DNA of 64,000 nucleotides, taken from assembly GCF_016065055.1 (NCBI RefSeq), contig NZ_CP065856.1, positions 2,975,836 to 3,039,835 of the forward strand. Reading direction: 5' to 3'. Shown here piece after piece: positions 1 to 64,000 of this stretch. Source of the DNA: Halosimplex litoreum (lineage in GTDB: Archaea; Halobacteriota; Halobacteria; Halobacteriales; Haloarculaceae). The notes under the pieces were generated by a model, which was given only the letters and a program-made list of their open reading frames with translations, did not search any database and had not been told where the DNA came from. Each line of letters begins with the position of its first letter. The first letter of the stretch is position 1. A program made the position numbers and the translations under genes.

Positions 1-260
1 CCGACCTCCGGGACCGGATCGTCTTCGAGGAGGACTTCTGCGTCTCCGACTTCGTCGACCGCTACAACGCGACGGCGGGGACGGCCCTGGGGCTTGCGCA
101 CACGCTCCGCCAGACCGCGCTCCTGCGACCGCCGAACCGCTCGGACGCGGTCGAGGGGCTGTACTTCACTGGCTCGTTCACGACCCCCGGGATCGGCGTC
201 CCGATGTGTCTCATCAGTGGCCAGCACACTGCCCAGGCGCTCGTCGATGACGTGAACTAA
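1..260 (+). CDS. crtD: Carotenoid desaturase, C-terminal part (CrtD/CrtI family)
   Basis: The reading frame enters at base 3 and gives 85 residues up to the stop; the rest of the gene lies outside the window. The visible end carries the usual C-terminal signature of phytoene desaturase-type amine oxidoreductases, a LYFTGSFTTPGIGVPM stretch that closes the FAD site. It is followed at once by a LyeJ-type prenyltransferase and CruF. In characterised haloarchaea the desaturase in this position is the carotenoid 3,4-desaturase CrtD, which acts in bacterioruberin synthesis. The family is clear from sequence. The choice of CrtD over CrtI rests on gene order only. Confidence 0.8.
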   Translation, partial: DLRDRIVFEEDFCVSDFVDRYNATAGTALGLAHTLRQTALLRPPNRSDAVEGLYFTGSFTTPGIGVPMCLISGQHTAQALVDDVN

Positions 261-276
261 AGCCGATCGACCGAGT

Positions 277-1170
277 ATGTCCGACGACGCGATGGCTTCG
301 CTGACCGCACGCCTCGGCGCGCTCGCACCGCCCGACACCACCGTCGGGTATCTCCTGCGGCTCTCGCGGCCGCGGTTCTGGCTGTACCTGGCCGGGCCGG
401 CGATGGTCGGGACCGTCTTCGCTGCGGGCACGACCGACGCGCTGTTCACGCCGCTGACCGTCGTGCTGGCCGCGTACTTCCTCGTTCCCGCGAACGTCTT
501 TCTCTACGGCGTCAACGACGTGTTCGACGCCGACATCGACGTCGAGAACCCCAAGAAAGAGGACAAGGAGGTCCGCTACCGGGGGAGTCGCGCGGTCGTC
601 GCCGCCGTGCTGGCGAGCGGCGTCTTCGGGATCGCGATACTGCCGGTCCTCCCCACAGAGGCCGTCTTCGCGATGCTGGCCTTTCTCGCCCTGTCGGTCC
701 AGTACAGCGCGCCACCGTTCCGGTTCAAGACGACCCCGCTGCTCGATTCGCTGTCGAACGGGTTGTACGTCCTCCCGGGCGTGGTGGCGTACGCGACCGT
801 CGCCGGGGCGTTCCCGCCGACGCTGGCGGTCGCCGGTGCGTGGCTGTGGACGATGGCGATGCACACGTTCTCGGCCGTCCCGGATATCGAACCGGACCGC
901 GCCGCGGGCATCGAGACGACCGCGACCCTCCTCGGCGAGGGGCCCACCTACGCCTACTGCGCGGTCGTCTGGGCGGCAGCCGCGGCGGTGTTCTGGCTGG
1001 TCCACCCCTACTGGGGCGGCCTGCTCGCCGTCTACCCCGTGTTCACCGCCGGCGTCGCGCTGACCGACGTGTCGGTCGACCGGGCCTACTGGTGGTTCCC
1101 GTTCCTGAACACCGCCGTCGGAACGCTGTTGACGATGGGCGGGCTCTGGGTGATCCTCTATGGCGCCTGA
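277..1170 (+). CDS. lyeJ: UbiA-family prenyltransferase, lycopene elongase type
   Basis: A 297-residue polytopic membrane protein of the UbiA superfamily. The first aspartate-rich motif is NDVFDADID (about residues 88-96), followed by ENPKKEDKE; the second is around PDIEPDRAAGIET. Both are Mg-diphosphate ligand motifs. In haloarchaea this family adds C5 units to lycopene on the way to C50 bacterioruberin. The start is 16 bases after the desaturase stop, and the end overlaps the next gene by 11 bases, so the three genes look like one operon. The assignment combines the motifs with the conserved crtD-lyeJ-cruF order. Confidence 0.88.
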   Translation: MSDDAMASLTARLGALAPPDTTVGYLLRLSRPRFWLYLAGPAMVGTVFAAGTTDALFTPLTVVLAAYFLVPANVFLYGVNDVFDADIDVENPKKEDKEVRYRGSRAVVAAVLASGVFGIAILPVLPTEAVFAMLAFLALSVQYSAPPFRFKTTPLLDSLSNGLYVLPGVVAYATVAGAFPPTLAVAGAWLWTMAMHTFSAVPDIEPDRAAGIETTATLLGEGPTYAYCAVVWAAAAAVFWLVHPYWGGLLAVYPVFTAGVALTDVSVDRAYWWFPFLNTAVGTLLTMGGLWVILYGA

Positions 1171-2083
1171 CTGGGTCGAGTCGGCCGGCTGGCCCACTTC
1201 CGGGTCGATCGACCGTGGCCGGATCGAAGCCCGTCTGGACCGCCTCGTCCGTCTGAACCGGTTCACGATCGCCGTCGTCTTTCCCGTCACCGGGGCCGTC
1301 CTCCTGTTGGCCAGCGCGCTCGGGTGGTTCGCCACCGCGGTCGCGGCGCTCCCCGCACCGCTCGCGAGCGGGCTCGCGTGGCTACCCGAGGCGCTGGCGT
1401 TCAACCCCTGGCTCGTCCTCGTCGGCGTCGTCGTGATGCGCCTGCCGCTCGTCGCGGGCGTCGCGCCGCTTCTCGACCGGCGGGCGACCCTCGCGCTGGT
1501 CGCGCTGGCGGCCTACGCCTACGGGATCGAGTTCGTCGGGGTCACGACCGGGTGGCCCTACGGCGCCTTCGAGTACGGCGTCGCGCTGGGCCCGATGGCC
1601 GGCGGCGTCCCGCTCGCGCTGCCCGTCTTCTTCTTCCCGCTCGTGCTCAACAGCTACCTGCTCTGTCTGCTCCTGCTCGGTGACCTGGCCCGCTCGCCGT
1701 GGGTCCGTCTCCCGGTCGTCGTCGCGACGATCGTCGGCATCGACCTGGTGCTGGACCCGGGCGCCGTCGCGCTGGGCTTCTGGGCGTACGACGGCGGCGG
1801 CGCCTTCTACGGCGTCCCCTGGAGCAACTACGCCGGCTGGGTACTCTCGGCGACGGTCGCCGTCGGCGCCTTCGACTGGGGGCTGGACCGCGAGGCGCTG
1901 CTCGCCCGGTTGGAGGCCTGTCCGTTCATGCTCGACGACATGGTGAGCTTCGTGATCCTGTGGGGCGGGATCAACGCCGCGTTCGGCAACTGGCTCCCGG
2001 TCGCGCTCGCGGGGCTGTTCGGGCTCGGCCTCGTCGTCACCGACCGCTTCGACGTGCCGACGCGGCCGCGGTGGGTACAGTAG
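1160..2083 (+). CDS. cruF: Carotenoid hydratase, bisanhydrobacterioruberin hydratase type
   Basis: A 307-residue protein with about seven or eight hydrophobic segments. It belongs to the CruF/DUF422 carotenoid biosynthesis family; the VTTGWPYGAFEYG, DLVLDPGAVALGFW and GVPWSNYAGW blocks are typical. It hydrates the terminal double bonds of bisanhydrobacterioruberin to give bacterioruberin. The ATG lies inside the end of lyeJ, which suggests translational coupling. It is the last gene of the carotenoid operon; 51 bases later a convergent gene ends. Confidence 0.88.
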   Translation: MAPDWVESAGWPTSGSIDRGRIEARLDRLVRLNRFTIAVVFPVTGAVLLLASALGWFATAVAALPAPLASGLAWLPEALAFNPWLVLVGVVVMRLPLVAGVAPLLDRRATLALVALAAYAYGIEFVGVTTGWPYGAFEYGVALGPMAGGVPLALPVFFFPLVLNSYLLCLLLLGDLARSPWVRLPVVVATIVGIDLVLDPGAVALGFWAYDGGGAFYGVPWSNYAGWVLSATVAVGAFDWGLDREALLARLEACPFMLDDMVSFVILWGGINAAFGNWLPVALAGLFGLGLVVTDRFDVPTRPRWVQ

Positions 2084-2134
2084 CGACTCCGGGCACGTCG
2101 ACCGTCGCGGGACGCCGACCGATTCCGTCGCGCG

Positions 2135-2791
2135 CTACCGACAGATGTCGTGGAGCCGCTCGAGCGAGTCGATGTCCCAGGTGGGCCAGACGTTCAGGTC
2201 CCAGTCGGAGCGGTGGGGGCGGCGGATGAACGCCGAGTCGATGCCGGCGTTCTCGGCGGCGCGGATGTCGGACTCGTTGTCGCCGACGAACAGCGCCGAG
2301 TCGGCGTCGAGGTCCGACAGGGCCCGCTCGATGTAGTGGGGGTTCGGTTTCCGTAACGTGAGGCTCTCGAGGGTCGCCTCGCGGCCGTAGGCGGTGTCGA
2401 AGTGGGCGCCCAGGTCGAAGTGGTCGAGGAGGAAATCGACCGTCTCCTGCTGGTTCGAGCTGACGATCCCCGTCGCCACGTCCAGATCCGCCAGCGTGTC
2501 GATATCGCCGTAGGGGGTCTTCCGTCCGGCCCGGGCCTCGTCCTGCTGTGCGCCCGAGACGGTGCTGTCGCGGGCGCGCCAGAACTGCGCCGGCTCGAAG
2601 CCGTAGGTATCGCAGACGCTGTTGACCTGTTCGGGAGTCGCTCCGATCGTCATGTCCTCGACGTGGTCGGGGTCCGGGTCGGACACACCGAACTGCGCGA
2701 ACGTCTCCTCGGTCGCCTCCTGGAGGACGTCGAACCGCGTTCGGCCCACGAGGACACCGTCGTTGTCGAATACGACGGTATCGTACGTCAT
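2135..2791 (-). CDS. HAD-superfamily hydrolase (phosphoglycolate phosphatase-like)
   Basis: 218 residues from the ATG at 2791. A longer frame reaches 2947, but the extra N-terminus is arginine/glycine-rich and unlike HAD proteins. Motif I is FDNDGVLV with the nucleophilic Asp, motif II is GIVSSNQ, the motif III lysine is in LRKPNPHY, and motif IV is FVGDNESDI. The helical cap between motifs I and II fits subfamily IA. It is likely a cytoplasmic phosphomonoesterase; the substrate cannot be told. It converges with the carotenoid operon. Confidence 0.85.
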   Translation of the reverse strand: MTYDTVVFDNDGVLVGRTRFDVLQEATEETFAQFGVSDPDPDHVEDMTIGATPEQVNSVCDTYGFEPAQFWRARDSTVSGAQQDEARAGRKTPYGDIDTLADLDVATGIVSSNQQETVDFLLDHFDLGAHFDTAYGREATLESLTLRKPNPHYIERALSDLDADSALFVGDNESDIRAAENAGIDSAFIRRPHRSDWDLNVWPTWDIDSLERLHDICR

Positions 2792-2946
2792 AGTCCCCCT
2801 GGGTCGCCCGCGGTGAAAGGGCTTGCGACCGCCGGCCCGCCCGGCGCGTGCGCCGACCGCACGCGACCCACCGACGACTCTCAGGCGAAATACCGCGACA
2901 GCGGTAGAACTTTGTGATGCTGTCTCATGGGTGAGTATGTATCGCA

Positions 2947-3219
2947 ATGCAACCGTGCCAAAACTGTCAGACGGTCATCGACGAGTACACCCTGGACAAA
3001 CAACTCGAACCGCTACGAGAGCTGACAGTCGACGATTTCAACCTCTGTGGCGACTGCGTGACGATCGCCGACGGCGCGTGCGTGGAGTGCGGCGGCGCGG
3101 TCTACGTCCCCCGGAACGAGGACGCCAGACCGGACTTCTGCCCGGCGTGTCGGTCCGACCGCATCGAGCGGACCGGTCGGGACCCCGGCTGGCACCTCGA
3201 ATCGCCCTCGACGACCTGA
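2947..3219 (+). CDS. Small double zinc-ribbon protein
   Basis: A 90-residue acidic protein with four CxxC-type pairs: CQNC (residues 4-7), CGDC, CVEC and CPAC. This suits two zinc-binding knuckles. No catalytic domain is seen. Such small zinc-finger proteins are numerous in haloarchaea, some of them regulators of metabolism, but no specific role can be given here. It is divergent from the HAD gene with a 155-base gap. Confidence 0.75.
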   Translation: MQPCQNCQTVIDEYTLDKQLEPLRELTVDDFNLCGDCVTIADGACVECGGAVYVPRNEDARPDFCPACRSDRIERTGRDPGWHLESPSTT

Positions 3220-3349
3220 CCGCGGGCGGCTGCGACGCGGTTTTCGGCGGCACGAACGCGTCCGAGCGGCGGCTTCGTGCCGCAGCCGGCGACCGCCGGA
3301 CCCTGATCGGACGATCGAATTTTTACCGACGGGTCTCGACGCCTCGACC

Positions 3350-3880
3350 ATGCCGGGACCTGTTTTCATCGAGGGCGCGACGGTCGATCTGCGGACCATC
3401 GAAGACGAGGATATCGCGTTCCTCCGCGAGGGATCGCATCACCCGCGCGTCCGGCGCTACGCCGGTCCGGACGCACCGGTCGGCGGCGACGACTACGAGT
3501 CGCGTCTCTTCGACCGGATGGACGGCCCCGACGCCGTCGAGTTGCTCGTCTGCGACGGCGACGAACCGGTCGGCGACGTGTCGCTGGCACCGATCGACGA
3601 CCGGCGCGGCTGGGCCAATCTCGGCTACTGGATCCACCCCGACCACCAGGGCGAGGGGTACGCCACCGAGGCGGCGCGGCTGGTCGTCGACCACGGATTC
3701 GCGGCGCTCGGGCTCCACCGTATCTCGGCGACGATCCACGCCGGCAACGGGGCCTCGGAGCGAGTCGTCGAGAAGCTGGGGTTCTCCCACGAGGGCACCA
3801 AGCGCGACGACGACTTCGTGAATGGGGAGTACGTCGACCGCGAGGTGTACGCCGTCCTCCGCGAGGAGTGGGACGGGTAG
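3350..3880 (+). CDS. GNAT N-acetyltransferase, RimJ/RimL-like
   Basis: 176 residues. The acetyl-CoA pyrophosphate-binding region appears as HPDHQGEGYATEAARL, followed by ALGLHRISATIHAGNGASERVVEKLGF, the usual RimJ/RimL-type C-terminal half. It probably acetylates a protein N-terminus or a small amine; the substrate is unknown. A T-rich element with TTTACC precedes the start by about 25 bases and could be the promoter. It is a single gene, followed by a rhodanese-like gene in the same direction. Confidence 0.85.
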   Translation: MPGPVFIEGATVDLRTIEDEDIAFLREGSHHPRVRRYAGPDAPVGGDDYESRLFDRMDGPDAVELLVCDGDEPVGDVSLAPIDDRRGWANLGYWIHPDHQGEGYATEAARLVVDHGFAALGLHRISATIHAGNGASERVVEKLGFSHEGTKRDDDFVNGEYVDREVYAVLREEWDG

Positions 3881-3934
3881 TAGCGAGCGGTCGGACACCC
3901 ACCAGTTTTGTACGCACAGAACAAGTCCAAATCG

Positions 3935-4309
3935 ATGAGCGCGATCCGTCCGTCGGAACTCGCCGAGCGACTCGAATCGGGATCGACCGACCGGCCGTTC
4001 GTCCTTGATATCCGCCCAACCCCGTCATATCGCTCGGACGCGATCGACGGGAGTCACAGTCTCCCGGTGTACGACGAGCTGCGTCGGGGAGAGGAGGGTG
4101 CCCTGTTGGACCGGCTGGAGGAGGTGCCGGCCGACCGCGACGTGGTCGTCGTCTGCAAGATGGGCATCGTCGCGAAGAAAGCGACCGGGCTGCTCGTCGA
4201 CGAGGGGTACGACGCGGCGACGCTACTCGGCGGGATGAGCGGCTGGAACGGGTATCACGAGGGGTCGCTCACCTACAGGCTCCGGTCGCTGATCTGGCGG
4301 TTACGGTAG
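3935..4309 (+). CDS. Rhodanese-like domain protein
   Basis: A 124-residue single rhodanese domain from the ATG at 3935; an upstream TTG at 3908 would add nine residues without family similarity. The LDIRPTPSYRSDAIDGSHSL start and the active-site loop with Cys74 (VVCKMGIVAKKA) are visible. The C-terminal GGMSGWNGY motif is typical. The loop composition CKMGIV differs from the classic CRxGxR of thiosulfate sulfurtransferases. A sulfur-transfer or persulfide role is likely but unspecified. Confidence 0.85.
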   Translation: MSAIRPSELAERLESGSTDRPFVLDIRPTPSYRSDAIDGSHSLPVYDELRRGEEGALLDRLEEVPADRDVVVVCKMGIVAKKATGLLVDEGYDAATLLGGMSGWNGYHEGSLTYRLRSLIWRLR

Positions 4310-4396
4310 GGGAAACTTGGCGGTTAGAGCGGGGACAGCCGTGTTCAGTGACCGAACGACCGTGAAATTCTTGTTCGACCGGTCGAAAGAAAACGC

Positions 4397-6205
4397 ATGA
4401 GTGGCACGGATGCCGGTCCGAACGACCGGATCCGACGGGAAGCGCTCGAGCGGGTAAGCGACGGCATCGTCGCGCTGGACGAGGGGTTTCGGTACACGTA
4501 CGTCAACCACCGTGCCGAGCAGATCCTCGGCTGCGACGAGGAGGCGGTGCTCGGCGAGTGCATGTGGGACGTGTTCCCGGAGACACGGGGGACGGCTACC
4601 GAAGAGAACCTCAGAGCCGCCGCAACGTCGGGCGAGCAACGCAGTTTCGAGCGGTACAACGCGGCGCTGGAGCTGTGGTTCGACGTCCGTGTCTACCCGG
4701 ACGACAGCGGCCTGACCGTCCACTTCACGGACGTCACCGAACGCAAAGTGTACGAACGCGAGCTTCGCGCGTCGACCCGAAAGCTGACCGCGCTCGTCGA
4801 GAGCACCTCGGAGGCGATCTACATCAAGGACCGCGACGGGCGATACCAGTTCGTCAACGAGGCGGCGGCGGACGTGTTCGGGCACGACCCGGAGACGGTC
4901 GTCGGACGGACCGACGAGGGGTTGTTCGACCCGGAGAGCGCCGCCGAGATCCGCGAACTGGACGACCGGATCGTCGAAGGCGACGAGCGGGACTCGCGTG
5001 AGACGGTCCGATACATCGACGGCGTCGAACACGTCTTCCTCGACGACAAGTACCCCTATCACGACGAGGACGGCGACGTGGTCGGTGTCATGGGGATCAG
5101 TCGCGACATCACCGACCGAAAACGGCGTTCGCGCCGTCTCGAGGCGCTCACCGAGGAGTACGAGGCCATCTTCGAGACAGCAGGCGACGCCATCTTCCTG
5201 GTCGACGTCGAACCCGGCCGGGGAGACGGGGTCGGCGGTGCAGAGGCCGAAGAGGCGGACTACGAGTTCCGCTTCCAGCGGCTCAACCCCTCTCACGAGG
5301 ATACGACCGGTCTCACGACCGACGCGGTCAGGGGGAAGACACCGCGGGAGGTGCTCGGTGAGGACCTGGGTGCGGAGGTCGAAGCGAACTACCATCGCTG
5401 CGCCGAGACGCGCGAGCCGATCACCTACGACGAGGAACTCGAGTTGCCCGAGGGCCGGTTCGTCTGGGAGACGAACCTCGCGCCGGTCGTCGTGGACGGT
5501 CGCGTCGCGAGGATCGTCGGGATCGCGCGGGACGTGACCGAGCGCGTCGAACAGGAGCGGGAACTCCGACGGAAGAACGACCGGCTCGACGAGTTCGCGA
5601 GCGTCATCTCCCACGACCTGCGCAACCCGCTGAACGTCGCCCAGGGGCGAGCGGCGATGCTCGACCGGCACTGCGGCGGCGAGGCGCTCGAGCACCTCGA
5701 ACCGACGCTCGAGGCGCTCGACCGGATGGAGGCCATCGTCGAGGACACGCTCACGCTCGCCCGGCAGGGCGAGACGGTCGGGGAGACCGACCGAATCCCT
5801 CTCCGCGCGCTCGCGAGCCAGTGCTGGGACCTCGTCGAGACCGCCGACGCGACGCTCGACGTCGAGAGCGGGGTGGCGATCGAAGGGGACCGCGAGCGGT
5901 TGCGTCACGTCTTCGAGAACCTGTTCAGGAACGCGGTCGAGCACGGTGGGCCGGACGTGACCGTCCGGGTGGGACGGACCGACGACGGCACCGTCTTCGT
6001 CGAAGACGACGGCCCGGGGATCGACCAAGCGGACCGCGGACGGGTGTTCGAGCCGGGTCACACGTCGGTCGATGGCGGGACCGGGTTCGGGCTGACGATC
6101 GTCCGGCGGATCGCCCAGGCCCACGATTGGACCGTCGCCGTCGGCGACGGACCGGACGGCGGTGCACGGTTCGAGTTGGACGGCGTCGACGCACCGGCCG
6201 GCTGA
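4397..6205 (+). CDS. Cytosolic three-PAS sensor histidine kinase
   Basis: 602 residues without membrane segments. There are three PAS domains at about 10-120, 125-240 and 250-385; the second contains an IKDRDGRYQFVN core and the third an insertion rich in Gly and Glu. The HisKA phosphoacceptor is His406 in ISHDLRNPLN. The HATPase domain shows the N box NLFRNAVEHGG, G1 VEDDGPGI and G2 GTGFGLTIV. This is the usual haloarchaeal architecture for an intracellular redox, light or ligand sensor. No response regulator is adjacent, so the partner is unknown. Confidence 0.92.
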   Translation: MSGTDAGPNDRIRREALERVSDGIVALDEGFRYTYVNHRAEQILGCDEEAVLGECMWDVFPETRGTATEENLRAAATSGEQRSFERYNAALELWFDVRVYPDDSGLTVHFTDVTERKVYERELRASTRKLTALVESTSEAIYIKDRDGRYQFVNEAAADVFGHDPETVVGRTDEGLFDPESAAEIRELDDRIVEGDERDSRETVRYIDGVEHVFLDDKYPYHDEDGDVVGVMGISRDITDRKRRSRRLEALTEEYEAIFETAGDAIFLVDVEPGRGDGVGGAEAEEADYEFRFQRLNPSHEDTTGLTTDAVRGKTPREVLGEDLGAEVEANYHRCAETREPITYDEELELPEGRFVWETNLAPVVVDGRVARIVGIARDVTERVEQERELRRKNDRLDEFASVISHDLRNPLNVAQGRAAMLDRHCGGEALEHLEPTLEALDRMEAIVEDTLTLARQGETVGETDRIPLRALASQCWDLVETADATLDVESGVAIEGDRERLRHVFENLFRNAVEHGGPDVTVRVGRTDDGTVFVEDDGPGIDQADRGRVFEPGHTSVDGGTGFGLTIVRRIAQAHDWTVAVGDGPDGGARFELDGVDAPAG

Positions 6206-6271
6206 TCCGAGCTACCGGAAAGCCGTGCGGGAGGCGGACGATATTTGGGTTCCCAGCGGCTAGCACCGCCG

Positions 6272-7390
6272 ATGACAGACCTCTTCGACCCGCTGGAGCT
6301 TCGGGACACTACGGTCCCGAACCGGGTGATGGTCTCGCCGATGTGCCAGTACTCCTGTGACGCCCGCGACGGGCGTGCGACCGAGTGGCACCACGTTCAC
6401 CTCGGGTCACGAGCCGTCGGTGGCGCCGGCCTCGTCGTGGCCGAAGCCACCGCCGTCGAGAAGCGCGGCCGGATCACCCCCGAGGACCTGGGGATCTGGA
6501 ACGACGACCAGGCCGACGCGCTCGCGCGCACCACCCGGTTCGTGAAAGAACAGGGCGCCGTCCCGGGCATCCAGCTCGCTCACGCCGGTCGCAAGGCGTC
6601 GACAAGTCGCCCGTGGGACGGGAGCCGGCCGCTGTACCCCGACGACGGCGGCTGGGAAGTCGTCGGCCCGAGCGGCGACCCCTGGCCCTACGAGGACGAC
6701 GACGGCGAGCGCGTCGACGCGCCGCCCACTCGCGAGATGGACCAGGGGGACATCGAGCAGGTGATCGACTCGTTCCGGACGGCCGCCGAGCGCGCCCGTG
6801 ACGCCGGCTTCGAGGTCGCGGAGGTCCACGCCGCTCACGGCTACCTCCTCCACGAGTTCCTCTCGCCGGTGACGAACCACCGCGCGGGCGACTACGGCGG
6901 CGACTTCGAGGGCCGCACCCGGCTCACGCGGGAGGTCACCGAGGCTGTCCGGGAGGTCTGGCCCGACGGCAAGCCCGTATTCGTCCGGATCTCCGGCACC
7001 GACTGGTTCGACGACCGCGAGTCGTGGACCGTCGAGCAGTCCGCGCGGCTGGCCGACCGGCTGGCCGGTATCGGCGCCGACCTGATCGACGTGTCCAGCG
7101 GCGGGATCGCGCCCGGTTCCTGGCCCGAACAGGCCGGGCCGAACTACCAGCTTCCCCTGGCCGAGACGGTCCGCGAGACGTCCGAGAGCGACATCGCCGT
7201 CGGCACCGTCGGCGGGATCACGACGCCCGAGCAGGCCCAGGCGGTCGTCGCCAACGACCGCGCCGATCTGGCCATCGTCGGCCGGCAGTTCCTCCGCGAT
7301 CCCTACTTCGGGCTGCGCGCGGCCGACGCCCTCGACGCCACCGACGAGGTCACGGGACCGCCGCAGTACCGTCGCGGGTTCGGTTTCTGA
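6272..7390 (+). CDS. NADH:flavin oxidoreductase, Old Yellow Enzyme (YqjM-like)
   Basis: A 372-residue FMN TIM barrel. The start at ATG 6272 gives MTDLFDPLELRDTTVPNRV, the normal family N-terminus; an upstream TTG is less likely. The MCQYSC loop contains the YqjM-type regulatory cysteine. The HAAHGYLLHEFLSP motif holds the substrate-binding His residues, and the C-terminal phosphate-binding region is VGTVGGI...VGRQFL. It should reduce activated alkenes with NAD(P)H. It stands alone, with a histidine kinase upstream and a PAP2 gene downstream; no operon link is evident. Confidence 0.92.
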   Translation: MTDLFDPLELRDTTVPNRVMVSPMCQYSCDARDGRATEWHHVHLGSRAVGGAGLVVAEATAVEKRGRITPEDLGIWNDDQADALARTTRFVKEQGAVPGIQLAHAGRKASTSRPWDGSRPLYPDDGGWEVVGPSGDPWPYEDDDGERVDAPPTREMDQGDIEQVIDSFRTAAERARDAGFEVAEVHAAHGYLLHEFLSPVTNHRAGDYGGDFEGRTRLTREVTEAVREVWPDGKPVFVRISGTDWFDDRESWTVEQSARLADRLAGIGADLIDVSSGGIAPGSWPEQAGPNYQLPLAETVRETSESDIAVGTVGGITTPEQAQAVVANDRADLAIVGRQFLRDPYFGLRAADALDATDEVTGPPQYRRGFGF

Positions 7391-7504
7391 GCGAGCGAGA
7401 CGACGGGCGGAAGATAGGCAGGTCGAAGTGTCACCGGCCGTTGGGTCCGTCGTGCGAGTCCGCGCCGGCCCGCCGGGTCGAGGTCGAGCACCACACTCCA
7501 ATTC

Positions 7505-8161
7505 ATGACAGCGCTCTCTACAGTCTTCGGACGGATCGGGCCGGTCGTCACTCGTGGCGGTCGCTCGGACGCGACGGACGGGCTCGCGATACCCGTCGGC
7601 CAGCAACTGGCCGCCGACGGGCTCGACGCCGTGCTGGCGGTCGACCGAGCCGCCGTCGACCTGGTGCTGGCGGTCCGACGACCGTTACTGACGAAGTTCA
7701 TGACCTCGGTCACCGGGATCGGGTCGGCGGCCAGTGTCGCGGTGCTACTGGGCCTGTTCTACCTGGCGGGTTGGAAGCGCGAGTTCGCGCTGGCGGGCGT
7801 CGCGCTGGTACCGACGGGTATCGTCGTCGTGACGCTCATGGGCGCGGTCCAGCGACCCTTCCCGCCGAGTCCGGTCTGTATGACTGGTGACACCGGGATG
7901 GCACCCCACTCGTTTCCGTCGGGCCACGCCGCCGCGGCGACGGTGTACGCGCTGGTCGCGCGTCGCTCGGCGGTGTTGCCGTTCGCGGTCGTCACGGGAC
8001 TGGCCGCGCTGGTGGCGGTCTCGCGGATCTACCTCGGCACCCACTACCTCAGCGACACCGTGGCGGGCGTCGCTATCGGTGTCGGTGGGTTCGCGCTCGC
8101 GCTCGTCGTCCTCGACCGATTCGGCGACCGGTTGCCGCCCGGATTCGCCGGCAACCATTAG
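7505..8161 (+). CDS. PAP2-family membrane phosphatase
   Basis: 218 residues with several transmembrane segments. The PSGH motif (SFPSGHAAAA) and the SRIYLGTHYLSD motif give two of the three PAP2 catalytic blocks. The first block normally reads K-x6-R-P. Here RP is present in AVQRPFPPSP, but the position seven before Arg is Thr, not Lys. The probable role is dephosphorylation of lipid or polyprenyl phosphates at the membrane. The next gene follows by 24 bases and may be co-transcribed. Confidence 0.88.
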   Translation: MTALSTVFGRIGPVVTRGGRSDATDGLAIPVGQQLAADGLDAVLAVDRAAVDLVLAVRRPLLTKFMTSVTGIGSAASVAVLLGLFYLAGWKREFALAGVALVPTGIVVVTLMGAVQRPFPPSPVCMTGDTGMAPHSFPSGHAAAATVYALVARRSAVLPFAVVTGLAALVAVSRIYLGTHYLSDTVAGVAIGVGGFALALVVLDRFGDRLPPGFAGNH

Positions 8162-8185
8162 GAGCCGGTAGTCCGTAGAGCGGGC

Positions 8186-8656
8186 GTGTACTTCTTGACG
8201 CACCTGGCGGCGGCCGCGCTGGTGGGGCGGTACGCCCGGCTGGCACCGACGTGGCTGGTCGCCGGGGCGGCGCTGCCCGACCTCGTGGACAAGCCGCTGG
8301 GGACGCTGGGCCTCGTCGACCTCTACCACACCGTCGGCCACACCGCGCTGCTGGCGCCGCTGGCGGTCGCCGTCGCGCTGACCGGTCGGGCCGGCCTCGC
8401 GGTCGCCGTCGGCTGGGCGTCGCATCTCTTCCTCGACGCCTTCCACATCGTGATCAACGGCCGCCCCACCGACGCGCTCTTTCTCGTCTGGCCGATGGCC
8501 GTCCCGCCGGACCCGCTCGCGCTGCCGCCCGGCGCCTTCTTCCGCTACTACCTCTGGTCGCCCTCGTTCTTCCTGGAGGTGGCCTTCTGGCTCGCGCTGG
8601 CCGGGCTCGCCGTCCGGGAACGGCGCGCCGGGCGGTCGCTGCTGAATCGAGCGTGA
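8186..8656 (+). CDS. YdjM-like membrane-bound metal-dependent hydrolase family protein
   Basis: 156 residues from a GTG at 8186, about four membrane helices. It begins with YFLTHLAAAALVG and has an LPDLVDKP motif and HTVGHTALL, followed by SHLFLDAFH. These His/Asp pairs are the hallmark of the DUF457/YdjM integral-membrane family, called hydrolases on sequence grounds only. It lies 24 bases after the PAP2 gene, so an operon in lipid or membrane maintenance is possible. Confidence 0.8.
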   Translation: MYFLTHLAAAALVGRYARLAPTWLVAGAALPDLVDKPLGTLGLVDLYHTVGHTALLAPLAVAVALTGRAGLAVAVGWASHLFLDAFHIVINGRPTDALFLVWPMAVPPDPLALPPGAFFRYYLWSPSFFLEVAFWLALAGLAVRERRAGRSLLNRA

Positions 8657-8721
8657 ACGCCGCTGTCCGCCCGTGGCTCCCTGCTACCCCGTCGGCGGGA
8701 CCGGTCGGCACCGGCGGTAGT

Positions 8722-8737
8722 TTTACCACTCGGTAAA
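8722..8737. promoter_or_regulatory. TetR-type operator, site 1 (TTTACC-ACTC-GGTAAA)
   Basis: A perfect 6-bp inverted repeat with a 4-base spacer, 13 bases upstream of the CoA-transferase ATG. The same geometry recurs at 10792-10807, 15129-15144 and 16714-16729. A position this close to the start, in a probably leaderless gene, fits a repressor site overlapping the core promoter or initiation region. Confidence 0.75.
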
Positions 8738-8750
8738 CCCAACGGCGGGT

Positions 8751-9974
8751 ATGGCAGCCGATGGCAAGATTCTGGACGGTGTCACGGTCGTCGACCTCTC
8801 GACGTTCGTGACGGGCGGGTTCTCCTCGTCGATGCTGGCGAACCTGGGCGCCGACGTGGTGAAGGTCGAACAACCCGGGTACGGCGACGCGATCCGCCAC
8901 ACGGGGCCGCCCTTTATCGAGGGCGAGTCGCCGTACTACTGGACGGTCAACTACGGCAAGCGCAGCGTCGAACTCGACCTGAAAAACGACGCGGCGCTCG
9001 ACGCGCTGTACGACCTGATCGCGGAGACAGACGTCTTCGTCCAGAACTTCCGACCGGGGACCGCCGAGCGCCTCGGCGTCGACTACGACACCCTCAGCGA
9101 GCACAACGACGAGTTGATCTACCTCGCCATCTCGGCGTTCGGCCAGACCGGGCCCTGGCGCGAGCGGTCGGGCTACGACCTGCTGATCCAGGGGATGGGC
9201 GGGATCATGGACGTGACCGGCGAAGAGGGCCGCCAGCCGGTGAAGGTCGGCCTGCCGATGACCGACCTGATCACCGCGATGTGGGCCGCCTTCGGCGCGA
9301 CTTCGGCGCTCTATCGCCGGGAGCTGACCGGCGAGGGCGAGTACATCGACCTCGGCATGTTGGAGTCGGTGCTGCCGTGGCTCACGAAGCAGGCTGGCCA
9401 GGTGTTCGCCGACGAGACGCCGCGGCGGATGGGGACGAAAGATCCCGTCCTCGCCCCCTACCAGACCTTCGAGACGGGCGACGGCTACATCAACATCTGT
9501 ATCCTCAACGAGAAGCTTTGGGGCGAGCTCTGCGAGGCGATCGACCGCCCCGATCTCGTCGACGACGAGCGGTTCGACCAGAACAGCGACCGGGTCGAAC
9601 ACCAGGACGAGCTGGAGGCCGAGATCGAGTCGACGCTCGCCGAGCGGTCGACCGAGGAGTGGATCGAGATCATCGCGGAGGACAACGGCGTCCCCGCGGG
9701 GCCGGTCTACAGCGTCGAGGAGGCGCTGACCAACCCGCAGGTCGAGGCCCGCGGGGCGATCGGCGAGATCGAACACCCGGAGATCGGGGCGGTTCCGGTG
9801 GTCGAACACCCGCTGAAGTTCGAGACCGTCGACAGCGGGTTCGAGCTGCCGCCGCCGCTGCTCGGCGAACACAACCGCGAGGTGTTCCGCGAGTTGGGGT
9901 ACAGCGAGGAGCGGGTGGACGAACTGGAAGCGATGGGTGTGTTCGGCGCGGACGAGGGCGGAGACGGCGGGTAG
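8751..9974 (+). CDS. Family III CoA-transferase (CaiB/BaiF)
   Basis: 407 residues. The start reads GVTVVDLSTFVTGGFSSSMLANLGADVVKVEQP, the characteristic N-terminus of formyl-CoA/carnitine CoA-transferase-like enzymes. The likely catalytic aspartate is Asp200 in the YIDLGML block. The NFRPGTAERLGVDYDTL and LIYLAISAFGQTGPW stretches are family blocks. The enzyme moves CoA between acyl groups or racemises an acyl-CoA, so it would activate or process an organic acid. It sits first in a set of genes sharing a TetR-type operator, convergent with the tetR gene 11 bases away, which suggests a catabolic role. Confidence 0.92.
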   Translation: MAADGKILDGVTVVDLSTFVTGGFSSSMLANLGADVVKVEQPGYGDAIRHTGPPFIEGESPYYWTVNYGKRSVELDLKNDAALDALYDLIAETDVFVQNFRPGTAERLGVDYDTLSEHNDELIYLAISAFGQTGPWRERSGYDLLIQGMGGIMDVTGEEGRQPVKVGLPMTDLITAMWAAFGATSALYRRELTGEGEYIDLGMLESVLPWLTKQAGQVFADETPRRMGTKDPVLAPYQTFETGDGYINICILNEKLWGELCEAIDRPDLVDDERFDQNSDRVEHQDELEAEIESTLAERSTEEWIEIIAEDNGVPAGPVYSVEEALTNPQVEARGAIGEIEHPEIGAVPVVEHPLKFETVDSGFELPPPLLGEHNREVFRELGYSEERVDELEAMGVFGADEGGDGG

Positions 9975-9985
9975 AGACGGTGGGA

Positions 9986-10684
9986 TCAGTCCTCGGCGGC
10001 GTCGAGGGCGTCGGATTCGGAGCCGGTCGTCGGGGCGGTGTCGGTAGCGGCGTCGGAGTCTTCGAGGGGCTCGCCGTCGGCCAGCAGCGACGCGACGATG
10101 TACTCGTCGACGGCGCGGCGAGCCTGTTCCGGGGCGTCGTCGTGGCCGAGAGAGATGCGACGGCCGCGGGCGGCGTGGATAGCGTCGGTGATGAGCTGAC
10201 CGACCAGCTCGGGGTCGACCTCGCGGAAGACGCCCTCGTCGATCCCCTCGTCGACGACCTCGACGATACTGCCCCTGATGCGCTCGTAGTGCTCGTTGAA
10301 CAGCTCTCGGTGGCGCTCGTCGTTCTGGGCGTGGGCGTACAGCTCGTGGTACACCTTCATGCGGTCCCAGTGCGAAAAGTCCTCGAACTCCGGCCCGAAC
10401 AGGCACTGTTCGACCCGCGCGTCGAGTTCGGTCCGTGGGTCGGTGTCGGCGTCGACCTCGACGCTGCCCTCGTACTGGTCGATGACGTACTCCAGGAACG
10501 ACGACATCAGGTCGTACTTCCCGTCGAAGTGGTAGTGGATGACCTGCCGGGTCAGATCCATCTCTTCGCCGATATCGCGCATCCGGAGGTCGCTGTAGCC
10601 GTGCTCGCTCAGCGCACGAAACGTCGCCTCCATGATGACCTCCCGCGTGTCCTTCGACCCGACCGCCTCCTCTGTGCTGCCCAT
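9986..10684 (-). CDS. TetR/AcrR-family transcriptional regulator
   Basis: 232 residues. The N-terminal HTH covers about residues 10-57 (MEATFRALSEHGYSDLRMRDIG, then LTRQVIHYHFDGKYDLM), the classic TetR DNA-binding block. The C-terminal ligand domain is acidic, with a disordered acidic tail after about 200. It is divergent from the amidohydrolase gene, and the shared intergenic region holds a double copy of the palindrome found at three other promoters nearby. Autoregulation and control of the 8.7-17.3 kb set is therefore likely; the ligand is unknown, possibly an acyl-CoA. Confidence 0.93.
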   Translation of the reverse strand: MGSTEEAVGSKDTREVIMEATFRALSEHGYSDLRMRDIGEEMDLTRQVIHYHFDGKYDLMSSFLEYVIDQYEGSVEVDADTDPRTELDARVEQCLFGPEFEDFSHWDRMKVYHELYAHAQNDERHRELFNEHYERIRGSIVEVVDEGIDEGVFREVDPELVGQLITDAIHAARGRRISLGHDDAPEQARRAVDEYIVASLLADGEPLEDSDAATDTAPTTGSESDALDAAED

Positions 10685-10705
10685 ACCTCCACTCTATCCA
10701 CTCCC

Positions 10706-10717
10706 GTATTTATATTG
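10706..10717 (-). promoter_or_regulatory. TATA element of the tetR gene
   Basis: On the minus strand this AT stretch reads CAATATAAATAC and ends 22 bases upstream of the tetR ATG at 10684. That is the spacing expected for a leaderless archaeal transcript. It is a conspicuous AT block in a very GC-rich region. Confidence 0.6.
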
Positions 10718-10778
10718 ATGGTTCGACGCAACGCCGGCCGTGCGGTCGCCCCGTCGTTCCCCCGCCGGGCCGGCCCGT

Positions 10779-10807
10779 CTTACCGCGCGGTCTTACTGCC
10801 CGGTAAA
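10779..10807. promoter_or_regulatory. Double TetR-type operator, site 2
   Basis: Two overlapping 16-bp sites of the TTTACC-N4-GGTAAA type. The first is CTTACC-GCGC-GGTCTT at 10779-10794, the second CTTACT-GCCC-GGTAAA at 10792-10807. They lie between tetR and the amidohydrolase, 34 bases before the latter's ATG. Two dimers could bind side by side, as QacR-like TetR proteins do on overlapping sites. Confidence 0.7.
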
Positions 10808-10841
10808 CTTATGGCCGCTCGGTCGAACGGTACGGGTGAAC

Positions 10842-12197
10842 ATGACACGAAAGATCGTTCGGAATGGGACGGTGGTGTCCCTGGATCCGGAGGTGGGCCA
10901 GTACGACGAGGCGGACGTGCTCGTCGAGGACGGCGAGATCGTCGAGATCGGGCGCGGTCTGTCGGCCTCGAACGCCGAGGTGATCGACGCCAGCGACCAC
11001 ATCGTCCTCCCCGGGTTCGTCGATTCGCACATCCACCTCGCCCAGACCCAGGTACGGGGTATCGCCGGGGACTGGTCGCTGATGGGCGAGTACTTCGAGC
11101 ACATGCTCGGCAACATCACCGGTCTGTACCGGCCCGAGGACATGTATCTGGGCGGCCTGTTCGGCGCCTTCGAGAAGCTCCACACGGGGACGACGACGGC
11201 GTTGGACTGGTCGTATCCAAACACGCTCGAACACGGCGAGCGGGCGGTCGACGCGCTCAAGGACGCCGGGCTGCGCACGGTGTACACCTACGGGCCGCCG
11301 GGCGACGACTCCGCCAAGTGGTGGTACGAGAGCGACGTGGGGCTCCCGGAGGAGAACATCCGGACGCTCTACGACGAACAGATCGGTGACGACGACCTGC
11401 TCGATCTGGGGATCGGGCTCCGCGGCCCGGACTTCTGCGTCGACGAGACCGCCCGTTCAGATCTGGAACTGGCCCGCGATATGGGCGCCATCGCGACGAT
11501 ACACATGGGTGCCGCGCTGTGGCCGTCGTCGGAGTACGGCGGCGACTACCAGGGCTTTGGCTGTCTGGAGAGCGTGCTCGGCCCCGACGTGAACGTCGCC
11601 CACGGCAACCACTTCTCCCAGGAGGACATCGACCACGCCGTCGAACAGGGCGTCTCGTTCTCATCGACGCCGGAGGTCGAGATGCAGATGGGCCACGGCA
11701 TCCCCGTCACCGGCAAGGTTCTCGACGCGGGCGGTCGGCCGACGTGGGGCGTCGACGTCTGTTCGGCCGTCAGCGGCGACATGGGGAGCCAGATGCGAAT
11801 CGGCCTCCAGCTCCAGCGCATGTTCGACAACCAGGCGGTCCTCGAAGGCGACGAGGAGGTCGACGAGGTGAGCATCTCCTGCCGGGACACCCTGGAGATG
11901 GCCACCATCGAGGGCGCGAAGGCCCTGGGGATGGACGACGAGATCGGCACCCTGACGCCGGGCAAGCGGGCGGACATCCAGCTGATCCGGGCGAACGACT
12001 TCGTGACCGCGCCGAACCACGACCCGGTCCAGACCGTCGTCTTCCAGGCCGACCCCTCCCACATCGACACCGTGCTGGTCGACGGCGAAGTCGTCAAGCG
12101 CAACGGCGCGCTCACGAACCCCCTCGTCGACGACGAGTTCGACCGCTTCGTCGAATCGGGTCACCGGCTGCTCGACGAGGCCGGCATCGACCTGTGA
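10842..12197 (+). CDS. Amidohydrolase-superfamily deaminase/chlorohydrolase-like enzyme
   Basis: 451 residues from the ATG at 10842; an upstream in-frame ATG at 10740 would run through the operator. The metal-binding HxH is in VDSHIHLAQTQ, with later ligands in IHMGA and AHGNH and the Asp in GVDVCSAVSGDM. The end has LTPGKRADIQLI. The fold and motif order match the cytosine deaminase/TrzN/MTA-deaminase branch, which hydrolyses C-N or C-Cl bonds on rings. The true substrate is unknown. It is divergent from tetR, which carries the shared operator, and is followed by an FAH-family hydrolase. Confidence 0.88.
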   Translation: MTRKIVRNGTVVSLDPEVGQYDEADVLVEDGEIVEIGRGLSASNAEVIDASDHIVLPGFVDSHIHLAQTQVRGIAGDWSLMGEYFEHMLGNITGLYRPEDMYLGGLFGAFEKLHTGTTTALDWSYPNTLEHGERAVDALKDAGLRTVYTYGPPGDDSAKWWYESDVGLPEENIRTLYDEQIGDDDLLDLGIGLRGPDFCVDETARSDLELARDMGAIATIHMGAALWPSSEYGGDYQGFGCLESVLGPDVNVAHGNHFSQEDIDHAVEQGVSFSSTPEVEMQMGHGIPVTGKVLDAGGRPTWGVDVCSAVSGDMGSQMRIGLQLQRMFDNQAVLEGDEEVDEVSISCRDTLEMATIEGAKALGMDDEIGTLTPGKRADIQLIRANDFVTAPNHDPVQTVVFQADPSHIDTVLVDGEVVKRNGALTNPLVDDEFDRFVESGHRLLDEAGIDL

Positions 12198-12222
12198 CCG
12201 GGAACGCCTGCGCGACCGCGGT

Positions 12223-12264
12223 GGCGTCCCCCGCCGAGACGAGAGCGGCGTCCCCCGCCGAGAC
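12223..12264. repeat. Two copies of an 18-base direct repeat, 24-base period
   Basis: The block GGCGTCCCCCGCCGAGAC occurs at 12223-12240 and again at 12247-12264, just after the amidohydrolase stop. It lies in the 133-base gap before the FAH-family gene. It may be a chance expansion; no function is evident. Confidence 0.6.
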
Positions 12265-12330
12265 TGCAGCGACCGCCCCGACGGCGAACCGACCCGACTT
12301 TGCGGTGCGACCCCCGATCGCGACACGACC

Positions 12331-13215
12331 ATGAGAGTAGGACAATACAGCGCGGACGGCGAACTGCCGTGGTGTGGCATCGAGACCGACGAGGGCGTCG
12401 TCGCCCTGCCCGAGGCCGGCGCGGCCGCGGGCGTCGACATCCCGCGGACGACCGGCGAACTGCTGGCGACCTGGGAGTGGGAGCGCAAGGCCGACCTCGC
12501 GGTCGAGCACGCCGTCGAGACGGGCGAGGGTCTGCACGACGCCGACGACCTGGACCGCCACGCCCCCGTGACAGACCCGGAGAAGGTCGTCTGCGTCGGG
12601 CTCAACTACCGCGACCACGCCGAGGAGGGCGGCAATCCGATCCCCGACACCCCGGTGCTGTTCTCGAAGTTCCCGACGACGGTCAACGGCCCCGGCAACA
12701 CCGTTCGCTGGGACCCCGACCTGACCGAGAAGGTCGACTACGAGGCCGAGCTCGTCGTCGTCATCGGCGAGGAGACGCGCCGCGTCGACCCCGACGAGGC
12801 GATGGACCACGTCGCCGGCTTCACGGTCGGTAACGACGTGTCGGCCCGGGATCTGCAGCACGGCGACGGCCAGTGGATCCGCGGCAAGAGCCTCGACGGC
12901 TTCGCGCCCATCGGCCCCGATCTGGTCACGACCGGCGAGGTCGAGGACCCCCACGACTTGGACATCTGGACGGAGGTCAACGGCGAGCGCCTGCAGGACT
13001 CCTCGACCGAGGAGTTCATCTTCGGCGTCGACGAACTGGTCTCCTTTTGCAGCCAGGCGTTCACGCTCGAGCCCGGCGACCTGCTCTTTACGGGGACGCC
13101 CCCGGGCGTCGGCGTCTACCGCGAACCGCCCGTCCTGCTGGAGGAAGGCGACGAGGTGACCGTCGGCGTCGAAGGGCTGGGCGAGTTGACGAACGACTTC
13201 GCGTATCTGGACTGA
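12331..13215 (+). CDS. Fumarylacetoacetate hydrolase-family protein
   Basis: 294 residues. After a variable N-terminal domain, the FAH fold starts at about residue 80 with KVVCVGLNYRDHAEE. The metal site is DYEAELVVVIGEE, then NDVSARDLQ, and the C-terminal block is LLFTGTPPGVGV. The family cleaves C-C bonds of beta-diketo acids or isomerises/decarboxylates ring-fission products. It has no operator copy of its own that I can see and probably belongs to the amidohydrolase transcript. In this setting it may process a product of the CoA-transferase or amidohydrolase. Confidence 0.92.
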   Translation: MRVGQYSADGELPWCGIETDEGVVALPEAGAAAGVDIPRTTGELLATWEWERKADLAVEHAVETGEGLHDADDLDRHAPVTDPEKVVCVGLNYRDHAEEGGNPIPDTPVLFSKFPTTVNGPGNTVRWDPDLTEKVDYEAELVVVIGEETRRVDPDEAMDHVAGFTVGNDVSARDLQHGDGQWIRGKSLDGFAPIGPDLVTTGEVEDPHDLDIWTEVNGERLQDSSTEEFIFGVDELVSFCSQAFTLEPGDLLFTGTPPGVGVYREPPVLLEEGDEVTVGVEGLGELTNDFAYLD

Positions 13216-13295
13216 GACGGGCTGTCGGGTCTTCGACCCGTGACGCGTGCCTCTCGTTCAGCGAGCGGAGGTCACGAAGGGAGACGTCGACGACG

Positions 13296-13811
13296 CTACG
13301 ACCCATCGATCTCCCGGAATTCGGGTCGATACGCGACGGTCCCGCTCACGTCGTCGAGCGCCCCTTCGCGTAGCGATTTGGCCATGAAGGCTTCGTCGGC
13401 GCCGTACTCGTTACCGAGCCCGTGCTCGCTGGCCCGTTCGAAGCCGAAGCGAGCGTAGTACCCCGGGTCGCCCAGCACGACCACGGCGTCGACACCGGCG
13501 TCGCGACACTCCGCCAAGCCCCGCTCGACCAGCGACGAGCCGACTCCCCGGTTCTGGTGGTCCGGGAGGACGCCGACCGGTGCTAGCCCCACGAGGGTAG
13601 CAGTACCGTTCGGTCCGTCGACAGACACCGGCGAAAAGAGGATATGTCCGACTATCCGGTCGTTTTCGACCGCGACGAGTGAGACGACGGCTTCGTCGGC
13701 GTCGTGCACTCGCCGTACGATGCGTGACTCGTCGTCTCTCCCGTCGAACGCGCGTCGATGTACCTCGGAGACTGGGTCGGCGTCACTGCGAGTGTAGGGT
13801 CGTATCTCCAT
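13296..13811 (-). CDS. GNAT N-acetyltransferase
   Basis: 171 residues from the ATG at 13811 (MEIRPYTRSDADPVSEVHRRAF); a longer frame upstream lacks family similarity. The acetyl-CoA loop is VLPDHQNRGVGSSLVERGL, preceded by LVGLAPVGV. The C-terminal DPGYYARFGFERASEHGL is typical of the YhbS-like branch. It lies within the TetR-regulated stretch but on the opposite strand and without an operator copy, so membership is uncertain. Confidence 0.88.
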   Translation of the reverse strand: MEIRPYTRSDADPVSEVHRRAFDGRDDESRIVRRVHDADEAVVSLVAVENDRIVGHILFSPVSVDGPNGTATLVGLAPVGVLPDHQNRGVGSSLVERGLAECRDAGVDAVVVLGDPGYYARFGFERASEHGLGNEYGADEAFMAKSLREGALDDVSGTVAYRPEFREIDGS

Positions 13812-14035
13812 GGACGGTCCCGCGTTCACAGACGAGTCCGCGCGACAAGAACGGATCTGTCCTGTCGGTACCGAGCCGCTCAGGGGCGGCCCACGAATCC
13901 AGTTGCAGCGTGGATCGAAACGCGGCGGACGTTCGGAGCAAGTCGGGCGAGCCGACCGCGTCTCCGCGGGTCGCATTCCGCAAGGGCTCGACGAGCTATC
14001 GACGGCCGAGAGTCGTGACAGATCCGGTCGTCCGA

Positions 14036-15046
14036 TCACTCACCGATCCCGAACACGTCGCGCGGGTTCTCCCACACGACCTGCCGGATGTCGGCGGGGT
14101 CGATCCCGTAGCGGTACAGCTCGAAGATCGCCCGCTTGAGCGCGAACGGATCCGTTCTGAGAACGTTCGCGCAGTCGGTGTCGACCATGATCCGGTCGGG
14201 GCCCCACCGGTCGATGGCGTTCGCCACGTCGGCGGCGTCGACGCCGACCAGCCAGGAGTGGCCGATGGTGAAACTCGCGTAGCAGTCGGTCTCCTCCATG
14301 ACGTACTCGATGTTGTTCGGGTCGGCGTGGGAGGCGACGACGCGCTCCTCCGGGAGCCCGGCGTCGTTCGCGGCCGCAACGTCGATCTTCACCGCCTCAA
14401 GATGGGGGTTCTCGCCCGTGATGACGGGCTCCTGACCCAGTCCGGTGTTCTTCTCGTACCCCGGCGTCCCGCCGGGCGGCCGGACGTACTCCCGCTTCGA
14501 GTCGGTCCCGGTGTTGGGCGTGTGGAGGATGACCGGGAGGTCGTGGTCCGCCGCGAGCGCCATCTGTGCCTCGACGACGGCGCGTTGCTCGTCCAGATCC
14601 CAGGCTTCGGCGTGCTGGGCGGGCGTGACGCCGGTCTCGCCGATGGTGACGACCTCGTCGAGTTCGCAGTAGTCGGCCATCGCGTCGAGCAGGTCGTCGG
14701 GGTTCTCGATGCGGACGCCGGTGTGGATCCCGAGGCCGAGTTTCGCCTCGAAGAAGTGGTCGCGCTCGATTGCGGCCCGGCGGTTGACGGCGTCGTCCCA
14801 GAGATACCGGATATCCTCGGCTCGTACCGGTTTGTAGGGGGTCCAGTGATACCCAGAGGAGACCATGATCATCCCCTCGCAGCCCGACAGCGCGTACCGT
14901 TCGCGGTCGGCCCACGAGAGCGTGTGGGCGTGGTTGTGCGCGTCGATCCAGGGGATGTTCAGCAGTTCGGTCGGCGGGTCGACCCGGTCGGCGTCGTCGA
15001 GATACGTCGCGTCGGTCGGCCGTCTGGTGGGTTGTGGTCGTGTCAT
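14036..15046 (-). CDS. TatD-like metal-dependent hydrolase
   Basis: 336 residues. The HxH metal motif is in PWIDAHNHAH, the bridging Glu in GETGVT, then PVILHTPNT and VASHADPNN, with the last Asp in MVDTDCAN. The order is that of the TatD/amidohydrolase TIM barrel. It differs from nuclease TatD in length and in the YHWTPYKP segment, so a small-molecule hydrolase is more likely than DNase. It is divergent from the BNR-repeat gene across operator site 3, which may control both. Confidence 0.82.
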   Translation of the reverse strand: MTRPQPTRRPTDATYLDDADRVDPPTELLNIPWIDAHNHAHTLSWADRERYALSGCEGMIMVSSGYHWTPYKPVRAEDIRYLWDDAVNRRAAIERDHFFEAKLGLGIHTGVRIENPDDLLDAMADYCELDEVVTIGETGVTPAQHAEAWDLDEQRAVVEAQMALAADHDLPVILHTPNTGTDSKREYVRPPGGTPGYEKNTGLGQEPVITGENPHLEAVKIDVAAANDAGLPEERVVASHADPNNIEYVMEETDCYASFTIGHSWLVGVDAADVANAIDRWGPDRIMVDTDCANVLRTDPFALKRAIFELYRYGIDPADIRQVVWENPRDVFGIGE

Positions 15047-15128
15047 AGGTATCGTTCGGCGTCGTCCGGCGACGCGTCACCGCGCCGGAACCGCTCTGAC
15101 TCCCCTTCGCTCGCCTCGCACTTAGCGT

Positions 15129-15144
15129 TTTACAGCCTGGTAAA
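15129..15144. promoter_or_regulatory. TetR-type operator, site 3 (TTTACA-GCCT-GGTAAA)
   Basis: One mismatch from a perfect palindrome, with the same 6-4-6 geometry as the other sites. It lies between the divergent TatD-like gene (start 15046) and the BNR-repeat gene (start 15179), 34 bases before the latter. Confidence 0.72.
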
Positions 15145-15178
15145 CCTTTATGAGCGGCCGATCCTTCTGTGATACTGT

Positions 15179-16222
15179 ATGACATTGTTGATCGGGACAG
15201 ACGCGGGACTGCACCGGGTGGAGGAGTTGCCGTTCGCGGACGGCGAGGTCGAGCGGGTGCTCGACTGCGGCGTCGTAACGGCGGTGAAGACCTTCGACGC
15301 GTTCGAGGGCGTGTTCGTCGCCGCCTCGGAGGGAGCCTACCGGTCGACCGACGGCGGTGACTCCTGGGAGGACCTGGGCGTCCCCATCGGCGACCGCTTC
15401 TGGCACGCCGGGACGAGCGAGGTGTGGTCGATCCTCGGGACCGACGACGCGCTGTACGCCGGGACGAACGACCCCTACGTCTTCCGTTCGACCGACGAGG
15501 GCGAGACGTGGTCGGAGCTGAAGGGGTTTCGAGACCTCCCGTCGCGGGGTCACTGGGAGTCGCCGATCGACCCCCACTACGCTCGACTGCGGGCGCTGGA
15601 GCAGGTCCCCGGTCGACCGGAACGACTGATCGCCGGGGTCGAGGCCGGCGGGATCCACCTCAGTGACGACGGGGGGCAGACCTGGACAGACAGGCGGGAT
15701 ACCATCGTCGACGACGTCCACCAGATCCGTCCGATCTCCGAGGACGTGTGGCTGGCGACGACGGGCTATCTCGACCACGATCTGGAGAACCTGGGGCTGG
15801 GTCACGCGGTCGGCGAGGGCGGGCTCTGGCGGACGGTCGACGCCGGCGAGTCGTGGGACCGGCTCGACCGCGGGAACGACTTCTCGTACATCCGGCGCGT
15901 GTTCGTCCACGACGGCCGCGTGTTCTTCTGTGGCGGGGAGGAGGCCCCGCCCGCGTGGGTGAACGACGAGCACGGCGTCGCGCTGTTCGAATCGACCAAC
16001 TTCGGCCGGGACTTCGAGCGGGTGGAGTTCCCCGGCGAACCTCACCAGGTGATCGAGGACTGGGCGGTCCACGACGGGGACGTCGTCTGCGGGTCGGGAC
16101 TGTTCGACGTGCCCGACGCCCGCGACGACGTGCGCGGTCGCATCATGCGGCGCACCGACGGTGGCGAGTACGAGACCGTCGGTCGCGTCGACGCCAACGT
16201 CAGCCGGATCGAGGCGATCTGA
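15179..16222 (+). CDS. BNR/sialidase-like repeat beta-propeller protein
   Basis: 347 residues without a signal peptide. Asp-box type repeats are visible as STDGGDSW, STDEGETW, SDDGGQTW and TVDAGESW, each at the turn of a propeller blade. The protein resembles WD40/YVTN/BNR-like proteins such as photosystem-assembly YCF48-type propellers and exo-sialidase folds. No sialidase Arg triad can be recognised. It probably acts in the cytoplasm as a binding or scaffolding protein, or as a lactonase-like hydrolase. It starts 34 bases after operator site 3, and the DoxX gene follows with a 1-base gap. Confidence 0.82.
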   Translation: MTLLIGTDAGLHRVEELPFADGEVERVLDCGVVTAVKTFDAFEGVFVAASEGAYRSTDGGDSWEDLGVPIGDRFWHAGTSEVWSILGTDDALYAGTNDPYVFRSTDEGETWSELKGFRDLPSRGHWESPIDPHYARLRALEQVPGRPERLIAGVEAGGIHLSDDGGQTWTDRRDTIVDDVHQIRPISEDVWLATTGYLDHDLENLGLGHAVGEGGLWRTVDAGESWDRLDRGNDFSYIRRVFVHDGRVFFCGGEEAPPAWVNDEHGVALFESTNFGRDFERVEFPGEPHQVIEDWAVHDGDVVCGSGLFDVPDARDDVRGRIMRRTDGGEYETVGRVDANVSRIEAI

Positions 16223-16223
16223 G

Positions 16224-16634
16224 ATGAGGGACGCGGACGCTCCCGCCGCGACCGCCGAGGCGCCCTCCCCACTGGGCCGCCTGCTGTACAGTGGCGTCCT
16301 CGCCTACATGGCGCTGGACGGCTTCAAGCACAACGACAAGCGCGTCGAGGCCGCCGCCGACAGCGGCGTGCCGATGCCCGACGTGATGGTCCCGTTCGTC
16401 ACGGGGATGCTGTTCGTCGCCAACCTCGGCATCGCGTTCTGGAAGTACCCCCGTGCGTCGGCCGGCGCGCTGGTCGTCTTCTTCCTCGGGACCACGCCCG
16501 TCATCCACAACTACTGGACGATGGAGGGCGAGGAGCGCCAGGGCAACAAGATCAACTTCTGCAAGAACCTCGCCCTGCTCGGCGGCGCCGTCGTCCTCCT
16601 CGACGCCGCCGACCGCCAGCAACGCGAGGGGTAA
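16224..16634 (+). CDS. DoxX-family membrane protein
   Basis: 136 residues with four hydrophobic segments; the ATG at 16224 comes one base after the BNR gene stop. The ALDGFKHND N-terminus, the MPDVMVPFVTGMLFVANLGIAFWKYP segment and the late HNYWTM block fit DoxX-like proteins. The family takes part in redox or quinone-linked membrane functions, often with thioredoxin-like partners. Tight coupling with the BNR gene suggests joint function in the TetR-controlled set. Confidence 0.78.
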   Translation: MRDADAPAATAEAPSPLGRLLYSGVLAYMALDGFKHNDKRVEAAADSGVPMPDVMVPFVTGMLFVANLGIAFWKYPRASAGALVVFFLGTTPVIHNYWTMEGEERQGNKINFCKNLALLGGAVVLLDAADRQQREG

Positions 16635-16713
16635 CGGCCGCTCGGACCCTCCCGCACGACCGCTTTCGACCGTTTCGACCGGTCCCCGGCGGAACCGGCC
16701 GTTGTTGCCCGCT

Positions 16714-16729
16714 TTTACCGAAGAGTAAA
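16714..16729. promoter_or_regulatory. TetR-type operator, site 4 (TTTACC-GAAG-AGTAAA)
   Basis: The same 16-bp palindrome with one mismatch, 31 bases before the start of the truncated thioredoxin reductase-like gene. It is the last of the four operator regions in this stretch. Confidence 0.7.
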
Positions 16730-16760
16730 ACCTATCCCGGGGCGGCCGTCAGAGACGGGT

Positions 16761-17321
16761 ATGGTAGACGTAGCAGTCGTCGGCGGCGGCCCCGCCGGCC
16801 TGAGCGCAGGACTGTACGCGGCGAAAAACGACCTCGACACCGTCGTCTTCGACACCGACGAGTCGTGGATGCACAAGGCCCACCTGTTCAACTACCCCGC
16901 TATCCGGTCGATCAGCGGCGACGAGTTCCTGGAGGTCACGCGCGGCCAGACCGAGGACCGCGGCGCCGACCTCGAAGACGCCGAGGTGACGGCCGTCGAG
17001 CAGGACGGCGACGGCTTCGCCGTCCACACCGACGACGAGGAGTACGACGCCGACTACGTCGTCCTCGCGACCGGCGGTGACCGCGAGCTGGCCGAGGATC
17101 TCGGTTGCGAGTTCACCGACGAGGACGTCGTCGACGTGACCGTCGACATGGAGACCTCCGTCGAGGGCGTCTACGCCACCGGCGCGATGGGCCGCGCCGA
17201 GAAGTGGCAGGCCGTCATCGCTGCCGGCGACGGCGCCGCCGCGGTGCTGGACATCCTCTCGAAGGAGAAAGGCGAGTACTACCACGACTTCGACATGCCC
17301 GCCGACGTGCCCGACCTGTAA
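16761..17321 (+). CDS. Short FAD-binding thioredoxin reductase-like oxidoreductase
   Basis: 186 residues. The FAD-binding motif VVGGGPAGLSAGLYAAK is at the N-terminus and the second FAD motif GVYATGA near the end. Classical thioredoxin reductases are about 310-330 residues with an inserted NADPH domain bearing a CxxC pair; both are missing here. The remaining sequence joins smoothly, so this is a natural short form rather than a frameshift. It may be reduced by a partner protein, for example the DoxX protein. It follows operator site 4 and closes the TetR set. Confidence 0.82.
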   Translation: MVDVAVVGGGPAGLSAGLYAAKNDLDTVVFDTDESWMHKAHLFNYPAIRSISGDEFLEVTRGQTEDRGADLEDAEVTAVEQDGDGFAVHTDDEEYDADYVVLATGGDRELAEDLGCEFTDEDVVDVTVDMETSVEGVYATGAMGRAEKWQAVIAAGDGAAAVLDILSKEKGEYYHDFDMPADVPDL

Positions 17322-17571
17322 TCGGGCCGACCACCGACCCCTCGTTCCTGCCGATGCGGTATCGCCGTCGAACTCCCGATACGCCGTCACCGAGCGGAGC
17401 GACCGCACCAATACGGGACCGGACGGGACCGGAACGACGCGTCGCCGGTCGCGACCCGAGATCGGCCGGTTACACTCGCGTCCCCCGATTACGCTCGGGT
17501 CCGCGAGCGCCTATGAGGGTGGCGTCCATCGGTGTGAGTGACGCGTGACGCGAGTCACGAAGACACCACCA

Positions 17572-18210
17572 ATGAACGTACTCCTACTCGGTGCGAGCGG
17601 CATGATCGGACAGCGTATCGCAGACGAACTCCTCGACCGCGGCCACGCGGTCACGGGCACCTCACGCAGCGGCGACGTCGACGGCGTCGAGGGCGAGAAC
17701 TTCGCGACACTCGCGCTCGACGCGACCGACGCCGACGCGGTCGCCGACGCCGCGGCCGACCACGACGCCGTGATCTCCGCGCTCGGTCCGTCCGAAGACG
17801 CCGACCTCGACATCCTCGTCGAGATGGCCGACGCGATTCTGGACGGCCTCCGCGAGAGCGAGACCGACCGCCTGCTGTGGGTCGGCGGCGCGGGCAGCCT
17901 CTACGTCGCCGAGGACACCCAGTTCATCGAGACCGAGGACTTCCCGGACGAACTCGTCCCGCTCGCCCAGGCCCACATCGACGCCTTCGAAGTCGTTCGC
18001 GAGGCCGACGACGTCGAATGGTCGTACCTCGCCCCGCCGGGCATCATCGAGCCCGGCGAGCGCACCGGTGACTACCGCACCGCCGAAGGCGAACTCGTCG
18101 TCGACGACGAGGGCGATTCGTACATCACCTGCGAGGACTACGCCATCGCCGTCGCCGACGAACTCGAAGCCGCCGACGAGGTCCACACCCACCTCGGCGT
18201 CGGTTACTGA
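17572..18210 (+). CDS. NAD(P)-binding NmrA/SDR-like protein
   Basis: 212 residues from the ATG at 17572 (MNVLLLGASGMIGQRIADEL), a Rossmann GxxGxxG start. The sequence contains HDAVISALGP, LLWVGGAGSLYV and EWSYLAPPGIIEPGERTG, as in YwnB/NmrA-type SAM-free reductases or redox sensors. There is no clear YxxxK pair, so catalysis is uncertain. It stands alone; the 250 bases before it hold no evident gene. Confidence 0.85.
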   Translation: MNVLLLGASGMIGQRIADELLDRGHAVTGTSRSGDVDGVEGENFATLALDATDADAVADAAADHDAVISALGPSEDADLDILVEMADAILDGLRESETDRLLWVGGAGSLYVAEDTQFIETEDFPDELVPLAQAHIDAFEVVREADDVEWSYLAPPGIIEPGERTGDYRTAEGELVVDDEGDSYITCEDYAIAVADELEAADEVHTHLGVGY

Positions 18211-18385
18211 CGAACGGGGCTCGTCCGTTCGCGGTCACACGCTTTCGTTCCCCCGACTCGGGCTTCTGCTGGCACGGCGGTCCCGCGTCGCCCGCGAGAA
18301 CACCGGTACCCCCCCGCTTTCGGTCGCGGCCTCGCGGCCACAAGACTGATTCCGTCGTTCTCCCAAGCGATAGTCACGCCAACAG

Positions 18386-18718
18386 ATGCCCTCCTTCCCC
18401 CGACGGCTGCCGAGCGATTGGGAGTTCTGGCAGGCCGCGACGCTGATCGCACTCGCGGTCTGGATACTCGCCGAGACCAACCGCTTCTGGCTGATGAGCG
18501 CGCTCCAGTCGCTGGCCTGGTCGCTCCACGGGACCGTGCCCGGCGTCCCGCAGGCGGGTCTGGACCAGATCCGCCCCGTCGTGGACGTCTTCACCGCGAT
18601 GTGGCTCCCGGTCGCGCTCTGTACGTTCTTCCTCGGGTTCTTCGCCTTCCACGTCGAGGCCGAACGGCACCGCGAGGCCGACGAGCGGCGGTCACCGCGT
18701 GGTCTCCGCAAGGATTAG
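18386..18718 (+). CDS. Haloarchaeal small membrane protein, unknown function
   Basis: 110 residues with two predicted membrane helices (about residues 17-30 and 70-92) and a charged C-terminus. I do not recognise a family. The start is supported by a hydrophobic N-terminal half beginning WEFWQAATLIALAVWILAE. It is followed 25 bases later by a small soluble gene. Confidence 0.6.
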   Translation: MPSFPRRLPSDWEFWQAATLIALAVWILAETNRFWLMSALQSLAWSLHGTVPGVPQAGLDQIRPVVDVFTAMWLPVALCTFFLGFFAFHVEAERHREADERRSPRGLRKD

Positions 18719-18743
18719 GAGGGGGACCTGTGAAGCGTCGAGC

Positions 18744-19007
18744 ATGACACGCCAGAACCTCGCGGACGCGAGCGACACCATCGAATCGGCTGCCGACGAG
18801 ACGAGCGACGACGACGCGGCCGAGCGACTCGGCGGTCTCGCCGACCAGCTCGACTCGCTGGCGACCCAGGACCGCGACCCCGACCACGGTCGCCTCGCTC
18901 GCATCGAGAACGCGCTCAACGACCTCGAAGACTCGGACGTGACCGAGCAGGTTCAGTCGGCCCACGAGTCGGTCGTCGCCTTCCGCGAGACCGTCGAGGG
19001 CGTCTAA
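18744..19007 (+). CDS. Small acidic helical haloarchaeal protein
   Basis: 87 residues from the ATG at 18744, rich in Asp/Glu. It is predicted to form a helical hairpin: NLADASDTIESAADE, then LGGLADQLDSLATQDRDPDHGRLARIENAL. Proteins of this type recur in haloarchaea as conserved genes of unknown function. A hairpin terminator follows the stop. Confidence 0.7.
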   Translation: MTRQNLADASDTIESAADETSDDDAAERLGGLADQLDSLATQDRDPDHGRLARIENALNDLEDSDVTEQVQSAHESVVAFRETVEGV

Positions 19008-19013
19008 CGACCA

Positions 19014-19082
19014 TCTTTTTGCGGACAGGGTTTCCTCGGCGCGCCGGAGGCGCGCCTGCGGGGAACCCCGTCCGCAAAAACA
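19014..19082. terminator. Large inverted repeat with T/A-flanked stem, probable bidirectional terminator
   Basis: The left arm begins TTTTTGCGGACAGGGTT and the right arm ends AACCCCGTCCGCAAAAA, pairing with one mismatch at the outer stem. Inside is a second stem, GGCGCGCC-GGA-GGCGCGCC. The T run after the upstream stop and the A run on the other side give an intrinsic terminator signature on both strands. Confidence 0.65.
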
Positions 19083-19095
19083 TGGGTGAAAAATG

Positions 19096-19124
19096 CCGCG
19101 AGCGCGCCAAAGGCGCGCTCGCGG
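19096..19124. repeat. Perfect 13-bp stem-loop with AAA loop
   Basis: CCGCGAGCGCGCC at 19096-19108 pairs exactly with GGCGCGCTCGCGG at 19112-19124 around a 3-base loop. It is one of a chain of such short-loop hairpins in this non-coding stretch. Confidence 0.75.
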
Positions 19125-19430
19125 TGAACCGCGCTCACTGCGTTCGCGCGGATGCTCAGTGTAGGTGAGAGGGGTAGCAATCCACCGTGGCGCGCGCTGT
19201 CGCGAGTCTCGTCTTTCTCGTGAGCGCAGCGAACGAGGGTTAGCGAGAGCTTCGATCTCGCCAGACGCGCCAGCACCGTGCGAGGGATGAGCGAACGGAG
19301 TGAGCGAATCGGCTGGGGAGGCTCGTGGCCGTCTGCGGTTGCTGTTCGGGGCGGGTGCGGTGCTGTCCCTGGTGGACTGAAAGGGCGAGGCGCGCTCGCG
19401 TTCAGTTTAGTCGTCTGAGCGGGCACTATC
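19125..19430. other. Non-coding stretch with short inverted motifs
   Basis: No convincing gene on either strand. The stretch contains further short inverted motifs such as CGAACGGAGTGAGCG and similar GAGCGnnnCGCTC-like pieces, typical of haloarchaeal intergenic filler. It joins repeat copy C further on. Confidence 0.5.
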
Positions 19431-19560
19431 CGCGCGGGCGGTGCCGAGAGCGCGGATATCCCGCCTCGGCGACCGCGAGCGCGTCGAGGGCTTTCATCGC
19501 TTGCCGTCGACTGCGGTCGCGGTTGTTTGCGTTTCTTTCACGGTACGATCTGTTGCAACT
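19431..19560 (+). repeat. Intergenic repeat element, copy C (short)
   Basis: Shares two blocks with copies at 42541-42846 (inverted) and 45410-45880: a GGTGCCGAGAGCGCGGATAT core at about 19440 and a GCGTCGAGGGCTTT core followed by a GTCGACTGCGGTCGCGGTT-like end at about 19480-19525. Copy C lacks the outer part seen in the other two. No coding potential is evident. Confidence 0.65.
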
Positions 19561-19645
19561 CATGCTCGACAAGCACGCACACCGAACACTGTCGGGTCAC
19601 GGTGGGCGAAGAGCGTACACGACGAACGGTTGGGAATGCGTTCGC

Positions 19646-20014
19646 TCAGGCCTCGCGCCGATAGAGGATCACGAGCAGGGCGACGAGGCCGAGCTGTGCG
19701 GTCTTGTCGACGAACCCCAGCGCCGAGAAGTTCGGGGCGTTGACGGCGTACCAGGCGACGACCTGGCCCAGCGTGAAGGGGATGCCGAGGAGGTAGACGA
19801 GCGGGCGGCGGTAGTTCGCGGCGACGGCGGCCGAGCCCGCGAGGAAGCCGACGCCGGCGAAGAGGAACGACCAGCCGAGCGGGTCGCCGACGAACAGCAC
19901 CCCGAGGTAGAGGTGGAGCAGGCCCGAGACGACGGCCAGGGAGATGCCCGCGAAGTGGAGCGCCGAGAGCGATTCCTCCTCGACCGCGGCTCCGGATGCG
20001 GTATCGGTTGCCAT
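19646..20014 (-). CDS. Haloarchaeal four-helix membrane protein
   Basis: 122 residues from the ATG at 20014; four hydrophobic segments cover most of the length after an acidic N-terminus. The pattern HFAGISLAVVSGLLHLYLGVLF, then LVYLLGIPFTLGQVVAWYAV, suggests a conserved small integral membrane protein. I do not know its function. It lies 25 bases downstream of the glycosyltransferase on the same strand, so they could share a transcript. Confidence 0.68.
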   Translation of the reverse strand: MATDTASGAAVEEESLSALHFAGISLAVVSGLLHLYLGVLFVGDPLGWSFLFAGVGFLAGSAAVAANYRRPLVYLLGIPFTLGQVVAWYAVNAPNFSALGFVDKTAQLGLVALLVILYRREA

Positions 20015-20039
20015 GACGGCCAATAGGACAGGGCCCTAA

Positions 20040-21155
20040 TCAATCCACGGTCCGGGCGACCGCCGCGCGGACGGCGTCGGCGAAGCGGTCGCGGGCGAAG
20101 CGGTCGCGGGCGAGGGTCGGCCGCGCGTCGGTCTCGACGGCGTGGCTCAGCAGGTCGACCGCCTCTGCCACCGAGCCGAACAGGCGGTCATCGCGGCCGT
20201 CGAGCACGTCGCGCTGGCCGCCGCTGTCCGGAGCGAACGCGACCATGCCCGCGGCGACGTATTCGGCGACGGACATCCCGAAGTGCTCCTCGGGCTTGGT
20301 GTTCAGGCCGTAGCGGTGGGTGCACAGCAGGCGTTCGAGGCGGTCGCGTGAGACGTCGCGTTCGAGGGCGACGTAGGGACGGGACTCGGCGGCGGCCGCG
20401 ACGCGGTCGGCGTAGTCCCGATACGCTCGCGGCGCGGACCCGACGATGTGAAGGTGGCAGTCGTGGCCGCGCTCGCGGACACCGTCGACGATCCGGACCG
20501 CGTCGAGGAGCCGTTTGTCCGGCGCCAGTCGCCCGACGGCGACGATACCCGACTCGCGGCCGGTCCACGGCCGGTCGCAGTAGACGGGGTCGACCGGTGG
20601 GTGGACGACCGAGGGGCGGACGCCGTAGCCGTCGGCGACCACGTCGGCGGTCCACGACGAGTTTGCGAGCAGCGTCACGTCGTCGCCGGCCAGCGCCTCG
20701 CGCGTCGGCGCCGCGAGGCGGCTCCACAGGCCGTTCAGTCGCCCGGGGTCGCCGTCGGGCAATCTGTCGAGGTGGAACTGGGGGTAGTGGACGTACTGCA
20801 CGGAGGGGATCGACAGTGCGAGTTCGTTGGCCGTGCTCACCGCGCAGTCGAACCGGTCGGCGACCCGCTCGAAGTCCGCCCGGAGCAGCACGGTCCGGGC
20901 GGCCAGTTGCGGACCGATTCGGGGAGTGGCCGCCGAGAGTGCCGCCGCGACCGAGCGGGCACCGGGCGGTAGTCGGACGGTCACGCCTCCGAGGTCGAAC
21001 CCGAAGCGGTCGGCCAGCGCGGCCGGGTCGGTCTCCGAGACCGTGATAAGCGTCACGTCGTGGACGGGCGCGAGCGCCTCGCAGGTCGCGAGGCAGACGG
21101 CGTCGGCGCCGCCCTGGAAGTCCAGCGTGTTGTGGAGAACCGCGACCCGAGCCAT
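20040..21155 (-). CDS. Family 4-like glycosyltransferase
   Basis: 371 residues from the ATG at 21155; the frame extends to 21227, but the added residues would overlap the divergent promoter. The N-terminal Rossmann domain starts ARVAVLHNTLDFQGGADAVCL. The C-terminal GT-B domain has IVAVGRLAPDKRLLDAV and the EHFGMSVAEYVAAG motif with the retaining GT4 glutamates. It transfers a sugar from a nucleotide donor. It is divergent, by 71 bases, from the Gfo/Idh-AKR fusion gene, placing it in the pterin-like cluster. Confidence 0.9.
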   Translation of the reverse strand: MARVAVLHNTLDFQGGADAVCLATCEALAPVHDVTLITVSETDPAALADRFGFDLGGVTVRLPPGARSVAAALSAATPRIGPQLAARTVLLRADFERVADRFDCAVSTANELALSIPSVQYVHYPQFHLDRLPDGDPGRLNGLWSRLAAPTREALAGDDVTLLANSSWTADVVADGYGVRPSVVHPPVDPVYCDRPWTGRESGIVAVGRLAPDKRLLDAVRIVDGVRERGHDCHLHIVGSAPRAYRDYADRVAAAAESRPYVALERDVSRDRLERLLCTHRYGLNTKPEEHFGMSVAEYVAAGMVAFAPDSGGQRDVLDGRDDRLFGSVAEAVDLLSHAVETDARPTLARDRFARDRFADAVRAAVARTVD

Positions 21156-21206
21156 AGCGCGCCGTTGGGACTCACCCCGGATAACCGCTCCCATGCGTTT
21201 ATGAGG

Positions 21207-21218
21207 GTTCGGCCGAAC
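21207..21218. promoter_or_regulatory. Perfect 12-bp palindrome in the divergent promoter
   Basis: GTTCGGCCGAAC lies 8 bases before the fusion-gene ATG and just after a TTTATGA TATA-like element. It could be an operator for the divergent pair. This is only one copy, so the support is weak. Confidence 0.35.
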
Positions 21219-21226
21219 GACCGTCA

Positions 21227-23233
21227 ATGGACTGTGCGTTCGTCGGTGCCGGCGCGGTCGCCCGGAAGTACGCCGACGGTCTCCCGTCGTCGCCGCTGTC
21301 GCTGACCGCGGTCTGCGACCTCGACGCCGAGCGGGCCGAGGCGCTGGCGAACGACCACGACGCGACCGCCTACACCGATCTCTCGGCGCTGCTTTCGGCC
21401 GAGGACGCGCCGCTGGTCGTGAACCTGACGAGCCACGGGGCCCACGCGGGGGTCACGGAGCAGTGCCTCGAGGCCGACCGGCACGTCTTCGGCGAGAAAC
21501 CGCTCGCGCTCGACGCCGCGGAGGCGACCGAACTGGTCGCGACCGCCGAGCGCCGCGGTCTCGCCCTGGGCTGTGCGCCGATCAACCATCGCTGTGACGC
21601 CCAGCGACACGCCGCCGGATTGGTCGGCGACGGCCGTCTCGGACCCGTTCGACTCGGCTACGCCCACGCTCACGTCGGCCGCGTGACCGACTGGCACGAC
21701 GCGCCCGGCTCGTTTCTGTCGGTCGGGCCGCTGTACGACGGGGGCGTCTACCCGCTGAACCTGCTCGTGTCGTGGTTCGGTCCGGTCGAGCGCGTTCGCG
21801 CGGCCGACGGGCTCGACGCCTGGCCCGACCGCGAGCGCCGCGAGCCCGACCGGGAGAGTCACGTCGAGGCGACGCTGGCGTTCGCGAGCGGGCCGACGGT
21901 GCGGCTGACCGCCAGCCTCTACGCGCCCCACCGGAGCCGCGAGTTCAACAGCCTCGAGCTCCACGGCGACGATGGCTCGCTGTATCTCGCCGACAGCGGC
22001 GCGCTCGCCGCGGAGGCCGACACCGTCCGCGTCGGGGGATCGGGCCGCCCCTACGTCGACGCGCCCCACCCGGCCCCGCGGCGCGAGCGACCGTACGTCG
22101 ATGGGCCGGCCCGGCTCGCGGCGGCCGTCGAGCGCGGTCGACGCCCCCGCGGAAGCGCCCGACGGGCGACGCACGTCGTCGCCGTCTGCAACGCCGTCGA
22201 ACGCGCCGTCGAGCGGGGCGAGTCCATCGCCGTCGACGCCGTGGGGCTCGAACCGACCCGTCCCTCGGCGCCGCCGGTTCGGCCGGCGGTGGGGACGGAC
22301 GGCGCCGGCCGATCGTCCGGCGCGGTCCGCGACGACGGTCGAGTCGGCCGGGACGCGGCGCTCCGGCTCCCGCCGGTCGGGTTCGGCTGCTCGCGCTATC
22401 GCGACGGGGAGTACGTCGACCGGGTGGACTCGATAGCGACCGCGCTCGACGCCGGCTACCGGCTGTTCGACTCGGCGGAGCTGTACGGTAACGAATCTCG
22501 GATCGGGGAGTTGCTCGCCCAGCCGGGAACGCCGGACCGCGGGGGGCTGTTCCTGACGAGCAAGGTCTGGAACACCAACCACGAACACGTCGCCGAGGCT
22601 TGCGAGGGGACGCTGGCGGCCCTGGGCGTCGACGCCATCGACTGCTACATGCTCCACTGGCCGACCGCCTGGGCCTACCAGGGACCGCTCGGTGACCTCG
22701 CGGCGAAGCCCCCCGCCGAGCAGGAGCGGCTGACGTTCCCGACCGACGACGGGGGCGAACCGGAGACGGCCGACACCGACCTGACCGAGACTTGGGCGCG
22801 GATGGAGCGGTTGCACGAGCAGGGGCTGGCACGGACGCTGGGGGTCTGCAACGTCGATACCGAGCAACTGGAGCGGCTCGCGGCCGCGGCGGACGTGTTG
22901 CCGGCGGTCGTCCAGGTCGAAGCGCACCCCTACCGGCCGCGGGCGGACCTCGTCCGGTGGTGTCACGAGCGCGGGATCCGGGTGATAGCCCACTCGCCGC
23001 TGTCGGCGCCGGGGCTGCTGGACGAACCGGCGCTGGCCGAGGTGGCCGACGAGCGAGGAGCGACGCCGGCACAGGTCGCGCTGGCGTGGCAGGTCGACCG
23101 CGGCGTCGTCCCGATCCCGGCGAGCAACCGCGCCGACCACGTCGTCGCGAACCTTGCCGCCGCCCGCGTCGAACTGACCGACACGGACCGCGAACGCCTG
23201 GCGACGCTCGAAAACACGGAGTTCGAGCGATGA
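21227..23233 (+). CDS. Gfo/Idh/MocA oxidoreductase fused to aldo/keto reductase
   Basis: 668 residues in one frame. Residues 1 to about 345 are a Gfo/Idh/MocA dehydrogenase (Rossmann VGAGAVARKYADGL, GEKPLALD with the catalytic Lys, GPLYDGGVYPLNLL). A linker rich in Pro, Ala and Gly spans about 345-380. Residues 380-668 are an aldo/keto reductase (DAGYRLFDSAELYGNE with catalytic Asp/Tyr, the Lys in LTSKVWN, the His in MLHWP and a C-terminal PIPASNRADHV NADP site). Two reductase domains in one chain suggest sequential oxidation and reduction of the same sugar or polyol. The end overlaps the next start by four bases. Confidence 0.9.
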   Translation: MDCAFVGAGAVARKYADGLPSSPLSLTAVCDLDAERAEALANDHDATAYTDLSALLSAEDAPLVVNLTSHGAHAGVTEQCLEADRHVFGEKPLALDAAEATELVATAERRGLALGCAPINHRCDAQRHAAGLVGDGRLGPVRLGYAHAHVGRVTDWHDAPGSFLSVGPLYDGGVYPLNLLVSWFGPVERVRAADGLDAWPDRERREPDRESHVEATLAFASGPTVRLTASLYAPHRSREFNSLELHGDDGSLYLADSGALAAEADTVRVGGSGRPYVDAPHPAPRRERPYVDGPARLAAAVERGRRPRGSARRATHVVAVCNAVERAVERGESIAVDAVGLEPTRPSAPPVRPAVGTDGAGRSSGAVRDDGRVGRDAALRLPPVGFGCSRYRDGEYVDRVDSIATALDAGYRLFDSAELYGNESRIGELLAQPGTPDRGGLFLTSKVWNTNHEHVAEACEGTLAALGVDAIDCYMLHWPTAWAYQGPLGDLAAKPPAEQERLTFPTDDGGEPETADTDLTETWARMERLHEQGLARTLGVCNVDTEQLERLAAAADVLPAVVQVEAHPYRPRADLVRWCHERGIRVIAHSPLSAPGLLDEPALAEVADERGATPAQVALAWQVDRGVVPIPASNRADHVVANLAAARVELTDTDRERLATLENTEFER

Positions 23234-24075
23234 GCGGGGCGGCCGCGAGGGGACTCCGCCGGGAGTGGACCGCCGCGGCAGTCGCGTTCGCGGTCGGGCT
23301 GGCCCTCGCCGTCGTCGGGCTGGACGGACTCGCCACGACCGACACCGTCGTCCCCCGCTGGGGGGTCGTCGTCGCGCTCCCGGTCGCCCTCCAGTGGGCG
23401 GCGCCCGCCGTCGGCGTCGGGGCGTTCGTCCTCTGGTTTCCCCGTCGCCACCTCGACGCGAACCGCCCCGACACCGACGGAGCGGACGACGACGGGGCCG
23501 ACGGGCCCGTTCGCCGTTACGAGACGCTCGGACTCGCGAACCGCGTCACGCTCGCCCGCGGCGGGCTCGTCGCTGCCCTCGCCGGGTTCGTCGCCGTCGA
23601 GCCGACCGACGCCGTCCGCTGGGCGCCCGCGGTCTGCTACGGGGCGAACTGCCTGCTCGACCTCGTCGACGGCGCGCTCGCGCGCCGTCGGGGCCGGACG
23701 ACCGTCCTCGGCGCTCGGCTCGACATGGCCTTCGACACCCTCGGGTTCCTCGTCGCCCCCGTCGTCGCGGTCGCGTGGGGCCGGCTCCCGGTCTGGTACC
23801 TCTCGCTGTCGGCCGCCCGCTATCTCTACAAGGCCGGTTGCGCTGCGCGGCGAAAGCGCGGTCACTCGCTGCGCGACCTCCCACCGAGCCGACTGCGCCG
23901 ACCGCTCGCCGGGACGCAGATGGCTTTTATCACGCTCGCGCTCGCGCCGGTCCTTCCCGCCGCGACGATCCGTCCCCTCGCGGTCGTCGTGCTGGTGCCG
24001 TCGCTGGCGGTGTTCGCCAGGGACTACCTCGTCGTCGCCGGACACGTCGGTTCGCGCGCCGAGCCCGAACGGTAA
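23230..24075 (+). CDS. CDP-alcohol phosphatidyltransferase-family membrane enzyme
   Basis: 281 residues; the ATG overlaps the upstream stop as ATGA, which fixes the start. The full D-x2-DG-x2-AR-x8-G-x3-D-x3-D signature is present in the block beginning DLVDGALAR and ending LDMAFD. There are about six membrane helices. The family joins a CDP-activated lipid or alcohol to a hydroxyl acceptor. Since it is coupled to a Gfo/Idh-AKR enzyme, the acceptor may be the polyol that enzyme makes; that is inference. Confidence 0.9.
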   Translation: MSGAAARGLRREWTAAAVAFAVGLALAVVGLDGLATTDTVVPRWGVVVALPVALQWAAPAVGVGAFVLWFPRRHLDANRPDTDGADDDGADGPVRRYETLGLANRVTLARGGLVAALAGFVAVEPTDAVRWAPAVCYGANCLLDLVDGALARRRGRTTVLGARLDMAFDTLGFLVAPVVAVAWGRLPVWYLSLSAARYLYKAGCAARRKRGHSLRDLPPSRLRRPLAGTQMAFITLALAPVLPAATIRPLAVVVLVPSLAVFARDYLVVAGHVGSRAEPER

Positions 24076-24255
24076 CGCCTGGGACGGGCGAGGGCTTTCG
24101 GCGGTCACCGTCGAGTGGGGTCGCTGTCGGTCGACTGCAGTTCGCGACTCGTTCGTCACGAGCAACCGATACGCAGGCAACGTGTACGGAACGTGCGGCG
24201 AGCCCGGCCACCCCGGAAAGATAATTACCCATCAGTCCTGAGGGTCTCTATTTCA

Positions 24256-25038
24256 GTGACCGACAGCATTCAGATGGCCCTCGTCCAGATCGACGAGTAC
24301 GGCCCGTGGACGGTGACGCCGGCGCCCAGGCGCGAGACCGACCTCCAGTCGCTGCAGGCGGAGCTGTTCGCCGAACTGTCGTCGTTCGTCGGCGAGCGCG
24401 ACGGCTACGCCTTCTACGGCCGCTTCGACAACATGGTCGCGGTGACGAACGGTCGCGACCCCGAGAGCCACCGGGCGTTCCAGCGCCGGGTGCGAAACCG
24501 CTATCCGGTGACGGTGAGCGTCGGGGTGGGGCGGGCGACGACGCCGGTCGAGGCGCTCGGTGCGGCGACCGAGGAGCTGCAGGCGGCGGGCAGCGCCCAG
24601 GCCGACGACCGCCGCGAGGTGTTCGGCGTCGCCGAGCGCGACCTGCCCGCCGAGGCCCGCGAACGCGTGACGGTCGCGCACTTCGACGTGGTCGACGCGA
24701 CGGGGTCGCTGACCGACCGGGTCAACGCCGCCGACGCGACGCTGTCGGTGCGCCGGGCGACGCTCGACCTGGCGACGCACCTGCGGGAGGCCCACGACAG
24801 TGTCGCCCACTTCGTCGGCGGGGACAACGTGATCGCGGTCTGTCCGGATCTGGACGCGGCGGCGTTCGACGAGACGCTCACGCACGTCCGCGAGGAGAGC
24901 GGGATCGAACTGCAGGTCGGCGTCGGCCGCGGGCCCACGGCGCACGCGGCCGGCGACGACGCGAAGGAAGCCCTGGAGGTCTGTCGGGAGACCGGCACTC
25001 GCTTGCGGGGCGTCGACAGGGTCGCGGCCGACGACTGA
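24256..25038 (+). CDS. arfA: GTP cyclohydrolase III (IIa)
   Basis: 260 residues from the GTG at 24256; an ATG at 24274 would also open the MALVQIDEYGPWTVTP core. The family blocks YGPWTVTP, GRFDNMVAVTNG, VSVGVGRATTPVEAL and HFVGGDNVIAVCP are clear, two ferredoxin-like repeats. The archaeal enzyme opens GTP to the formamidopyrimidine nucleotide FAPy, first step toward riboflavin and F420. A 180-base gap precedes it. It shares one base with the next start (TGATG), so it is coupled to the MDR gene. It could serve general flavin synthesis, this cluster, or both. Confidence 0.92.
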   Translation: MTDSIQMALVQIDEYGPWTVTPAPRRETDLQSLQAELFAELSSFVGERDGYAFYGRFDNMVAVTNGRDPESHRAFQRRVRNRYPVTVSVGVGRATTPVEALGAATEELQAAGSAQADDRREVFGVAERDLPAEARERVTVAHFDVVDATGSLTDRVNAADATLSVRRATLDLATHLREAHDSVAHFVGGDNVIAVCPDLDAAAFDETLTHVREESGIELQVGVGRGPTAHAAGDDAKEALEVCRETGTRLRGVDRVAADD

Positions 25039-26045
25039 TGGAGCGCACGTCGCTGTACTTCACGGCGCCGCGCACGGTCGAGCGGCGGCCGACGAGCGTC
25101 GACCCCGACCCCGACGAGGTGGTCGTCGAGACGCGCGTCTCCGGGATCAGCGCCGGGACGGAGCTGCTCATCTACCGCGACGAGGCACCGACCGACGTGC
25201 CCGCCGACGAGACGCTGGACGCTCTGGACGGCGACCTGACCTACCCTGTCCGGTACGGCTACGCGGCCGTCGGAGACGTGGTCGCGACCGGCGGCCGTGT
25301 CGCGGACGACTGGCTCGATCGCACGGTCTTCGGGTTCAACCCCCACGAGACGCGATTCGCCGCCGCTCCCGACGCGCTCGTCGCCGTGCCCGAGGACGTG
25401 AGTCCCGAAGCGATGACGATGGCGCCCTCGGTCGAGACGGCCACGTCGCTCGTCCTCGACGGCCGTCCGCGGGTCGGCGAGCGCGTCGTCGTCTTCGGTG
25501 CCGGCGTGGTCGGCCTCTGTACCGTCGCCCGCCTCGCCGAGTTCCCGCTCGACCGGCTGGTCGCCGTCGACCCCATCGCCGCCCGACGCGAGCGAGCCCG
25601 CGATCTCGGTGCGGACGCGGCCGTCGGCCCCGGCGGAATCGCCTCGGTCGTCGACGGTTGGGACGACCCTGACGGTGCCGACCTCGTGTTCGAACTGTCG
25701 GGCCAGCCCGAGGCGCTCGATGCGGCCGTCGACGCGGCGGGCTACGATAGCCGCGTCGTCGTCGGCTCCTGGTACGGCGACAAGCCCGCGACGCTCGACC
25801 TGGGCACGGACTTCCACCGCGACCGGGTGTCGGTCGAGTCGAGTCAGGTCAGCACGCTGGACCCGGAGACGCGGGGTCGGTGGAGCAAGCCCAGGCGGAT
25901 GGACGTCGCCCTCGATTGCCTCGGACGGCTCGACACCGAGTCGCTGATCTCCCACCGTGTCCCGTTCGGTGAGGCCACCGAGGCGTATCGACTCCTCGAC
26001 GAGCGCGCCGACGACCCGCTGCAGGTGCTGTTGACCTACGAGTGA
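25038..26045 (+). CDS. Medium-chain dehydrogenase/reductase without the usual zinc ligands
   Basis: 335 residues. The GroES-like N-terminal domain has GISAGTELLIYRDEAP where zinc alcohol dehydrogenases have GICGTDxH, so the catalytic Cys and the structural four-Cys lobe are absent. The Rossmann domain shows VVVFGAGVVGLCTVARL. This GISAGTE pattern occurs in a branch of MDR enzymes that includes the BchC-like proteins. It is coupled to GTP cyclohydrolase III upstream and precedes the PTPS homologue by 30 bases. Its probable reaction is oxidation or reduction of a hydroxyl on the cluster product. Confidence 0.88.
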   Translation: MERTSLYFTAPRTVERRPTSVDPDPDEVVVETRVSGISAGTELLIYRDEAPTDVPADETLDALDGDLTYPVRYGYAAVGDVVATGGRVADDWLDRTVFGFNPHETRFAAAPDALVAVPEDVSPEAMTMAPSVETATSLVLDGRPRVGERVVVFGAGVVGLCTVARLAEFPLDRLVAVDPIAARRERARDLGADAAVGPGGIASVVDGWDDPDGADLVFELSGQPEALDAAVDAAGYDSRVVVGSWYGDKPATLDLGTDFHRDRVSVESSQVSTLDPETRGRWSKPRRMDVALDCLGRLDTESLISHRVPFGEATEAYRLLDERADDPLQVLLTYE

Positions 26046-26075
26046 GAGACGCGACGCGGCCCCACGACGACACAC

Positions 26076-26540
26076 ATGACCGAATCACACGACTACGAAC
26101 TGACCGTCACCCGCGAGTTCGTCGCACAGCACTTCCTGACCGTCCCCGACCCCGGGCCGGAGGGCCAGGTCCACAGCCACGTCTTCACCGTCGAACTCCG
26201 GTTCGGTGGCCCCGAACTCGGCGAGTACGGCTACCTCGTCGACATCGACGCCGTCGAGGCCGTTCTCGACGACCTCGAAGCCCGTTACCGGGACGCACTG
26301 CTCAACGACCTCCCGGAGTTCGAGGGGCTGAACCCCAGCGTCGAACACTTCGCGCGGCTGTTCGGCGACCGCGTCGCGGCGGCGCTGGCCGACCCCAACC
26401 CCGACGCATTGGTCGTCCGGATCTGGGAGGACGACTTCGCCTGGGCGAGCCACCGGCGGGACCTGGGCGGTACCGGCGTCGGGAACGGGAGTGGAGTGAG
26501 CGACGGTGAGAGAGCGAACGACGGAACCGGCGCCGAATGA
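26076..26540 (+). CDS. 6-pyruvoyl-tetrahydropterin synthase/QueD homologue lacking cysteine
   Basis: 154 residues. The three zinc ligands of the family appear as His19 in AQHF and His33/His35 in VHSHVF. The catalytic cysteine that normally lies just before the HxH is absent; the whole protein has no cysteine. The late VRIWEDDFAWASHRR block keeps the Glu of the active site. The tail after about residue 130 is low-complexity. It may use a different reaction from QueD or PTPS. The start of the methyltransferase overlaps its stop by four bases. Confidence 0.85.
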   Translation: MTESHDYELTVTREFVAQHFLTVPDPGPEGQVHSHVFTVELRFGGPELGEYGYLVDIDAVEAVLDDLEARYRDALLNDLPEFEGLNPSVEHFARLFGDRVAAALADPNPDALVVRIWEDDFAWASHRRDLGGTGVGNGSGVSDGERANDGTGAE

Positions 26541-27388
26541 CCCACGCGGCGACGCGGTACCTGGAGTCCAAGCGCTCGGTGGACGACCGCGCACGCTCTC
26601 GTCGCGTCCGCGACCGTCTGCTCGGGGCACTCCCCGACGCGCCCCGCGTGCTCGAAGCCGGCTGTGGCACCGGCGTCACCGTCGCGAACCTCGTCGAGTG
26701 GGGCGTCGACCGTGGCGAGTATCGGGGGATCGACCGCGACCCGGGCGTCGTCGCGTTCGCCCGCGCCGTCCGGCCGCGGGAACTGCGCCGGCGGGGCCAC
26801 GCGGTCGCCGAGACGCCCGAGGGGCTCGCCGTCGACCGCCTCGCCGCCCGATTCGAGACCGGCGACGCGCTGGCGGCGTTGGCCGACGAGCGCGGCGCGG
26901 ATCTCTTCGTCGCACAGGCGTTCGCCGACCTCGTCCCGCTTCCGGCGCTCCTCGACACCGTCGAGACCGCGCTCGCGCCCGGCGGGCTGGCGTACCTCCC
27001 GATCACCTTCGACGGCGGAACCGTCTTCCAGCCCGACCACCCCGCAGACGACCGCGTCGAGCGCGCGTATCACGAAGCGATCGACGACCGCGAGGGTCGC
27101 GACGTCCGCGCGGGTCGGCACCTGATCGACCTCTGCCGACAGCGCGAGGGCGACCTGCTCGCCGTCGACGGCTCCGACTGGGTGGCCCGTCCCCGCGGCG
27201 GGCGGTATCCGGCCGACGAACGGCACTTCCTCGACCGGATCCTCGGCTTCGTCGCCGACGCGCTCTCGGGCGAGGGGATCGAGGGGTTCGACGACTGGCT
27301 GGCGACCCGCCGCGAGCAACTTCGGAGGGGCGAGCTGACCTACGTCGCCCACCAGTACGACCTGCTGTACCGAACGCCCGAGCGGTGA
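26537..27388 (+). CDS. Class I SAM-dependent methyltransferase
   Basis: 283 residues; the ATGA overlap with the PTPS homologue sets the start. Motif I is VLEAGCGTGVTVANLVEWG, with the acidic ribose-binding residue in GIDRDPG. Further blocks are DLFVAQAFADLVP and LAPGGLAYLPITFDGGTVF. The C-terminal half is less typical and may bind the substrate. It ends the cluster; a convergent lipoprotein gene stops 38 bases later. Confidence 0.87.
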   Translation: MTHAATRYLESKRSVDDRARSRRVRDRLLGALPDAPRVLEAGCGTGVTVANLVEWGVDRGEYRGIDRDPGVVAFARAVRPRELRRRGHAVAETPEGLAVDRLAARFETGDALAALADERGADLFVAQAFADLVPLPALLDTVETALAPGGLAYLPITFDGGTVFQPDHPADDRVERAYHEAIDDREGRDVRAGRHLIDLCRQREGDLLAVDGSDWVARPRGGRYPADERHFLDRILGFVADALSGEGIEGFDDWLATRREQLRRGELTYVAHQYDLLYRTPER

Positions 27389-27425
27389 CGGCGGTGACCG
27401 ATCGAGACCGTCCGCTCCCGGGCGG

Positions 27426-27866
27426 TCAGTCCATCGTGACGTACTGACAGTCGGCCTCGATCCGGATCCCCGGGGACCCGCTCTCGTCGTCTTCGACCCA
27501 GACCTCGATTCCCGACCGATTCTCCCCGTCGCAGGGGAGCTGTGGCTGTTCGAACCCCGGCCAGTCGCGCTCGAAGCGGGTGCCGTCGACGGTCACGACG
27601 ACGGTCTCGGGCTCGGTCGCGTCGGGGAAGGGGGCGTCCTCGTCGGCCTCGTCGTCGTCCGAGAGGCTGTACTCCTTCTCGAAGACGGTCTCGCCACTGT
27701 CGTCGGTGACCGTGACCGACACCTCGTGGGTCTCGTCGCGCTCCCCGAGGTACACGGTTACCCAGTGGGCGAGTTGCGGGGACGATTCGACCGCGCTGCA
27801 ACCGCTGGCAGCGACGAGCGCTGCGCTCGCGCTCGCGAGCAGCGACCTGCGATTCAGGGAGGGCAT
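27426..27866 (-). CDS. Secreted lipoprotein of unknown function
   Basis: 146 residues from the ATG at 27866. The N-terminus MPSLNRRSLLASASAALVAASGC carries twin arginines and a lipobox ending in Cys, so it is probably Tat-exported and lipid-anchored. The mature part is acidic with an immunoglobulin-like beta pattern (HEVSVTVTDDSGETVFEKEY) and two further Cys. It is a haloarchaeal type; the function is unknown. Confidence 0.75.
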   Translation of the reverse strand: MPSLNRRSLLASASAALVAASGCSAVESSPQLAHWVTVYLGERDETHEVSVTVTDDSGETVFEKEYSLSDDDEADEDAPFPDATEPETVVVTVDGTRFERDWPGFEQPQLPCDGENRSGIEVWVEDDESGSPGIRIEADCQYVTMD

Positions 27867-28027
27867 CCCGACGATCTGAGTGGTCACGGCCCCTAAAAGC
27901 GGCTATGATCGCTATATAGACCAGCCCGGACGCTACCGAGACGGTCGGTGACGCCGGTGGGACTCCGCCGAGGGGGTCACATCGGTCGCCGCTCGTCTTT
28001 TCCGAGGGCTCCCTTCGGTCGCCCTCG

Positions 28028-29266
28028 CTACTCGTCCAGCAGGTGGTCGGCCAGGATCGGGACGAACGTGCCGATGTCGGTGACCATCCCGACCGCCTGG
28101 TCGCTGCCGCGGTCGAGCAGCTGAGTGACGGTGGCGGGGTTGATGTCGACACAGACGGTGCGGGTCGTCGACGGCAGACAGTTCCCGACCGCCACCGAGT
28201 GCAGCAGCGTCGAGAGCATCAGGACCAGATCGGCCTCGTGGGCCTGCTCGCGGATGGCGTTCTGGGCTTCCATCGAGTCGGTGATGGTGTCGGGCAGGGG
28301 GCCGTCGTCGCGGATGGAGCCGGCGATGACGAAGGGCACGTCGTTCTCGACGCACTCGTACATGACGCCCGATCCGACGGTGCCGCTCTCGACGGCCTGT
28401 TCGATACCGCCCTCGCGGATGATCTCCGAGATGGTGTAGATGTGGTGTTTGTGGCCCTTTCGTGGATGATCCAGGCTCTCGGTGTCCATACCGAGGGAGG
28501 TGCCGTACAGGTCGCGTTCGAGGTCGTGGACGGCGAAGCCGTTACCGATCGAGAGCATGTCGATAAAGCCCTCGCGGACGAGGCGAGCGAGGTCCTCGCG
28601 GGCGCCCGAGTGGATGAGCGCGGGACCACAGACCGCGAGGACGTCGCCGCCCTCGCGTTTGGTCTCCTCGATGGCCTCGCCGACCTGCCGGATGGTCGAC
28701 TCCGAGGGCCGTTCCGAGGAGACGCCTCCCTGCATGAAGCCGAAGGCGCCCTCGCGGTCGCGGGGGCGCTCGGGCGGGCTCACTCTGATTCCGGTCTCGC
28801 CGGTGACGACCGCGTCGCCCTCCTCGACTGCGCTGAGGACCTTCGTGTAGGCCCGCGGGCCGCCGTTCTCGCTTTCCCGATCCTCGACGATCACGGCACA
28901 GTCCATCTCGACGTCCTCGACCTCGACCCACTCGCCGTCGATGCGGACCTCGGTGGGGTGGTTCGTGGTGGAGTAGAAGCCGTACGGCACGACCTTGTCC
29001 TTGGGGGCGCGCTGGAGCGTGGCGTCTTTCGGGTCCGAGGGGTTGGCACCGTTCTGGTGGAGCTCGTGGACGATCGATTGCAGGGTCTCCTCGTCGGGCG
29101 CCTCGACGAGGAGGCGAGCGTAGGACTCCTCGGTCTTCTCGCGGCCGATAGCGAACTCTTCGACTTCGAAGGAGCCGCCCATGTCCATGATGATACCGAA
29201 ACTGGCCTGCATCATCCCCGAGTCGATGACGTGACCCTCCAACTCGACTTCGCGCGCGGCAGTCAT
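28028..29266 (-). CDS. Archaeal LOR/SDH-like ornithine cyclodeaminase family protein
   Basis: 412 residues from the ATG at 29266. The N-terminus REVELEGHVIDSGMMQASFGIIMDMGGSFEVEEF is the conserved start of the TIGR00300/LOR-SDH family. The C-terminal Rossmann-like domain has VLAVCGPALIHSG and VLMLSTLLHSVAVGNCLPS. Members in methanogens were shown to deaminate ornithine to proline, and relatives form part of cyanobacterial AgrE/ArgZ. A role in arginine/ornithine to proline conversion is likely. It is divergent from a small membrane-protein gene. Confidence 0.85.
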   Translation of the reverse strand: MTAAREVELEGHVIDSGMMQASFGIIMDMGGSFEVEEFAIGREKTEESYARLLVEAPDEETLQSIVHELHQNGANPSDPKDATLQRAPKDKVVPYGFYSTTNHPTEVRIDGEWVEVEDVEMDCAVIVEDRESENGGPRAYTKVLSAVEEGDAVVTGETGIRVSPPERPRDREGAFGFMQGGVSSERPSESTIRQVGEAIEETKREGGDVLAVCGPALIHSGAREDLARLVREGFIDMLSIGNGFAVHDLERDLYGTSLGMDTESLDHPRKGHKHHIYTISEIIREGGIEQAVESGTVGSGVMYECVENDVPFVIAGSIRDDGPLPDTITDSMEAQNAIREQAHEADLVLMLSTLLHSVAVGNCLPSTTRTVCVDINPATVTQLLDRGSDQAVGMVTDIGTFVPILADHLLDE

Positions 29267-29401
29267 GCCCGGAGCCACGGCGGGGGCGAGTAAGTCGTTT
29301 TGGATAGGATCCCGAACGTTCGGGCCCACCGAATCGAACGGGGCGAATCTCCGCGAACCCGACCGATCCGCTTACGTTCGCAGCGGCCCTATCGGCGGCC
29401 A

Positions 29402-29650
29402 ATGGACCGCGGAGATATCGTGCTCGCGCTCGCACTGCTCGTCGGGATCGCTCTGACCGGTCAGGTCGCCGGCCTCGTCGAGTCCGCGGGCTTCGAGGGG
29501 GTCGGTAGCCTCGTCTGGCCGATCGGCTACGGGAGCGTCGTCCTCGCCGCGTGGTTCGTCTGGATCCGACCGATGGACCTCGGCTCGCGCGATCCCGACG
29601 ACACCGACATCTGGGGCCCCGACGACGAAGGGACCGACACCGACCGATAA
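29402..29650 (+). CDS. Small membrane protein
   Basis: 82 residues from the ATG at 29402, two hydrophobic segments (about 5-25 and 35-52) and an acidic tail ending DEGTDTDR. A longer frame upstream is arginine-rich and less credible. I do not recognise a family. It is divergent from the ornithine cyclodeaminase-like gene across 135 bases. Confidence 0.65.
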   Translation: MDRGDIVLALALLVGIALTGQVAGLVESAGFEGVGSLVWPIGYGSVVLAAWFVWIRPMDLGSRDPDDTDIWGPDDEGTDTDR

Positions 29651-29970
29651 TCCAGTCGCTCGACGGAGGTGCCAGGGGTCGCCGACTGACCGCTCGCCCG
29701 GCCGATCCCAGCGGTGCCGATGCGTTCTCCCGACCGACCTCGAATCCCGGCGAACGAGTGCCCGCAACGGCCCGGCTGCGATGGCCCCGGTTCGACACCG
29801 GGGCGCGGTCGCGACGGCGGCGCCGACGACGACGTTCCCGGTGACTGCGACCGCGCCAGCCCCACTGCTCGTGACAGCGAGACCGAATTCGTAACGTACT
29901 AGAAATCGTATACGATTCCCGAATAGACAGAAAAATTTAGTAACACGGTGATGACCGTTATCTGGGAGAG

Positions 29971-30126
29971 ATGGACGAACGAGTCTACAGCTAGACGATA
30001 CTACGAGGAAGGCGTGAAACGTGGCGGACCATCGAAATCGAACGCCTGAGACGAACGATTCACCCCGATTGTCGGGTAGAAGACGACTACAAGTGGATCT
30101 GCGGATCGTACTCGGGGATTGATTAG
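29971..30126 (+). pseudogene. Short ORF interrupted by an in-frame TAG
   Basis: The ATG at 29971 is preceded by GGGAGAG, a good ribosome-binding sequence. After seven codons comes TAG at 29992-29994, then 43 more sense codons in the same frame (including VEDDYKWICGSYSGID) to a second TAG at 30124. The base composition is lower in GC than the neighbours. It may be the remnant of a transferred gene; no family is recognised. Confidence 0.3.
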
Positions 30127-30269
30127 AGCAAAATAAAAAACATGCCGTCAATGACGAAGTTATTACCTTTCTGCGGCGGTGGGCTCCGCTCCGTTCGGTC
30201 TCGGAACCGTACTCGAGGGTCCGGGGCGTGCGGTCGCGGGTCGGGACGGCCTGTGGTGATGGGTGGCGC

Positions 30270-30300
30270 GGGACGGGGGTGGGAGGGGGTGGGATCGGGG
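30270..30300 (+). other. G-rich run with quadruplex potential
   Basis: Six runs of three or more G separated by 1-3 bases, about 77-107 bases before the rdfA-like start. The pattern satisfies the usual G-quadruplex rule on the plus strand. It could affect transcription or replication there; this is only sequence potential. Confidence 0.5.
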
Positions 30301-30376
30301 TCCGGCGGGTGGTAGCGGCGGTCGTGTGGGGAAACGAACGGAAGACCTATCAGCGAGTCCGTGGTAGCAGGTGTGC

Positions 30377-30997
30377 ATGACGAATCGACAGGACGAGCGC
30401 CCGGACAACAAGGTAGAGCGGGTGGTCCGCGAGTACGATCTGGGGGACCTGGGCCGGGAACTGGAGCGACGGTGGACGGGGGAGGGACGGGAACGCCAGA
30501 GCCTGCGCGACCTCGCGGACTTCTTCAACCGGCGCGTGCTGGAGAGCGCCATGGACGAGGCGGGGGTCGTGACGCTGCAGGGGGAACTGGAGAACATCTA
30601 CGACCTGCTCACCGGCGACGACGTGACCGAGGGGGCGCGCACGCAGGCCCGAAACCGACTCGAACGGGAAGGGATCGACGTCGACGACCTGCAGAGCGAC
30701 TTCGTGAGCCACTACGCCGTCCACACCTACCTGCGCGACTACCGGAACGCGGAGTACGAGGGCGGCAACGACGTGGACCAGCGCGAGAAGTCCGTCGAGA
30801 CCATCCAGCGACTCACCAGTCGCCTGAACGCTGTCACCCGACGCAACGTCGAGAACCTCCGCTCGACCGAGCGGTTGGACATCGGACCCGTCGACGTGAT
30901 CGCGGACGTACAGGTCGTCTGCCAGGAGTGTGGCCGCCAGGAGGACCCGATCGACCTCATCGAGCGCGGCGGCTGTCGCTGCCGTGTCGACGAGTAG
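30377..30997 (+). CDS. rdfA: RdfA-like rod-determining factor
   Basis: 206 residues from the ATG at 30377. It is a helical, charged protein (VERVVREYDLGDLGRELERRW, then LRDLADFFNRRVLESAMDEAG) with a C-terminal zinc-knuckle-like VCQECGRQEDP plus GGCRCR. Length and blocks match the haloarchaeal family named rod-determining factor RdfA, which in Haloferax affects cell shape. It lies next to an SMC-related gene, as I recall for that family in other haloarchaea. It probably acts as a DNA- or protein-binding regulator. The name rests on recall of the family, not on a search. Confidence 0.72.
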   Translation: MTNRQDERPDNKVERVVREYDLGDLGRELERRWTGEGRERQSLRDLADFFNRRVLESAMDEAGVVTLQGELENIYDLLTGDDVTEGARTQARNRLEREGIDVDDLQSDFVSHYAVHTYLRDYRNAEYEGGNDVDQREKSVETIQRLTSRLNAVTRRNVENLRSTERLDIGPVDVIADVQVVCQECGRQEDPIDLIERGGCRCRVDE

Positions 30998-30999
30998 GC

Positions 31000-31021
31000 A
31001 TTACACTCGTATGTGTGTAAT
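31000..31021. promoter_or_regulatory. Inverted repeat ATTACAC-N8-GTGTAAT after rdfA
   Basis: Perfect 7-bp arms with an 8-base spacer, starting 2 bases after the rdfA stop and about 105 bases before the SMC-like start. It is a candidate operator for the SMC-like gene or the end of the rdfA transcript. The AT-rich arms stand out in this region. Confidence 0.45.
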
Positions 31022-31090
31022 TCCGCCGAGACGGGACCAGGACGGCGTGGTCTGGGCGGATCGGTCGGCACGACCGGGAGCGACGATGCA

Positions 31091-31098
31091 ATACTTTT
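31091..31098 (+). promoter_or_regulatory. TATA-like element of the SMC-like gene
   Basis: ACTTTTAT ends 27 bases before the ATG at 31126. This suits a leaderless transcript and argues that the SMC-like gene has its own promoter rather than depending on rdfA. Confidence 0.55.
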
Positions 31099-31125
31099 AT
31101 CCGCCGCTGACGGCCACCGATACAC

Positions 31126-33069
31126 ATGGGAGCGACCGATAGTAAGGCGAAGCCAGTAGACGTCGCCGTCGAGAACGTTGGGGGGATAGACACGACCGAC
31201 GTGTCGTTCTCGGCGGGTGTGACGATACTCACGGGTCGCAACGCGACGAACCGGACGTCGCTGTTGCAGGCCATCATGGCGGGTCTCGGGAGCGACAACG
31301 TCTCGCTCAAAGGCGACGCCGACGAGGGCCGCGTCGAACTGACCGTCGGCGACGAGACGTACGCGCGGACGCTCACGCGTCAGAACGGGACCGTGGTCAC
31401 GAGCGGCGACCCCTACCTGGAGGAGGCCGAGATCGCCGATCTGTTCGTCTTCCTGCTGGAGTCCAACGAGGCACGTCGGGCCGTCGAACGCACGGAGAAC
31501 CTCCGGGAGCTCATCATGCGGCCGGTCGACACGGCCGCTATCGAGTCCGAGATCGACCAGTTGCAGGCCGAGCGCGACGATATCGAGGAGCGTCTCGACG
31601 ACCTCCAGTCGCTGCGCACGACCCTGCCGGAACTGGAGGAGCGCCGTCAGGACCTCGAAGCCGAGATCGAGGACAAACGCGAGGAACTCGCCGACAAGAA
31701 AGCACAGATCGACGACGCCGACCAGGACGTGGGAACGACCCGCGACCAGAAAGCCGAGTTGGAAGACGCGCTGGAGTCGTTCCGCGAGGCCCGTTCGGAC
31801 CTGGAGGACGTGCGCTACAACCTCGACAGCGAGCGCGAGAGCATCGGCGCGCTGGAGTCGGAGATCGAAGAGGTCGAGACCGAGCTCGCCGAACTCCCAG
31901 AAGAAGTGTCGGACGACGTGAGCGAGGTCGAGGACCACATCGACCGACTGCGTGACCAGCGCCAGACCCTGGACTCGACGGTCAACGAACTGCAGAAGGT
32001 GATCCAGTTCAACGAGGAGATGCTGGAGGGGACGAGTTCGGACGTGGTCGCCGCCCTCCGGGGCGAGGACGACGCCGAGGAGCTGACCGAGCGCCTCGTC
32101 GACGACCAGGTGGTCTGCTGGACCTGCGGCAGCGAGGTCGACCAGTCGGACGTCGAGACGACGCTCGACCGGATCCGCGACCTGCGCCAGTCGAAGCTCT
32201 CCGAGCGACAGGACCTGCAGTCGGAGATAGACGACCTGAAGACCGAGAAGGCGACCTATCAAGAGCAACAGCGCCAGCGCTCGCAGCTCGAGGACCGCCG
32301 TCGCCGCGCCGAATCCGAGCTCTCACAGCGCCGCGAGCGCGTCGAGGGCCTGGAGGGCGACCGCAACCGCCTGGAAGACCGGATCGACGACCTCGAAGGC
32401 GAGGTCAACGACCTCCAGGACGAGACCCAGAGCGACCTGCTGGACCTCCACCGGGAGGCTAACGAACTCGAGTTCGAGATCAGTCGCCGGCAGGACGATC
32501 TAGACGACGTCTCCGAGGAGATCGAGCGCATCGAGTCGGAACTGGACCGTCGCGGGGACCTCCAGGACGAGCGCGAGGAACTCCAGGACCGGATCGAGGA
32601 CCTGCGCACCCGGATCGACCGTATCGAGACCGAGGCCGTCGAGCAGTTCAACGAGCACATGGAGTCGGTCCTGGAGATGCTCGGCTACGAGAACCTCGAA
32701 CGGATCTGGATCGAGCGCAAACAGGAACGCGTCAAGGAGGGTCGGCGGCGCGTCGAGAAGTCCGTCTTCGACCTGCACGTCGTGCGTAGCACCGAGGACG
32801 GCACGACCTACGAGGACTCGATCGACCACCTCAGCGAGTCCGAGCGCGAGGTGACGGGACTCATCTTCGCACTCGCCGGCTACCTCACCCACGACGTCTA
32901 CGAGACCTGCCCGTTCCTCCTGCTGGACTCCATCGAGGCCATCGACTCCGACCGCATCGCCCGACTCGTCGACTACGTCTCCGAATACGCCGAGTACGTC
33001 GTCGTCGCCCTCCTCGAAGAGGACGCGCAGGCGCTCGACGACACCTACCAGCGCGTCACCGAGGTCTGA
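31126..33069 (+). CDS. Archaea-specific SMC/Rad50-related ATPase-like protein
   Basis: 647 residues. The N-terminal head has GRNATNRTS at residues 37-45, where a Walker A would read GxxGxGKS/T. A long coiled coil runs from about 130 to 520, broken by a zinc-hook-like CWTC (Cys331, Cys334) as in Rad50. The C-terminal head has LSESERE at the ABC signature site and LLLDSIEAID at Walker B, with Ser instead of the catalytic Glu. ATP hydrolysis is therefore doubtful. The family is known from haloarchaea as SMC-related; its pairing with rdfA suggests a role in cell shape or chromosome organisation. Confidence 0.85.
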   Translation: MGATDSKAKPVDVAVENVGGIDTTDVSFSAGVTILTGRNATNRTSLLQAIMAGLGSDNVSLKGDADEGRVELTVGDETYARTLTRQNGTVVTSGDPYLEEAEIADLFVFLLESNEARRAVERTENLRELIMRPVDTAAIESEIDQLQAERDDIEERLDDLQSLRTTLPELEERRQDLEAEIEDKREELADKKAQIDDADQDVGTTRDQKAELEDALESFREARSDLEDVRYNLDSERESIGALESEIEEVETELAELPEEVSDDVSEVEDHIDRLRDQRQTLDSTVNELQKVIQFNEEMLEGTSSDVVAALRGEDDAEELTERLVDDQVVCWTCGSEVDQSDVETTLDRIRDLRQSKLSERQDLQSEIDDLKTEKATYQEQQRQRSQLEDRRRRAESELSQRRERVEGLEGDRNRLEDRIDDLEGEVNDLQDETQSDLLDLHREANELEFEISRRQDDLDDVSEEIERIESELDRRGDLQDEREELQDRIEDLRTRIDRIETEAVEQFNEHMESVLEMLGYENLERIWIERKQERVKEGRRRVEKSVFDLHVVRSTEDGTTYEDSIDHLSESEREVTGLIFALAGYLTHDVYETCPFLLLDSIEAIDSDRIARLVDYVSEYAEYVVVALLEEDAQALDDTYQRVTEV

Positions 33070-33628
33070 GTCCACCCCCTTCTCGCTTCCGCCGCCGTGG
33101 ACGTTCCGCTTCGTCACCGCACGCTCCAGCCGCGCTATCGGCCGACAGTCGAACACGTCCCGTCGCGCCGCACTTCTAGAGGTTTACTCGATCCGTAGTG
33201 AATATTTGGTATCGTAGAGTTCCAAATTCGTATACGAAATCTGGTAGCTTGTCGAGCCGTGGATGGCCGGTACGGAACGCGGGGGTGGATCCGAGTATAT
33301 CCCTGGAAAGAGACACACACGACCGAAATATCGGTGTTTCGAGCATCCGAGTCGGCCGACCTGTCGACGCTCCCACCGGAAGCACTGATACACGAAAATC
33401 ACCGTACAGCGTGGCGATGGCGACTTGAATTACTGTTCGCACGAGCCGAACGACAGTTTCGAAAAGTGCGAAGAACGCCTACTTCATTCGAACGTACCGA
33501 TATCGTAGTATTCTGTAGATCAGATACGATGGGCGGGAACGGACGACACTGACGGGGCTGGTCGTCAGAGGATCGCCGACGAGGATGAGCTGGTCGTCAG
33601 AGGATCGCCGACGAGGATGAGCTGGTCG
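33070..33628. other. 559-base low-GC stretch with palindrome and tandem repeat
   Basis: AT-rich from about 33175 to 33545, unlike the flanks. It holds the palindrome TTCGTATACGAA (33227-33238), similar to AATCGTATACGATT on the other side of the rdfA-SMC pair, a weak ORF at 33259-33552 and a 32-base tandem duplication at the end. No confident gene. Confidence 0.6.
33259..33552 (+). pseudogene. Possible gene remnant, 97 residues
   Basis: An open frame with low-GC codons and a stretch WRWRLELLFARAERQFRK that looks like a folded helical segment. There is no recognisable family and no clear promoter. It may be the end of a decayed transferred gene, or a chance frame. Confidence 0.25.
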
Positions 33629-33632
33629 TCAG
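33557..33632. repeat. 32-base tandem repeat, 2.4 units, spanning a stop codon
   Basis: Exact unit at 33557-33588 and 33589-33620, plus 12 bases of a third. The partial unit contains the minus-strand stop of the arylsulfotransferase-like gene at 33629-33631. The pattern looks like recent slippage duplication at the 3' end of that gene. Confidence 0.85.
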
Positions 33633-35272
33633 GCGCCGCGAGCGCGACGGAGTCGTTCCCGGACTGAGGCGAGGGGCGAGTACTGCGACCAGTACAGTTC
33701 GGTTCCGGCCCAGGCGACGGCGGTCAGGGCGGCGAGGCCGCCGAACGCCAGGTCGGTGAACCGGACCCAGGAGGGCGCGGCGTACAGCGCGCCGTTGACG
33801 ACGAGGCTCGGGGTCAACTCCTTGAGTGCGACCCAGACGGTCTCGACGGGGCCACGACTGGGGTGGGTTATCTGACCGGCCGGCGGGACGGTGTCGGACC
33901 CGGTGTCGGGGTTGGCCGGCTGGAACAGGGGGACGCCGACGCCCGAACGCGAGCCCGACCCACCGGCGGTCGTGCCGCGCTCGTCGCGGATCGACCGCAT
34001 GCTGTGTCCGCCCGCGCTCTCGTCGCCGGTGCCCAGCCGCTCGACGTCGTAGGGCATGCCGACGGTCTGGCTCCAGTTCACGGTCCCGTCGGGGGCGATC
34101 TCGGCGATACGGTCGCCGTGCGTGTCGACGATCAGGCTGTTGCCCGACGGCAGGCGGTCGACGTCCCGGGGCCACTGGAGGCGGCTGTCGCGCCAGCCCC
34201 ACGACCGCACCCACTCGCCGTCGGCGGCCGTCGTCGCCTCGCCCGTCTCGGGGTCGACCCGCTGGTACTCCAGCAGCCGGCTGTTCTCCGAGTCGGCGAC
34301 GGTGATCGCGGGCCCGCCGCGCTCGGGCGGGATGTAGTCCGGGTTGTGCTGCTCGTAGAGGATGTCGTAGTTGTCCTCCTCGCCGAGCGTCCAGTTCGCG
34401 TCGACGCCCTCGCCGGGCTCGACGAAGACGACCCGGTCCATGTTGCGGACGCTGACCATGAATCGACCGTCGTCGAGCACCTCTACGTCGTTGATGTGCG
34501 TCCAGTCGCCGGCGGCGCCGCCCACGTCGTCGGGGAAATACGCCGACGCGTTCCACTCGTAGACCGTCTCGTCGGTGGTCACGTTCACCACGCGGACGCT
34601 GTCGCGCAGGATGTCGGCGACGGCGACGTGGCTCTCGTTGATGCGGTCCACGTCGTGCCAGCGGCCGGAGTAGATCTTCGGGGTGAGCTCCCCGTAGACC
34701 GTCCGGGTCTCACCGGAGGTCAGGTTCACGCGTTCGAAGACGTTGAACGTACACCGGTCGGTGCGCACCGTCGCACAGGCCTCGCCGTCGCGATGTTCCG
34801 AGGCCAGGTACTCGACGGTGTAGGGTCGGCCTTCCACGGGGTCGACGTCGAAGTAGACGCGGTAGTCGTCCTCGTAGTAGGCCACCTCGCCCGAGCGATC
34901 GAACGCGACCAGTTCGGCCTGTTCGTCGGAGGCGTAGAAGCCCTGCGTACCGACCACGGTCAGGTCGGCGGGGTCGTACTCCGCGGGATCGACGAGCAGG
35001 GGGTCCTCGGCGGCGCTCGCCGCGCCGTCCGGCGAGCCGCCGGGGTCGGTGAGACCAGGGGCGACGGGATCCGAGGCGACGCCGGTCGGCGACGCTTCGG
35101 GACCCGCGACGCCGGGCGCGTCGGGCCCGGACCCGCTCGCGTCGGCGAGCGACCCGTGCGTGCGTGCGACGTTCGGCTCCGCAGTGGCGTAGCTGCTCGC
35201 CACCGCTCCCGCCGCGAGGACCAACACGGCGGCGAACAGCGCGCGAGCGACTCGTTTGGAGGGGCCGTCCAT
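33629..35272 (-). CDS. Arylsulfotransferase-family membrane-anchored beta-propeller protein
   Basis: 547 residues. An N-terminal hydrophobic segment (about 9-28) is followed by a low-complexity Pro/Asp/Gly linker to about residue 95. The catalytic-like propeller contains WHDVDRINESHVAVAD, DWTHINDVEVLDDGRFMVSVRNMDRV, EQHNPDYI and WPRDVDRLPSGNSLIVDTHGDRI, the blocks of ASST-like proteins. A membrane helix lies near 505-525 before a basic tail. It sits outside the cell with both ends anchored. True sulfotransfer is unproven for archaeal members. Confidence 0.82.
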   Translation of the reverse strand: MDGPSKRVARALFAAVLVLAAGAVASSYATAEPNVARTHGSLADASGSGPDAPGVAGPEASPTGVASDPVAPGLTDPGGSPDGAASAAEDPLLVDPAEYDPADLTVVGTQGFYASDEQAELVAFDRSGEVAYYEDDYRVYFDVDPVEGRPYTVEYLASEHRDGEACATVRTDRCTFNVFERVNLTSGETRTVYGELTPKIYSGRWHDVDRINESHVAVADILRDSVRVVNVTTDETVYEWNASAYFPDDVGGAAGDWTHINDVEVLDDGRFMVSVRNMDRVVFVEPGEGVDANWTLGEEDNYDILYEQHNPDYIPPERGGPAITVADSENSRLLEYQRVDPETGEATTAADGEWVRSWGWRDSRLQWPRDVDRLPSGNSLIVDTHGDRIAEIAPDGTVNWSQTVGMPYDVERLGTGDESAGGHSMRSIRDERGTTAGGSGSRSGVGVPLFQPANPDTGSDTVPPAGQITHPSRGPVETVWVALKELTPSLVVNGALYAAPSWVRFTDLAFGGLAALTAVAWAGTELYWSQYSPLASVRERLRRARGA

Positions 35273-35386
35273 GTCCTATCCGTGTGTAAGGGTCCGTTAA
35301 GTTTCTTTAGATCCCGCTTGCGAGCCGGTTGCATCCTCGGGAGACCGTCCCGATCGACCGCACTCTCGGACGCGAAGCCCCGTCGC

Positions 35387-36130
35387 TCACCCCCGTGCGA
35401 CGAACACGTCGCTGTCGAGGCGGTCGGTGACGCGGTCGGCGAGCGCGCGGAGGTTCTCCGTGTCGTCGCGGTTGTACGACACTAGCGTCTCCAGCGAGGA
35501 GTCGTCACCCCGTTCGTACTCCCGCCAGAGGCGGACGGCATCCTCGCCGGACAGATCCGGGCGGTCGCGGTCGATCCCCGTCTCCCGCTCGATGCGTTTC
35601 AGCCCGCCGGTCAGCCCCAGCCGTCGGCAGGGGTACATCAGGTCGACGTGCGGGACTTCGACGTCCACGTCGAAGGCGGTCTCGAGGAACGGCACGTCGA
35701 AGCGCTTGCCGTTGAACGTCACGAGCAGCTTCGCGTCGTCGAGGCGGCGCTGGAGGCGCTCACCGGTCAGGTCGCGGTCGGCGACCAGCACCTCGGTCTC
35801 GCCGGGCGTGTGGAGGCCGACGACCGTCACGTCGTGGCGGTGCTGGTCGAGCCCGGTAGTCTCGATGTCGAGGAAGCAGGTGTCCTCGCGGAAGTTCTCG
35901 TAACAGCGCCAGTGGCTGCCGGAGGGGAACCGCTCGCGGAAGAAGGCGGCGTCGCCGTCGTCGAGGCGCTCGGCGGCCGTCGCGACGAACGACTCGATGT
36001 TCTCGGCCTGTCGGGCGCCGACGGCCGACGGGTCGAAGGCGTCCCAGTGAGTGACCCCGGACTCCCACAGCGACCGCTCGGTCTTCTCGCCTACGCCGTC
36101 GACCGGGATGAAACTGTTCTCGATACGCAC
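35387..36130 (-). CDS. RNase H-like 3'-5' exonuclease domain protein (YprB-like)
   Basis: 247 residues from the GTG at 36130 (codes for RIENSFIPVDGVGEKTE after Met). A helix-hairpin-helix-like start, IPVDGVGEKTERSLWESGV, is followed by the exonuclease fold with FLDIETTGLD (DxE), LLVTFNGKRFDVPFLE and VSYNRDDTENL, the usual DEDD-type residues. It is probably a DNA or RNA exonuclease in repair. A longer frame upstream is arginine-rich and not credited. Confidence 0.85.
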   Translation of the reverse strand: MRIENSFIPVDGVGEKTERSLWESGVTHWDAFDPSAVGARQAENIESFVATAAERLDDGDAAFFRERFPSGSHWRCYENFREDTCFLDIETTGLDQHRHDVTVVGLHTPGETEVLVADRDLTGERLQRRLDDAKLLVTFNGKRFDVPFLETAFDVDVEVPHVDLMYPCRRLGLTGGLKRIERETGIDRDRPDLSGEDAVRLWREYERGDDSSLETLVSYNRDDTENLRALADRVTDRLDSDVFVARG

Positions 36131-36271
36131 AGTGGTCGATTCGTCCCCGCCGTCTTGTCCCTTTCGGGACCGTCCGCGGACCCGGTCGCAGGGCGCCGCT
36201 CGGAGCGCGACTGCCCGGTGGGCGCGCACCTCGCCACGCCGCTTATGTGTCCCTCGTTCTAACGGCCGTCA

Positions 36272-37177
36272 ATGGTCAGACGGCTCGCGCTGGTCGCACT
36301 GGTCGCGGTGACGCTGGCCGGCTGCAGCGCGCTCGCACCCGACGGCGCGGCGCCGACGCCGGCCGAGACGGTGACGCCAGTGGCGGTCCCGACGGACGCG
36401 CCCACAGAGACGGTGTCGCCGCCGCCAGGCGTCGCGGCCAACGGGAGCGTCTCACCCGGGGCGCTGACGCGTGCCCACTTCGCGGCGCTCGCCGACCGCT
36501 CGTTCCGCTGGCGGCTCGACTACCGGCGCAGCGTCGACCGGTCGGCCCCGGTCGGCGGCGAGACCGCGTCGAACGTCAGCGTCGACGTCGCGGAGCGACG
36601 ACTGCGAGTCGGCGACGACGGGTCCTACCGCCTCGCTCGGCGGATGACCGGGATGGTGGGCGGGACCGTCTACGCCGACGACACCGGGCGATACGTGCGC
36701 GGCGCGGACTCGAACGGGACCGGGTACCGCGTCGGTAGCGGCGAGCCCAACTACCGACACTACCTGCGAACGGGCCAGACGCTCGGGCGCTACTTCGCCG
36801 TCGACGCCTCGACCGTCTCGACGGTCGAGCGCGAGGGGCGGACCTACTACCGCGTCCACGTCACCGCGCCGCCGCGGACCCTGGCCGAGGGGCACGCGAA
36901 ACAGACGATCACGGACTACGCCGCGACCGCCTACGTGGCGCCGGAGGGGCTCGTGCGGGCGGTCGTCGTCGAGTACGAGTACACCCTCACGGACGACCGC
37001 GTCGCGGTGTCGCTCCGGTCGGCGTACCGCGGCGTCGGCGAGACCGACCTGTCCCGCCCCGACTGGGTCGCCGATTTGGTCGACGGCGGGACGGCGGCCA
37101 CGGGGACGGCGACAGCGGGACCGACTGCGACCGCGGAGACGGTGACTCCGACGCCCGTTGACGGAGGGGACCAATAG
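36272..37177 (+). CDS. Haloarchaeal lipoprotein, paralogue 1
   Basis: 301 residues. The signal is MVRRLALVALVAVTLAGC with the lipobox Cys18. A Thr/Pro/Ala-rich linker follows, then a globular domain (RSFRWRLDYRRSVDR, YYRVHVTAPPRTL, VVVEYEYTLTDDRVAVSLRSAYRGVGET) and a Thr-rich tail. It is a surface-anchored protein of unknown function. The next gene is a paralogue that starts one base after its stop, so the two form an operon. Confidence 0.82.
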   Translation: MVRRLALVALVAVTLAGCSALAPDGAAPTPAETVTPVAVPTDAPTETVSPPPGVAANGSVSPGALTRAHFAALADRSFRWRLDYRRSVDRSAPVGGETASNVSVDVAERRLRVGDDGSYRLARRMTGMVGGTVYADDTGRYVRGADSNGTGYRVGSGEPNYRHYLRTGQTLGRYFAVDASTVSTVEREGRTYYRVHVTAPPRTLAEGHAKQTITDYAATAYVAPEGLVRAVVVEYEYTLTDDRVAVSLRSAYRGVGETDLSRPDWVADLVDGGTAATGTATAGPTATAETVTPTPVDGGDQ

Positions 37178-38104
37178 ATGGGTCGGACTCGTGGGCCGGG
37201 ACTGGCCGGCTCCGGTCGCCTGCTCGTCGCCGTCGCGCTGGTGGTCGTCCTCGCTGGCTGCAGCGTCTTCGCCGGTGGCGGCCAGCCCACGCCGGCCCAG
37301 ACGGTCACGCCGGCGCCGGTACCGGATCTGGGCCCGACGGACACCCCACCGCCGGCGACACCTCGGGAGCGGCTGGGGGCGTTCCCGGCGATCTCGGCCG
37401 AGGGCGACATCAACGTCAGCGGGCTGTTCACCGCACATATCGCGTACCTGTCCGACCACTCGTACACGCTGGAGTGGAACCGACGAACTGCCGGCGGGTC
37501 GGGCCCGATCGCACGGGAGTACGACCGACGGATCGCCGTCGGTGCCGACGGGAGTTTCCTGGTCCGTAACGCGGACGAGGGCACGAACACGACGGTCACC
37601 TACGGCGACCGCGACGGTGCCTACCGACGAGTCGAGGGGTCGAACGGCGCCGACGCCGAACCCGTGCCCGCGGGACTCACCGACCCCGTCGGCCAGCGCT
37701 ACGCGGAGACCGTCTCCTTCGAGATACTCACGTTCCTGAACGAGGGGTACGACTCCGTCGAGGTGGTGACCAGGAACGGACGCCCGTACGCCCGGGTCGT
37801 CTCGGACAACGTCCCGCCACAGATCCCCGAGACCTACAGCGCGTACGCGGTTCACGACTTCGCCGCCACGCTGTGGATCGCCCCCGAGGGGTACGTCAGC
37901 GCCGTCCACTACGAGTTCGACCTGCGTAACATCGACGAGCGCATCGCCGTCGAGTGGCGCTACACCTACGACCGCGTCGGCGAGACGACCGTCGACCGCC
38001 CCGAGTGGGTCCCAGAGTCCACGCCCGTCCCCTCGCCGACCCCCACGGACGACCCCTCGCGCGTCCCGCCAGCGACGGTCGCCAGCACCTCCACTGCCGA
38101 CTGA
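37178..38104 (+). CDS. Haloarchaeal lipoprotein, paralogue 2
   Basis: 308 residues starting directly after the stop of paralogue 1 (TAGATG). The signal ends at LVVVLAGC. The same order of blocks is seen: SYTLEWNRRT, then VHYEFDLRNIDERIAVEWRYTYDRVGETTV, with Thr/Pro linkers at both ends. It arose by tandem duplication. Both are likely displayed on the cell surface; no enzyme motif is seen. A T5 run at 38176-38180 may end the transcript. Confidence 0.82.
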   Translation: MGRTRGPGLAGSGRLLVAVALVVVLAGCSVFAGGGQPTPAQTVTPAPVPDLGPTDTPPPATPRERLGAFPAISAEGDINVSGLFTAHIAYLSDHSYTLEWNRRTAGGSGPIAREYDRRIAVGADGSFLVRNADEGTNTTVTYGDRDGAYRRVEGSNGADAEPVPAGLTDPVGQRYAETVSFEILTFLNEGYDSVEVVTRNGRPYARVVSDNVPPQIPETYSAYAVHDFAATLWIAPEGYVSAVHYEFDLRNIDERIAVEWRYTYDRVGETTVDRPEWVPESTPVPSPTPTDDPSRVPPATVASTSTAD

Positions 38105-38175
38105 TACGCCTCGTCGACAGTTGTCGTGGTACTCCCTGACAACCGCCCCGTCAGCGCCGCTCACGCCCGGATTCC

Positions 38176-38180
38176 TTTTT
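38176..38180 (+). terminator. Oligo-T terminator after the lipoprotein pair
   Basis: Five T in a GC-rich setting, 72 bases after the second lipoprotein stop. It is consistent with archaeal T-run termination and precedes the type II GAPDH promoter region. Confidence 0.4.
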
Positions 38181-38249
38181 CGCTCCCGAGTTAATTTCTC
38201 GCAAAATATCGTGAAAAGAATTATGCCGGTGCCCGGTGAACGGTGAGAT

Positions 38250-39335
38250 ATGATCGAGGTCGGCGTCAACGGATACGGGACGATCGGCAAACGTGTCGCG
38301 GACGCGATACGCGCTCAGCCGGACATGGCGGTCGCGGGCGTCGCCAAGACGAGCCCGAACTTCGAGGCGAAGGTCGCGCTCGAACGCGGCTACTCCCTCT
38401 ACGCGGCCGACGGAGAGCGGACCGACGCCTTCGACGAGGCCGGCTTCGAGCTGGCCGGGGCCGTCGACGAACTCGTCGCCGAGAGCGACGTGATCGTCGA
38501 CGCCACGCCCTCGGGGATCGGCGCCGAGAACGCTGAACTGTACCGCGAACACGGCACACCCGCGATCTTCCAGGGCGGCGAGGACCCGGACGTGGCCGAG
38601 GTGAGTTTCACCGCCAGGGCCAGCTACGAGGCCGCCCGCGGCGCCGACACCGCCCGCGTCGTCTCCTGCAACACGACCGGGCTCTCGCGACTGTTCGCGC
38701 CCATCGTCGAGGAGTACGGGATCGAGAAGGCCCGCATCACACTCGTCCGTCGCGGCGGCGACCCCGGCCAGACCGACCGCGGGCCGATCAACGACACCCT
38801 GCCCGACCCCGTCGAGATCCCCTCTCACCACGGTCCCGACCTGAACACGGTCTTCCCCGACCTGGACGTCGACACCATGGGCATGAAGGTGCCCGCGACG
38901 CTGATGCACACCCACTCGGTCAACGTGACGCTGGCTTCGGACGCCGACGCCGAGTCCGTCCGCGAGCTGCTCGAGGCGGAGTCGCGCCTGTTCGTCCTCC
39001 CGCCCGAACTCGACATCGACGGCGCGGGCAAGCTCAAGGAGTTCGCCCAGGACGCCGGCCGCCCGCGCGGGGACTGCTGGGAGAACTGCATCTGGGGCGA
39101 CTCGATCACCGTCGAGGGTCGCGACCTCTACCTCTTCCAGGCCATCCACCAGGAGGCCGACGTGGTGCCGGAGAACGTCGACGCCGTCCGTGCCGTCGCC
39201 GACACCGCCGACCGTGAGGAGAGCACGACCCTCACCGAGGACGCGCTCGGGCTCGACGGTCAGATCGGCGGGGCGACCCGCGACCCCGTCGCCCGCTCGC
39301 CTGCCGTCGCCGACGGCGGCCGCGACGACGACTGA
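38250..39335 (+). CDS. gapB: Type II glyceraldehyde-3-phosphate dehydrogenase
   Basis: 361 residues. The N-terminal Rossmann motif is [13 protein letters not shown] and the catalytic cysteine is Cys140 in VVSCNTTGL, the standard place in archaeal (type II) GAPDH. A C-terminal extension after about residue 335 is disordered. In Haloferax the type II enzyme works in gluconeogenesis and the type I enzyme in glycolysis. Here the type I gene is 5 kb downstream with phosphoglycerate kinase between, a conserved haloarchaeal locus. The promoter region is AT-rich and contains a CGAGTTAA half-site. Confidence 0.93.
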
Positions 39336-39359
39336 TCACACCGCATTCACCTCGATTTT

Positions 39360-39887
39360 CTACTCGCGTCCCGCCGACAGCGTGAACCGCTCGACGTCGT
39401 CGTCTCCCGTATCGACGACCTCGTCGGTTCCGGTGTCGAGGACGACGGCGTAGTGGGGACCGGGCGCGCCCTCGAAGGGGATGCCCCCGGGGTTGATCCG
39501 GACGGTGTCCTCGTAGGTCTCGTGGACGAACTGGTGGGTGTGGCCGTGCAGGACGTAGTCGTAGCGGCTGCACTCGACCAGCGCGTCGACGACGGCGCCG
39601 CTGGTGCCGTGGTAGACGACGAACTCCCGACCGTCGAGGGTGAGTTCGGCCGTCTCGCCGTGGTAGGTGCCGAAGCCGTCGACCGTCTCGGCCAGCGCCC
39701 ACTCGCCGTCGTTGTTGCCCCGAACGGCGTGGAAGTCGAACGACGAGTCGAAGGGCGTCGCCGAGAACGGCGCCACGAAGTCGCCGCAGTGGACCACGAG
39801 GTCGCAGTCCTCGCGTTCGAACGTCTCGACGGCCGCTTCGACCGCCTCCAGGTCGTCGTGCGTGTCGGAAACGATGCCGAGTCGCAT
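39360..39887 (-). CDS. YfcE-family metallophosphoesterase
   Basis: 175 residues from the ATG at 39887. The calcineurin-like motifs are GIVSDTHDD, VVHCGDFVA, VRGNNDGEW and VLHGHTHQF, so both metal sites are complete. A much longer frame upstream has no family similarity and was rejected. The likely function is cleavage of phosphodiesters or phosphomonoesters of small molecules. It converges with the type II GAPDH gene. Confidence 0.9.
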   Translation of the reverse strand: MRLGIVSDTHDDLEAVEAAVETFEREDCDLVVHCGDFVAPFSATPFDSSFDFHAVRGNNDGEWALAETVDGFGTYHGETAELTLDGREFVVYHGTSGAVVDALVECSRYDYVLHGHTHQFVHETYEDTVRINPGGIPFEGAPGPHYAVVLDTGTDEVVDTGDDDVERFTLSAGRE

Positions 39888-40037
39888 GGGCGGGCTTGGC
39901 CCGGTCGGACAATCAACGTGTCCCTCCACGCCAGGGTCAGGGACTGCGACCTCGACGTTGGATCCCGGAGGGGGACCGGCCCCGCCGTCGGGTTCCGGGA
40001 GACGCGGGTTCAAGACACTCCCCGTCGAACCGTCGCC

Positions 40038-40877
40038 ATGGACGTACTCGTCACGGGCGGCGCGGGCACGATCGGCACGGCGATCACCGACCAGCTGGGC
40101 GACCGCGAGGACTACGAGTTCACCAGTCTCGACGTGACCGAACACCCCGACGACCACGTGGACTCGGTCGTCGCGGACGCGACCGACGGAGCGGTCGTGC
40201 GCGACCAGGTCGCCGAGGCGGACGCGGTCGTCCACCTCGCGCGGGTCCACATGGACGACGGCGGGCCGAACGACCGGACGATGGCCCGGAGCGACGAACA
40301 CCTCGCGAACCTCCGACTCCACGCCACCGCCTACGAGGCGGCCGTCGAGGCGGGTCTGGACACCTTCGTCTACGCCTCCTCGAACCACGCCGTCGGGATG
40401 TACGAGGTCGAGGCCGCGCCCGACGTCTACTACGGGTCGGACCTCGAGGTCGACCATCGCGTCCAGCCCCGACCCGACTCGATGTACGGCGTCGAGAAGG
40501 TCTACGGCGAGGGGCTCGGCCGACTCGCCGCCGAGACGAGCGACCTCTCGGTGTACGCCCTGCGAATCTGCGCCGTTCGCGACCCCGAGTACGACCACCC
40601 GTACGGCGACGCCCAGCGCGGCGTCGACGAGGGCCGATTCGCCCTCGACTCGGCGGCCTACGACGAGCAGGTCGCCCGCATGCACTGCATGTGGCAGTCC
40701 CGTCGCGACATCGCTCACATGGTCGAGCGCTGTCTCGCCGACGACTCCGTCGACTTCGACGTGTTCTACGGCGTCAGCGACAACAGCGACCGCTGGTTCG
40801 ACATCGACCACGCCCGCGACGTGCTCGGCTACGACCCCCGCGACGCCGCCGACGAGTGGGACGCCCCACCGTCCTGA
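40038..40877 (+). CDS. NAD-dependent epimerase/dehydratase family, uronate dehydrogenase-like
   Basis: 279 residues from the ATG at 40038. The extended SDR start is VLVTGGAGTIGTAITDQL, the catalytic pair is Tyr150/Lys154 in MYGVEKVYG, and YASSNHAVGMYE resembles uronate and glucose-6-phosphate dehydrogenases (Azf type) of haloarchaea. The exact substrate cannot be decided. Its position in a sugar metabolism locus fits either. Confidence 0.85.
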   Translation: MDVLVTGGAGTIGTAITDQLGDREDYEFTSLDVTEHPDDHVDSVVADATDGAVVRDQVAEADAVVHLARVHMDDGGPNDRTMARSDEHLANLRLHATAYEAAVEAGLDTFVYASSNHAVGMYEVEAAPDVYYGSDLEVDHRVQPRPDSMYGVEKVYGEGLGRLAAETSDLSVYALRICAVRDPEYDHPYGDAQRGVDEGRFALDSAAYDEQVARMHCMWQSRRDIAHMVERCLADDSVDFDVFYGVSDNSDRWFDIDHARDVLGYDPRDAADEWDAPPS

Positions 40878-40934
40878 GCGCCGTCTCCTCCCCGCCGCGC
40901 CGTCTCCTCCCCGCCGCGCCGTCTCCTCCCCGCC
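40878..40934. repeat. Three exact tandem copies of a 19-base unit
   Basis: The unit starts GCGCCGTCTCCTCC and repeats exactly three times right after the epimerase stop. It probably arose by slippage. No function is evident. Confidence 0.85.
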
Positions 40935-40957
40935 GCGACCTCCGATAGCCGAGGGAT

Positions 40958-40975
40958 TAACTCGCTGTCGAGTTA
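40958..40975. promoter_or_regulatory. Perfect palindrome TAACTCG-CTGT-CGAGTTA
   Basis: Seven-base arms with a 4-base spacer, overlapping an AT-rich promoter (TTATTTTATTTC) that drives the 55-residue small gene at 41030. A half-site CGAGTTA with the same spacing to a degenerate arm lies before the type II GAPDH gene (about 38187). It may be the operator of a regulator of this locus. Confidence 0.5.
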
Positions 40976-41029
40976 TTTTATTTCACAACTCAGAGAAAGA
41001 AATTTATTCCCGCGGCCCGAGCAGGGCAC

Positions 41030-41197
41030 ATGGGAGACACCGGCGGAGACTGGACGCGGCGGCACGCACGACTCACCTGGGAGGGTGAACAGGGTGGCAC
41101 GCCACCGGAAGATGGGGGATCCGGCGGGGGGGTCGTCCGCGCGGACCCGCCCGCCGACGACTGGAGCGCGCGACACGCCTGGTGTCGCCGCGCCTGA
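41030..41197 (+). CDS. 55-residue small protein in the gap/pgk locus
   Basis: Starts at ATG 41030 and stops at 41197, convergent with phosphoglycerate kinase by 10 bases. It has two similar ends, GGDWTRRHARLTWEGE and ADDWSARHAWCRRA, joined by a Gly/Pro linker, so a repeated DW-x2-RHA motif is present. An AT-rich promoter and a perfect palindrome precede it, which supports expression. No family is known to me. Confidence 0.55.
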   Translation: MGDTGGDWTRRHARLTWEGEQGGTPPEDGGSGGGVVRADPPADDWSARHAWCRRA

Positions 41198-41207
41198 CGC
41201 CGCTCTC

Positions 41208-42416
41208 CTACTCGCGCAGGACTTCGACGCCGACCAGTCGCTCGCCGGTCAACGCGCGGATGTACGCGCCGCCGGCGATCGAGACGTGCCCGAAGTCGCT
41301 CTCCTCCATGCCGTACATCTCGATAGCCCGAGAGGTGTCTCCGCCCCCGACGACCGAGAAACAGTCCGTCCCGGCGATGGCTTCGAGCACGCCGACGGTC
41401 CCGTCGGCGAACCGCTCGTCCTCGAACAGCCCCAGCGCGCCCTTGACGAAGACCGCCTCCGATTCCTCGATGGTCGCGGCGTACTCCGAGACCGTGTTCG
41501 ACCCCACGTCGAGGAAGGCCCGGTCTTTCTCCGCGACGTCGCCGACCTCGATCTCGGCCCGTTCGCCGCCCTCGGCTTCGAAGGCCAGGTCCAGCGCCAG
41601 CCGGATCTGGTCGCCGTAGTCGTCGATCAGCCCCCGGATCGTCTCCTCGTTGGCTTCCCACTGGTCGTCGAACAGGTCCATCCCCTCGATGTCCCGGCCG
41701 ACGGGCACGCCGTCGGCCCGCAGGAACAGCTCGCCCGCGATCCCACCCAACAGGAAGGTGTCGACTTTGTCCTCCAGCGCGGTCATCACGTCGATCACGT
41801 CGGTGGCTTTCGTCCCGCCGACGACCATCGTCACCTCGCCGTCGAACTCACGCTCGGCGATGGCCGTGTTGGCCTCGTACTCCGTCTCCATGACGCGACC
41901 CGCGTGCGCGGGCAACGCCAGCGCGAATCCGACCAGCGAGGCGTGGCTGCGGTGGGCCGCCGAGTAGGCGTCGTTGACGTACCCGTCGAAGACCGGCGCC
42001 AGCGTTTCCACGAACTCAGTCTCGGCCTTGGTCTCGGGGTCCTCCTCGGGCAGTTCCTCGTCGCACATCCGCGTGTTTTCGAGGAGGAGAACGTCGCCGC
42101 CGTCGAGGTCGTCGATCGCCGCGAGCGCGTCGTCGCCGAACGTGTCCGGGACGAACTGGACGGGGCGGCCCACGTGCTCGCTCAGGATGTCGGCGTGCTG
42201 TTCGAGCGAGACGAACGTGTCGCGGCCAGGTCGGCCCTGGTGAGCCAGCAGCACGACACGGAAGTCCCGTTCGGCCAGTTCGCGCACCGTCTCGGCGTGG
42301 CGGTCGAATCGCCGGTTGTCCTGCACCTCACCGTCCTCGACGGGGGAGTTCAGGTCGAGTCGTACGAGCACGCGCTGTCCGTCTTCCAGATCGTCGAGCG
42401 TCTTGAACGAGGTCAT
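41208..42416 (-). CDS. pgk: Phosphoglycerate kinase
   Basis: 402 residues from the ATG at 42416. The blocks RVLVRLDLNSPVEDGEV, NRRFDRHAETVREL, LLAHQGRPG, VGFALALP and VVGGGDTSRAIEMYG are the substrate- and ATP-binding regions of the family. It interconverts 1,3-bisphosphoglycerate and 3-phosphoglycerate. It lies between type II and type I GAPDH genes on the opposite strand. Frames upstream of the chosen start cover a hairpin-rich repeat and are not credited. Confidence 0.96.
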   Translation of the reverse strand: MTSFKTLDDLEDGQRVLVRLDLNSPVEDGEVQDNRRFDRHAETVRELAERDFRVVLLAHQGRPGRDTFVSLEQHADILSEHVGRPVQFVPDTFGDDALAAIDDLDGGDVLLLENTRMCDEELPEEDPETKAETEFVETLAPVFDGYVNDAYSAAHRSHASLVGFALALPAHAGRVMETEYEANTAIAEREFDGEVTMVVGGTKATDVIDVMTALEDKVDTFLLGGIAGELFLRADGVPVGRDIEGMDLFDDQWEANEETIRGLIDDYGDQIRLALDLAFEAEGGERAEIEVGDVAEKDRAFLDVGSNTVSEYAATIEESEAVFVKGALGLFEDERFADGTVGVLEAIAGTDCFSVVGGGDTSRAIEMYGMEESDFGHVSIAGGAYIRALTGERLVGVEVLRE

Positions 42417-42540
42417 GAGTCTGTTCGACCCGTCGCCCGGCGGCGAGAAAAAACCGCCCGGTCGGGTCTGGGCGCATTCTGTTCGAGTTGCAAGTCCAGA
42501 CGTTCTTTCTGGTCGGTCCGCCGCGGAAGAACCGAGGACG
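42417..42540. other. pgk upstream region
   Basis: Non-coding, with a short A run (GAGAAAAAACCG at about 42448) close to the pgk start on the minus strand that may be part of its promoter. The rest leads into repeat copy A. Confidence 0.4.
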
Positions 42541-42846
42541 ACCGTGATCGGACTCGGCGGCAGGCGATGGACGCCCTCGGCGCGCTCGCTCACGGGTCGC
42601 TCCGCTCACGGCGCTGCGCGCCGTTCGCATCGAGGGCTCCTTTCAGTCGCCCTCGTACTCACGGTCGCTGACCGGAATTTCCGCGCTCTCGGCACCCCTC
42701 GCTCACGGCAGGGCCGTCTGCTCGCGGGCCGCTGGCCCGCTCGCACGGGCCGTGGGAGCATCGCTCCCACGCTGTTCGCTTCGAGGCGCTGTGCGCCTCG
42801 CACCGCTCGACAGCGCGCGCCGACCGCATCGCCACCCTCAAATGCA
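42541..42846 (-). repeat. Intergenic repeat element, copy A (inverted)
   Basis: About 306 bases, the reverse of copy B at 45410-45880. It is a chain of short perfect stem-loops with 3-base loops: GCGGGCC-GCT-GGCCCGC (42724-42740), CGTGGGAGC-ATC-GCTCCCACG (42751-42771) and CGAGGCGC-TGT-GCGCCTCG (42782-42800), and a longer CGAGGGC/GCCCTCG pair near 42631. No coding potential is evident. Confidence 0.72.
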
Positions 42847-42967
42847 CCAACGTCGGACCGTACTGACCGAAACTCGTTCGGAGTGCTCGCCGCGTTCCCG
42901 CTCGCTATCGCTACGACACAGACCGCGGGCAAGCAAGCGTTTTCAGGCATCCACACCGAGATCCGAT

Positions 42968-43921
42968 ATGCGCTGGGTACTCCGGGGACTGATGATCGTC
43001 GTCGGCGTGCTGACGCTGGCGGTGTACCTGGCCGGCGCCTACCTCGTCTACGAGGTGGCGCGGGCGGTCTGGGCGATCCGGCCGCCGCTTGGAACGCTAG
43101 CGCTGTATCTCGCGGTCCTGACGGTCGTCTTCGCGTTCGTCAGCTACCGGGTCGGCACCGCTCAGATCCTCCGGAGTCTCCAGGTGTGGGAGCTCCCCGA
43201 AGCCCGGGCGCCGATGCTGTACCGACGGCTCGGCGGGTTCAGCGACGCGATGGGTATCGAGCGGCCGGACGTGCTGGTCGCGGAGATGGGCCAGCCCAAC
43301 GCCCTGGCGCTGGGCGGCGGGTTCGGTCGCGGGCACGTGGTGGTCGACCGACGGCTGTTCTCGCTGTTGACCTTCGAGGAGCTGTCGGCGATTTTGGCTC
43401 ACGAACTGGCACACATCGAGCGCAAGGACAGCCTGGTTCAGACGGTCGGCTACAGCGCGCTCCGGACGCTGTCGGGGCTGGCTGCGCTGGTGCTCGCGCC
43501 GGTGCTGGTCGTCGCGGCGGGGCTGGCCCGCGGGGTGGCGTGGATCCGTGGGCGGCCGGAAGCGTGGACGCGGACGATCCCCGGGAAACTCCAGCGAGCG
43601 GTCGTCGGGACCGTCTCGCTCGTATTCTTCGCGCTGACGCTGGCGATACTGGCCCACTCCCGACGCCGGGAGTTCGCGGCCGACGACCGCGCCGCGGCGG
43701 TGACCGGCGACCCGCTGGCCCTGGCGCGGGCGCTCCGGAAGATCGAACGTGCGAGCGAGGGACCGTGGTCGCTGTTGTCGCCGCTGTACGTCGACGGTGA
43801 GGAGGAAGGACCGCTGACGCGGCTGCTGTCGACTCACCCCGCGACCGACGAGCGAGTCGAACGCCTCCAGGCGTGGGCCGAACGCGACGAGGGGATCCGA
43901 GTCGAACGCCGCCGCCCGTAA
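42968..43921 (+). CDS. htpX: HtpX-like M48 membrane metalloprotease
   Basis: 317 residues from the ATG at 42968. Two N-terminal hydrophobic segments precede a VWELPEARAPMLYRRLGGFSDAMG block. The zinc motif HELAH has His145, Glu146 and His149. Two further membrane segments follow, then RREFAADDRAAAVTGDP with the third zinc ligand Glu. It degrades damaged membrane proteins. It precedes the type I GAPDH gene but has its own 157-base spacing from it. Confidence 0.9.
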   Translation: MRWVLRGLMIVVGVLTLAVYLAGAYLVYEVARAVWAIRPPLGTLALYLAVLTVVFAFVSYRVGTAQILRSLQVWELPEARAPMLYRRLGGFSDAMGIERPDVLVAEMGQPNALALGGGFGRGHVVVDRRLFSLLTFEELSAILAHELAHIERKDSLVQTVGYSALRTLSGLAALVLAPVLVVAAGLARGVAWIRGRPEAWTRTIPGKLQRAVVGTVSLVFFALTLAILAHSRRREFAADDRAAAVTGDPLALARALRKIERASEGPWSLLSPLYVDGEEEGPLTRLLSTHPATDERVERLQAWAERDEGIRVERRRP

Positions 43922-44044
43922 CAGCGCCCGTGGTGGCCGTTCCCGACGACCGCGGGGCGCTATCGGCGGTATCGGGCGGCGACAGGGCACGTCGGGTCGG
44001 TCCCCATGGCCGAACGCCCGAGCTGTGCGTTCCGTATTCGAAAA

Positions 44045-44051
44045 CCCTATA
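44045..44051 (+). promoter_or_regulatory. TATA element of the type I GAPDH gene
   Basis: CCCTATA ends 27 bases before the ATG at 44079, with a GTATTCGAAAA stretch just upstream that could serve as BRE-like or operator DNA. It suits a leaderless transcript. Confidence 0.5.
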
Positions 44052-44078
44052 CTCGCCTCGGGAGACGTTCTATCCAGT

Positions 44079-45098
44079 ATGAGTGAATCTGACGAGGGGA
44101 CCGTACGCATCGGTCTGAACGGCTTCGGTCGCATCGGACGGAACGTCTTCCGCGCGTCACTGGGAGACCCGCGCGTGGAAGTCGTCGGCATCAACGACGT
44201 GATGGACGACGCCGACATGGAGTACCTCGCGCGCTACGACACCGTGATGGGAACGCTCGACGGTGTCACGCTCGAGGAGGGCGTCATGACCGTCGACGGC
44301 ACCGACTTCGGCGCCTCTATCCACGGGGAGACCGACCCTGCCGAGCTCCCGTGGGACGATCTGGACGTCGACGTGGCCTTCGAGGCGACCGGCATCTTCC
44401 GCAACTACGACGACGCGAGCAAGCACGTCGACGCCGGCGCCGACACGGTCGTCATCTCCGCGCCGCCGAAGGGCGAGAAATCGGTCAAACAGATCGTCTA
44501 CGGCGTCAACCACGACGAGTACGACGGCGAGGACGTGGTCTCGAACGCTTCCTGTACGACCAACTCCATCACGCCCGTCGCGAAGGTGCTCGACGAGGAG
44601 TTCGGCATCGAGGCCGGTCAGCTCACCACCGTCCACGCCTACACGGGCTCGCAGAACCTCGTCGACGGCCCGAAATCGAAGACCCGACGGGGCCGCGCGG
44701 CCGCCGAGAACATCGTCCCGACCTCCACCGGCGCCGCCCAGGCCGCCACCGAGGTCCTCCCGGAACTGGAGGGCAAACTCGACGGGATGGCGATCCGCGT
44801 TCCGGTCCCCAACGGTTCGATCACCGAGTTCGTCGTCGACCTCGACGCCGACGTGACCGAGGCCGACGTGAACGACGCGTTCCGCGAGGCCGCCGCGGGC
44901 GAACTCGAAGGCGTGCTTGGCGTCACCGACGACGAGGTCGTCTCGACGGACATCCAGGGCACCCCCTACTCCTCGCAGGTCGACCTCCAGTCGACCAACG
45001 TCGTCAACGGCATGACGAAGATCCTCACCTGGTACGACAACGAGTACGGCTTCTCCAACCGCATGCTCGACGTGGCCGAGTTCGTCACCGACTACTGA
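44079..45098 (+). CDS. gapA: Type I glyceraldehyde-3-phosphate dehydrogenase
   Basis: 339 residues from the ATG at 44079. The Rossmann start is IGLNGFGRIGRNVFRA and the active-site cysteine is Cys159 in SNASCTTNSITP. The NAD-binding and WYDNEYGFSNRM blocks are classical bacterial-type GAPDH, unlike the type II enzyme at 38250. In Haloferax it is the glycolytic enzyme. A T6 run follows 20 bases after the stop. Confidence 0.95.
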   Translation: MSESDEGTVRIGLNGFGRIGRNVFRASLGDPRVEVVGINDVMDDADMEYLARYDTVMGTLDGVTLEEGVMTVDGTDFGASIHGETDPAELPWDDLDVDVAFEATGIFRNYDDASKHVDAGADTVVISAPPKGEKSVKQIVYGVNHDEYDGEDVVSNASCTTNSITPVAKVLDEEFGIEAGQLTTVHAYTGSQNLVDGPKSKTRRGRAAAENIVPTSTGAAQAATEVLPELEGKLDGMAIRVPVPNGSITEFVVDLDADVTEADVNDAFREAAAGELEGVLGVTDDEVVSTDIQGTPYSSQVDLQSTNVVNGMTKILTWYDNEYGFSNRMLDVAEFVTDY

Positions 45099-45118
45099 GT
45101 CCTGTCTCAGACCTAACC

Positions 45119-45125
45119 GTTTTTT
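45119..45125 (+). terminator. Oligo-T terminator of gapA
   Basis: A run of six T in GTTTTTTG, about 20 bases after the GAPDH stop, is a standard archaeal termination signal. Confidence 0.55.
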
Positions 45126-45152
45126 GCGTTCGGACGCTACTCACCGATAGCG

Positions 45153-45371
45153 ATGTCCCTCCGAACGAAACTCGGTCAGCGGCCCGAGGAGTGGAACCGC
45201 CCGGGACGACTTCGATGGCTGGTCCCCAGCGCCGCCGGGCTCGGCGGCGTCGCCGGCGCCCTGCTCGCGCTCGCCGTCGAACCCTGGGCACTCCCCGGCG
45301 CCGTGACGGCCGGCCTGGGCGCCGGACTGGGTGCCGCCCTCGCCGTTGTCCTCGCCGCCGCGCTGGACTGA
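45153..45371 (+). CDS. Small two-helix membrane protein
   Basis: 72 residues with two hydrophobic segments (about 22-40 and 48-70). The start MSLRTKLGQRPEEWNRPGRLRW has a positive, cytosolic N-terminus. A haloarchaeal gene of unknown function; it begins 28 bases after the gapA terminator. Confidence 0.65.
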   Translation: MSLRTKLGQRPEEWNRPGRLRWLVPSAAGLGGVAGALLALAVEPWALPGAVTAGLGAGLGAALAVVLAAALD

Positions 45372-45409
45372 TCTTCGAACGTCACCGTTGTTGACGCAGG
45401 TGACGGCTA

Positions 45410-45880
45410 TTGGATTTGGGGCTGGCGGTGCGGTCGGCGTGCGCTGTCGAGCGGTGCGAGGCACACAGCGCCTCGAAGCGAGTAGCGTGGGAGCCGAGCG
45501 CCCACTGACCGTACGAGCGGGCCCCTGGCCCGCGAGCAGACGGCCCTGCCGTGAGCAGGCGGTGCGGAGAGCGCGGATATCCCGTCTGGTTCGAGAGGGC
45601 TCCGCTCTCTCGTCACCGAGCGAATCGGAGATTCGCGAGGTCTGCTCACGGGCGCTCCGCGCCCGTTCGCACGGTCCGAGGGACCGGCGGTCCCTCGCTG
45701 TCTGCGAGAGCTGTGCGCTCGCTCGATCCCGAACATCTCCGTTTTTCAGAGACAGCGACCGCGAGAGCGAGGACGACCGAAGGGAGCTCTCGTCAACGCG
45801 AACGGCGACTGCAGGGAGCCGTGAGCGAGCGCGTCGAGGGCTTTCGACACTTGTCGTCGAGTGCGGTCGCGGTTGCTCGA
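45410..45880 (+). repeat. Intergenic repeat element, copy B (long)
   Basis: Shares with copy A (inverted) an outer start containing GCGGTGCGGTCGGC, the block GTCGAGCGGTGCGAGGC, the GAGAGCGCGGA core and the CGAGCGCGTCGAGGGC end. It carries about 170 extra bases with more hairpins, such as GGTCCGAGGGACC. Copy B and copy A flank the htpX-gapA pair in opposite orientation. Confidence 0.72.
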
Positions 45881-45974
45881 CGTCCGCCCAAACCAACTCG
45901 AACAGAAACACCCACCCCACACGAGTCTCGGATCGGCCCACACGCTCATACCGTTCGGTCCCCACCTCACGCGC
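45881..45974. other. Upstream region of the pilin-like gene
   Basis: No gene. It contains AT-containing stretches around 45890-45910 that could carry the promoter of the pilin-like gene, but no clear TATA spacing was found. Confidence 0.35.
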
Positions 45975-46337
45975 ATGGACGGGGACGCGATGCTGAATCT
46001 GGTCGGGGCGGCCATCGTGGTCGCCGTCGTCGGGGGGTTCGTGGTGGTGGGGCTCAACATCGCGGGCGGGAACGGGGGGACCGACGCTCCGGAGGTGAAC
46101 TGGACGGTCGAGCGGGTCGACGATACCGCCGTCCGGATCACCCACGCCGGCGGCGAGCCGGTCCGAGCGGACGATCTGACGATACGCGTCGAGAGCTACC
46201 GTCGGGCGACCGACTGGAGCGACCCGGTGACCGAATCGGAGAGTACGGTCGTCCAGGCGAGCGAGGGATCGACGGTCCGGATCGTCTGGAGCCCGGGCCG
46301 CGGCGACGACGTGATTATGCACGGCGAACGGGTCTGA
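45975..46337 (+). CDS. Type IV pilin/archaellin N-terminal domain-like protein
   Basis: 120 residues from the ATG at 45975. A hydrophobic helix (LVGAAIVVAVVGGFVVVGLNIAGGNGG) near the N-terminus is followed by a beta-sandwich domain, VERVDDTAVRITHAGGEPVRADDLTIRVES, as in haloarchaeal pilin-like proteins. The type III signal cleavage motif is not clear, so export by the pilin route is probable but unproven. It is convergent with the CRTAC1-type gene. Confidence 0.7.
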   Translation: MDGDAMLNLVGAAIVVAVVGGFVVVGLNIAGGNGGTDAPEVNWTVERVDDTAVRITHAGGEPVRADDLTIRVESYRRATDWSDPVTESESTVVQASEGSTVRIVWSPGRGDDVIMHGERV

Positions 46338-46350
46338 ACGACCGCCTCGC

Positions 46351-48090
46351 TCAGTTCGCTGGTGCGGCGGAGAAGTTCGCGACCACGTCGACGCCGTCGG
46401 GACCGATCCGGTAGCGACGGTCGGCGTCGAGTTCGACGGTCCGCTCGGTCCCGTCGGGCCAGGTCACGTCGACGGTCGCCCTCTCGGCGTCGCCGAGCCC
46501 GATGTGAGTGACCGAGGACTCCTGAGAGATGAAGTCGCTCCGGGAGTTCTGCCAGACGGCCGTCTCCCGGCCGTCGACGGTGACCGTCGCGTTCGCGCCG
46601 ACGGCGACCGCACCGTTGCCGTCGACGATCTCGAACTGAGCGGCGCCGGCGGGGGCCGACCCGTTGGCTCGTCTTTCGGTGTCGGGCGACCGGACGGTGT
46701 TCTCGTAGACGGCGTAGGGCCCGTGGTAGTCGGCGATGATCACGTCGCGGTCGCCGTCGCGGTCGTAGTCGACAGTGACCATCCCGCGGCCGTCCTGCTC
46801 GGCGAACCCGCGGTCGGAGGCGTCGAGGCGGGTGAAGTTGTCGCCGTCCCGTTCCCAGACCATCGGGAGCGTAAAGACGGGGTCGGACTGGTTGAGTGCG
46901 ACGACGGTCTGGGTGGTGTGGAACAGGTCGCGGTCGCCATCGTTGTCGAGGTCGGTGACGCTAGCGGCCCACCCCCAGCCGCCCTCGCGGACGCCGTAGG
47001 CGTCGGCGCGGTCGACGAACTCGCCGTCGCCCTGATTGATGAGCATGGTGTTGCCCTTCGTACGGCCGGAGTGGATGACGTACTGGAGGAACCGCTTGAG
47101 CCGCTCGTAGCGGTCGGGCGAGAGCGTCTCGCGGGAGGCCGGGATATCGATATTGGTGACGAACACGTCGGGGCGGCCGTCGCGGTTGACGTCGTTGATC
47201 TCCGAGGCCATGCCGTTACGGGCGGTAGCGCCGCCCAGTTGGACCTGCTCGAAGGTCCCGTCACCCCGGTTGAGATAGACGGTATCGTTGTTGTAGTCGT
47301 TGGCGGCGTGGATGTCGGGGCGGCCGTCACCGGTCAGGTCGACGAAGCTGGCCGCGAGGGTCCAGCGGTCGCCCGTGATCCCCGTTCCGTCGACGCGTTC
47401 GAAGCGCCCCTCTCCGGATTCGCCCGTGTTCTCGAAGAGGACGTTGGGGTTGCCGTTGTCGCCAGCGACGGACTTGTTGGTCGAGAAATATCCCTCGGGG
47501 CGTTCGTCGGCCCAGTCACCGGACTGATAGACGAAGAGATCGCGGTCGCCGTCGCCGTCGTAGTCGGCGGCGGCCGCGCCGAGCGGGTGCGTGAAGTTAC
47601 CGAGGCCGACGTCGGTCCGTTCGAAGCTCCCCTCGTCGTTGTGGAAGGCGGCGGCGGGGCCGTCCTTGGCGAGCAGGAGCAGGTCGCGCCAGCCGTCGCC
47701 GTCGTAGTCGACGAAGGCGGCGCTCTTGTACTCCCGTTCGAGCCCGGAGAGCTCGCCCGTGCGCTCGAAGGCGCCGCCGGTGTTGCGAAAGAGGGCGGGG
47801 TGCTCGCCGCCGACGGCGAGCAGGTCTTCCCAGCCGTCGTTGTCGATATCGGCCACGAAGACGCCGTTGTTGCCGTTGCCGGCGGCGCCGGTGCCGGTGC
47901 CGTTGTACGCGAGCCCGGCCTCGGCGGTGGCGTCGACGAACCCGATCTCGGCGCTCGCTCCGTCGGTCTCGGCGCCGTCGAGCGACCCGGGCGCGGCGGC
48001 GCACCCGGAGACGACCAGCGTCAGCGCGACGGCGACGGTGAGGAGGGCCCGGTGGGCGGCGCCGCTGGTCCGTCGGTCCGAACCGGTCAT
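46351..48090 (-). CDS. CRTAC1-type FG-GAP/ASPIC-UnbV beta-propeller lipoprotein
   Basis: 579 residues. The signal ends at LVVSGC (lipobox). Seven or so FG-GAP/VCBS calcium-binding blocks follow: DIDNDGWEDLL, DYDGDGWRDLL, DYDGDGDRDLF, DLTGDGRPDI, DVNRDGRPDV, DLDNDGDRDLF and DYDRDGDRDVI. The C-terminal ASPIC/UnbV domain is VTHIGLGDAERATVDVTWPDG. It is a surface-anchored adhesion or scaffold protein. The start overlaps the upstream DyP-like gene by four bases, so it is co-translated with it. Confidence 0.9.
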   Translation of the reverse strand: MTGSDRRTSGAAHRALLTVAVALTLVVSGCAAAPGSLDGAETDGASAEIGFVDATAEAGLAYNGTGTGAAGNGNNGVFVADIDNDGWEDLLAVGGEHPALFRNTGGAFERTGELSGLEREYKSAAFVDYDGDGWRDLLLLAKDGPAAAFHNDEGSFERTDVGLGNFTHPLGAAAADYDGDGDRDLFVYQSGDWADERPEGYFSTNKSVAGDNGNPNVLFENTGESGEGRFERVDGTGITGDRWTLAASFVDLTGDGRPDIHAANDYNNDTVYLNRGDGTFEQVQLGGATARNGMASEINDVNRDGRPDVFVTNIDIPASRETLSPDRYERLKRFLQYVIHSGRTKGNTMLINQGDGEFVDRADAYGVREGGWGWAASVTDLDNDGDRDLFHTTQTVVALNQSDPVFTLPMVWERDGDNFTRLDASDRGFAEQDGRGMVTVDYDRDGDRDVIIADYHGPYAVYENTVRSPDTERRANGSAPAGAAQFEIVDGNGAVAVGANATVTVDGRETAVWQNSRSDFISQESSVTHIGLGDAERATVDVTWPDGTERTVELDADRRYRIGPDGVDVVANFSAAPAN

Positions 48091-49448
48091 TCGTCGATCC
48101 CTGTCGGGAGCGCGCGCTGGGAGCGGGGCGGCACGAGCAGCGTCTCGCGGTGGAGCGTCTCCAGGTAGTCGACGATGCCGTGGTCCTCGGCCGCCAGGTC
48201 GTCGTCGTACTCGTCGGTGTTCATCGCCTTGCGAGTCTCGACGAAGTCGTCGACGTGGCGCTGGAGGCCGCTGAAGTTGAACTCCGTCCCCTGGGCCGCG
48301 TCCGTGGCGACCCCCTCCGAACGCCGGAGGATCGTCGGGACGAAGTCGTCGTCGCGTGCGCGTGCGACTTTCTGCGTGTGTCCCACGCGGTCGTACTCCT
48401 CTGCGTACTCCTCGACGCTTCGGGCGTTTTCCTCGGTGATCCTGCTCTCGGCGCCGAGCTTCTCGCCGATCTCCCCGATCTCGTCGGTGTCGTGGGCGGG
48501 ACAGAACATCTCGGCGGCCCGCTCCTCGTGGGACTGGTCGTACCAGCGGTCCAGATCGATGCCGAGTCGGGAGATCGCCATCGTCGTCCCGCCGGCGAAC
48601 GGCCCCTCGCGGATGGTGATCCGGTCCTCGGAGGGCTGGCTGTCGCGGTAGCCGGACTTGAACCCCATCGACAGCGGCGCCGACTCCGGGATCGAGTCGT
48701 TGTCCAGCACGTCCGCCGGGATACCCTTGCCGACCATCCCGGTCCGCCGATCGGTCTTCGAGAAGACGCCCTCGAAGGTGTCGGTCACCTCGACGCCGTT
48801 TATCGTCTCGATCTCGCCGAACAGCGCTGCCTCGGCGGCCATGACGACCGAGCCGATGTCGCTGTTCATCAGCAGGACGGCGTCGAAGTCGTCGGCCTTG
48901 TCGGGGTCCTCGCCGACCCGGCGGAGCAGGTCTTCGGCCGGGACCAGCTGCTCGGGGACGCCGCCGGTCCGCTCGAAGTAGCTGGCCGAGTAGCCGAGCA
49001 TGAAGAGCAGCCCCTGCGTGAACGACGCCGAGGGGTTGCCGCCGGTCCCCCACTGGAAGGCCTCTTCGAGGGTCCGAAGGGTTCCCTCGACCTGTTCACG
49101 CTCGGCCTCGGTCGGCGGAGTCGACCCCTCGTAGGAGAGCCCGAGGATCAGCTGTTGTTGCGGGATGACGGTGTTGCCGTGGGCGTCGTGGACGACCGCG
49201 TAGTTCCAGGCGTGTTGGCGCTTCGACAGCGCGTCGGGGTTGCCCGTCGGAACCGACAGCTCGAACTCCGTGTCCGTCCCCGTCCGGGTTCCACCCGCCC
49301 CCTCCGGTTCGCTGGGACCGTCGGATTCGGTTCCCACCAGGTCCCGTTCCCGTTCCTGACACGCCGAGAGCGCGCTCGCCCCACCGATAGCGACGGCCGT
49401 CGCGACGAACTCGCGGCGGCCGATCCCACGCTCGTTGTCCGGTGACAT
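48087..49448 (-). CDS. DyP-peroxidase-like Tat lipoprotein with altered distal motif
   Basis: 453 residues from the ATG at 49448. The Tat motif is GRREFVATAVA, the lipobox Cys is Cys30. The body resembles dye-decolorizing (DyP) heme peroxidases: GFKSG at 262-266 in place of the GxxDG motif, GGTTMAISRLGIDLDRWY, a likely proximal His357 in GHTQKVAR, and ILRRSEGV followed by the late FNFSGLQRHVDDF block. The distal catalytic Asp is replaced by Ser265. I recall such haloarchaeal proteins as a DUF family. A variant heme enzyme or binder outside the cell is possible. Confidence 0.75.
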   Translation of the reverse strand: MSPDNERGIGRREFVATAVAIGGASALSACQERERDLVGTESDGPSEPEGAGGTRTGTDTEFELSVPTGNPDALSKRQHAWNYAVVHDAHGNTVIPQQQLILGLSYEGSTPPTEAEREQVEGTLRTLEEAFQWGTGGNPSASFTQGLLFMLGYSASYFERTGGVPEQLVPAEDLLRRVGEDPDKADDFDAVLLMNSDIGSVVMAAEAALFGEIETINGVEVTDTFEGVFSKTDRRTGMVGKGIPADVLDNDSIPESAPLSMGFKSGYRDSQPSEDRITIREGPFAGGTTMAISRLGIDLDRWYDQSHEERAAEMFCPAHDTDEIGEIGEKLGAESRITEENARSVEEYAEEYDRVGHTQKVARARDDDFVPTILRRSEGVATDAAQGTEFNFSGLQRHVDDFVETRKAMNTDEYDDDLAAEDHGIVDYLETLHRETLLVPPRSQRALPTGIDE

Positions 49449-50005
49449 TTTCACAGGGTTAGTCGGTCCGATTGAAAAACCCTTCCACGAACGGTCGCAC
49501 CGACTGCCACGTCCCACGCGCCGCCGGCGACCGTGCGGCGCCGTCACACCACGATATCTCCCGATCTGTACCGGACCGGACACGGTCTGTGACGCCCGCG
49601 CGCGAGCAACCTGGGAAACGTTGCTTTACCGACGATCGCGCACTGGTTCAGCGATGCAGAACGGCCGTTCGACAGCCGTGCATATCGACCGACGGACTTA
49701 GGACCCGACTGTCGGGCTTCGAAGCGTGGAATCTCGATCATTGACGATGGCAATTACGGCCTGGGCCCGAGGAGCCGGGAGTCGATCGGTTCCGTTCTCC
49801 GAAACGCGGGCGCTAGCGCCCGCTCGCGCCCGCTGCCCGAGCACGGGGGCGAGACCGATCGAATCCTCTGATCTGAGTCCCCCGATTTCGGGAGATTAGA
49901 GTCCCAACGACGCGTTCCTCCGATCGGCCCTCGACCGAAACCGACCGAACGCGTCCGCGTCCTTCCAAAAGTTTTATTACCCGTTATCGTAAACCAACCA
50001 AAGGC
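49449..50005. other. 557-base non-coding region before the ABC operon
   Basis: No supported gene. It contains an 18-base perfect palindrome GCGGGCGCTAGCGCCCGC (49806-49823), a small CCCCCGATTTCGGG hairpin near 49878 and the ABC operon promoter at its end. The short frames across the first half have compositions unlike real genes. Confidence 0.55.
49971..49980 (+). promoter_or_regulatory. TATA element of the ABC operon
   Basis: GTTTTATTAC ends 25 bases before the ATG at 50006, the spacing of a leaderless archaeal promoter. A GTAAACC stretch lies between it and the start. Confidence 0.6.
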
Positions 50006-51859
50006 ATGTCTGACAGTACCAATGAGTACAGCGATGTCGTAGACCGCCGGAAGTTCCTGACACTTGCAGGAGCGTCCGGTGCCGCGGCACTCGCAGGGTG
50101 TGGTAGCGGGGACGGGACACCGACCGACGGGTCCGGCTCCGACGGTAGTGACGGCTCGGACGGGTCCGACAGCAGCGACGGTTCGGACGGCTCGGACGGT
50201 TCGGACGGCTCGGACGGCGGCAGTACGAACGTCGTCGACCAGACTCACGCGAGTGGCCTCCAGGCCGACCCGACCAACCGCACGCTCAACCCGCACAACA
50301 CGCAGATCTCTTCGGAGCCCGCACGACGGCTGGCGTTCGACCGCTACGCCGCGTACTCCTTCGAGACCCAGGAGTTCCAGCTCGCGGCCCTGGACGAGTG
50401 GGAGTTCGACGGGGAGACGGTCACACTGACGTTCCGCGAGGATCTCTCGTGGTCCGACGGCAGCGACGTCACGACCGAAGACATCGACGTCCAGTTCCAG
50501 ATCCTCGAGAAGATCGGTAGCGCCATCTGGGGCTACGTCGAGAGCACCGAAGTCGTCGACGACTACACGTACCAGCTGAACCTCACGGGCCCGACCAACC
50601 CGGTCATGGTCAAACACCAGCTGGGTAACATGTGGATCGACACGCCGGCCGCGGCGTTCGAGCAGTTCGTCGACGCCGAGGCTACCGAAGTCCAGACCTG
50701 GAACTGGGAGGACAGCGACACCGAGGTCATCACGAGCGGCGCGTGGGCCTACGTCGACAAGAACCAGCAGCAGTGGAACTTCGAGCGCAACACCGAGTTC
50801 CACAGCATCGACAACGTCAACTTCTCGACCTACCGGTTCGACTCCTACCAGGAGGCCTCGGCCCCCCAGCAGGACTTCACCACCGGCGGCAAGCGCTTCG
50901 ACAGCGTCTGGAGCATGTTCGCCGCGCCGGAGACGGTCAACGCGTTCCAGGACTACGTCATGGAAGTCCAGACCATCCCGGCCAAGTGGGGCTACGGGAT
51001 GATCTTCAACCACGACGACCCGATCTTCGGCGACCGCGCGGTCCGCCAGGCGATCGCCCACGTCATCAACCGTGAGGAGCTCGTCGCGAACGCGGGTCCG
51101 CGCACGAAGTTCCCGGCCTCGGTCCCCTGTGGGATCGCCCCGCGCGACATCGAGGGCTGGCTCGGCGACGCCCAGAGCAACTTCGAGGACTACGGCGTCG
51201 GTTCGACCAACACCGAGGAGGCGACGCAGCTCCTCGAAGACGCCGGCTACTCGATGCAGAACGGCACGTGGACGAGCCCCGACGGCGAGCCCATCAGCGC
51301 CAACTACCTGACCCCCGGCGGGTGGACCGACTTCACGACGATGACCGAGACTATCGTCGACCGCCTCAACGAGTTCGGCTTCGATCTGTCGGTCGCGAGC
51401 CGACCGACCAGTGACTGGCAGGGCGCGTTCATCGAGAGCAACTTCAAGGTCGGGACGTTCTACTGGCTGCCCGGCCAGGCCCGGTCGTCGTTCCCGTACT
51501 TCCCGCTGCGCCACCAGCTCGCGCTGGCGGCGCTCAACGGCGGACACAACTACGACGCCGAGTCCGAGCAGACCATCCCGTCCATGAGCGGCGACGGCGA
51601 GATGACGATCAGCCCGCTGGCCAAGGTCGACGAGATCGCGACCAAGCCGACCAACGAGGAGGCGATGCCGATCGTCCAGGAGGCCGCCTGGCACAACAAC
51701 TACGACCTGCCGATGCTCTCGCTGGTCTCGAAGTTCGAGCAGTCGTGGGTCACGACCGACGAGTGGAACGTCTCCGTCGAGGAGGGCGACCCCGCTCGTG
51801 GTATCAAGTGGCCGCCGTTCTGGTGGCCGCGCCAGGGCAAGCTGTCTGCCCAGGAGTAA
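50006..51859 (+). CDS. Family-5 ABC transporter substrate-binding lipoprotein
   Basis: 617 residues. The Tat-lipo N-terminus is RRKFLTLAGASGAAALAGC. A striking Ser/Asp/Gly-rich linker follows (about residues 34-70, repeated GSD and SDG). The mature protein has ETVTLTFREDLSWSDGSDVT and the VRQAIAHVINREEL block near residue 350, typical of SBP_bac_5 (peptide/nickel/oligosaccharide) proteins. It captures the ligand outside the cell for the two permeases downstream. Its ligand is suggested by the neighbouring GH3 enzyme. Confidence 0.93.
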   Translation: MSDSTNEYSDVVDRRKFLTLAGASGAAALAGCGSGDGTPTDGSGSDGSDGSDGSDSSDGSDGSDGSDGSDGGSTNVVDQTHASGLQADPTNRTLNPHNTQISSEPARRLAFDRYAAYSFETQEFQLAALDEWEFDGETVTLTFREDLSWSDGSDVTTEDIDVQFQILEKIGSAIWGYVESTEVVDDYTYQLNLTGPTNPVMVKHQLGNMWIDTPAAAFEQFVDAEATEVQTWNWEDSDTEVITSGAWAYVDKNQQQWNFERNTEFHSIDNVNFSTYRFDSYQEASAPQQDFTTGGKRFDSVWSMFAAPETVNAFQDYVMEVQTIPAKWGYGMIFNHDDPIFGDRAVRQAIAHVINREELVANAGPRTKFPASVPCGIAPRDIEGWLGDAQSNFEDYGVGSTNTEEATQLLEDAGYSMQNGTWTSPDGEPISANYLTPGGWTDFTTMTETIVDRLNEFGFDLSVASRPTSDWQGAFIESNFKVGTFYWLPGQARSSFPYFPLRHQLALAALNGGHNYDAESEQTIPSMSGDGEMTISPLAKVDEIATKPTNEEAMPIVQEAAWHNNYDLPMLSLVSKFEQSWVTTDEWNVSVEEGDPARGIKWPPFWWPRQGKLSAQE

Positions 51860-51974
51860 CGGACTCCGACCAGACCGATGGGGGGAGTATCGATCGGTCT
51901 CGCACCGAACCGCTTCTCACGACGCGAGTCGTTAGACCTTAGAGTGCCGGCTGTAAATACGATTATCAAGACGC

Positions 51975-52979
51975 ATGGTTAACTACTACGTGCGGCGGAC
52001 AGCACGGGTGTTCGTCACGATCTTCGGGGTCATGTCGCTCACCTTCGGGCTGATCCGTCTGCTTCCGGGAGGACCGTTCACGCAGTTGCGGACCCAGTTG
52101 CTCCGGCAGGGTATCCCACCCGAGCAGGTCAACCAGCAGATCGAGAACCTGCAGAACGTCCGGCCGGACGCGGGACTGGCGGAACAGTACGTCAACTACA
52201 TGATATCGGCGTTCCAGCTCGACCTTGGAACGTCGATCCAGTACAGTCGCCCCGTCACGGAGATGGTCGCCCAGGCGGCGCCGTGGACGATCTTCATCGT
52301 CGTCGTATCGACGATACTGATGTTCGTGGTCGGGATCCTCCTGGGCGCGATCCAGGCCTACTGGGAGGGGTCGAGGTTCGACACCATCGCCTCCTCGCTG
52401 TCGATCGTGGGCATGTCGATCCCGTTCTACGTGGCGGCGATCCTGCTCCTGCTGTTCATGTCGTACCGCTGGGGCCTGTTCCCGGCGTCGGGGACGGCGA
52501 ACCCCAACATCGAGAACCACTGGAGCCTGGGCTACGCTATCAGCGTGGCGATGCACGGGGCGCTCCCGATACTGTCGTACACGATCGTGGGGGTCGGCGG
52601 ACAGGCGCTGGCGATGCGTGGTAACAGCATCCAGGTGCTGGGCGAGGACTTCGTCGAGGTCGCCAGGCTGCGAGGCCTGTCGGACGGTCGGATCGCGACC
52701 CGGTACGTCGCGCGCAACGCGATCCTGCCGATGTACACCGGGTTCCTGCTGCTGCTCGGCTTCCGGCTGGGCGGCACGGTGATCCTGGAGCAGATATTCA
52801 ACTACCCGGGGCTGGGGCTGTACCTGTTGGACGCCGTTAACTCCAACGACTACCCGATGATGATGGGCACGTTCCTCGTCATCACGGTGGCACTGGTCAT
52901 CGGGGTGTACGTCGCCGACCTGACGTACAGCATGATCGACCCGCGGATCAGTTCGGGTGATTCCAGTGAAGCATACTGA
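51975..52979 (+). CDS. ABC permease, DppB type
   Basis: 334 residues with about six membrane helices. The N-terminus YYVRRTARVFVTIFGVMSLTFGLIRLLPGGP is the DppB start. The EAA motif is at EVARLRGLSDGRIATRYVARNAILP. The next permease begins inside its end (22-23 base overlap). A TGTAAATAC element 15 bases before the ATG may give an extra promoter. Confidence 0.93.
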   Translation: MVNYYVRRTARVFVTIFGVMSLTFGLIRLLPGGPFTQLRTQLLRQGIPPEQVNQQIENLQNVRPDAGLAEQYVNYMISAFQLDLGTSIQYSRPVTEMVAQAAPWTIFIVVVSTILMFVVGILLGAIQAYWEGSRFDTIASSLSIVGMSIPFYVAAILLLLFMSYRWGLFPASGTANPNIENHWSLGYAISVAMHGALPILSYTIVGVGGQALAMRGNSIQVLGEDFVEVARLRGLSDGRIATRYVARNAILPMYTGFLLLLGFRLGGTVILEQIFNYPGLGLYLLDAVNSNDYPMMMGTFLVITVALVIGVYVADLTYSMIDPRISSGDSSEAY

Positions 52980-53985
52980 ATCCGACGCCCCCACCGAGGG
53001 GCTCGACTGGCAGAGCGAGAGCACCGGCGCGGACATGACGAGGGGAGACCGGCTCCGGGAGTTCTACGAGCGGAGCGTCTACGAACCCGCGGTCGTCGCG
53101 TGGTCCGACATGCGGACGCGCGTCGGGCTCCTGATGCTCAGCGTCTACCTGGCGATCTCGGCGGTCGCCGTCCTGGGGCTGTGGCGCGAGCCGTCGTCGA
53201 GCCAGGCCCCCCGGCTGATCGGCATGTTCGAGAACTGGTCGTACCCGCTCGGGACGACCTCCGCGGGCGTCGATCTGACCGCCGAGCTGATCCACGCCAC
53301 GCCGGACATTCTGCTGATGGTGCTGGCCGGCGGCGTCTGGGCCACCGGCCTCGCCGTCATCGTCGGGACGCTCGCGGGGTACAAGGGCGGCCAGGTCGAC
53401 ACCGTGTTGATGTCTATCTCGGACTTCTTCATGGCGATCCCCGGCCTCCCGCTGGTGATCATCCTCGCGATCACGTTCAGCCCGGAGAACCCGATCTTCG
53501 TCGGTGTCGTGCTGACGATCAACTACTGGGCCGGGCTCGGTCGGTCGCTGCGCTCGCAGGTGCTGACCATCCGCGAGGACAGCTACGTCGAGGCCTCCCG
53601 AACGATGGGGACCTCCACGTTCCGGATCCTCCGGAAGGACGTGATCCCGAACCTGATGCCGTACGTGACGGTGAACTTCGTGTTCGCCGCCCGATACACC
53701 ATCTTCGCGTCGGTCGGGCTGTACTTCCTGGGCGTGTTGCCCTACAGCCAGCCGACCTGGGGTGTGACGCTGGCGCGCGCTCAGTCCAACGGCGCGCTGT
53801 TCGTCCCCGAGGCGGCCCACTGGCTGATCGCACCCATGGTCTTCATCGTCGGCCTGGCGCTGGCGCTGATCCTCATGGGACAGGGCCTCGACAGGGTGTT
53901 CAACCCGCGGGTCCGCACCCGGATGGCCGGGGAGTCCGAATCGACCGCGGAAGGCGACGAGACGACGACCAAGGGGATGATCTAG
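52957..53985 (+). CDS. ABC permease, DppC type
   Basis: 342 residues from the GTG at 52957; a second GTG at 52966 is equally possible. Five or six helices; the EAA loop is EDSYVEASRTMGTSTFRILRKDVIPNLMPY. It overlaps the DppB-type gene at its start and is followed without a gap by the ATPase gene. The longer soluble N-terminus (about 45 residues) is typical of this subfamily. Confidence 0.92.
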   Translation: MIPVKHTESDAPTEGLDWQSESTGADMTRGDRLREFYERSVYEPAVVAWSDMRTRVGLLMLSVYLAISAVAVLGLWREPSSSQAPRLIGMFENWSYPLGTTSAGVDLTAELIHATPDILLMVLAGGVWATGLAVIVGTLAGYKGGQVDTVLMSISDFFMAIPGLPLVIILAITFSPENPIFVGVVLTINYWAGLGRSLRSQVLTIREDSYVEASRTMGTSTFRILRKDVIPNLMPYVTVNFVFAARYTIFASVGLYFLGVLPYSQPTWGVTLARAQSNGALFVPEAAHWLIAPMVFIVGLALALILMGQGLDRVFNPRVRTRMAGESESTAEGDETTTKGMI

Positions 53986-56229
53986 ATGGCAACCGATCAA
54001 CGATCCGGTTCGAACGCGACGGTACAGTCCACCGTCGAGGACCCGATCGTCGAGGTCTCCAACGCGAAGGTGACCTTCGACGGTGGCGACACGTACGTCC
54101 TCGACGACGTGAGCCTCGACATCGAACGCGACGAGGTGCTGGGCATCGTCGGTGAGTCCGGCTCGGGCAAGTCGATGTTCGCCTCGGCCCTGCTCGATTC
54201 GATCCCCGACCCCGGAGTGCTCACCGGCGAGATCCTCTACCACTCTACCGACGGTCGGACGATCGACGTGCTCGAACAGAGCGACGAGGAACTCCGGCAG
54301 TTCCGCTGGGAGGAGATCTCGATGGTCTTCCAGGGGGCGATGTCCTCGTTCAACCCGACGATGGAGGTCGGGACGCACTTCGAGGAGACGCTGAAGGCTC
54401 ACGACGCCAACGTCGACGAGGGGATGGCCTTCGCCCGCGAGCTGCTCGAGGACCTGTACCTCGAACCGGACCGGGTCCTCGACTCCTATCCGCACGAGCT
54501 GTCGGGCGGCATGCAACAGCGCGCGCTGATCGCGCTGTCGCTGGTGCTCGAACCCGAAGTGCTCGTGATGGACGAGCCGACGGCGGCGCTGGACCTGCTC
54601 ATGCAGCGGTCGATCCTGATGCTGCTCAACGACCTGCAGCAGAGCTACGACCTGACGCTCGCGTTCATCACGCACGACCTGCCGCTGATCACGGCGCTGG
54701 CCGACCGGATGAGCATCATCTACGCGTTCCAGTTCGTCGAGGTCGGGACCCGCGACGGGATCATCGCCGACGCGGGCCACCCCTACACGAGAGCGCTGTT
54801 GAACGCGACGCCGAACCTCGACGCCCCGCTGTCGGAGATGCAGCCCATCGAGGGCGAGGGTCCCGCACCGGTCAACGTCCCGGAGGGGTGTAGCTTCCAC
54901 CCGCGGTGTCCGCTCGCGACCGAGGAGTGCGTCAGCGACGACCCGCCCCTCGAGAACGTCGGCGATGACCACCGCACGGCCTGTCACCACTGGGAAGAGG
55001 CTCGCGAGGAGATCACCCTCAACTACGGCGAGACCTCGGCCGACCCCGAGTTCGAGGCGAGCGCGGACCGCGACGTGACCGCACGGACCGACGAGGAACC
55101 CGTCCTCGGACTCGACGACGTCGAGGTCCACTTCGAGGAGGAACAGGGGCTGTTCGACATCTTCGGCGACGACCCGGACGTCGTCAAAGCGGTCGACGGT
55201 GTCGATCTCGACATCTACGAGAACGACGTGGTCGCGCTGCTTGGCGAGTCGGGCTGTGGGAAGACGACGCTGGGCAAGACCGCCATCGGCCTGCAGCGGC
55301 CGACCGGCGGCAGCGTCAAGTACCGCGGTCAGGACATCTGGGAGGCCAAGGACGGCGACGGGGACATCGACTACGACGAGATCCGCCAGGCCCTGCAGAT
55401 CATCCACCAGGACCCGGGGAGTTCGCTCAACCCGAACCGCCGGATCGTCGACATCCTCTCGGAGCCGCTGCACCACACGCACCCGAACATCAGTCCCAAC
55501 GAACGGCGGGACCGGATCTACTCGCTGCTCGACCGCGTGGGGATGAATCCGCCGGGTGACTTCGCCGACCGCTACCCCCACCAACTCTCCGGCGGGGAGA
55601 AACAGCGGGTCGCGCTGACCCGCGCACTGCTGATGAACCCCGACGCGATCCTCGCGGACGAGGCCATCAGTGCCGTCGACGTGAGCCTGCGCGTCGAGCT
55701 GATGGATCTGATGCTCGAACTGCAGAACGTGTTCGACACCTCGTTCCTGTTCATCAGCCACGACCTCTCGAACGCTCGGTACTTCACCGAGCACGGGGAC
55801 GGTCGGATCGCGGTGATGTACCTGGGCGAGATCGTCGAGGTCGGCACCGCCGAGCGGCTGATCCAGAACCCTCAGCACCCCTATACGAAGGTGTTGCGCT
55901 GGGCGACGCCGTCGCTCCAGCTCGACGCGGTGGAAGCGGGCGAGCCGCCGATGCGCTCGATCGACGTTCCGGACCCGGTCGACCCGCCGTCGGGCTGTCG
56001 GTTCCACACCCGGTGTCCCATCGCCAGGGAGGCCTGCACCGAAGAGCAGCCGCCGCTGTACGACGTGGAAGGCGGCGAAGGCAACGGCGCCGCCTGCTTC
56101 CGCGCGGACCCCGACCACGAGTACTGGGATAGCGAACCGCTCGAGGGCGCCGAGCGTGTCGGGCCCGACGAGGAGTTCGACACCAGCAACGTCACGGGCG
56201 AGTTCGGCGCCGAGAGCGCCAGCGACTGA
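53986..56229 (+). CDS. Fused double ATPase of a family-5 ABC transporter (DppD-DppF fusion)
   Basis: 747 residues in one frame. The first half has Walker A GESGSGKS (56-63), signature LSGGMQQR and Walker B VLVMDEPT, plus a Cys-rich oligo_HPY end with CSFHPRC. The second half has Walker A GESGCGKT (420-427), signature LSGGEKQR, Walker B AILADEA and its own oligo_HPY end CRFHTRC. Usual transporters encode these as two genes; here they are one chain. It begins directly after the DppC-type stop. Confidence 0.95.
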   Translation: MATDQRSGSNATVQSTVEDPIVEVSNAKVTFDGGDTYVLDDVSLDIERDEVLGIVGESGSGKSMFASALLDSIPDPGVLTGEILYHSTDGRTIDVLEQSDEELRQFRWEEISMVFQGAMSSFNPTMEVGTHFEETLKAHDANVDEGMAFARELLEDLYLEPDRVLDSYPHELSGGMQQRALIALSLVLEPEVLVMDEPTAALDLLMQRSILMLLNDLQQSYDLTLAFITHDLPLITALADRMSIIYAFQFVEVGTRDGIIADAGHPYTRALLNATPNLDAPLSEMQPIEGEGPAPVNVPEGCSFHPRCPLATEECVSDDPPLENVGDDHRTACHHWEEAREEITLNYGETSADPEFEASADRDVTARTDEEPVLGLDDVEVHFEEEQGLFDIFGDDPDVVKAVDGVDLDIYENDVVALLGESGCGKTTLGKTAIGLQRPTGGSVKYRGQDIWEAKDGDGDIDYDEIRQALQIIHQDPGSSLNPNRRIVDILSEPLHHTHPNISPNERRDRIYSLLDRVGMNPPGDFADRYPHQLSGGEKQRVALTRALLMNPDAILADEAISAVDVSLRVELMDLMLELQNVFDTSFLFISHDLSNARYFTEHGDGRIAVMYLGEIVEVGTAERLIQNPQHPYTKVLRWATPSLQLDAVEAGEPPMRSIDVPDPVDPPSGCRFHTRCPIAREACTEEQPPLYDVEGGEGNGAACFRADPDHEYWDSEPLEGAERVGPDEEFDTSNVTGEFGAESASD

Positions 56230-56276
56230 CCGCCTCACCCCGACCCGTCTCGAGGGGGAGTCGACGCGCGGACTCG

Positions 56277-56282
56277 TTTTTT
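56277..56282 (+). terminator. Oligo-T terminator of the ABC operon
   Basis: A run of six T in CGTTTTTTCG, 48 bases after the ATPase stop, ends the operon. Confidence 0.55.
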
Positions 56283-56445
56283 CGCGCCTCGCGTAGCCGA
56301 TTCACGGTCGCACGCGGCGGGACGCTCACGACCGCACGGAGCCGTGCCACTCGCAACCCCACGGGTCGGACGCGCTCACGGAGCAGACGGTCTCGGCGAG
56401 GTGGGCAACCGGGGGCTTGAATACCGTCGGTCGACAGATTCGAAC

Positions 56446-56679
56446 GTGCCCGGTGGAACCAGTGCGGTCGATCTCGTCTGTGCCCAGCGCGACAACATCC
56501 CGATAGCGCTGGCGGTCATGATGTCGATGGGGGCGTTGCTCGTGTTCTCGTTCGTCTTCGTCTCGCCCGGCGACGAAGCGTTCGTGATCCTCGTCATCGA
56601 CGCGGTGTTGATCGGTGTCTCGACGGCTTTCTTCATCGGCACCTACTACTACTGCACGAAGCGTGCGATGGACGACTAG
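56446..56679 (+). CDS. Small two-helix membrane protein
   Basis: 77 residues from a GTG at 56446, chosen because a GAATACC element lies about 25 bases upstream. Two strongly hydrophobic helices (about 19-40 and 46-70) end in YYYCTKRAMDD. A longer frame upstream has no family support. The function is unknown. It sits between the ABC operon and the HEAT-repeat gene. Confidence 0.6.
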   Translation: MPGGTSAVDLVCAQRDNIPIALAVMMSMGALLVFSFVFVSPGDEAFVILVIDAVLIGVSTAFFIGTYYYCTKRAMDD

Positions 56680-56723
56680 AGGCGACCGTCGTCGCGGTCG
56701 CGCGAAGAACGGTGGCGCGTCGG

Positions 56724-57629
56724 TCAGGCGTCGTCGAGGAACGCGGCGGTCTCCTCGGCGAGGTCGGCGACGTCGTCGTCGGTCTCCACGCGAGCGCGGT
56801 CCTCGAGCGGTCCGACAGCGCGGTCGTCACCCAGGTAGCCGAGGGCGCGGATGGCGCGGGCCCGAACGGTGTCGTTGGTGTGGTTGAGACAGGCGACCAG
56901 CGCGTCGTAGGCCTCGGCGGCCGCGTCGGGGTCGGCCTGGGCGATCTCGGAGACGGCGTCGATGGCCGCGCCGACGACCGTCACGTCCGGCGTGTCGAAC
57001 AGTCCGACGAGCGCGTCGAGGTGGTCGGCGGCGGTCTCCGGGTCGCCCTCGGCGGCGGCCGTGACCACGTTGGCGAGTCGGCCCTGTGACTGGACCAGCA
57101 ACTGGTGTTCCTGCTTGTCGTGTTCGAGCATGGTCTGGCGGGCCTCCTCGTCGTCGACCATGTCGATCCCCTCGGTGGTCTCGTAGGCGGGCGAGCGCCC
57201 GTCGAGCACCGCGGCGATGCGGTCGAGGTGCGGTGTCACCGCCTCGGGCTCGTTCAACACGACCTGGACGACGATCTGCGTCCCCAGCAGTTCCAGCGAG
57301 TTGAACTCCCGCTCGATCAATCCGAAGACCGCGGGCACCGAGTCGGCGAGGTCCTCGGGGAACTCTCGGGCGACACCCAGCAGCGCGGTCCCGGCCTGCT
57401 GTGCGACCGCGTTGCGGTCGTCGTCGAGCAGCGGGAGCAGGTCGTCGACGAACGGGCGTACCGTCGACGGGTCCCGTTCGGCGAGTTGCGACAGCGCCTG
57501 GGCGGCCTCGTTTCGCCTGATGTTCGTCTCCGATGTGAGCGCCTCCCGAATCTGGGCGCGGTCTTCGTCGTCGAGTGCTTCGGACCCGGTGTCGACCCCC
57601 TCCAGCGGTGCGGATTCCTCGTCGGTCAT
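56724..57629 (-). CDS. HEAT-repeat protein
   Basis: 301 residues from the ATG at 57629. Helical repeats are visible: NIRRNEAAQALSQLAERDP, NAVAQQAGTALLGVA, DVTVVGAAIDAVSEIAQADPDAAAEAY and DTVRARAIRALGYLGDDRA. Such proteins are protein-protein adaptors. It is divergent from the GH3 gene (133 bases) and may be unrelated to it. Confidence 0.82.
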   Translation of the reverse strand: MTDEESAPLEGVDTGSEALDDEDRAQIREALTSETNIRRNEAAQALSQLAERDPSTVRPFVDDLLPLLDDDRNAVAQQAGTALLGVAREFPEDLADSVPAVFGLIEREFNSLELLGTQIVVQVVLNEPEAVTPHLDRIAAVLDGRSPAYETTEGIDMVDDEEARQTMLEHDKQEHQLLVQSQGRLANVVTAAAEGDPETAADHLDALVGLFDTPDVTVVGAAIDAVSEIAQADPDAAAEAYDALVACLNHTNDTVRARAIRALGYLGDDRAVGPLEDRARVETDDDVADLAEETAAFLDDA

Positions 57630-57730
57630 ACCCGAGTCCAGCCCGTCGAACGACAAATACGTGTGGATATCGATACCACGGACGACCGTTCGGCTCACTC
57701 GGACGACTCGCACGGATATTCACCTCGCAA

Positions 57731-57738
57731 TGTTTATG
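57731..57738 (+). promoter_or_regulatory. TATA element of the GH3 gene
   Basis: TGTTTATG ends 24 bases before the ATG at 57763. Its spacing points to a leaderless transcript and settles the start over upstream in-frame codons. Confidence 0.6.
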
Positions 57739-57762
57739 TGGACGTCGGAAATCCATCCGAAC

Positions 57763-59991
57763 ATGCAATCCAGCGACGCGGATCCCGAGTATCAGCGCCC
57801 GGATCTCCCGGTATCGCGGCGGGTCTCGGATCTGCTCGATCGCATGACGGTCGAAGAGAAGGCCGGTCAGCTAGTCGGAACGTGGGCCGGGCAGATGCAC
57901 CGAGCGGTCGACGTCGAGGAAGTCAAAGATCTGGTGCGCGAGCAGCACCTCGGCTGTGCGGCGCCCTTTGGCTGGGCCGGGTCGACGGGGACGGAAGTCG
58001 ACGAGATCGTCGACATCGTCAACGACCTCCAGGCGGTCGCGACCGAGGAGACGCGGCTCGGGATCCCCCTCTTTTTCAACGTCGACGCGGTCCACGGCCA
58101 CGCATACGTCGCCGGATCGGCGGTGTTCCCGAACGGGCTGGGTGCGGCGGCGACGTGGGACCCCGAGCTGGTCGAGGCCGGTGCGCGCGTCACCGCGACG
58201 GAAGTGGCGGCGACCGGTGCCCACCAGAACTACGGCCCGACCTGCGACGTGGGTCGGGACCCCCGCTGGGGGCGCGTCTTCGAGACCTTCGGCGAGAGCC
58301 CACGGCTGGTCACCGAGATGGCCGCCGCGAAGGTTCGGGGCTACCAGGGCGAGGGGATCGAGGCCGACGACACCGTCGTCGCGACGGCGAAACACTTCCC
58401 GGCCTACAGCGAGCCCGAACGCGGCGAGGACGCCGCGCCGGTCGACGTCTCGGAGTACAAACTCCGCAACACGTTCGTCCCGCCGTTCGAAGCGGCGCTC
58501 GCCGAGGGCGTCGAGTCGGTGATGCCGTGTTACAACTCCATCAACGGCGAACCCGTCCACGGCTCCGAACGCTGGCTCACGGACCTGCTCCGGAGCGATC
58601 TCGGTTTCGACGGCACCATCGTCTCGGACTGGGGCGGTGTCCGCCACCTCACCGACGACCACAAGACCGCCGCGGATCTCCGCGAGGCGACTTACGACGC
58701 CCGGACGGCGGGCCTCGACGTGGCCTCGGTCGGCAACGACCTCGAAGTCGAGGAGCTGGTCGACCTGGTCGAGTCGGGCGACCTGGCCGAGTCGGTGCTC
58801 GATTCGAGCGTCGAGCGCGTGCTCGAACGCAAGTTCCGGATGGGGCTGTTCGAGGACCCCTACGTCGAGAAAGACGAAGCCCTGGAGACGGTCGGGTCCG
58901 ACGACCACCAGGCGGCCGCCCTAGAGACAGCCCGCGAGGCGATGACGCTGCTGAAAAACGACGATTGCCTCCCGCTCTCGGGCGACGAGGACGTGTTCGT
59001 CGGCGGGCCCAACGCCGACGACCTGGTGAGCCAGGTCGGCGGCTGGTCGGTCGAGGACGAGGACCACGTCGACGGGACGACGATCGTCGAGGAGATCCGC
59101 GCGCACGTCGACGGTGACGTGACCCACGAGCAGGGGGCCACTCACAACGAGACGCTGGACGTGGACGCCGCGGCCGAGCAGGCCGCCGAGGCCGACGTGG
59201 CCGTGCTCGCGCTCGGTGAAGGGTGGTACCTCCACGAGTTCGGTGCGGGCGACCCCCGCACCGAGACGGGCGAGTTCCCCACGCGCGAGCGACTCGCGCT
59301 GGGCGAGGCTCAGCAGGAACTCGTCGAAGCGGTCGCCGAGACGGGCACGCCCGTCGTCGGCGTCCTCGTCACCGGCCGCCCGCTTGCCGTCGAGCATCTC
59401 GACGAGCGGGCCGCGGCCGTCCTGATGGCCTACTTCCCCGGCACGATGGGTGGGAAAGCCGTCGCCGAGACGCTGGTGGGCGAGAACGACCCCAGTGGCC
59501 GGCTGGCGGTGACCGTCCCCCGCTCGGGGACGCAGGTCGACCTCCATCACGACCACCTCCACCAGCCCCGTCCGATCGGCGACCACGAGCATCCCGATTC
59601 CTACGACCCCCTCTACGAGTTCGGCCACGGACTCTCGTACACCGAGTTCGAGACGGGTGACCTTTCGGTCGACGAGGACGTCGTCGGCCCGGGCGAGACG
59701 GTCGAACTCGACGTCACGGTCGAGAACGTCGGTGACCGTCGCGGGACCGAGGTGGTCCAGGCGTACAGCACGACCGAATCGAAGACGCTCGTGATGCCCG
59801 AGCGGCGCCTCCAGGCGTTCGAGCGGGTCGAGTTGGACGCCGGCGAGTCCGCGAGTGTCGCCCTCGAAGTCCCCGTCGAGAATCTGGGCGTCTACGCGCC
59901 CGGTGACGGCCACCGTGTCGAGGCCGGCGACTACGACCTCGTGGTCGACGGCGAGTCCCTCACGGTGACCGTCGACGGCGACTACCTCTAG
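57763..59991 (+). CDS. Glycoside hydrolase family 3 beta-glycosidase
   Basis: 742 residues with no signal peptide. The GH3 N-domain has the KHFPAY motif, the nucleophile Asp289 in IVSDWGG, and blocks NYGPTCDVGRDPRWGRVFETFGE. The second domain has the AMTLLKNDDCLPL start, and the fibronectin-like C-domain begins near YEFGHGLSYTEF. It hydrolyses beta-linked gluco- or xylo-oligosaccharides in the cytoplasm. The nearby family-5 ABC importer would supply the sugar, as such transporters do for cello-oligosaccharides in other prokaryotes. Confidence 0.94.
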   Translation: MQSSDADPEYQRPDLPVSRRVSDLLDRMTVEEKAGQLVGTWAGQMHRAVDVEEVKDLVREQHLGCAAPFGWAGSTGTEVDEIVDIVNDLQAVATEETRLGIPLFFNVDAVHGHAYVAGSAVFPNGLGAAATWDPELVEAGARVTATEVAATGAHQNYGPTCDVGRDPRWGRVFETFGESPRLVTEMAAAKVRGYQGEGIEADDTVVATAKHFPAYSEPERGEDAAPVDVSEYKLRNTFVPPFEAALAEGVESVMPCYNSINGEPVHGSERWLTDLLRSDLGFDGTIVSDWGGVRHLTDDHKTAADLREATYDARTAGLDVASVGNDLEVEELVDLVESGDLAESVLDSSVERVLERKFRMGLFEDPYVEKDEALETVGSDDHQAAALETAREAMTLLKNDDCLPLSGDEDVFVGGPNADDLVSQVGGWSVEDEDHVDGTTIVEEIRAHVDGDVTHEQGATHNETLDVDAAAEQAAEADVAVLALGEGWYLHEFGAGDPRTETGEFPTRERLALGEAQQELVEAVAETGTPVVGVLVTGRPLAVEHLDERAAAVLMAYFPGTMGGKAVAETLVGENDPSGRLAVTVPRSGTQVDLHHDHLHQPRPIGDHEHPDSYDPLYEFGHGLSYTEFETGDLSVDEDVVGPGETVELDVTVENVGDRRGTEVVQAYSTTESKTLVMPERRLQAFERVELDAGESASVALEVPVENLGVYAPGDGHRVEAGDYDLVVDGESLTVTVDGDYL

Positions 59992-60080
59992 CCCGCCGGT
60001 CGCCGGTTCGGTTCTCGGTGCTCTCCGTCCGGATAGCCACGGCTGGGGCGGCGAGACCCACCGATCCGCGGCTGTTCCCG

Positions 60081-61139
60081 TCAGCGGGACGCTCGACCCG
60101 CCCGTCCGGCGGCGACCAGCACGGCGACGGCGACCGCCAGCGCGGTGAGCGCGACGCCGAAGCCGGCGCCCGACCCGGCGGTGCCGTCGGTCGCGCCGGA
60201 GCCGACACCGGTCGCTCCACCGGGCGACGTGCTCGTCGGAGCGGTCCCGGCGGTTCCGTCGCCGTCGGCGACTGGTCCACCCGCCTGTGTGGCTGTGGCC
60301 GACGCTTCGGGAGCGGTCGTCACGGTCGGCGTGTTGATCAGGGGACCGTCGTCCGTGGCGTTCCCGGCCGCGACGGTCAGATACGTCCCGACCGGTCGGT
60401 CGCCGGCGGTGATCGGCGGGTCGGACGGGTCGAAGACGCCGTCGCCGCCGTCGCGGTGGGCGACGACGCGGACCCGAAAGTCGCGGTCGCGCTCGGCGAC
60501 GAACGACTCGTTCAGCGCGACGGTGACGTTTCGGTGGACGCCCGCGGCCAGCGACCGGGACCCGATGCTGGAGTTCCGCCCGACCGGGGACACCGCGACG
60601 TGGCCGGGCGTCGAGAGGTCGACCCGGCGGACCGTGAGCGTCCCGTCGGCGACCGGCTGGGCTTCGAACCGCATGCCGAGGACCCTGGTCACCGAATCGC
60701 TCTTTCGGACCGTGATCTGCGTCCGCGCGGCCGGACTGAGCCGCGCGGCCGACGCGTCGGTCTCGGGGTCGAACGTCTCGTCGCCGTCGACGTCGGTGTG
60801 CAAGACCGCCCAGACCGTTCGGGTGCCCGACCACGACCGCCAGACCGAGTCGTCGACCCGGACCGGCACGCTCGTCCGGTAGGTCAGGTCCGGCGTCCGG
60901 CCGACGTACTCGTGTCCGATCGGGGCCCCGGGACGCCCGCCGTCGTCAGCGTGGAGGACGACGAACCCGGGCCGCAGCGCCGACACCGCCTCGACGACGA
61001 CGGTCCCGTCGTCGGTCACCTGTGAGTCGGCCGCGACGTGGTCGCCGTGGGCTCCGACGGTCGCGACCGCCAGCGGCGTCGTGAGTGCCAGCGCCAGCGC
61101 GAGGACGACGGCGACCCGGCGCGAAGCGGTTCCAGACAT
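60081..61139 (-). CDS. Secreted surface protein with tandem halophilic beta domains
   Basis: 352 residues. A signal segment (about 9-30) is followed by two related beta domains, the first starting SQVTDDGTVVVEAVSALRPGFVVLH and ending with HTDVDGDETFDPETD, the second with ITVRKSDSV and DGVFDPSDPPITAGDRPVGTYLTV. A Thr/Gly/Ala-rich linker and a C-terminal helix near 330-345 with GRAGRASR resemble a PGF-CTERM-like anchor, though the PGF triplet itself is absent. Its stop and the next gene's stop-start spacing suggest co-transcription. Function unknown. Confidence 0.78.
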   Translation of the reverse strand: MSGTASRRVAVVLALALALTTPLAVATVGAHGDHVAADSQVTDDGTVVVEAVSALRPGFVVLHADDGGRPGAPIGHEYVGRTPDLTYRTSVPVRVDDSVWRSWSGTRTVWAVLHTDVDGDETFDPETDASAARLSPAARTQITVRKSDSVTRVLGMRFEAQPVADGTLTVRRVDLSTPGHVAVSPVGRNSSIGSRSLAAGVHRNVTVALNESFVAERDRDFRVRVVAHRDGGDGVFDPSDPPITAGDRPVGTYLTVAAGNATDDGPLINTPTVTTAPEASATATQAGGPVADGDGTAGTAPTSTSPGGATGVGSGATDGTAGSGAGFGVALTALAVAVAVLVAAGRAGRASR

Positions 61140-61140
61140 G

Positions 61141-62259
61141 TCAGGCGGTGATCGTCGCCGGTTCCATCCTGAGGAACGCCCGCTCGTACCCCTCGTGGCG
61201 GGCCAATTGCGGAGGCGTCCCCACTCTGAGGGTCACTTCGTCACCGGACTGGACGGGTTCGGGCAGCGCCGCGCCGTAGTGGTGGCCGAGTTCGGGGTCG
61301 AGCGTGGGCTCGAGCGGCCCCTCGAAGCCGGTCTCGCCGTCGCGGGCCACCGAGGCGGACAGCGCCATCGCGGGGAGGACCAGCCGATTGAACGGCGTCC
61401 GCGCGGAGACGGCGAGGTACGGTCCGCCGTCGGTGAACCGGCCGGCGTCGGCCGCGGGGACCTGTGTGGTGACGAGTTTGGCGTCGCCGCTGCGGCCGGT
61501 ACCGAGGACGCGCCCGGGGAGGGCGGCCGGTTCGGGCGCGCGGGGCTGGGGCACGTCGCCCATCTCCATCGGGCGGAGCGCGCCACGCTGGCCCGCCTGA
61601 TCCAGCTGTTCGGTCGTGAGCCGTTCGCGCAGCCGTTTTCCCCACTCGAACTCGACGGCCGCAGTCGCACCGTCATCGAAGCGACCCTCGAAGGCGCCGG
61701 TCGTGCGCGCGCTCACGCCGCCGACGCTGAGCCGCGCGGCGTACGTCCCGTCGCCGTCGAGCGGGAAGTTCGCGCCGTAGTGAAAGCCCATCCGCTGGGA
61801 GAGCATCCGGTAGATGACCTCCTGGGTGACCAGGTCGCCGTCGCGGGTGATCTCGACCGAGAGGTTCGAGTCCGGGAGTACCGTCTGGGTCTCGGGGTCC
61901 CAGACCGTGGCCATCAGGTGGACGTCGTCGCCCTCCTCGATCTCGGTGACCGAGCGCTCGTCGAGGTTGACGGTCCAGAAGCGGTGGGGGACCGCGACCA
62001 TCAGTGCGAAGCGGTAGTCGCCGGCCCTCGCCGTCCCGGGCATCACCATCGCCTCGCGGAACGACTGGACGTAGACGCCGCCGGGTCCGTCCGGGGTCGA
62101 CGTGACCGTCGAATCGTCGGCCGGGGACCGTGTCGGTTGGGGTGTCGATCCGGTGGCGGGGCCAGCGGTGTCGGTCGCGTCGCCGCCGTCGCCGAGACAG
62201 CCGGCGAGGCCGACCGCCGCGGCGCCCGTCGCGGAGTGGAGGAATCTCCGTCGGTTCAT
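61141..62259 (-). CDS. Tat lipoprotein, Tp34/P19-like periplasmic metal-binding type
   Basis: 372 residues. The Tat motif is MNRRRFLHSATGAAAVGLAGC with lipobox Cys21. The mature part contains RFALMVAVPHRFWTVNL, DVHLMATVWDPETQTVLPDSNL and MGFHYGANFPLDGDGTYAARL, resembling iron-uptake P19/Tp34 lipoproteins (the HYGANF block). A second domain follows after about residue 210. It ends one base before the next gene on the minus strand begins, so the two are an operon. Iron or copper binding is inference. Confidence 0.72.
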   Translation of the reverse strand: MNRRRFLHSATGAAAVGLAGCLGDGGDATDTAGPATGSTPQPTRSPADDSTVTSTPDGPGGVYVQSFREAMVMPGTARAGDYRFALMVAVPHRFWTVNLDERSVTEIEEGDDVHLMATVWDPETQTVLPDSNLSVEITRDGDLVTQEVIYRMLSQRMGFHYGANFPLDGDGTYAARLSVGGVSARTTGAFEGRFDDGATAAVEFEWGKRLRERLTTEQLDQAGQRGALRPMEMGDVPQPRAPEPAALPGRVLGTGRSGDAKLVTTQVPAADAGRFTDGGPYLAVSARTPFNRLVLPAMALSASVARDGETGFEGPLEPTLDPELGHHYGAALPEPVQSGDEVTLRVGTPPQLARHEGYERAFLRMEPATITA

Positions 62260-62439
62260 CGCCCGGACGTTGGGCTATCTCGCCGTTAACCGTTCTGGTC
62301 GAACCGTCGACAGGTTTGGGACGAACCAGACGGCGACGCCGCGAGGTGCTCGCCGGCCGCTCGCCAGTCGCACCGACTCGGTCCGGTCTGTCAGCACGGC
62401 TCAGTGTGCAGTTAAGTCGTCAGCGGTCGTAGGTATCCC

Positions 62440-62841
62440 ATGGTATTCGAGAACGTCACCCTGTTCGAAGTACACCTCGACGACGCCCAGTTCAGCTCCG
62501 ACGCCGGCCGATCCGACGGTCGGAGAGCCGACGCGGTCGACGACGAGGCGGTCGTTGACGCCGAGGCCGTCGCAGACGCGGAACCCGCGGACGGTCGCGC
62601 GACCGACTCGCCGAGCGGTCGCGGTCGGTTCGTCAAGCTGGCGGCGGCGAGCGTCGTCCTCAGCGTGGTCGCGACGGTCGTCGCCCGGCGGGTCGCGGGC
62701 CGCGGGGACGAGTCGGTCGAGGTCGATCTCGAAACCGACTCCGCGTTCGACGACTCGGAGGTCGCCGGGGAGTCCGAGCGGACCGACGGTCCGGTCACGA
62801 CTCCGACGCCCGACGACGACGAACGAACTGCCGGCGAGTGA
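62440..62841 (+). CDS. Acidic membrane-anchored protein of unknown function
   Basis: 133 residues. The N-terminal block VFENVTLFEVHLDDAQFSS is followed by an acidic linker, one hydrophobic helix (KLAAASVVLSVVATVVA) and an acidic, disordered tail. Such proteins are common in haloarchaea; no function can be given. A TATA-like TTAAGTCG lies upstream of the start. Confidence 0.62.
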   Translation: MVFENVTLFEVHLDDAQFSSDAGRSDGRRADAVDDEAVVDAEAVADAEPADGRATDSPSGRGRFVKLAAASVVLSVVATVVARRVAGRGDESVEVDLETDSAFDDSEVAGESERTDGPVTTPTPDDDERTAGE

Positions 62842-63257
62842 GGCGGTGATCCGCCGTTTCGAAGCGCCCGTCCCCGGAACGGCCCCGACCGGGGCGCTCG
62901 AGCGAAACGTTAAATCGTTGTTTTAGTCTCGCGAGGGGTTATTGTGGCGGGGGTCCACGGTTCGATTGCGGTCGGCGCGCCCTCCACCTGGCGAGCCAAC
63001 CGCGTACCCGAAAACCCCACCCGCGACCCGACACGGCCGGGCGGCTGCCCGCCGCCCGTGCCCGGCCGTCCCGTCGCCCGCGGGGCGGTCCGTTCGCCCG
63101 TTCGAACCCGTCGCCCGCGGGTTCGAACACCCATTCCGCGCTCGCCGAATCGCCCCCGAGCGACTGCGTTCCCGAGCGACAGTGCGCCGAGGGCCACCCG
63201 GCGGGGCCGGCGGACTCGACTGACAGCTCTTATTCGCTCGGCGATCCCATCGCGATC
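62842..63257. other. 416-base non-coding region with a strong hairpin
   Basis: No gene. It contains an 11-base stem, GTTCGAACCCG (63100-63110) and CGGGTTCGAAC (63118-63128), with a 7-base loop. A TTATT element near 63228-63236 is a plausible promoter for the MFS gene. The frames on both strands here are compositionally unlike real genes. Confidence 0.5.
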
Positions 63258-64000
63258 ATGGAACGCCGTCGGACGGTCGTCGTGTCGGTCATCGTCAGCA
63301 CGTTCCTCGTCGGACTCGGCGGCGGCGTCGTCTTCCCGATCCTGCCGAACCTCGGCGCCGTGCTCGGTATCTCGCCGTTCCTCGTCGGGTTCATCCTCAG
63401 CGCCAACCGCTTCACCCGCATCCTCGCCAACGCGCCGGCGGGCTCGATCGTCGACCGCGTCGGAACGCGGACGCCCTTCGTCGTCGGGCTGTTCGTCGAG
63501 GGGCTGGCGACGGCGGGCTACGTCGTCGCACTCCGGGCGTCGCTGCCCGAAGCGTGGTTCCTGCTGGCCCGCATTCTGTGGGGGATCGGCAGCGCGCTGG
63601 TGTTCGCCACCGCCTACACCATCGCCGCCGACGTGAGCGACGGTGAGGACCGGGGGACGAACATGGGCGTCGTCCGCGGCGGCATCACCCTGGGGTTTCC
63701 CGCCGGCCTGGTCATGGGCGGCGTCGTCAGTGACACCTACTCCGTGTTGGCTGCCTTCGCCGTCGCCGCCGGCTTCGCACTGCTGGCCAGCGCGGTCGCC
63801 TACCGCACCATCCCCGAGACCCACGTCGACGAGGAGCGTCCCGCGGTCAAACCCTGGGAGATCGACACCGCACTGCCCACGCTGACCGTCGGGTCCGTCA
63901 ACTTCGGACTCTTCTTCGCCTACCTCGGCGCGCTGTTCGCCACGCTCGTCCTCTTCGTCGACGCGAAGGACATCGCGGTCTGGGGCTACGGCCCCCAGGG
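63258..64000 (+). CDS. MFS transporter, N-terminal part (truncated by window end)
   Basis: 247 residues visible from the ATG at 63258; the frame runs off the window. Six to seven hydrophobic segments appear, with the MFS loop 2-3 motif in SIVDRVGTRTPFVVG (between helices two and three). It resembles multidrug or sugar-type MFS exporters. A short arginine-rich N-terminus (MERRRTVVV) precedes helix one. Confidence 0.9.
   Translation, partial: MERRRTVVVSVIVSTFLVGLGGGVVFPILPNLGAVLGISPFLVGFILSANRFTRILANAPAGSIVDRVGTRTPFVVGLFVEGLATAGYVVALRASLPEAWFLLARILWGIGSALVFATAYTIAADVSDGEDRGTNMGVVRGGITLGFPAGLVMGGVVSDTYSVLAAFAVAAGFALLASAVAYRTIPETHVDEERPAVKPWEIDTALPTLTVGSVNFGLFFAYLGALFATLVLFVDAKDIAVWGYGPQ

Follow-up and report, generated by a model that had tools for sequence, protein, structure and literature searches.

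In DyP peroxidases, the aspartate of the GxxDG motif serves as the acid-base residue. DyP active sites hold Asp almost exclusively and rarely Glu (PMC7611857). A Streptomyces plasmid DyP (L186:391-1299) has FTEG, with Glu where GxxDG has its Asp. Compound I formation is driven by Arg and not by Asp in DtpB, and A-type DyPs with an Asp-to-Ala substitution still form Compound I, slowly (PMC8463360). The exported DyPs EfeB of E. coli and FepB of S. aureus bind heme, display low peroxidase activity and promote the release of heme iron, and DppABCDF acts as a permease for heme and dipeptides (PMC3577903). Literature searches found no paper under the name DUF7405, the family considered here, and none on the function of archaeal CRTAC1 proteins.

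The window, a stretch of 64,000 nucleotides from Halosimplex litoreum, encodes an exported putative relative of these enzymes together with a propeller lipoprotein (Table 1). A preliminary description of this DNA had noticed GFKSG instead of GxxDG, a likely proximal His357, Tat and lipobox signals and a four-base overlap with the gene of a calcium-type propeller lipoprotein; all these signatures are found in the translation, and the overlap, correctly placed, is a 4-nt ATGA. The product of the first gene is matched by PF24152 (DUF7405) with E 4e-115 and 384.9 bits (residues 96-441 on profile positions 1-347; the Pfam gathering score, used as membership threshold, is 27.1 bits), carries the twin arginines RR at positions 11-12 and possesses a lipobox LSAC whose last residue is Cys30. 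It matches DUF7405 over the full length and is, as other members, a Tat lipoprotein with the same invariant residues, but stands in a CRTAC1-linked branch, while the best-scoring members of the family adjoin DUF7350. Three DUF7405 copies are present in the genome.

Table 1. Location of the gene pair, of its sequence motifs and of the adjacent importer and glycosidase genes in the window.
Feature	Position	Strand	Evidence or remark
Beta-propeller lipoprotein of the CRTAC1 family, FG-GAP and UnbV/ASPIC domains, 579 aa	46351..48090	-	Pfam, PDB, Foldseek
ATGA overlap, 4 nt	48087..48090	-	Sequence; DUF7405 stop (48089-48087) and propeller ATG (48090-48088)
DUF7405 family protein (DyP superfamily), Tat lipoprotein, 453 aa	48087..49448	-	PF24152, hhalign, translation
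Arg375-Arg376, in LRR	48321..48326	-	Arg375 opposite EfeB distal Arg347
His357, presumed proximal heme ligand, in GHTQK	48378..48380	-	81/81 members; alignment with EfeB His329 aligner-dependent
Glu274, invariant	48627..48629	-	81/81 members
GFKSG, codons 262-266, distal motif position, replaces GxxDG	48651..48665	-	Ser265 opposite EfeB Asp235
SBP_bac_5 family-5 substrate-binding lipoprotein of divergent ABC importer	50006..51859	+	Recurs at many pair loci
Two importer permeases (51975-52979 and 52957-53985)	51975..53985	+	BPD_transp_1 (first); ORF and position (second)
Fused double ATPase, Opp/Dpp type	53986..56229	+	ABC_tran and oligo_HPY, two stretches each
GH3 glycoside hydrolase, after importer	57217..59991	+	Glyco_hydro_3 5e-70

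The DyP-likeness proposed in the preliminary description is borne out by profile comparison, which supports placing DUF7405 in the DyP superfamily of dimeric alpha+beta barrel proteins. A 34-member DUF7405 profile compared by hhalign with 13 bacterial DyPs (EfeB, YfeX and others, from public records) scored 98.8% (E 6.7e-17) over 307 columns, while eight shuffled controls and one reversed control reached 0.2% at most. Pfam Dyp_perox_C matches 9 of the 34 members (best 4e-6), several haloarchaeal DUF7405 proteins exceed the Pfam cut-off for this domain, and public annotation labels some members 'Dyp-type peroxidase'. Single-sequence searches with the window protein gave no match in the PDB, an empty NCBIfam result and no DyP Pfam match; a profile search returned the DyP 5jxu weakly (E 0.06), and its top match, BURRH, is spurious, a repeat-derived alignment to the signal peptide. 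AlphaFold2, run on the DUF7405 domain with a five-sequence alignment only, reached a pLDDT of 31.5, and since this model is unusable, sequence is the basis for the proposed double ferredoxin-like fold and heme pocket. The low confidence of this model and the empty single-sequence searches are consistent with a superficial resemblance, in which case the protein would be of another kind and bind no heme and no peroxide, yet this seems very improbable in view of the hhalign score relative to its null controls, of the members above the Dyp_perox_C cut-off and of the matching motif positions.

These positions were compared residue by residue with EfeB. In both MAFFT modes Ser265 stands opposite Asp235, where a DyP-type peroxidase has the distal Asp of GxxDG, and Arg375 stands opposite Arg347; the distal Arg is present in 81 of 81 aligned members. 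EfeB His329 is placed opposite His357 in localpair mode and opposite K360, three residues away, in genafpair mode, and hhalign also shifts the histidine register by three relative to His357/EfeB His329. The distance between His357 and Arg375 is 18 residues, equal to that between His329 and Arg347 in EfeB. DUF7405 and the EfeB or A-type DyPs have in common Tat export, a motif, GFKxG in DUF7405, in the same place and, for the window protein, a distal Arg at this spacing from the presumed proximal His, but DUF7405 differs by its lipobox, by Ser or Ala instead of the GxxDG Asp in essentially all members and, in the branch of the window, by the propeller partner.

The missing Asp is a fixed trait of DUF7405, a catalogued family of unknown function which is present in 261 of 292 sampled haloarchaeal genomes. 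In an alignment of 41 members, later enlarged to 81, the position is occupied by Ser in 55 members, by Ala in 24, by Gly and Thr in one member each, and by Asp or Glu in none of the 81. The distal motif had been described as mutated in the window gene; the Asp is indeed absent, but 'mutated' is misleading because no aligned DUF7405 member has Asp there. The reading as one mutated copy is thereby ruled out, and the gene is, with respect to its Asp state, an ordinary DUF7405 member and no mutated DyP. Among ten Dyp_perox_C matches in a 116-genome sample of the class, no Asp-bearing DyP was found, those checked being of the DUF7405 type with Ser or Ala. The 81 members, a very divergent set, all keep His357, Lys360, Arg375, Arg376 and Glu274 as well as the Tat twin arginines and the lipobox Cys. 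No relatives were found in viral contigs. At G114:C1:1559155-1563507 (L138, L140, L143, L145), additional fragments of DUF7405 genes, one with in-frame stops, suggest duplication and decay.

The absence of the acid-base Asp from all 81 members, set against DyP sites with almost exclusively Asp and rare Glu (PMC7611857), and the partnership with a binding-type propeller are what could be expected of a pseudoenzyme, which would retain the DyP fold, with or without heme, and assist the propeller structurally or by binding a ligand, but would lack meaningful redox activity. Such a role is unlikely, as the residues kept invariant in divergent members would be needless for a plain scaffold and as DtpB shows that Compound I formation can depend on an Arg (PMC8463360). 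The acid-base function might also have moved to another residue, for example Arg375 or Glu274, a candidate substitute carboxylate which probably lies in the same loop as GFKSG, in a heme protein of DyP fold that would act with the propeller on polysaccharides or their phenolic companions. This reading is clearly improbable; if true, the two proteins would be a surface redox module with which haloarchaea complement their glycoside hydrolases oxidatively.

The partner protein shows the domain composition of the CRTAC1 family (FG-GAP_3, 4e-42; UnbV_ASPIC, 3e-11), and its translation contains a lipobox VSGC (Cys30) and seven DxDxDG-like repeats that resemble calcium blades. The sole PDB match by sequence is 9etn (CRTAC1; E 2e-13), and for a structure model (pLDDT 66, pTM 0.67) Foldseek ranks mouse CRTAC1 9etn first (E 5e-17). 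Integrins make up most of the next matches, which also include the sugar-binding fungal lectins of Psathyrella and Agrocybe. While sequence, top fold match and calcium-blade motifs are thus shared with the UnbV/ASPIC FG-GAP propellers such as CRTAC1, the version of the window is an archaeal lipoprotein coupled by its gene to a DyP relative. Just past the propeller gene, a small ORF (45861-46337, + strand) encodes a pilin-like hydrophobic N-terminus.

When the same pair was sought in other haloarchaea, as the preliminary description had proposed, it was found adjacent in 47 further loci, so that, counting the window, DUF7405 and the propeller are neighbours at all 48 pair loci, and this conservation shows that the pairing in the window is not due to chance. 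The 47 fetched loci comprise 36 tandem DUF7405-propeller, nine convergent and two divergent arrangements; the association therefore survives rearrangement. Within the Haloarculaceae, the window type of DUF7405 occurs in 24 of 146 genomes and the propeller in the same 24, and the co-occurrence holds class-wide in several families; CRTAC1 propellers without a nearby DUF7405 are found in a few genomes (L171-L176). The propeller-linked DUF7405 proteins form one branch (SH-aLRT 99), a group of 50 rows that includes one row with a flank too short for the propeller check. Conserved adjacency and co-occurrence together strongly support a functional pairing of the two proteins.

Divergently from the pair runs an ABC importer which shares SBP_bac_5, BPD_transp_1 and oligo_HPY ATPase domains with the Opp/Dpp family, but has its two ATPase domains fused in a single 747-aa protein and a GH3 gene behind. 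Components of an importer (binding protein of family 5 or 6, permease or ATPase) are located within 6.5 kb at 40 of 48 pair loci versus 0 of 17 other DUF7405 loci, and a GH3 or GH81 glycosidase at 18 of 48 versus 0 of 17, whereas DUF7350 shows the opposite distribution (0 of 48 versus 12 of 17); the Fisher p-values for these neighbours, 2e-3 to 6e-10, are descriptive only, as the genomes are related and independence is overstated. In 15 of the 24 Haloarculaceae pair genomes a GH3 gene is found no more than 12 kb from the pair, compared with about 0.5 expected by position (distances read by hand). Recurrent layouts have the importer upstream and divergent, the importer downstream, GH3 directly after the propeller or GH3 after the importer. 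On one haloarchaeal plasmid the pair is found among GH3, epimerase, Gfo/Idh and mandelate-racemase-like genes and on another beside a GH81 enzyme; some pair loci are without importer and without glycosidase, and a HEAT-repeat protein is near seven of 48. In one genus (L099-L103, L095) the pair is in place and adjoins a binding protein of family 6 (Peripla_BP_6), not of family 5. A glycosidase link for all DUF7405 proteins is ruled out at 6.5 kb by the other loci; in one genus, other DUF7405 copies and a GH3 gene are separated by about 15-18 kb.

The family of this importer also carries peptides, nickel and heme; in archaea and thermophiles, oligosaccharides are among the possible cargoes of Opp-family importers. 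An EfeB-like function in iron or heme acquisition has to be weighed, in which the DUF7405 protein would bind extracellular heme or porphyrin and help to extract or hand over the iron, with the Dpp-type importer carrying heme or another metal ligand. Precedents are EfeB, FepB and DppABCDF (PMC3577903). In addition, several of the DUF7350 neighbours of other DUF7405 proteins carry an Iron_transport domain, the DUF7350 protein of Haloarcula marismortui is annotated 'iron transporter', and the importer binding protein of the window is weakly similar to nickel and metal-opine binders besides oligopeptide binders. However, an FTR1/EfeU permease was not found in the genome of the window, which rules out a complete EfeUOB system, and no EfeU or EfeO is among the identified neighbours of window-type DUF7405. 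The branch of the window has glycosidases in the place of DUF7350, and several pair loci possess a family-6 instead of a family-5 binding protein. On balance, iron or heme acquisition is the chief rival explanation, though a rather unlikely one. In the window, a DUF7350 gene stands side by side with a DUF7282 gene about 12 kb from the pair (60081-62259, - strand); although DUF7350 is the usual partner of other DUF7405 proteins, this copy has no adjoining DUF7405.

The reading we tentatively favour, at somewhat less than even confidence, is that of a lipid-anchored exported DyP relative which binds heme via His357, is paired with the propeller and is accessory to sugar acquisition. The DUF7405 protein would be exported and anchored by lipid at the cell surface, where heme b would most likely be bound through His357. 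Its peroxide chemistry, if any, may be slow or Arg-driven, since the Asp is lost as a fixed trait while the distal Arg is kept, in analogy to DtpB and the Asp-to-Ala A-type DyPs. The calcium-propeller lipoprotein, the constant gene partner, would be made together with it at the cell surface and could bind a substrate or act as a scaffold, possibly in a physical complex, and the heme protein beside it might serve redox conditioning or peroxide handling. Because pair loci hold an Opp/Dpp-type or family-6 importer and GH3/GH81 glycosidases, the pair would most likely be accessory to the acquisition of sugars from beta-glucan-like material; the idea that the importer carries a sugar is conjecture drawn from the GH3/GH81 genes. 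Against this reading speak the pair loci beyond the 18 of 48 with a glycosidase within 6.5 kb, those with neither importer nor glycosidase, and the disagreement of the aligners on the His register.

While the family itself is already catalogued as DUF7405, the loss of Asp throughout the family, the coupling of one branch to CRTAC1 and the setting in glycan loci are new here, and this glycan-uptake context was absent from the preliminary description. Carried by nearly every haloarchaeon sampled, DUF7405 offers natural Asp-less DyPs for the question whether Asp or Arg drives Compound I formation (PMC8463360). The fixed CRTAC1 link of one branch in glycan-import loci is a first functional lead for DUF7405 and, likewise, for the archaeal CRTAC1 proteins.
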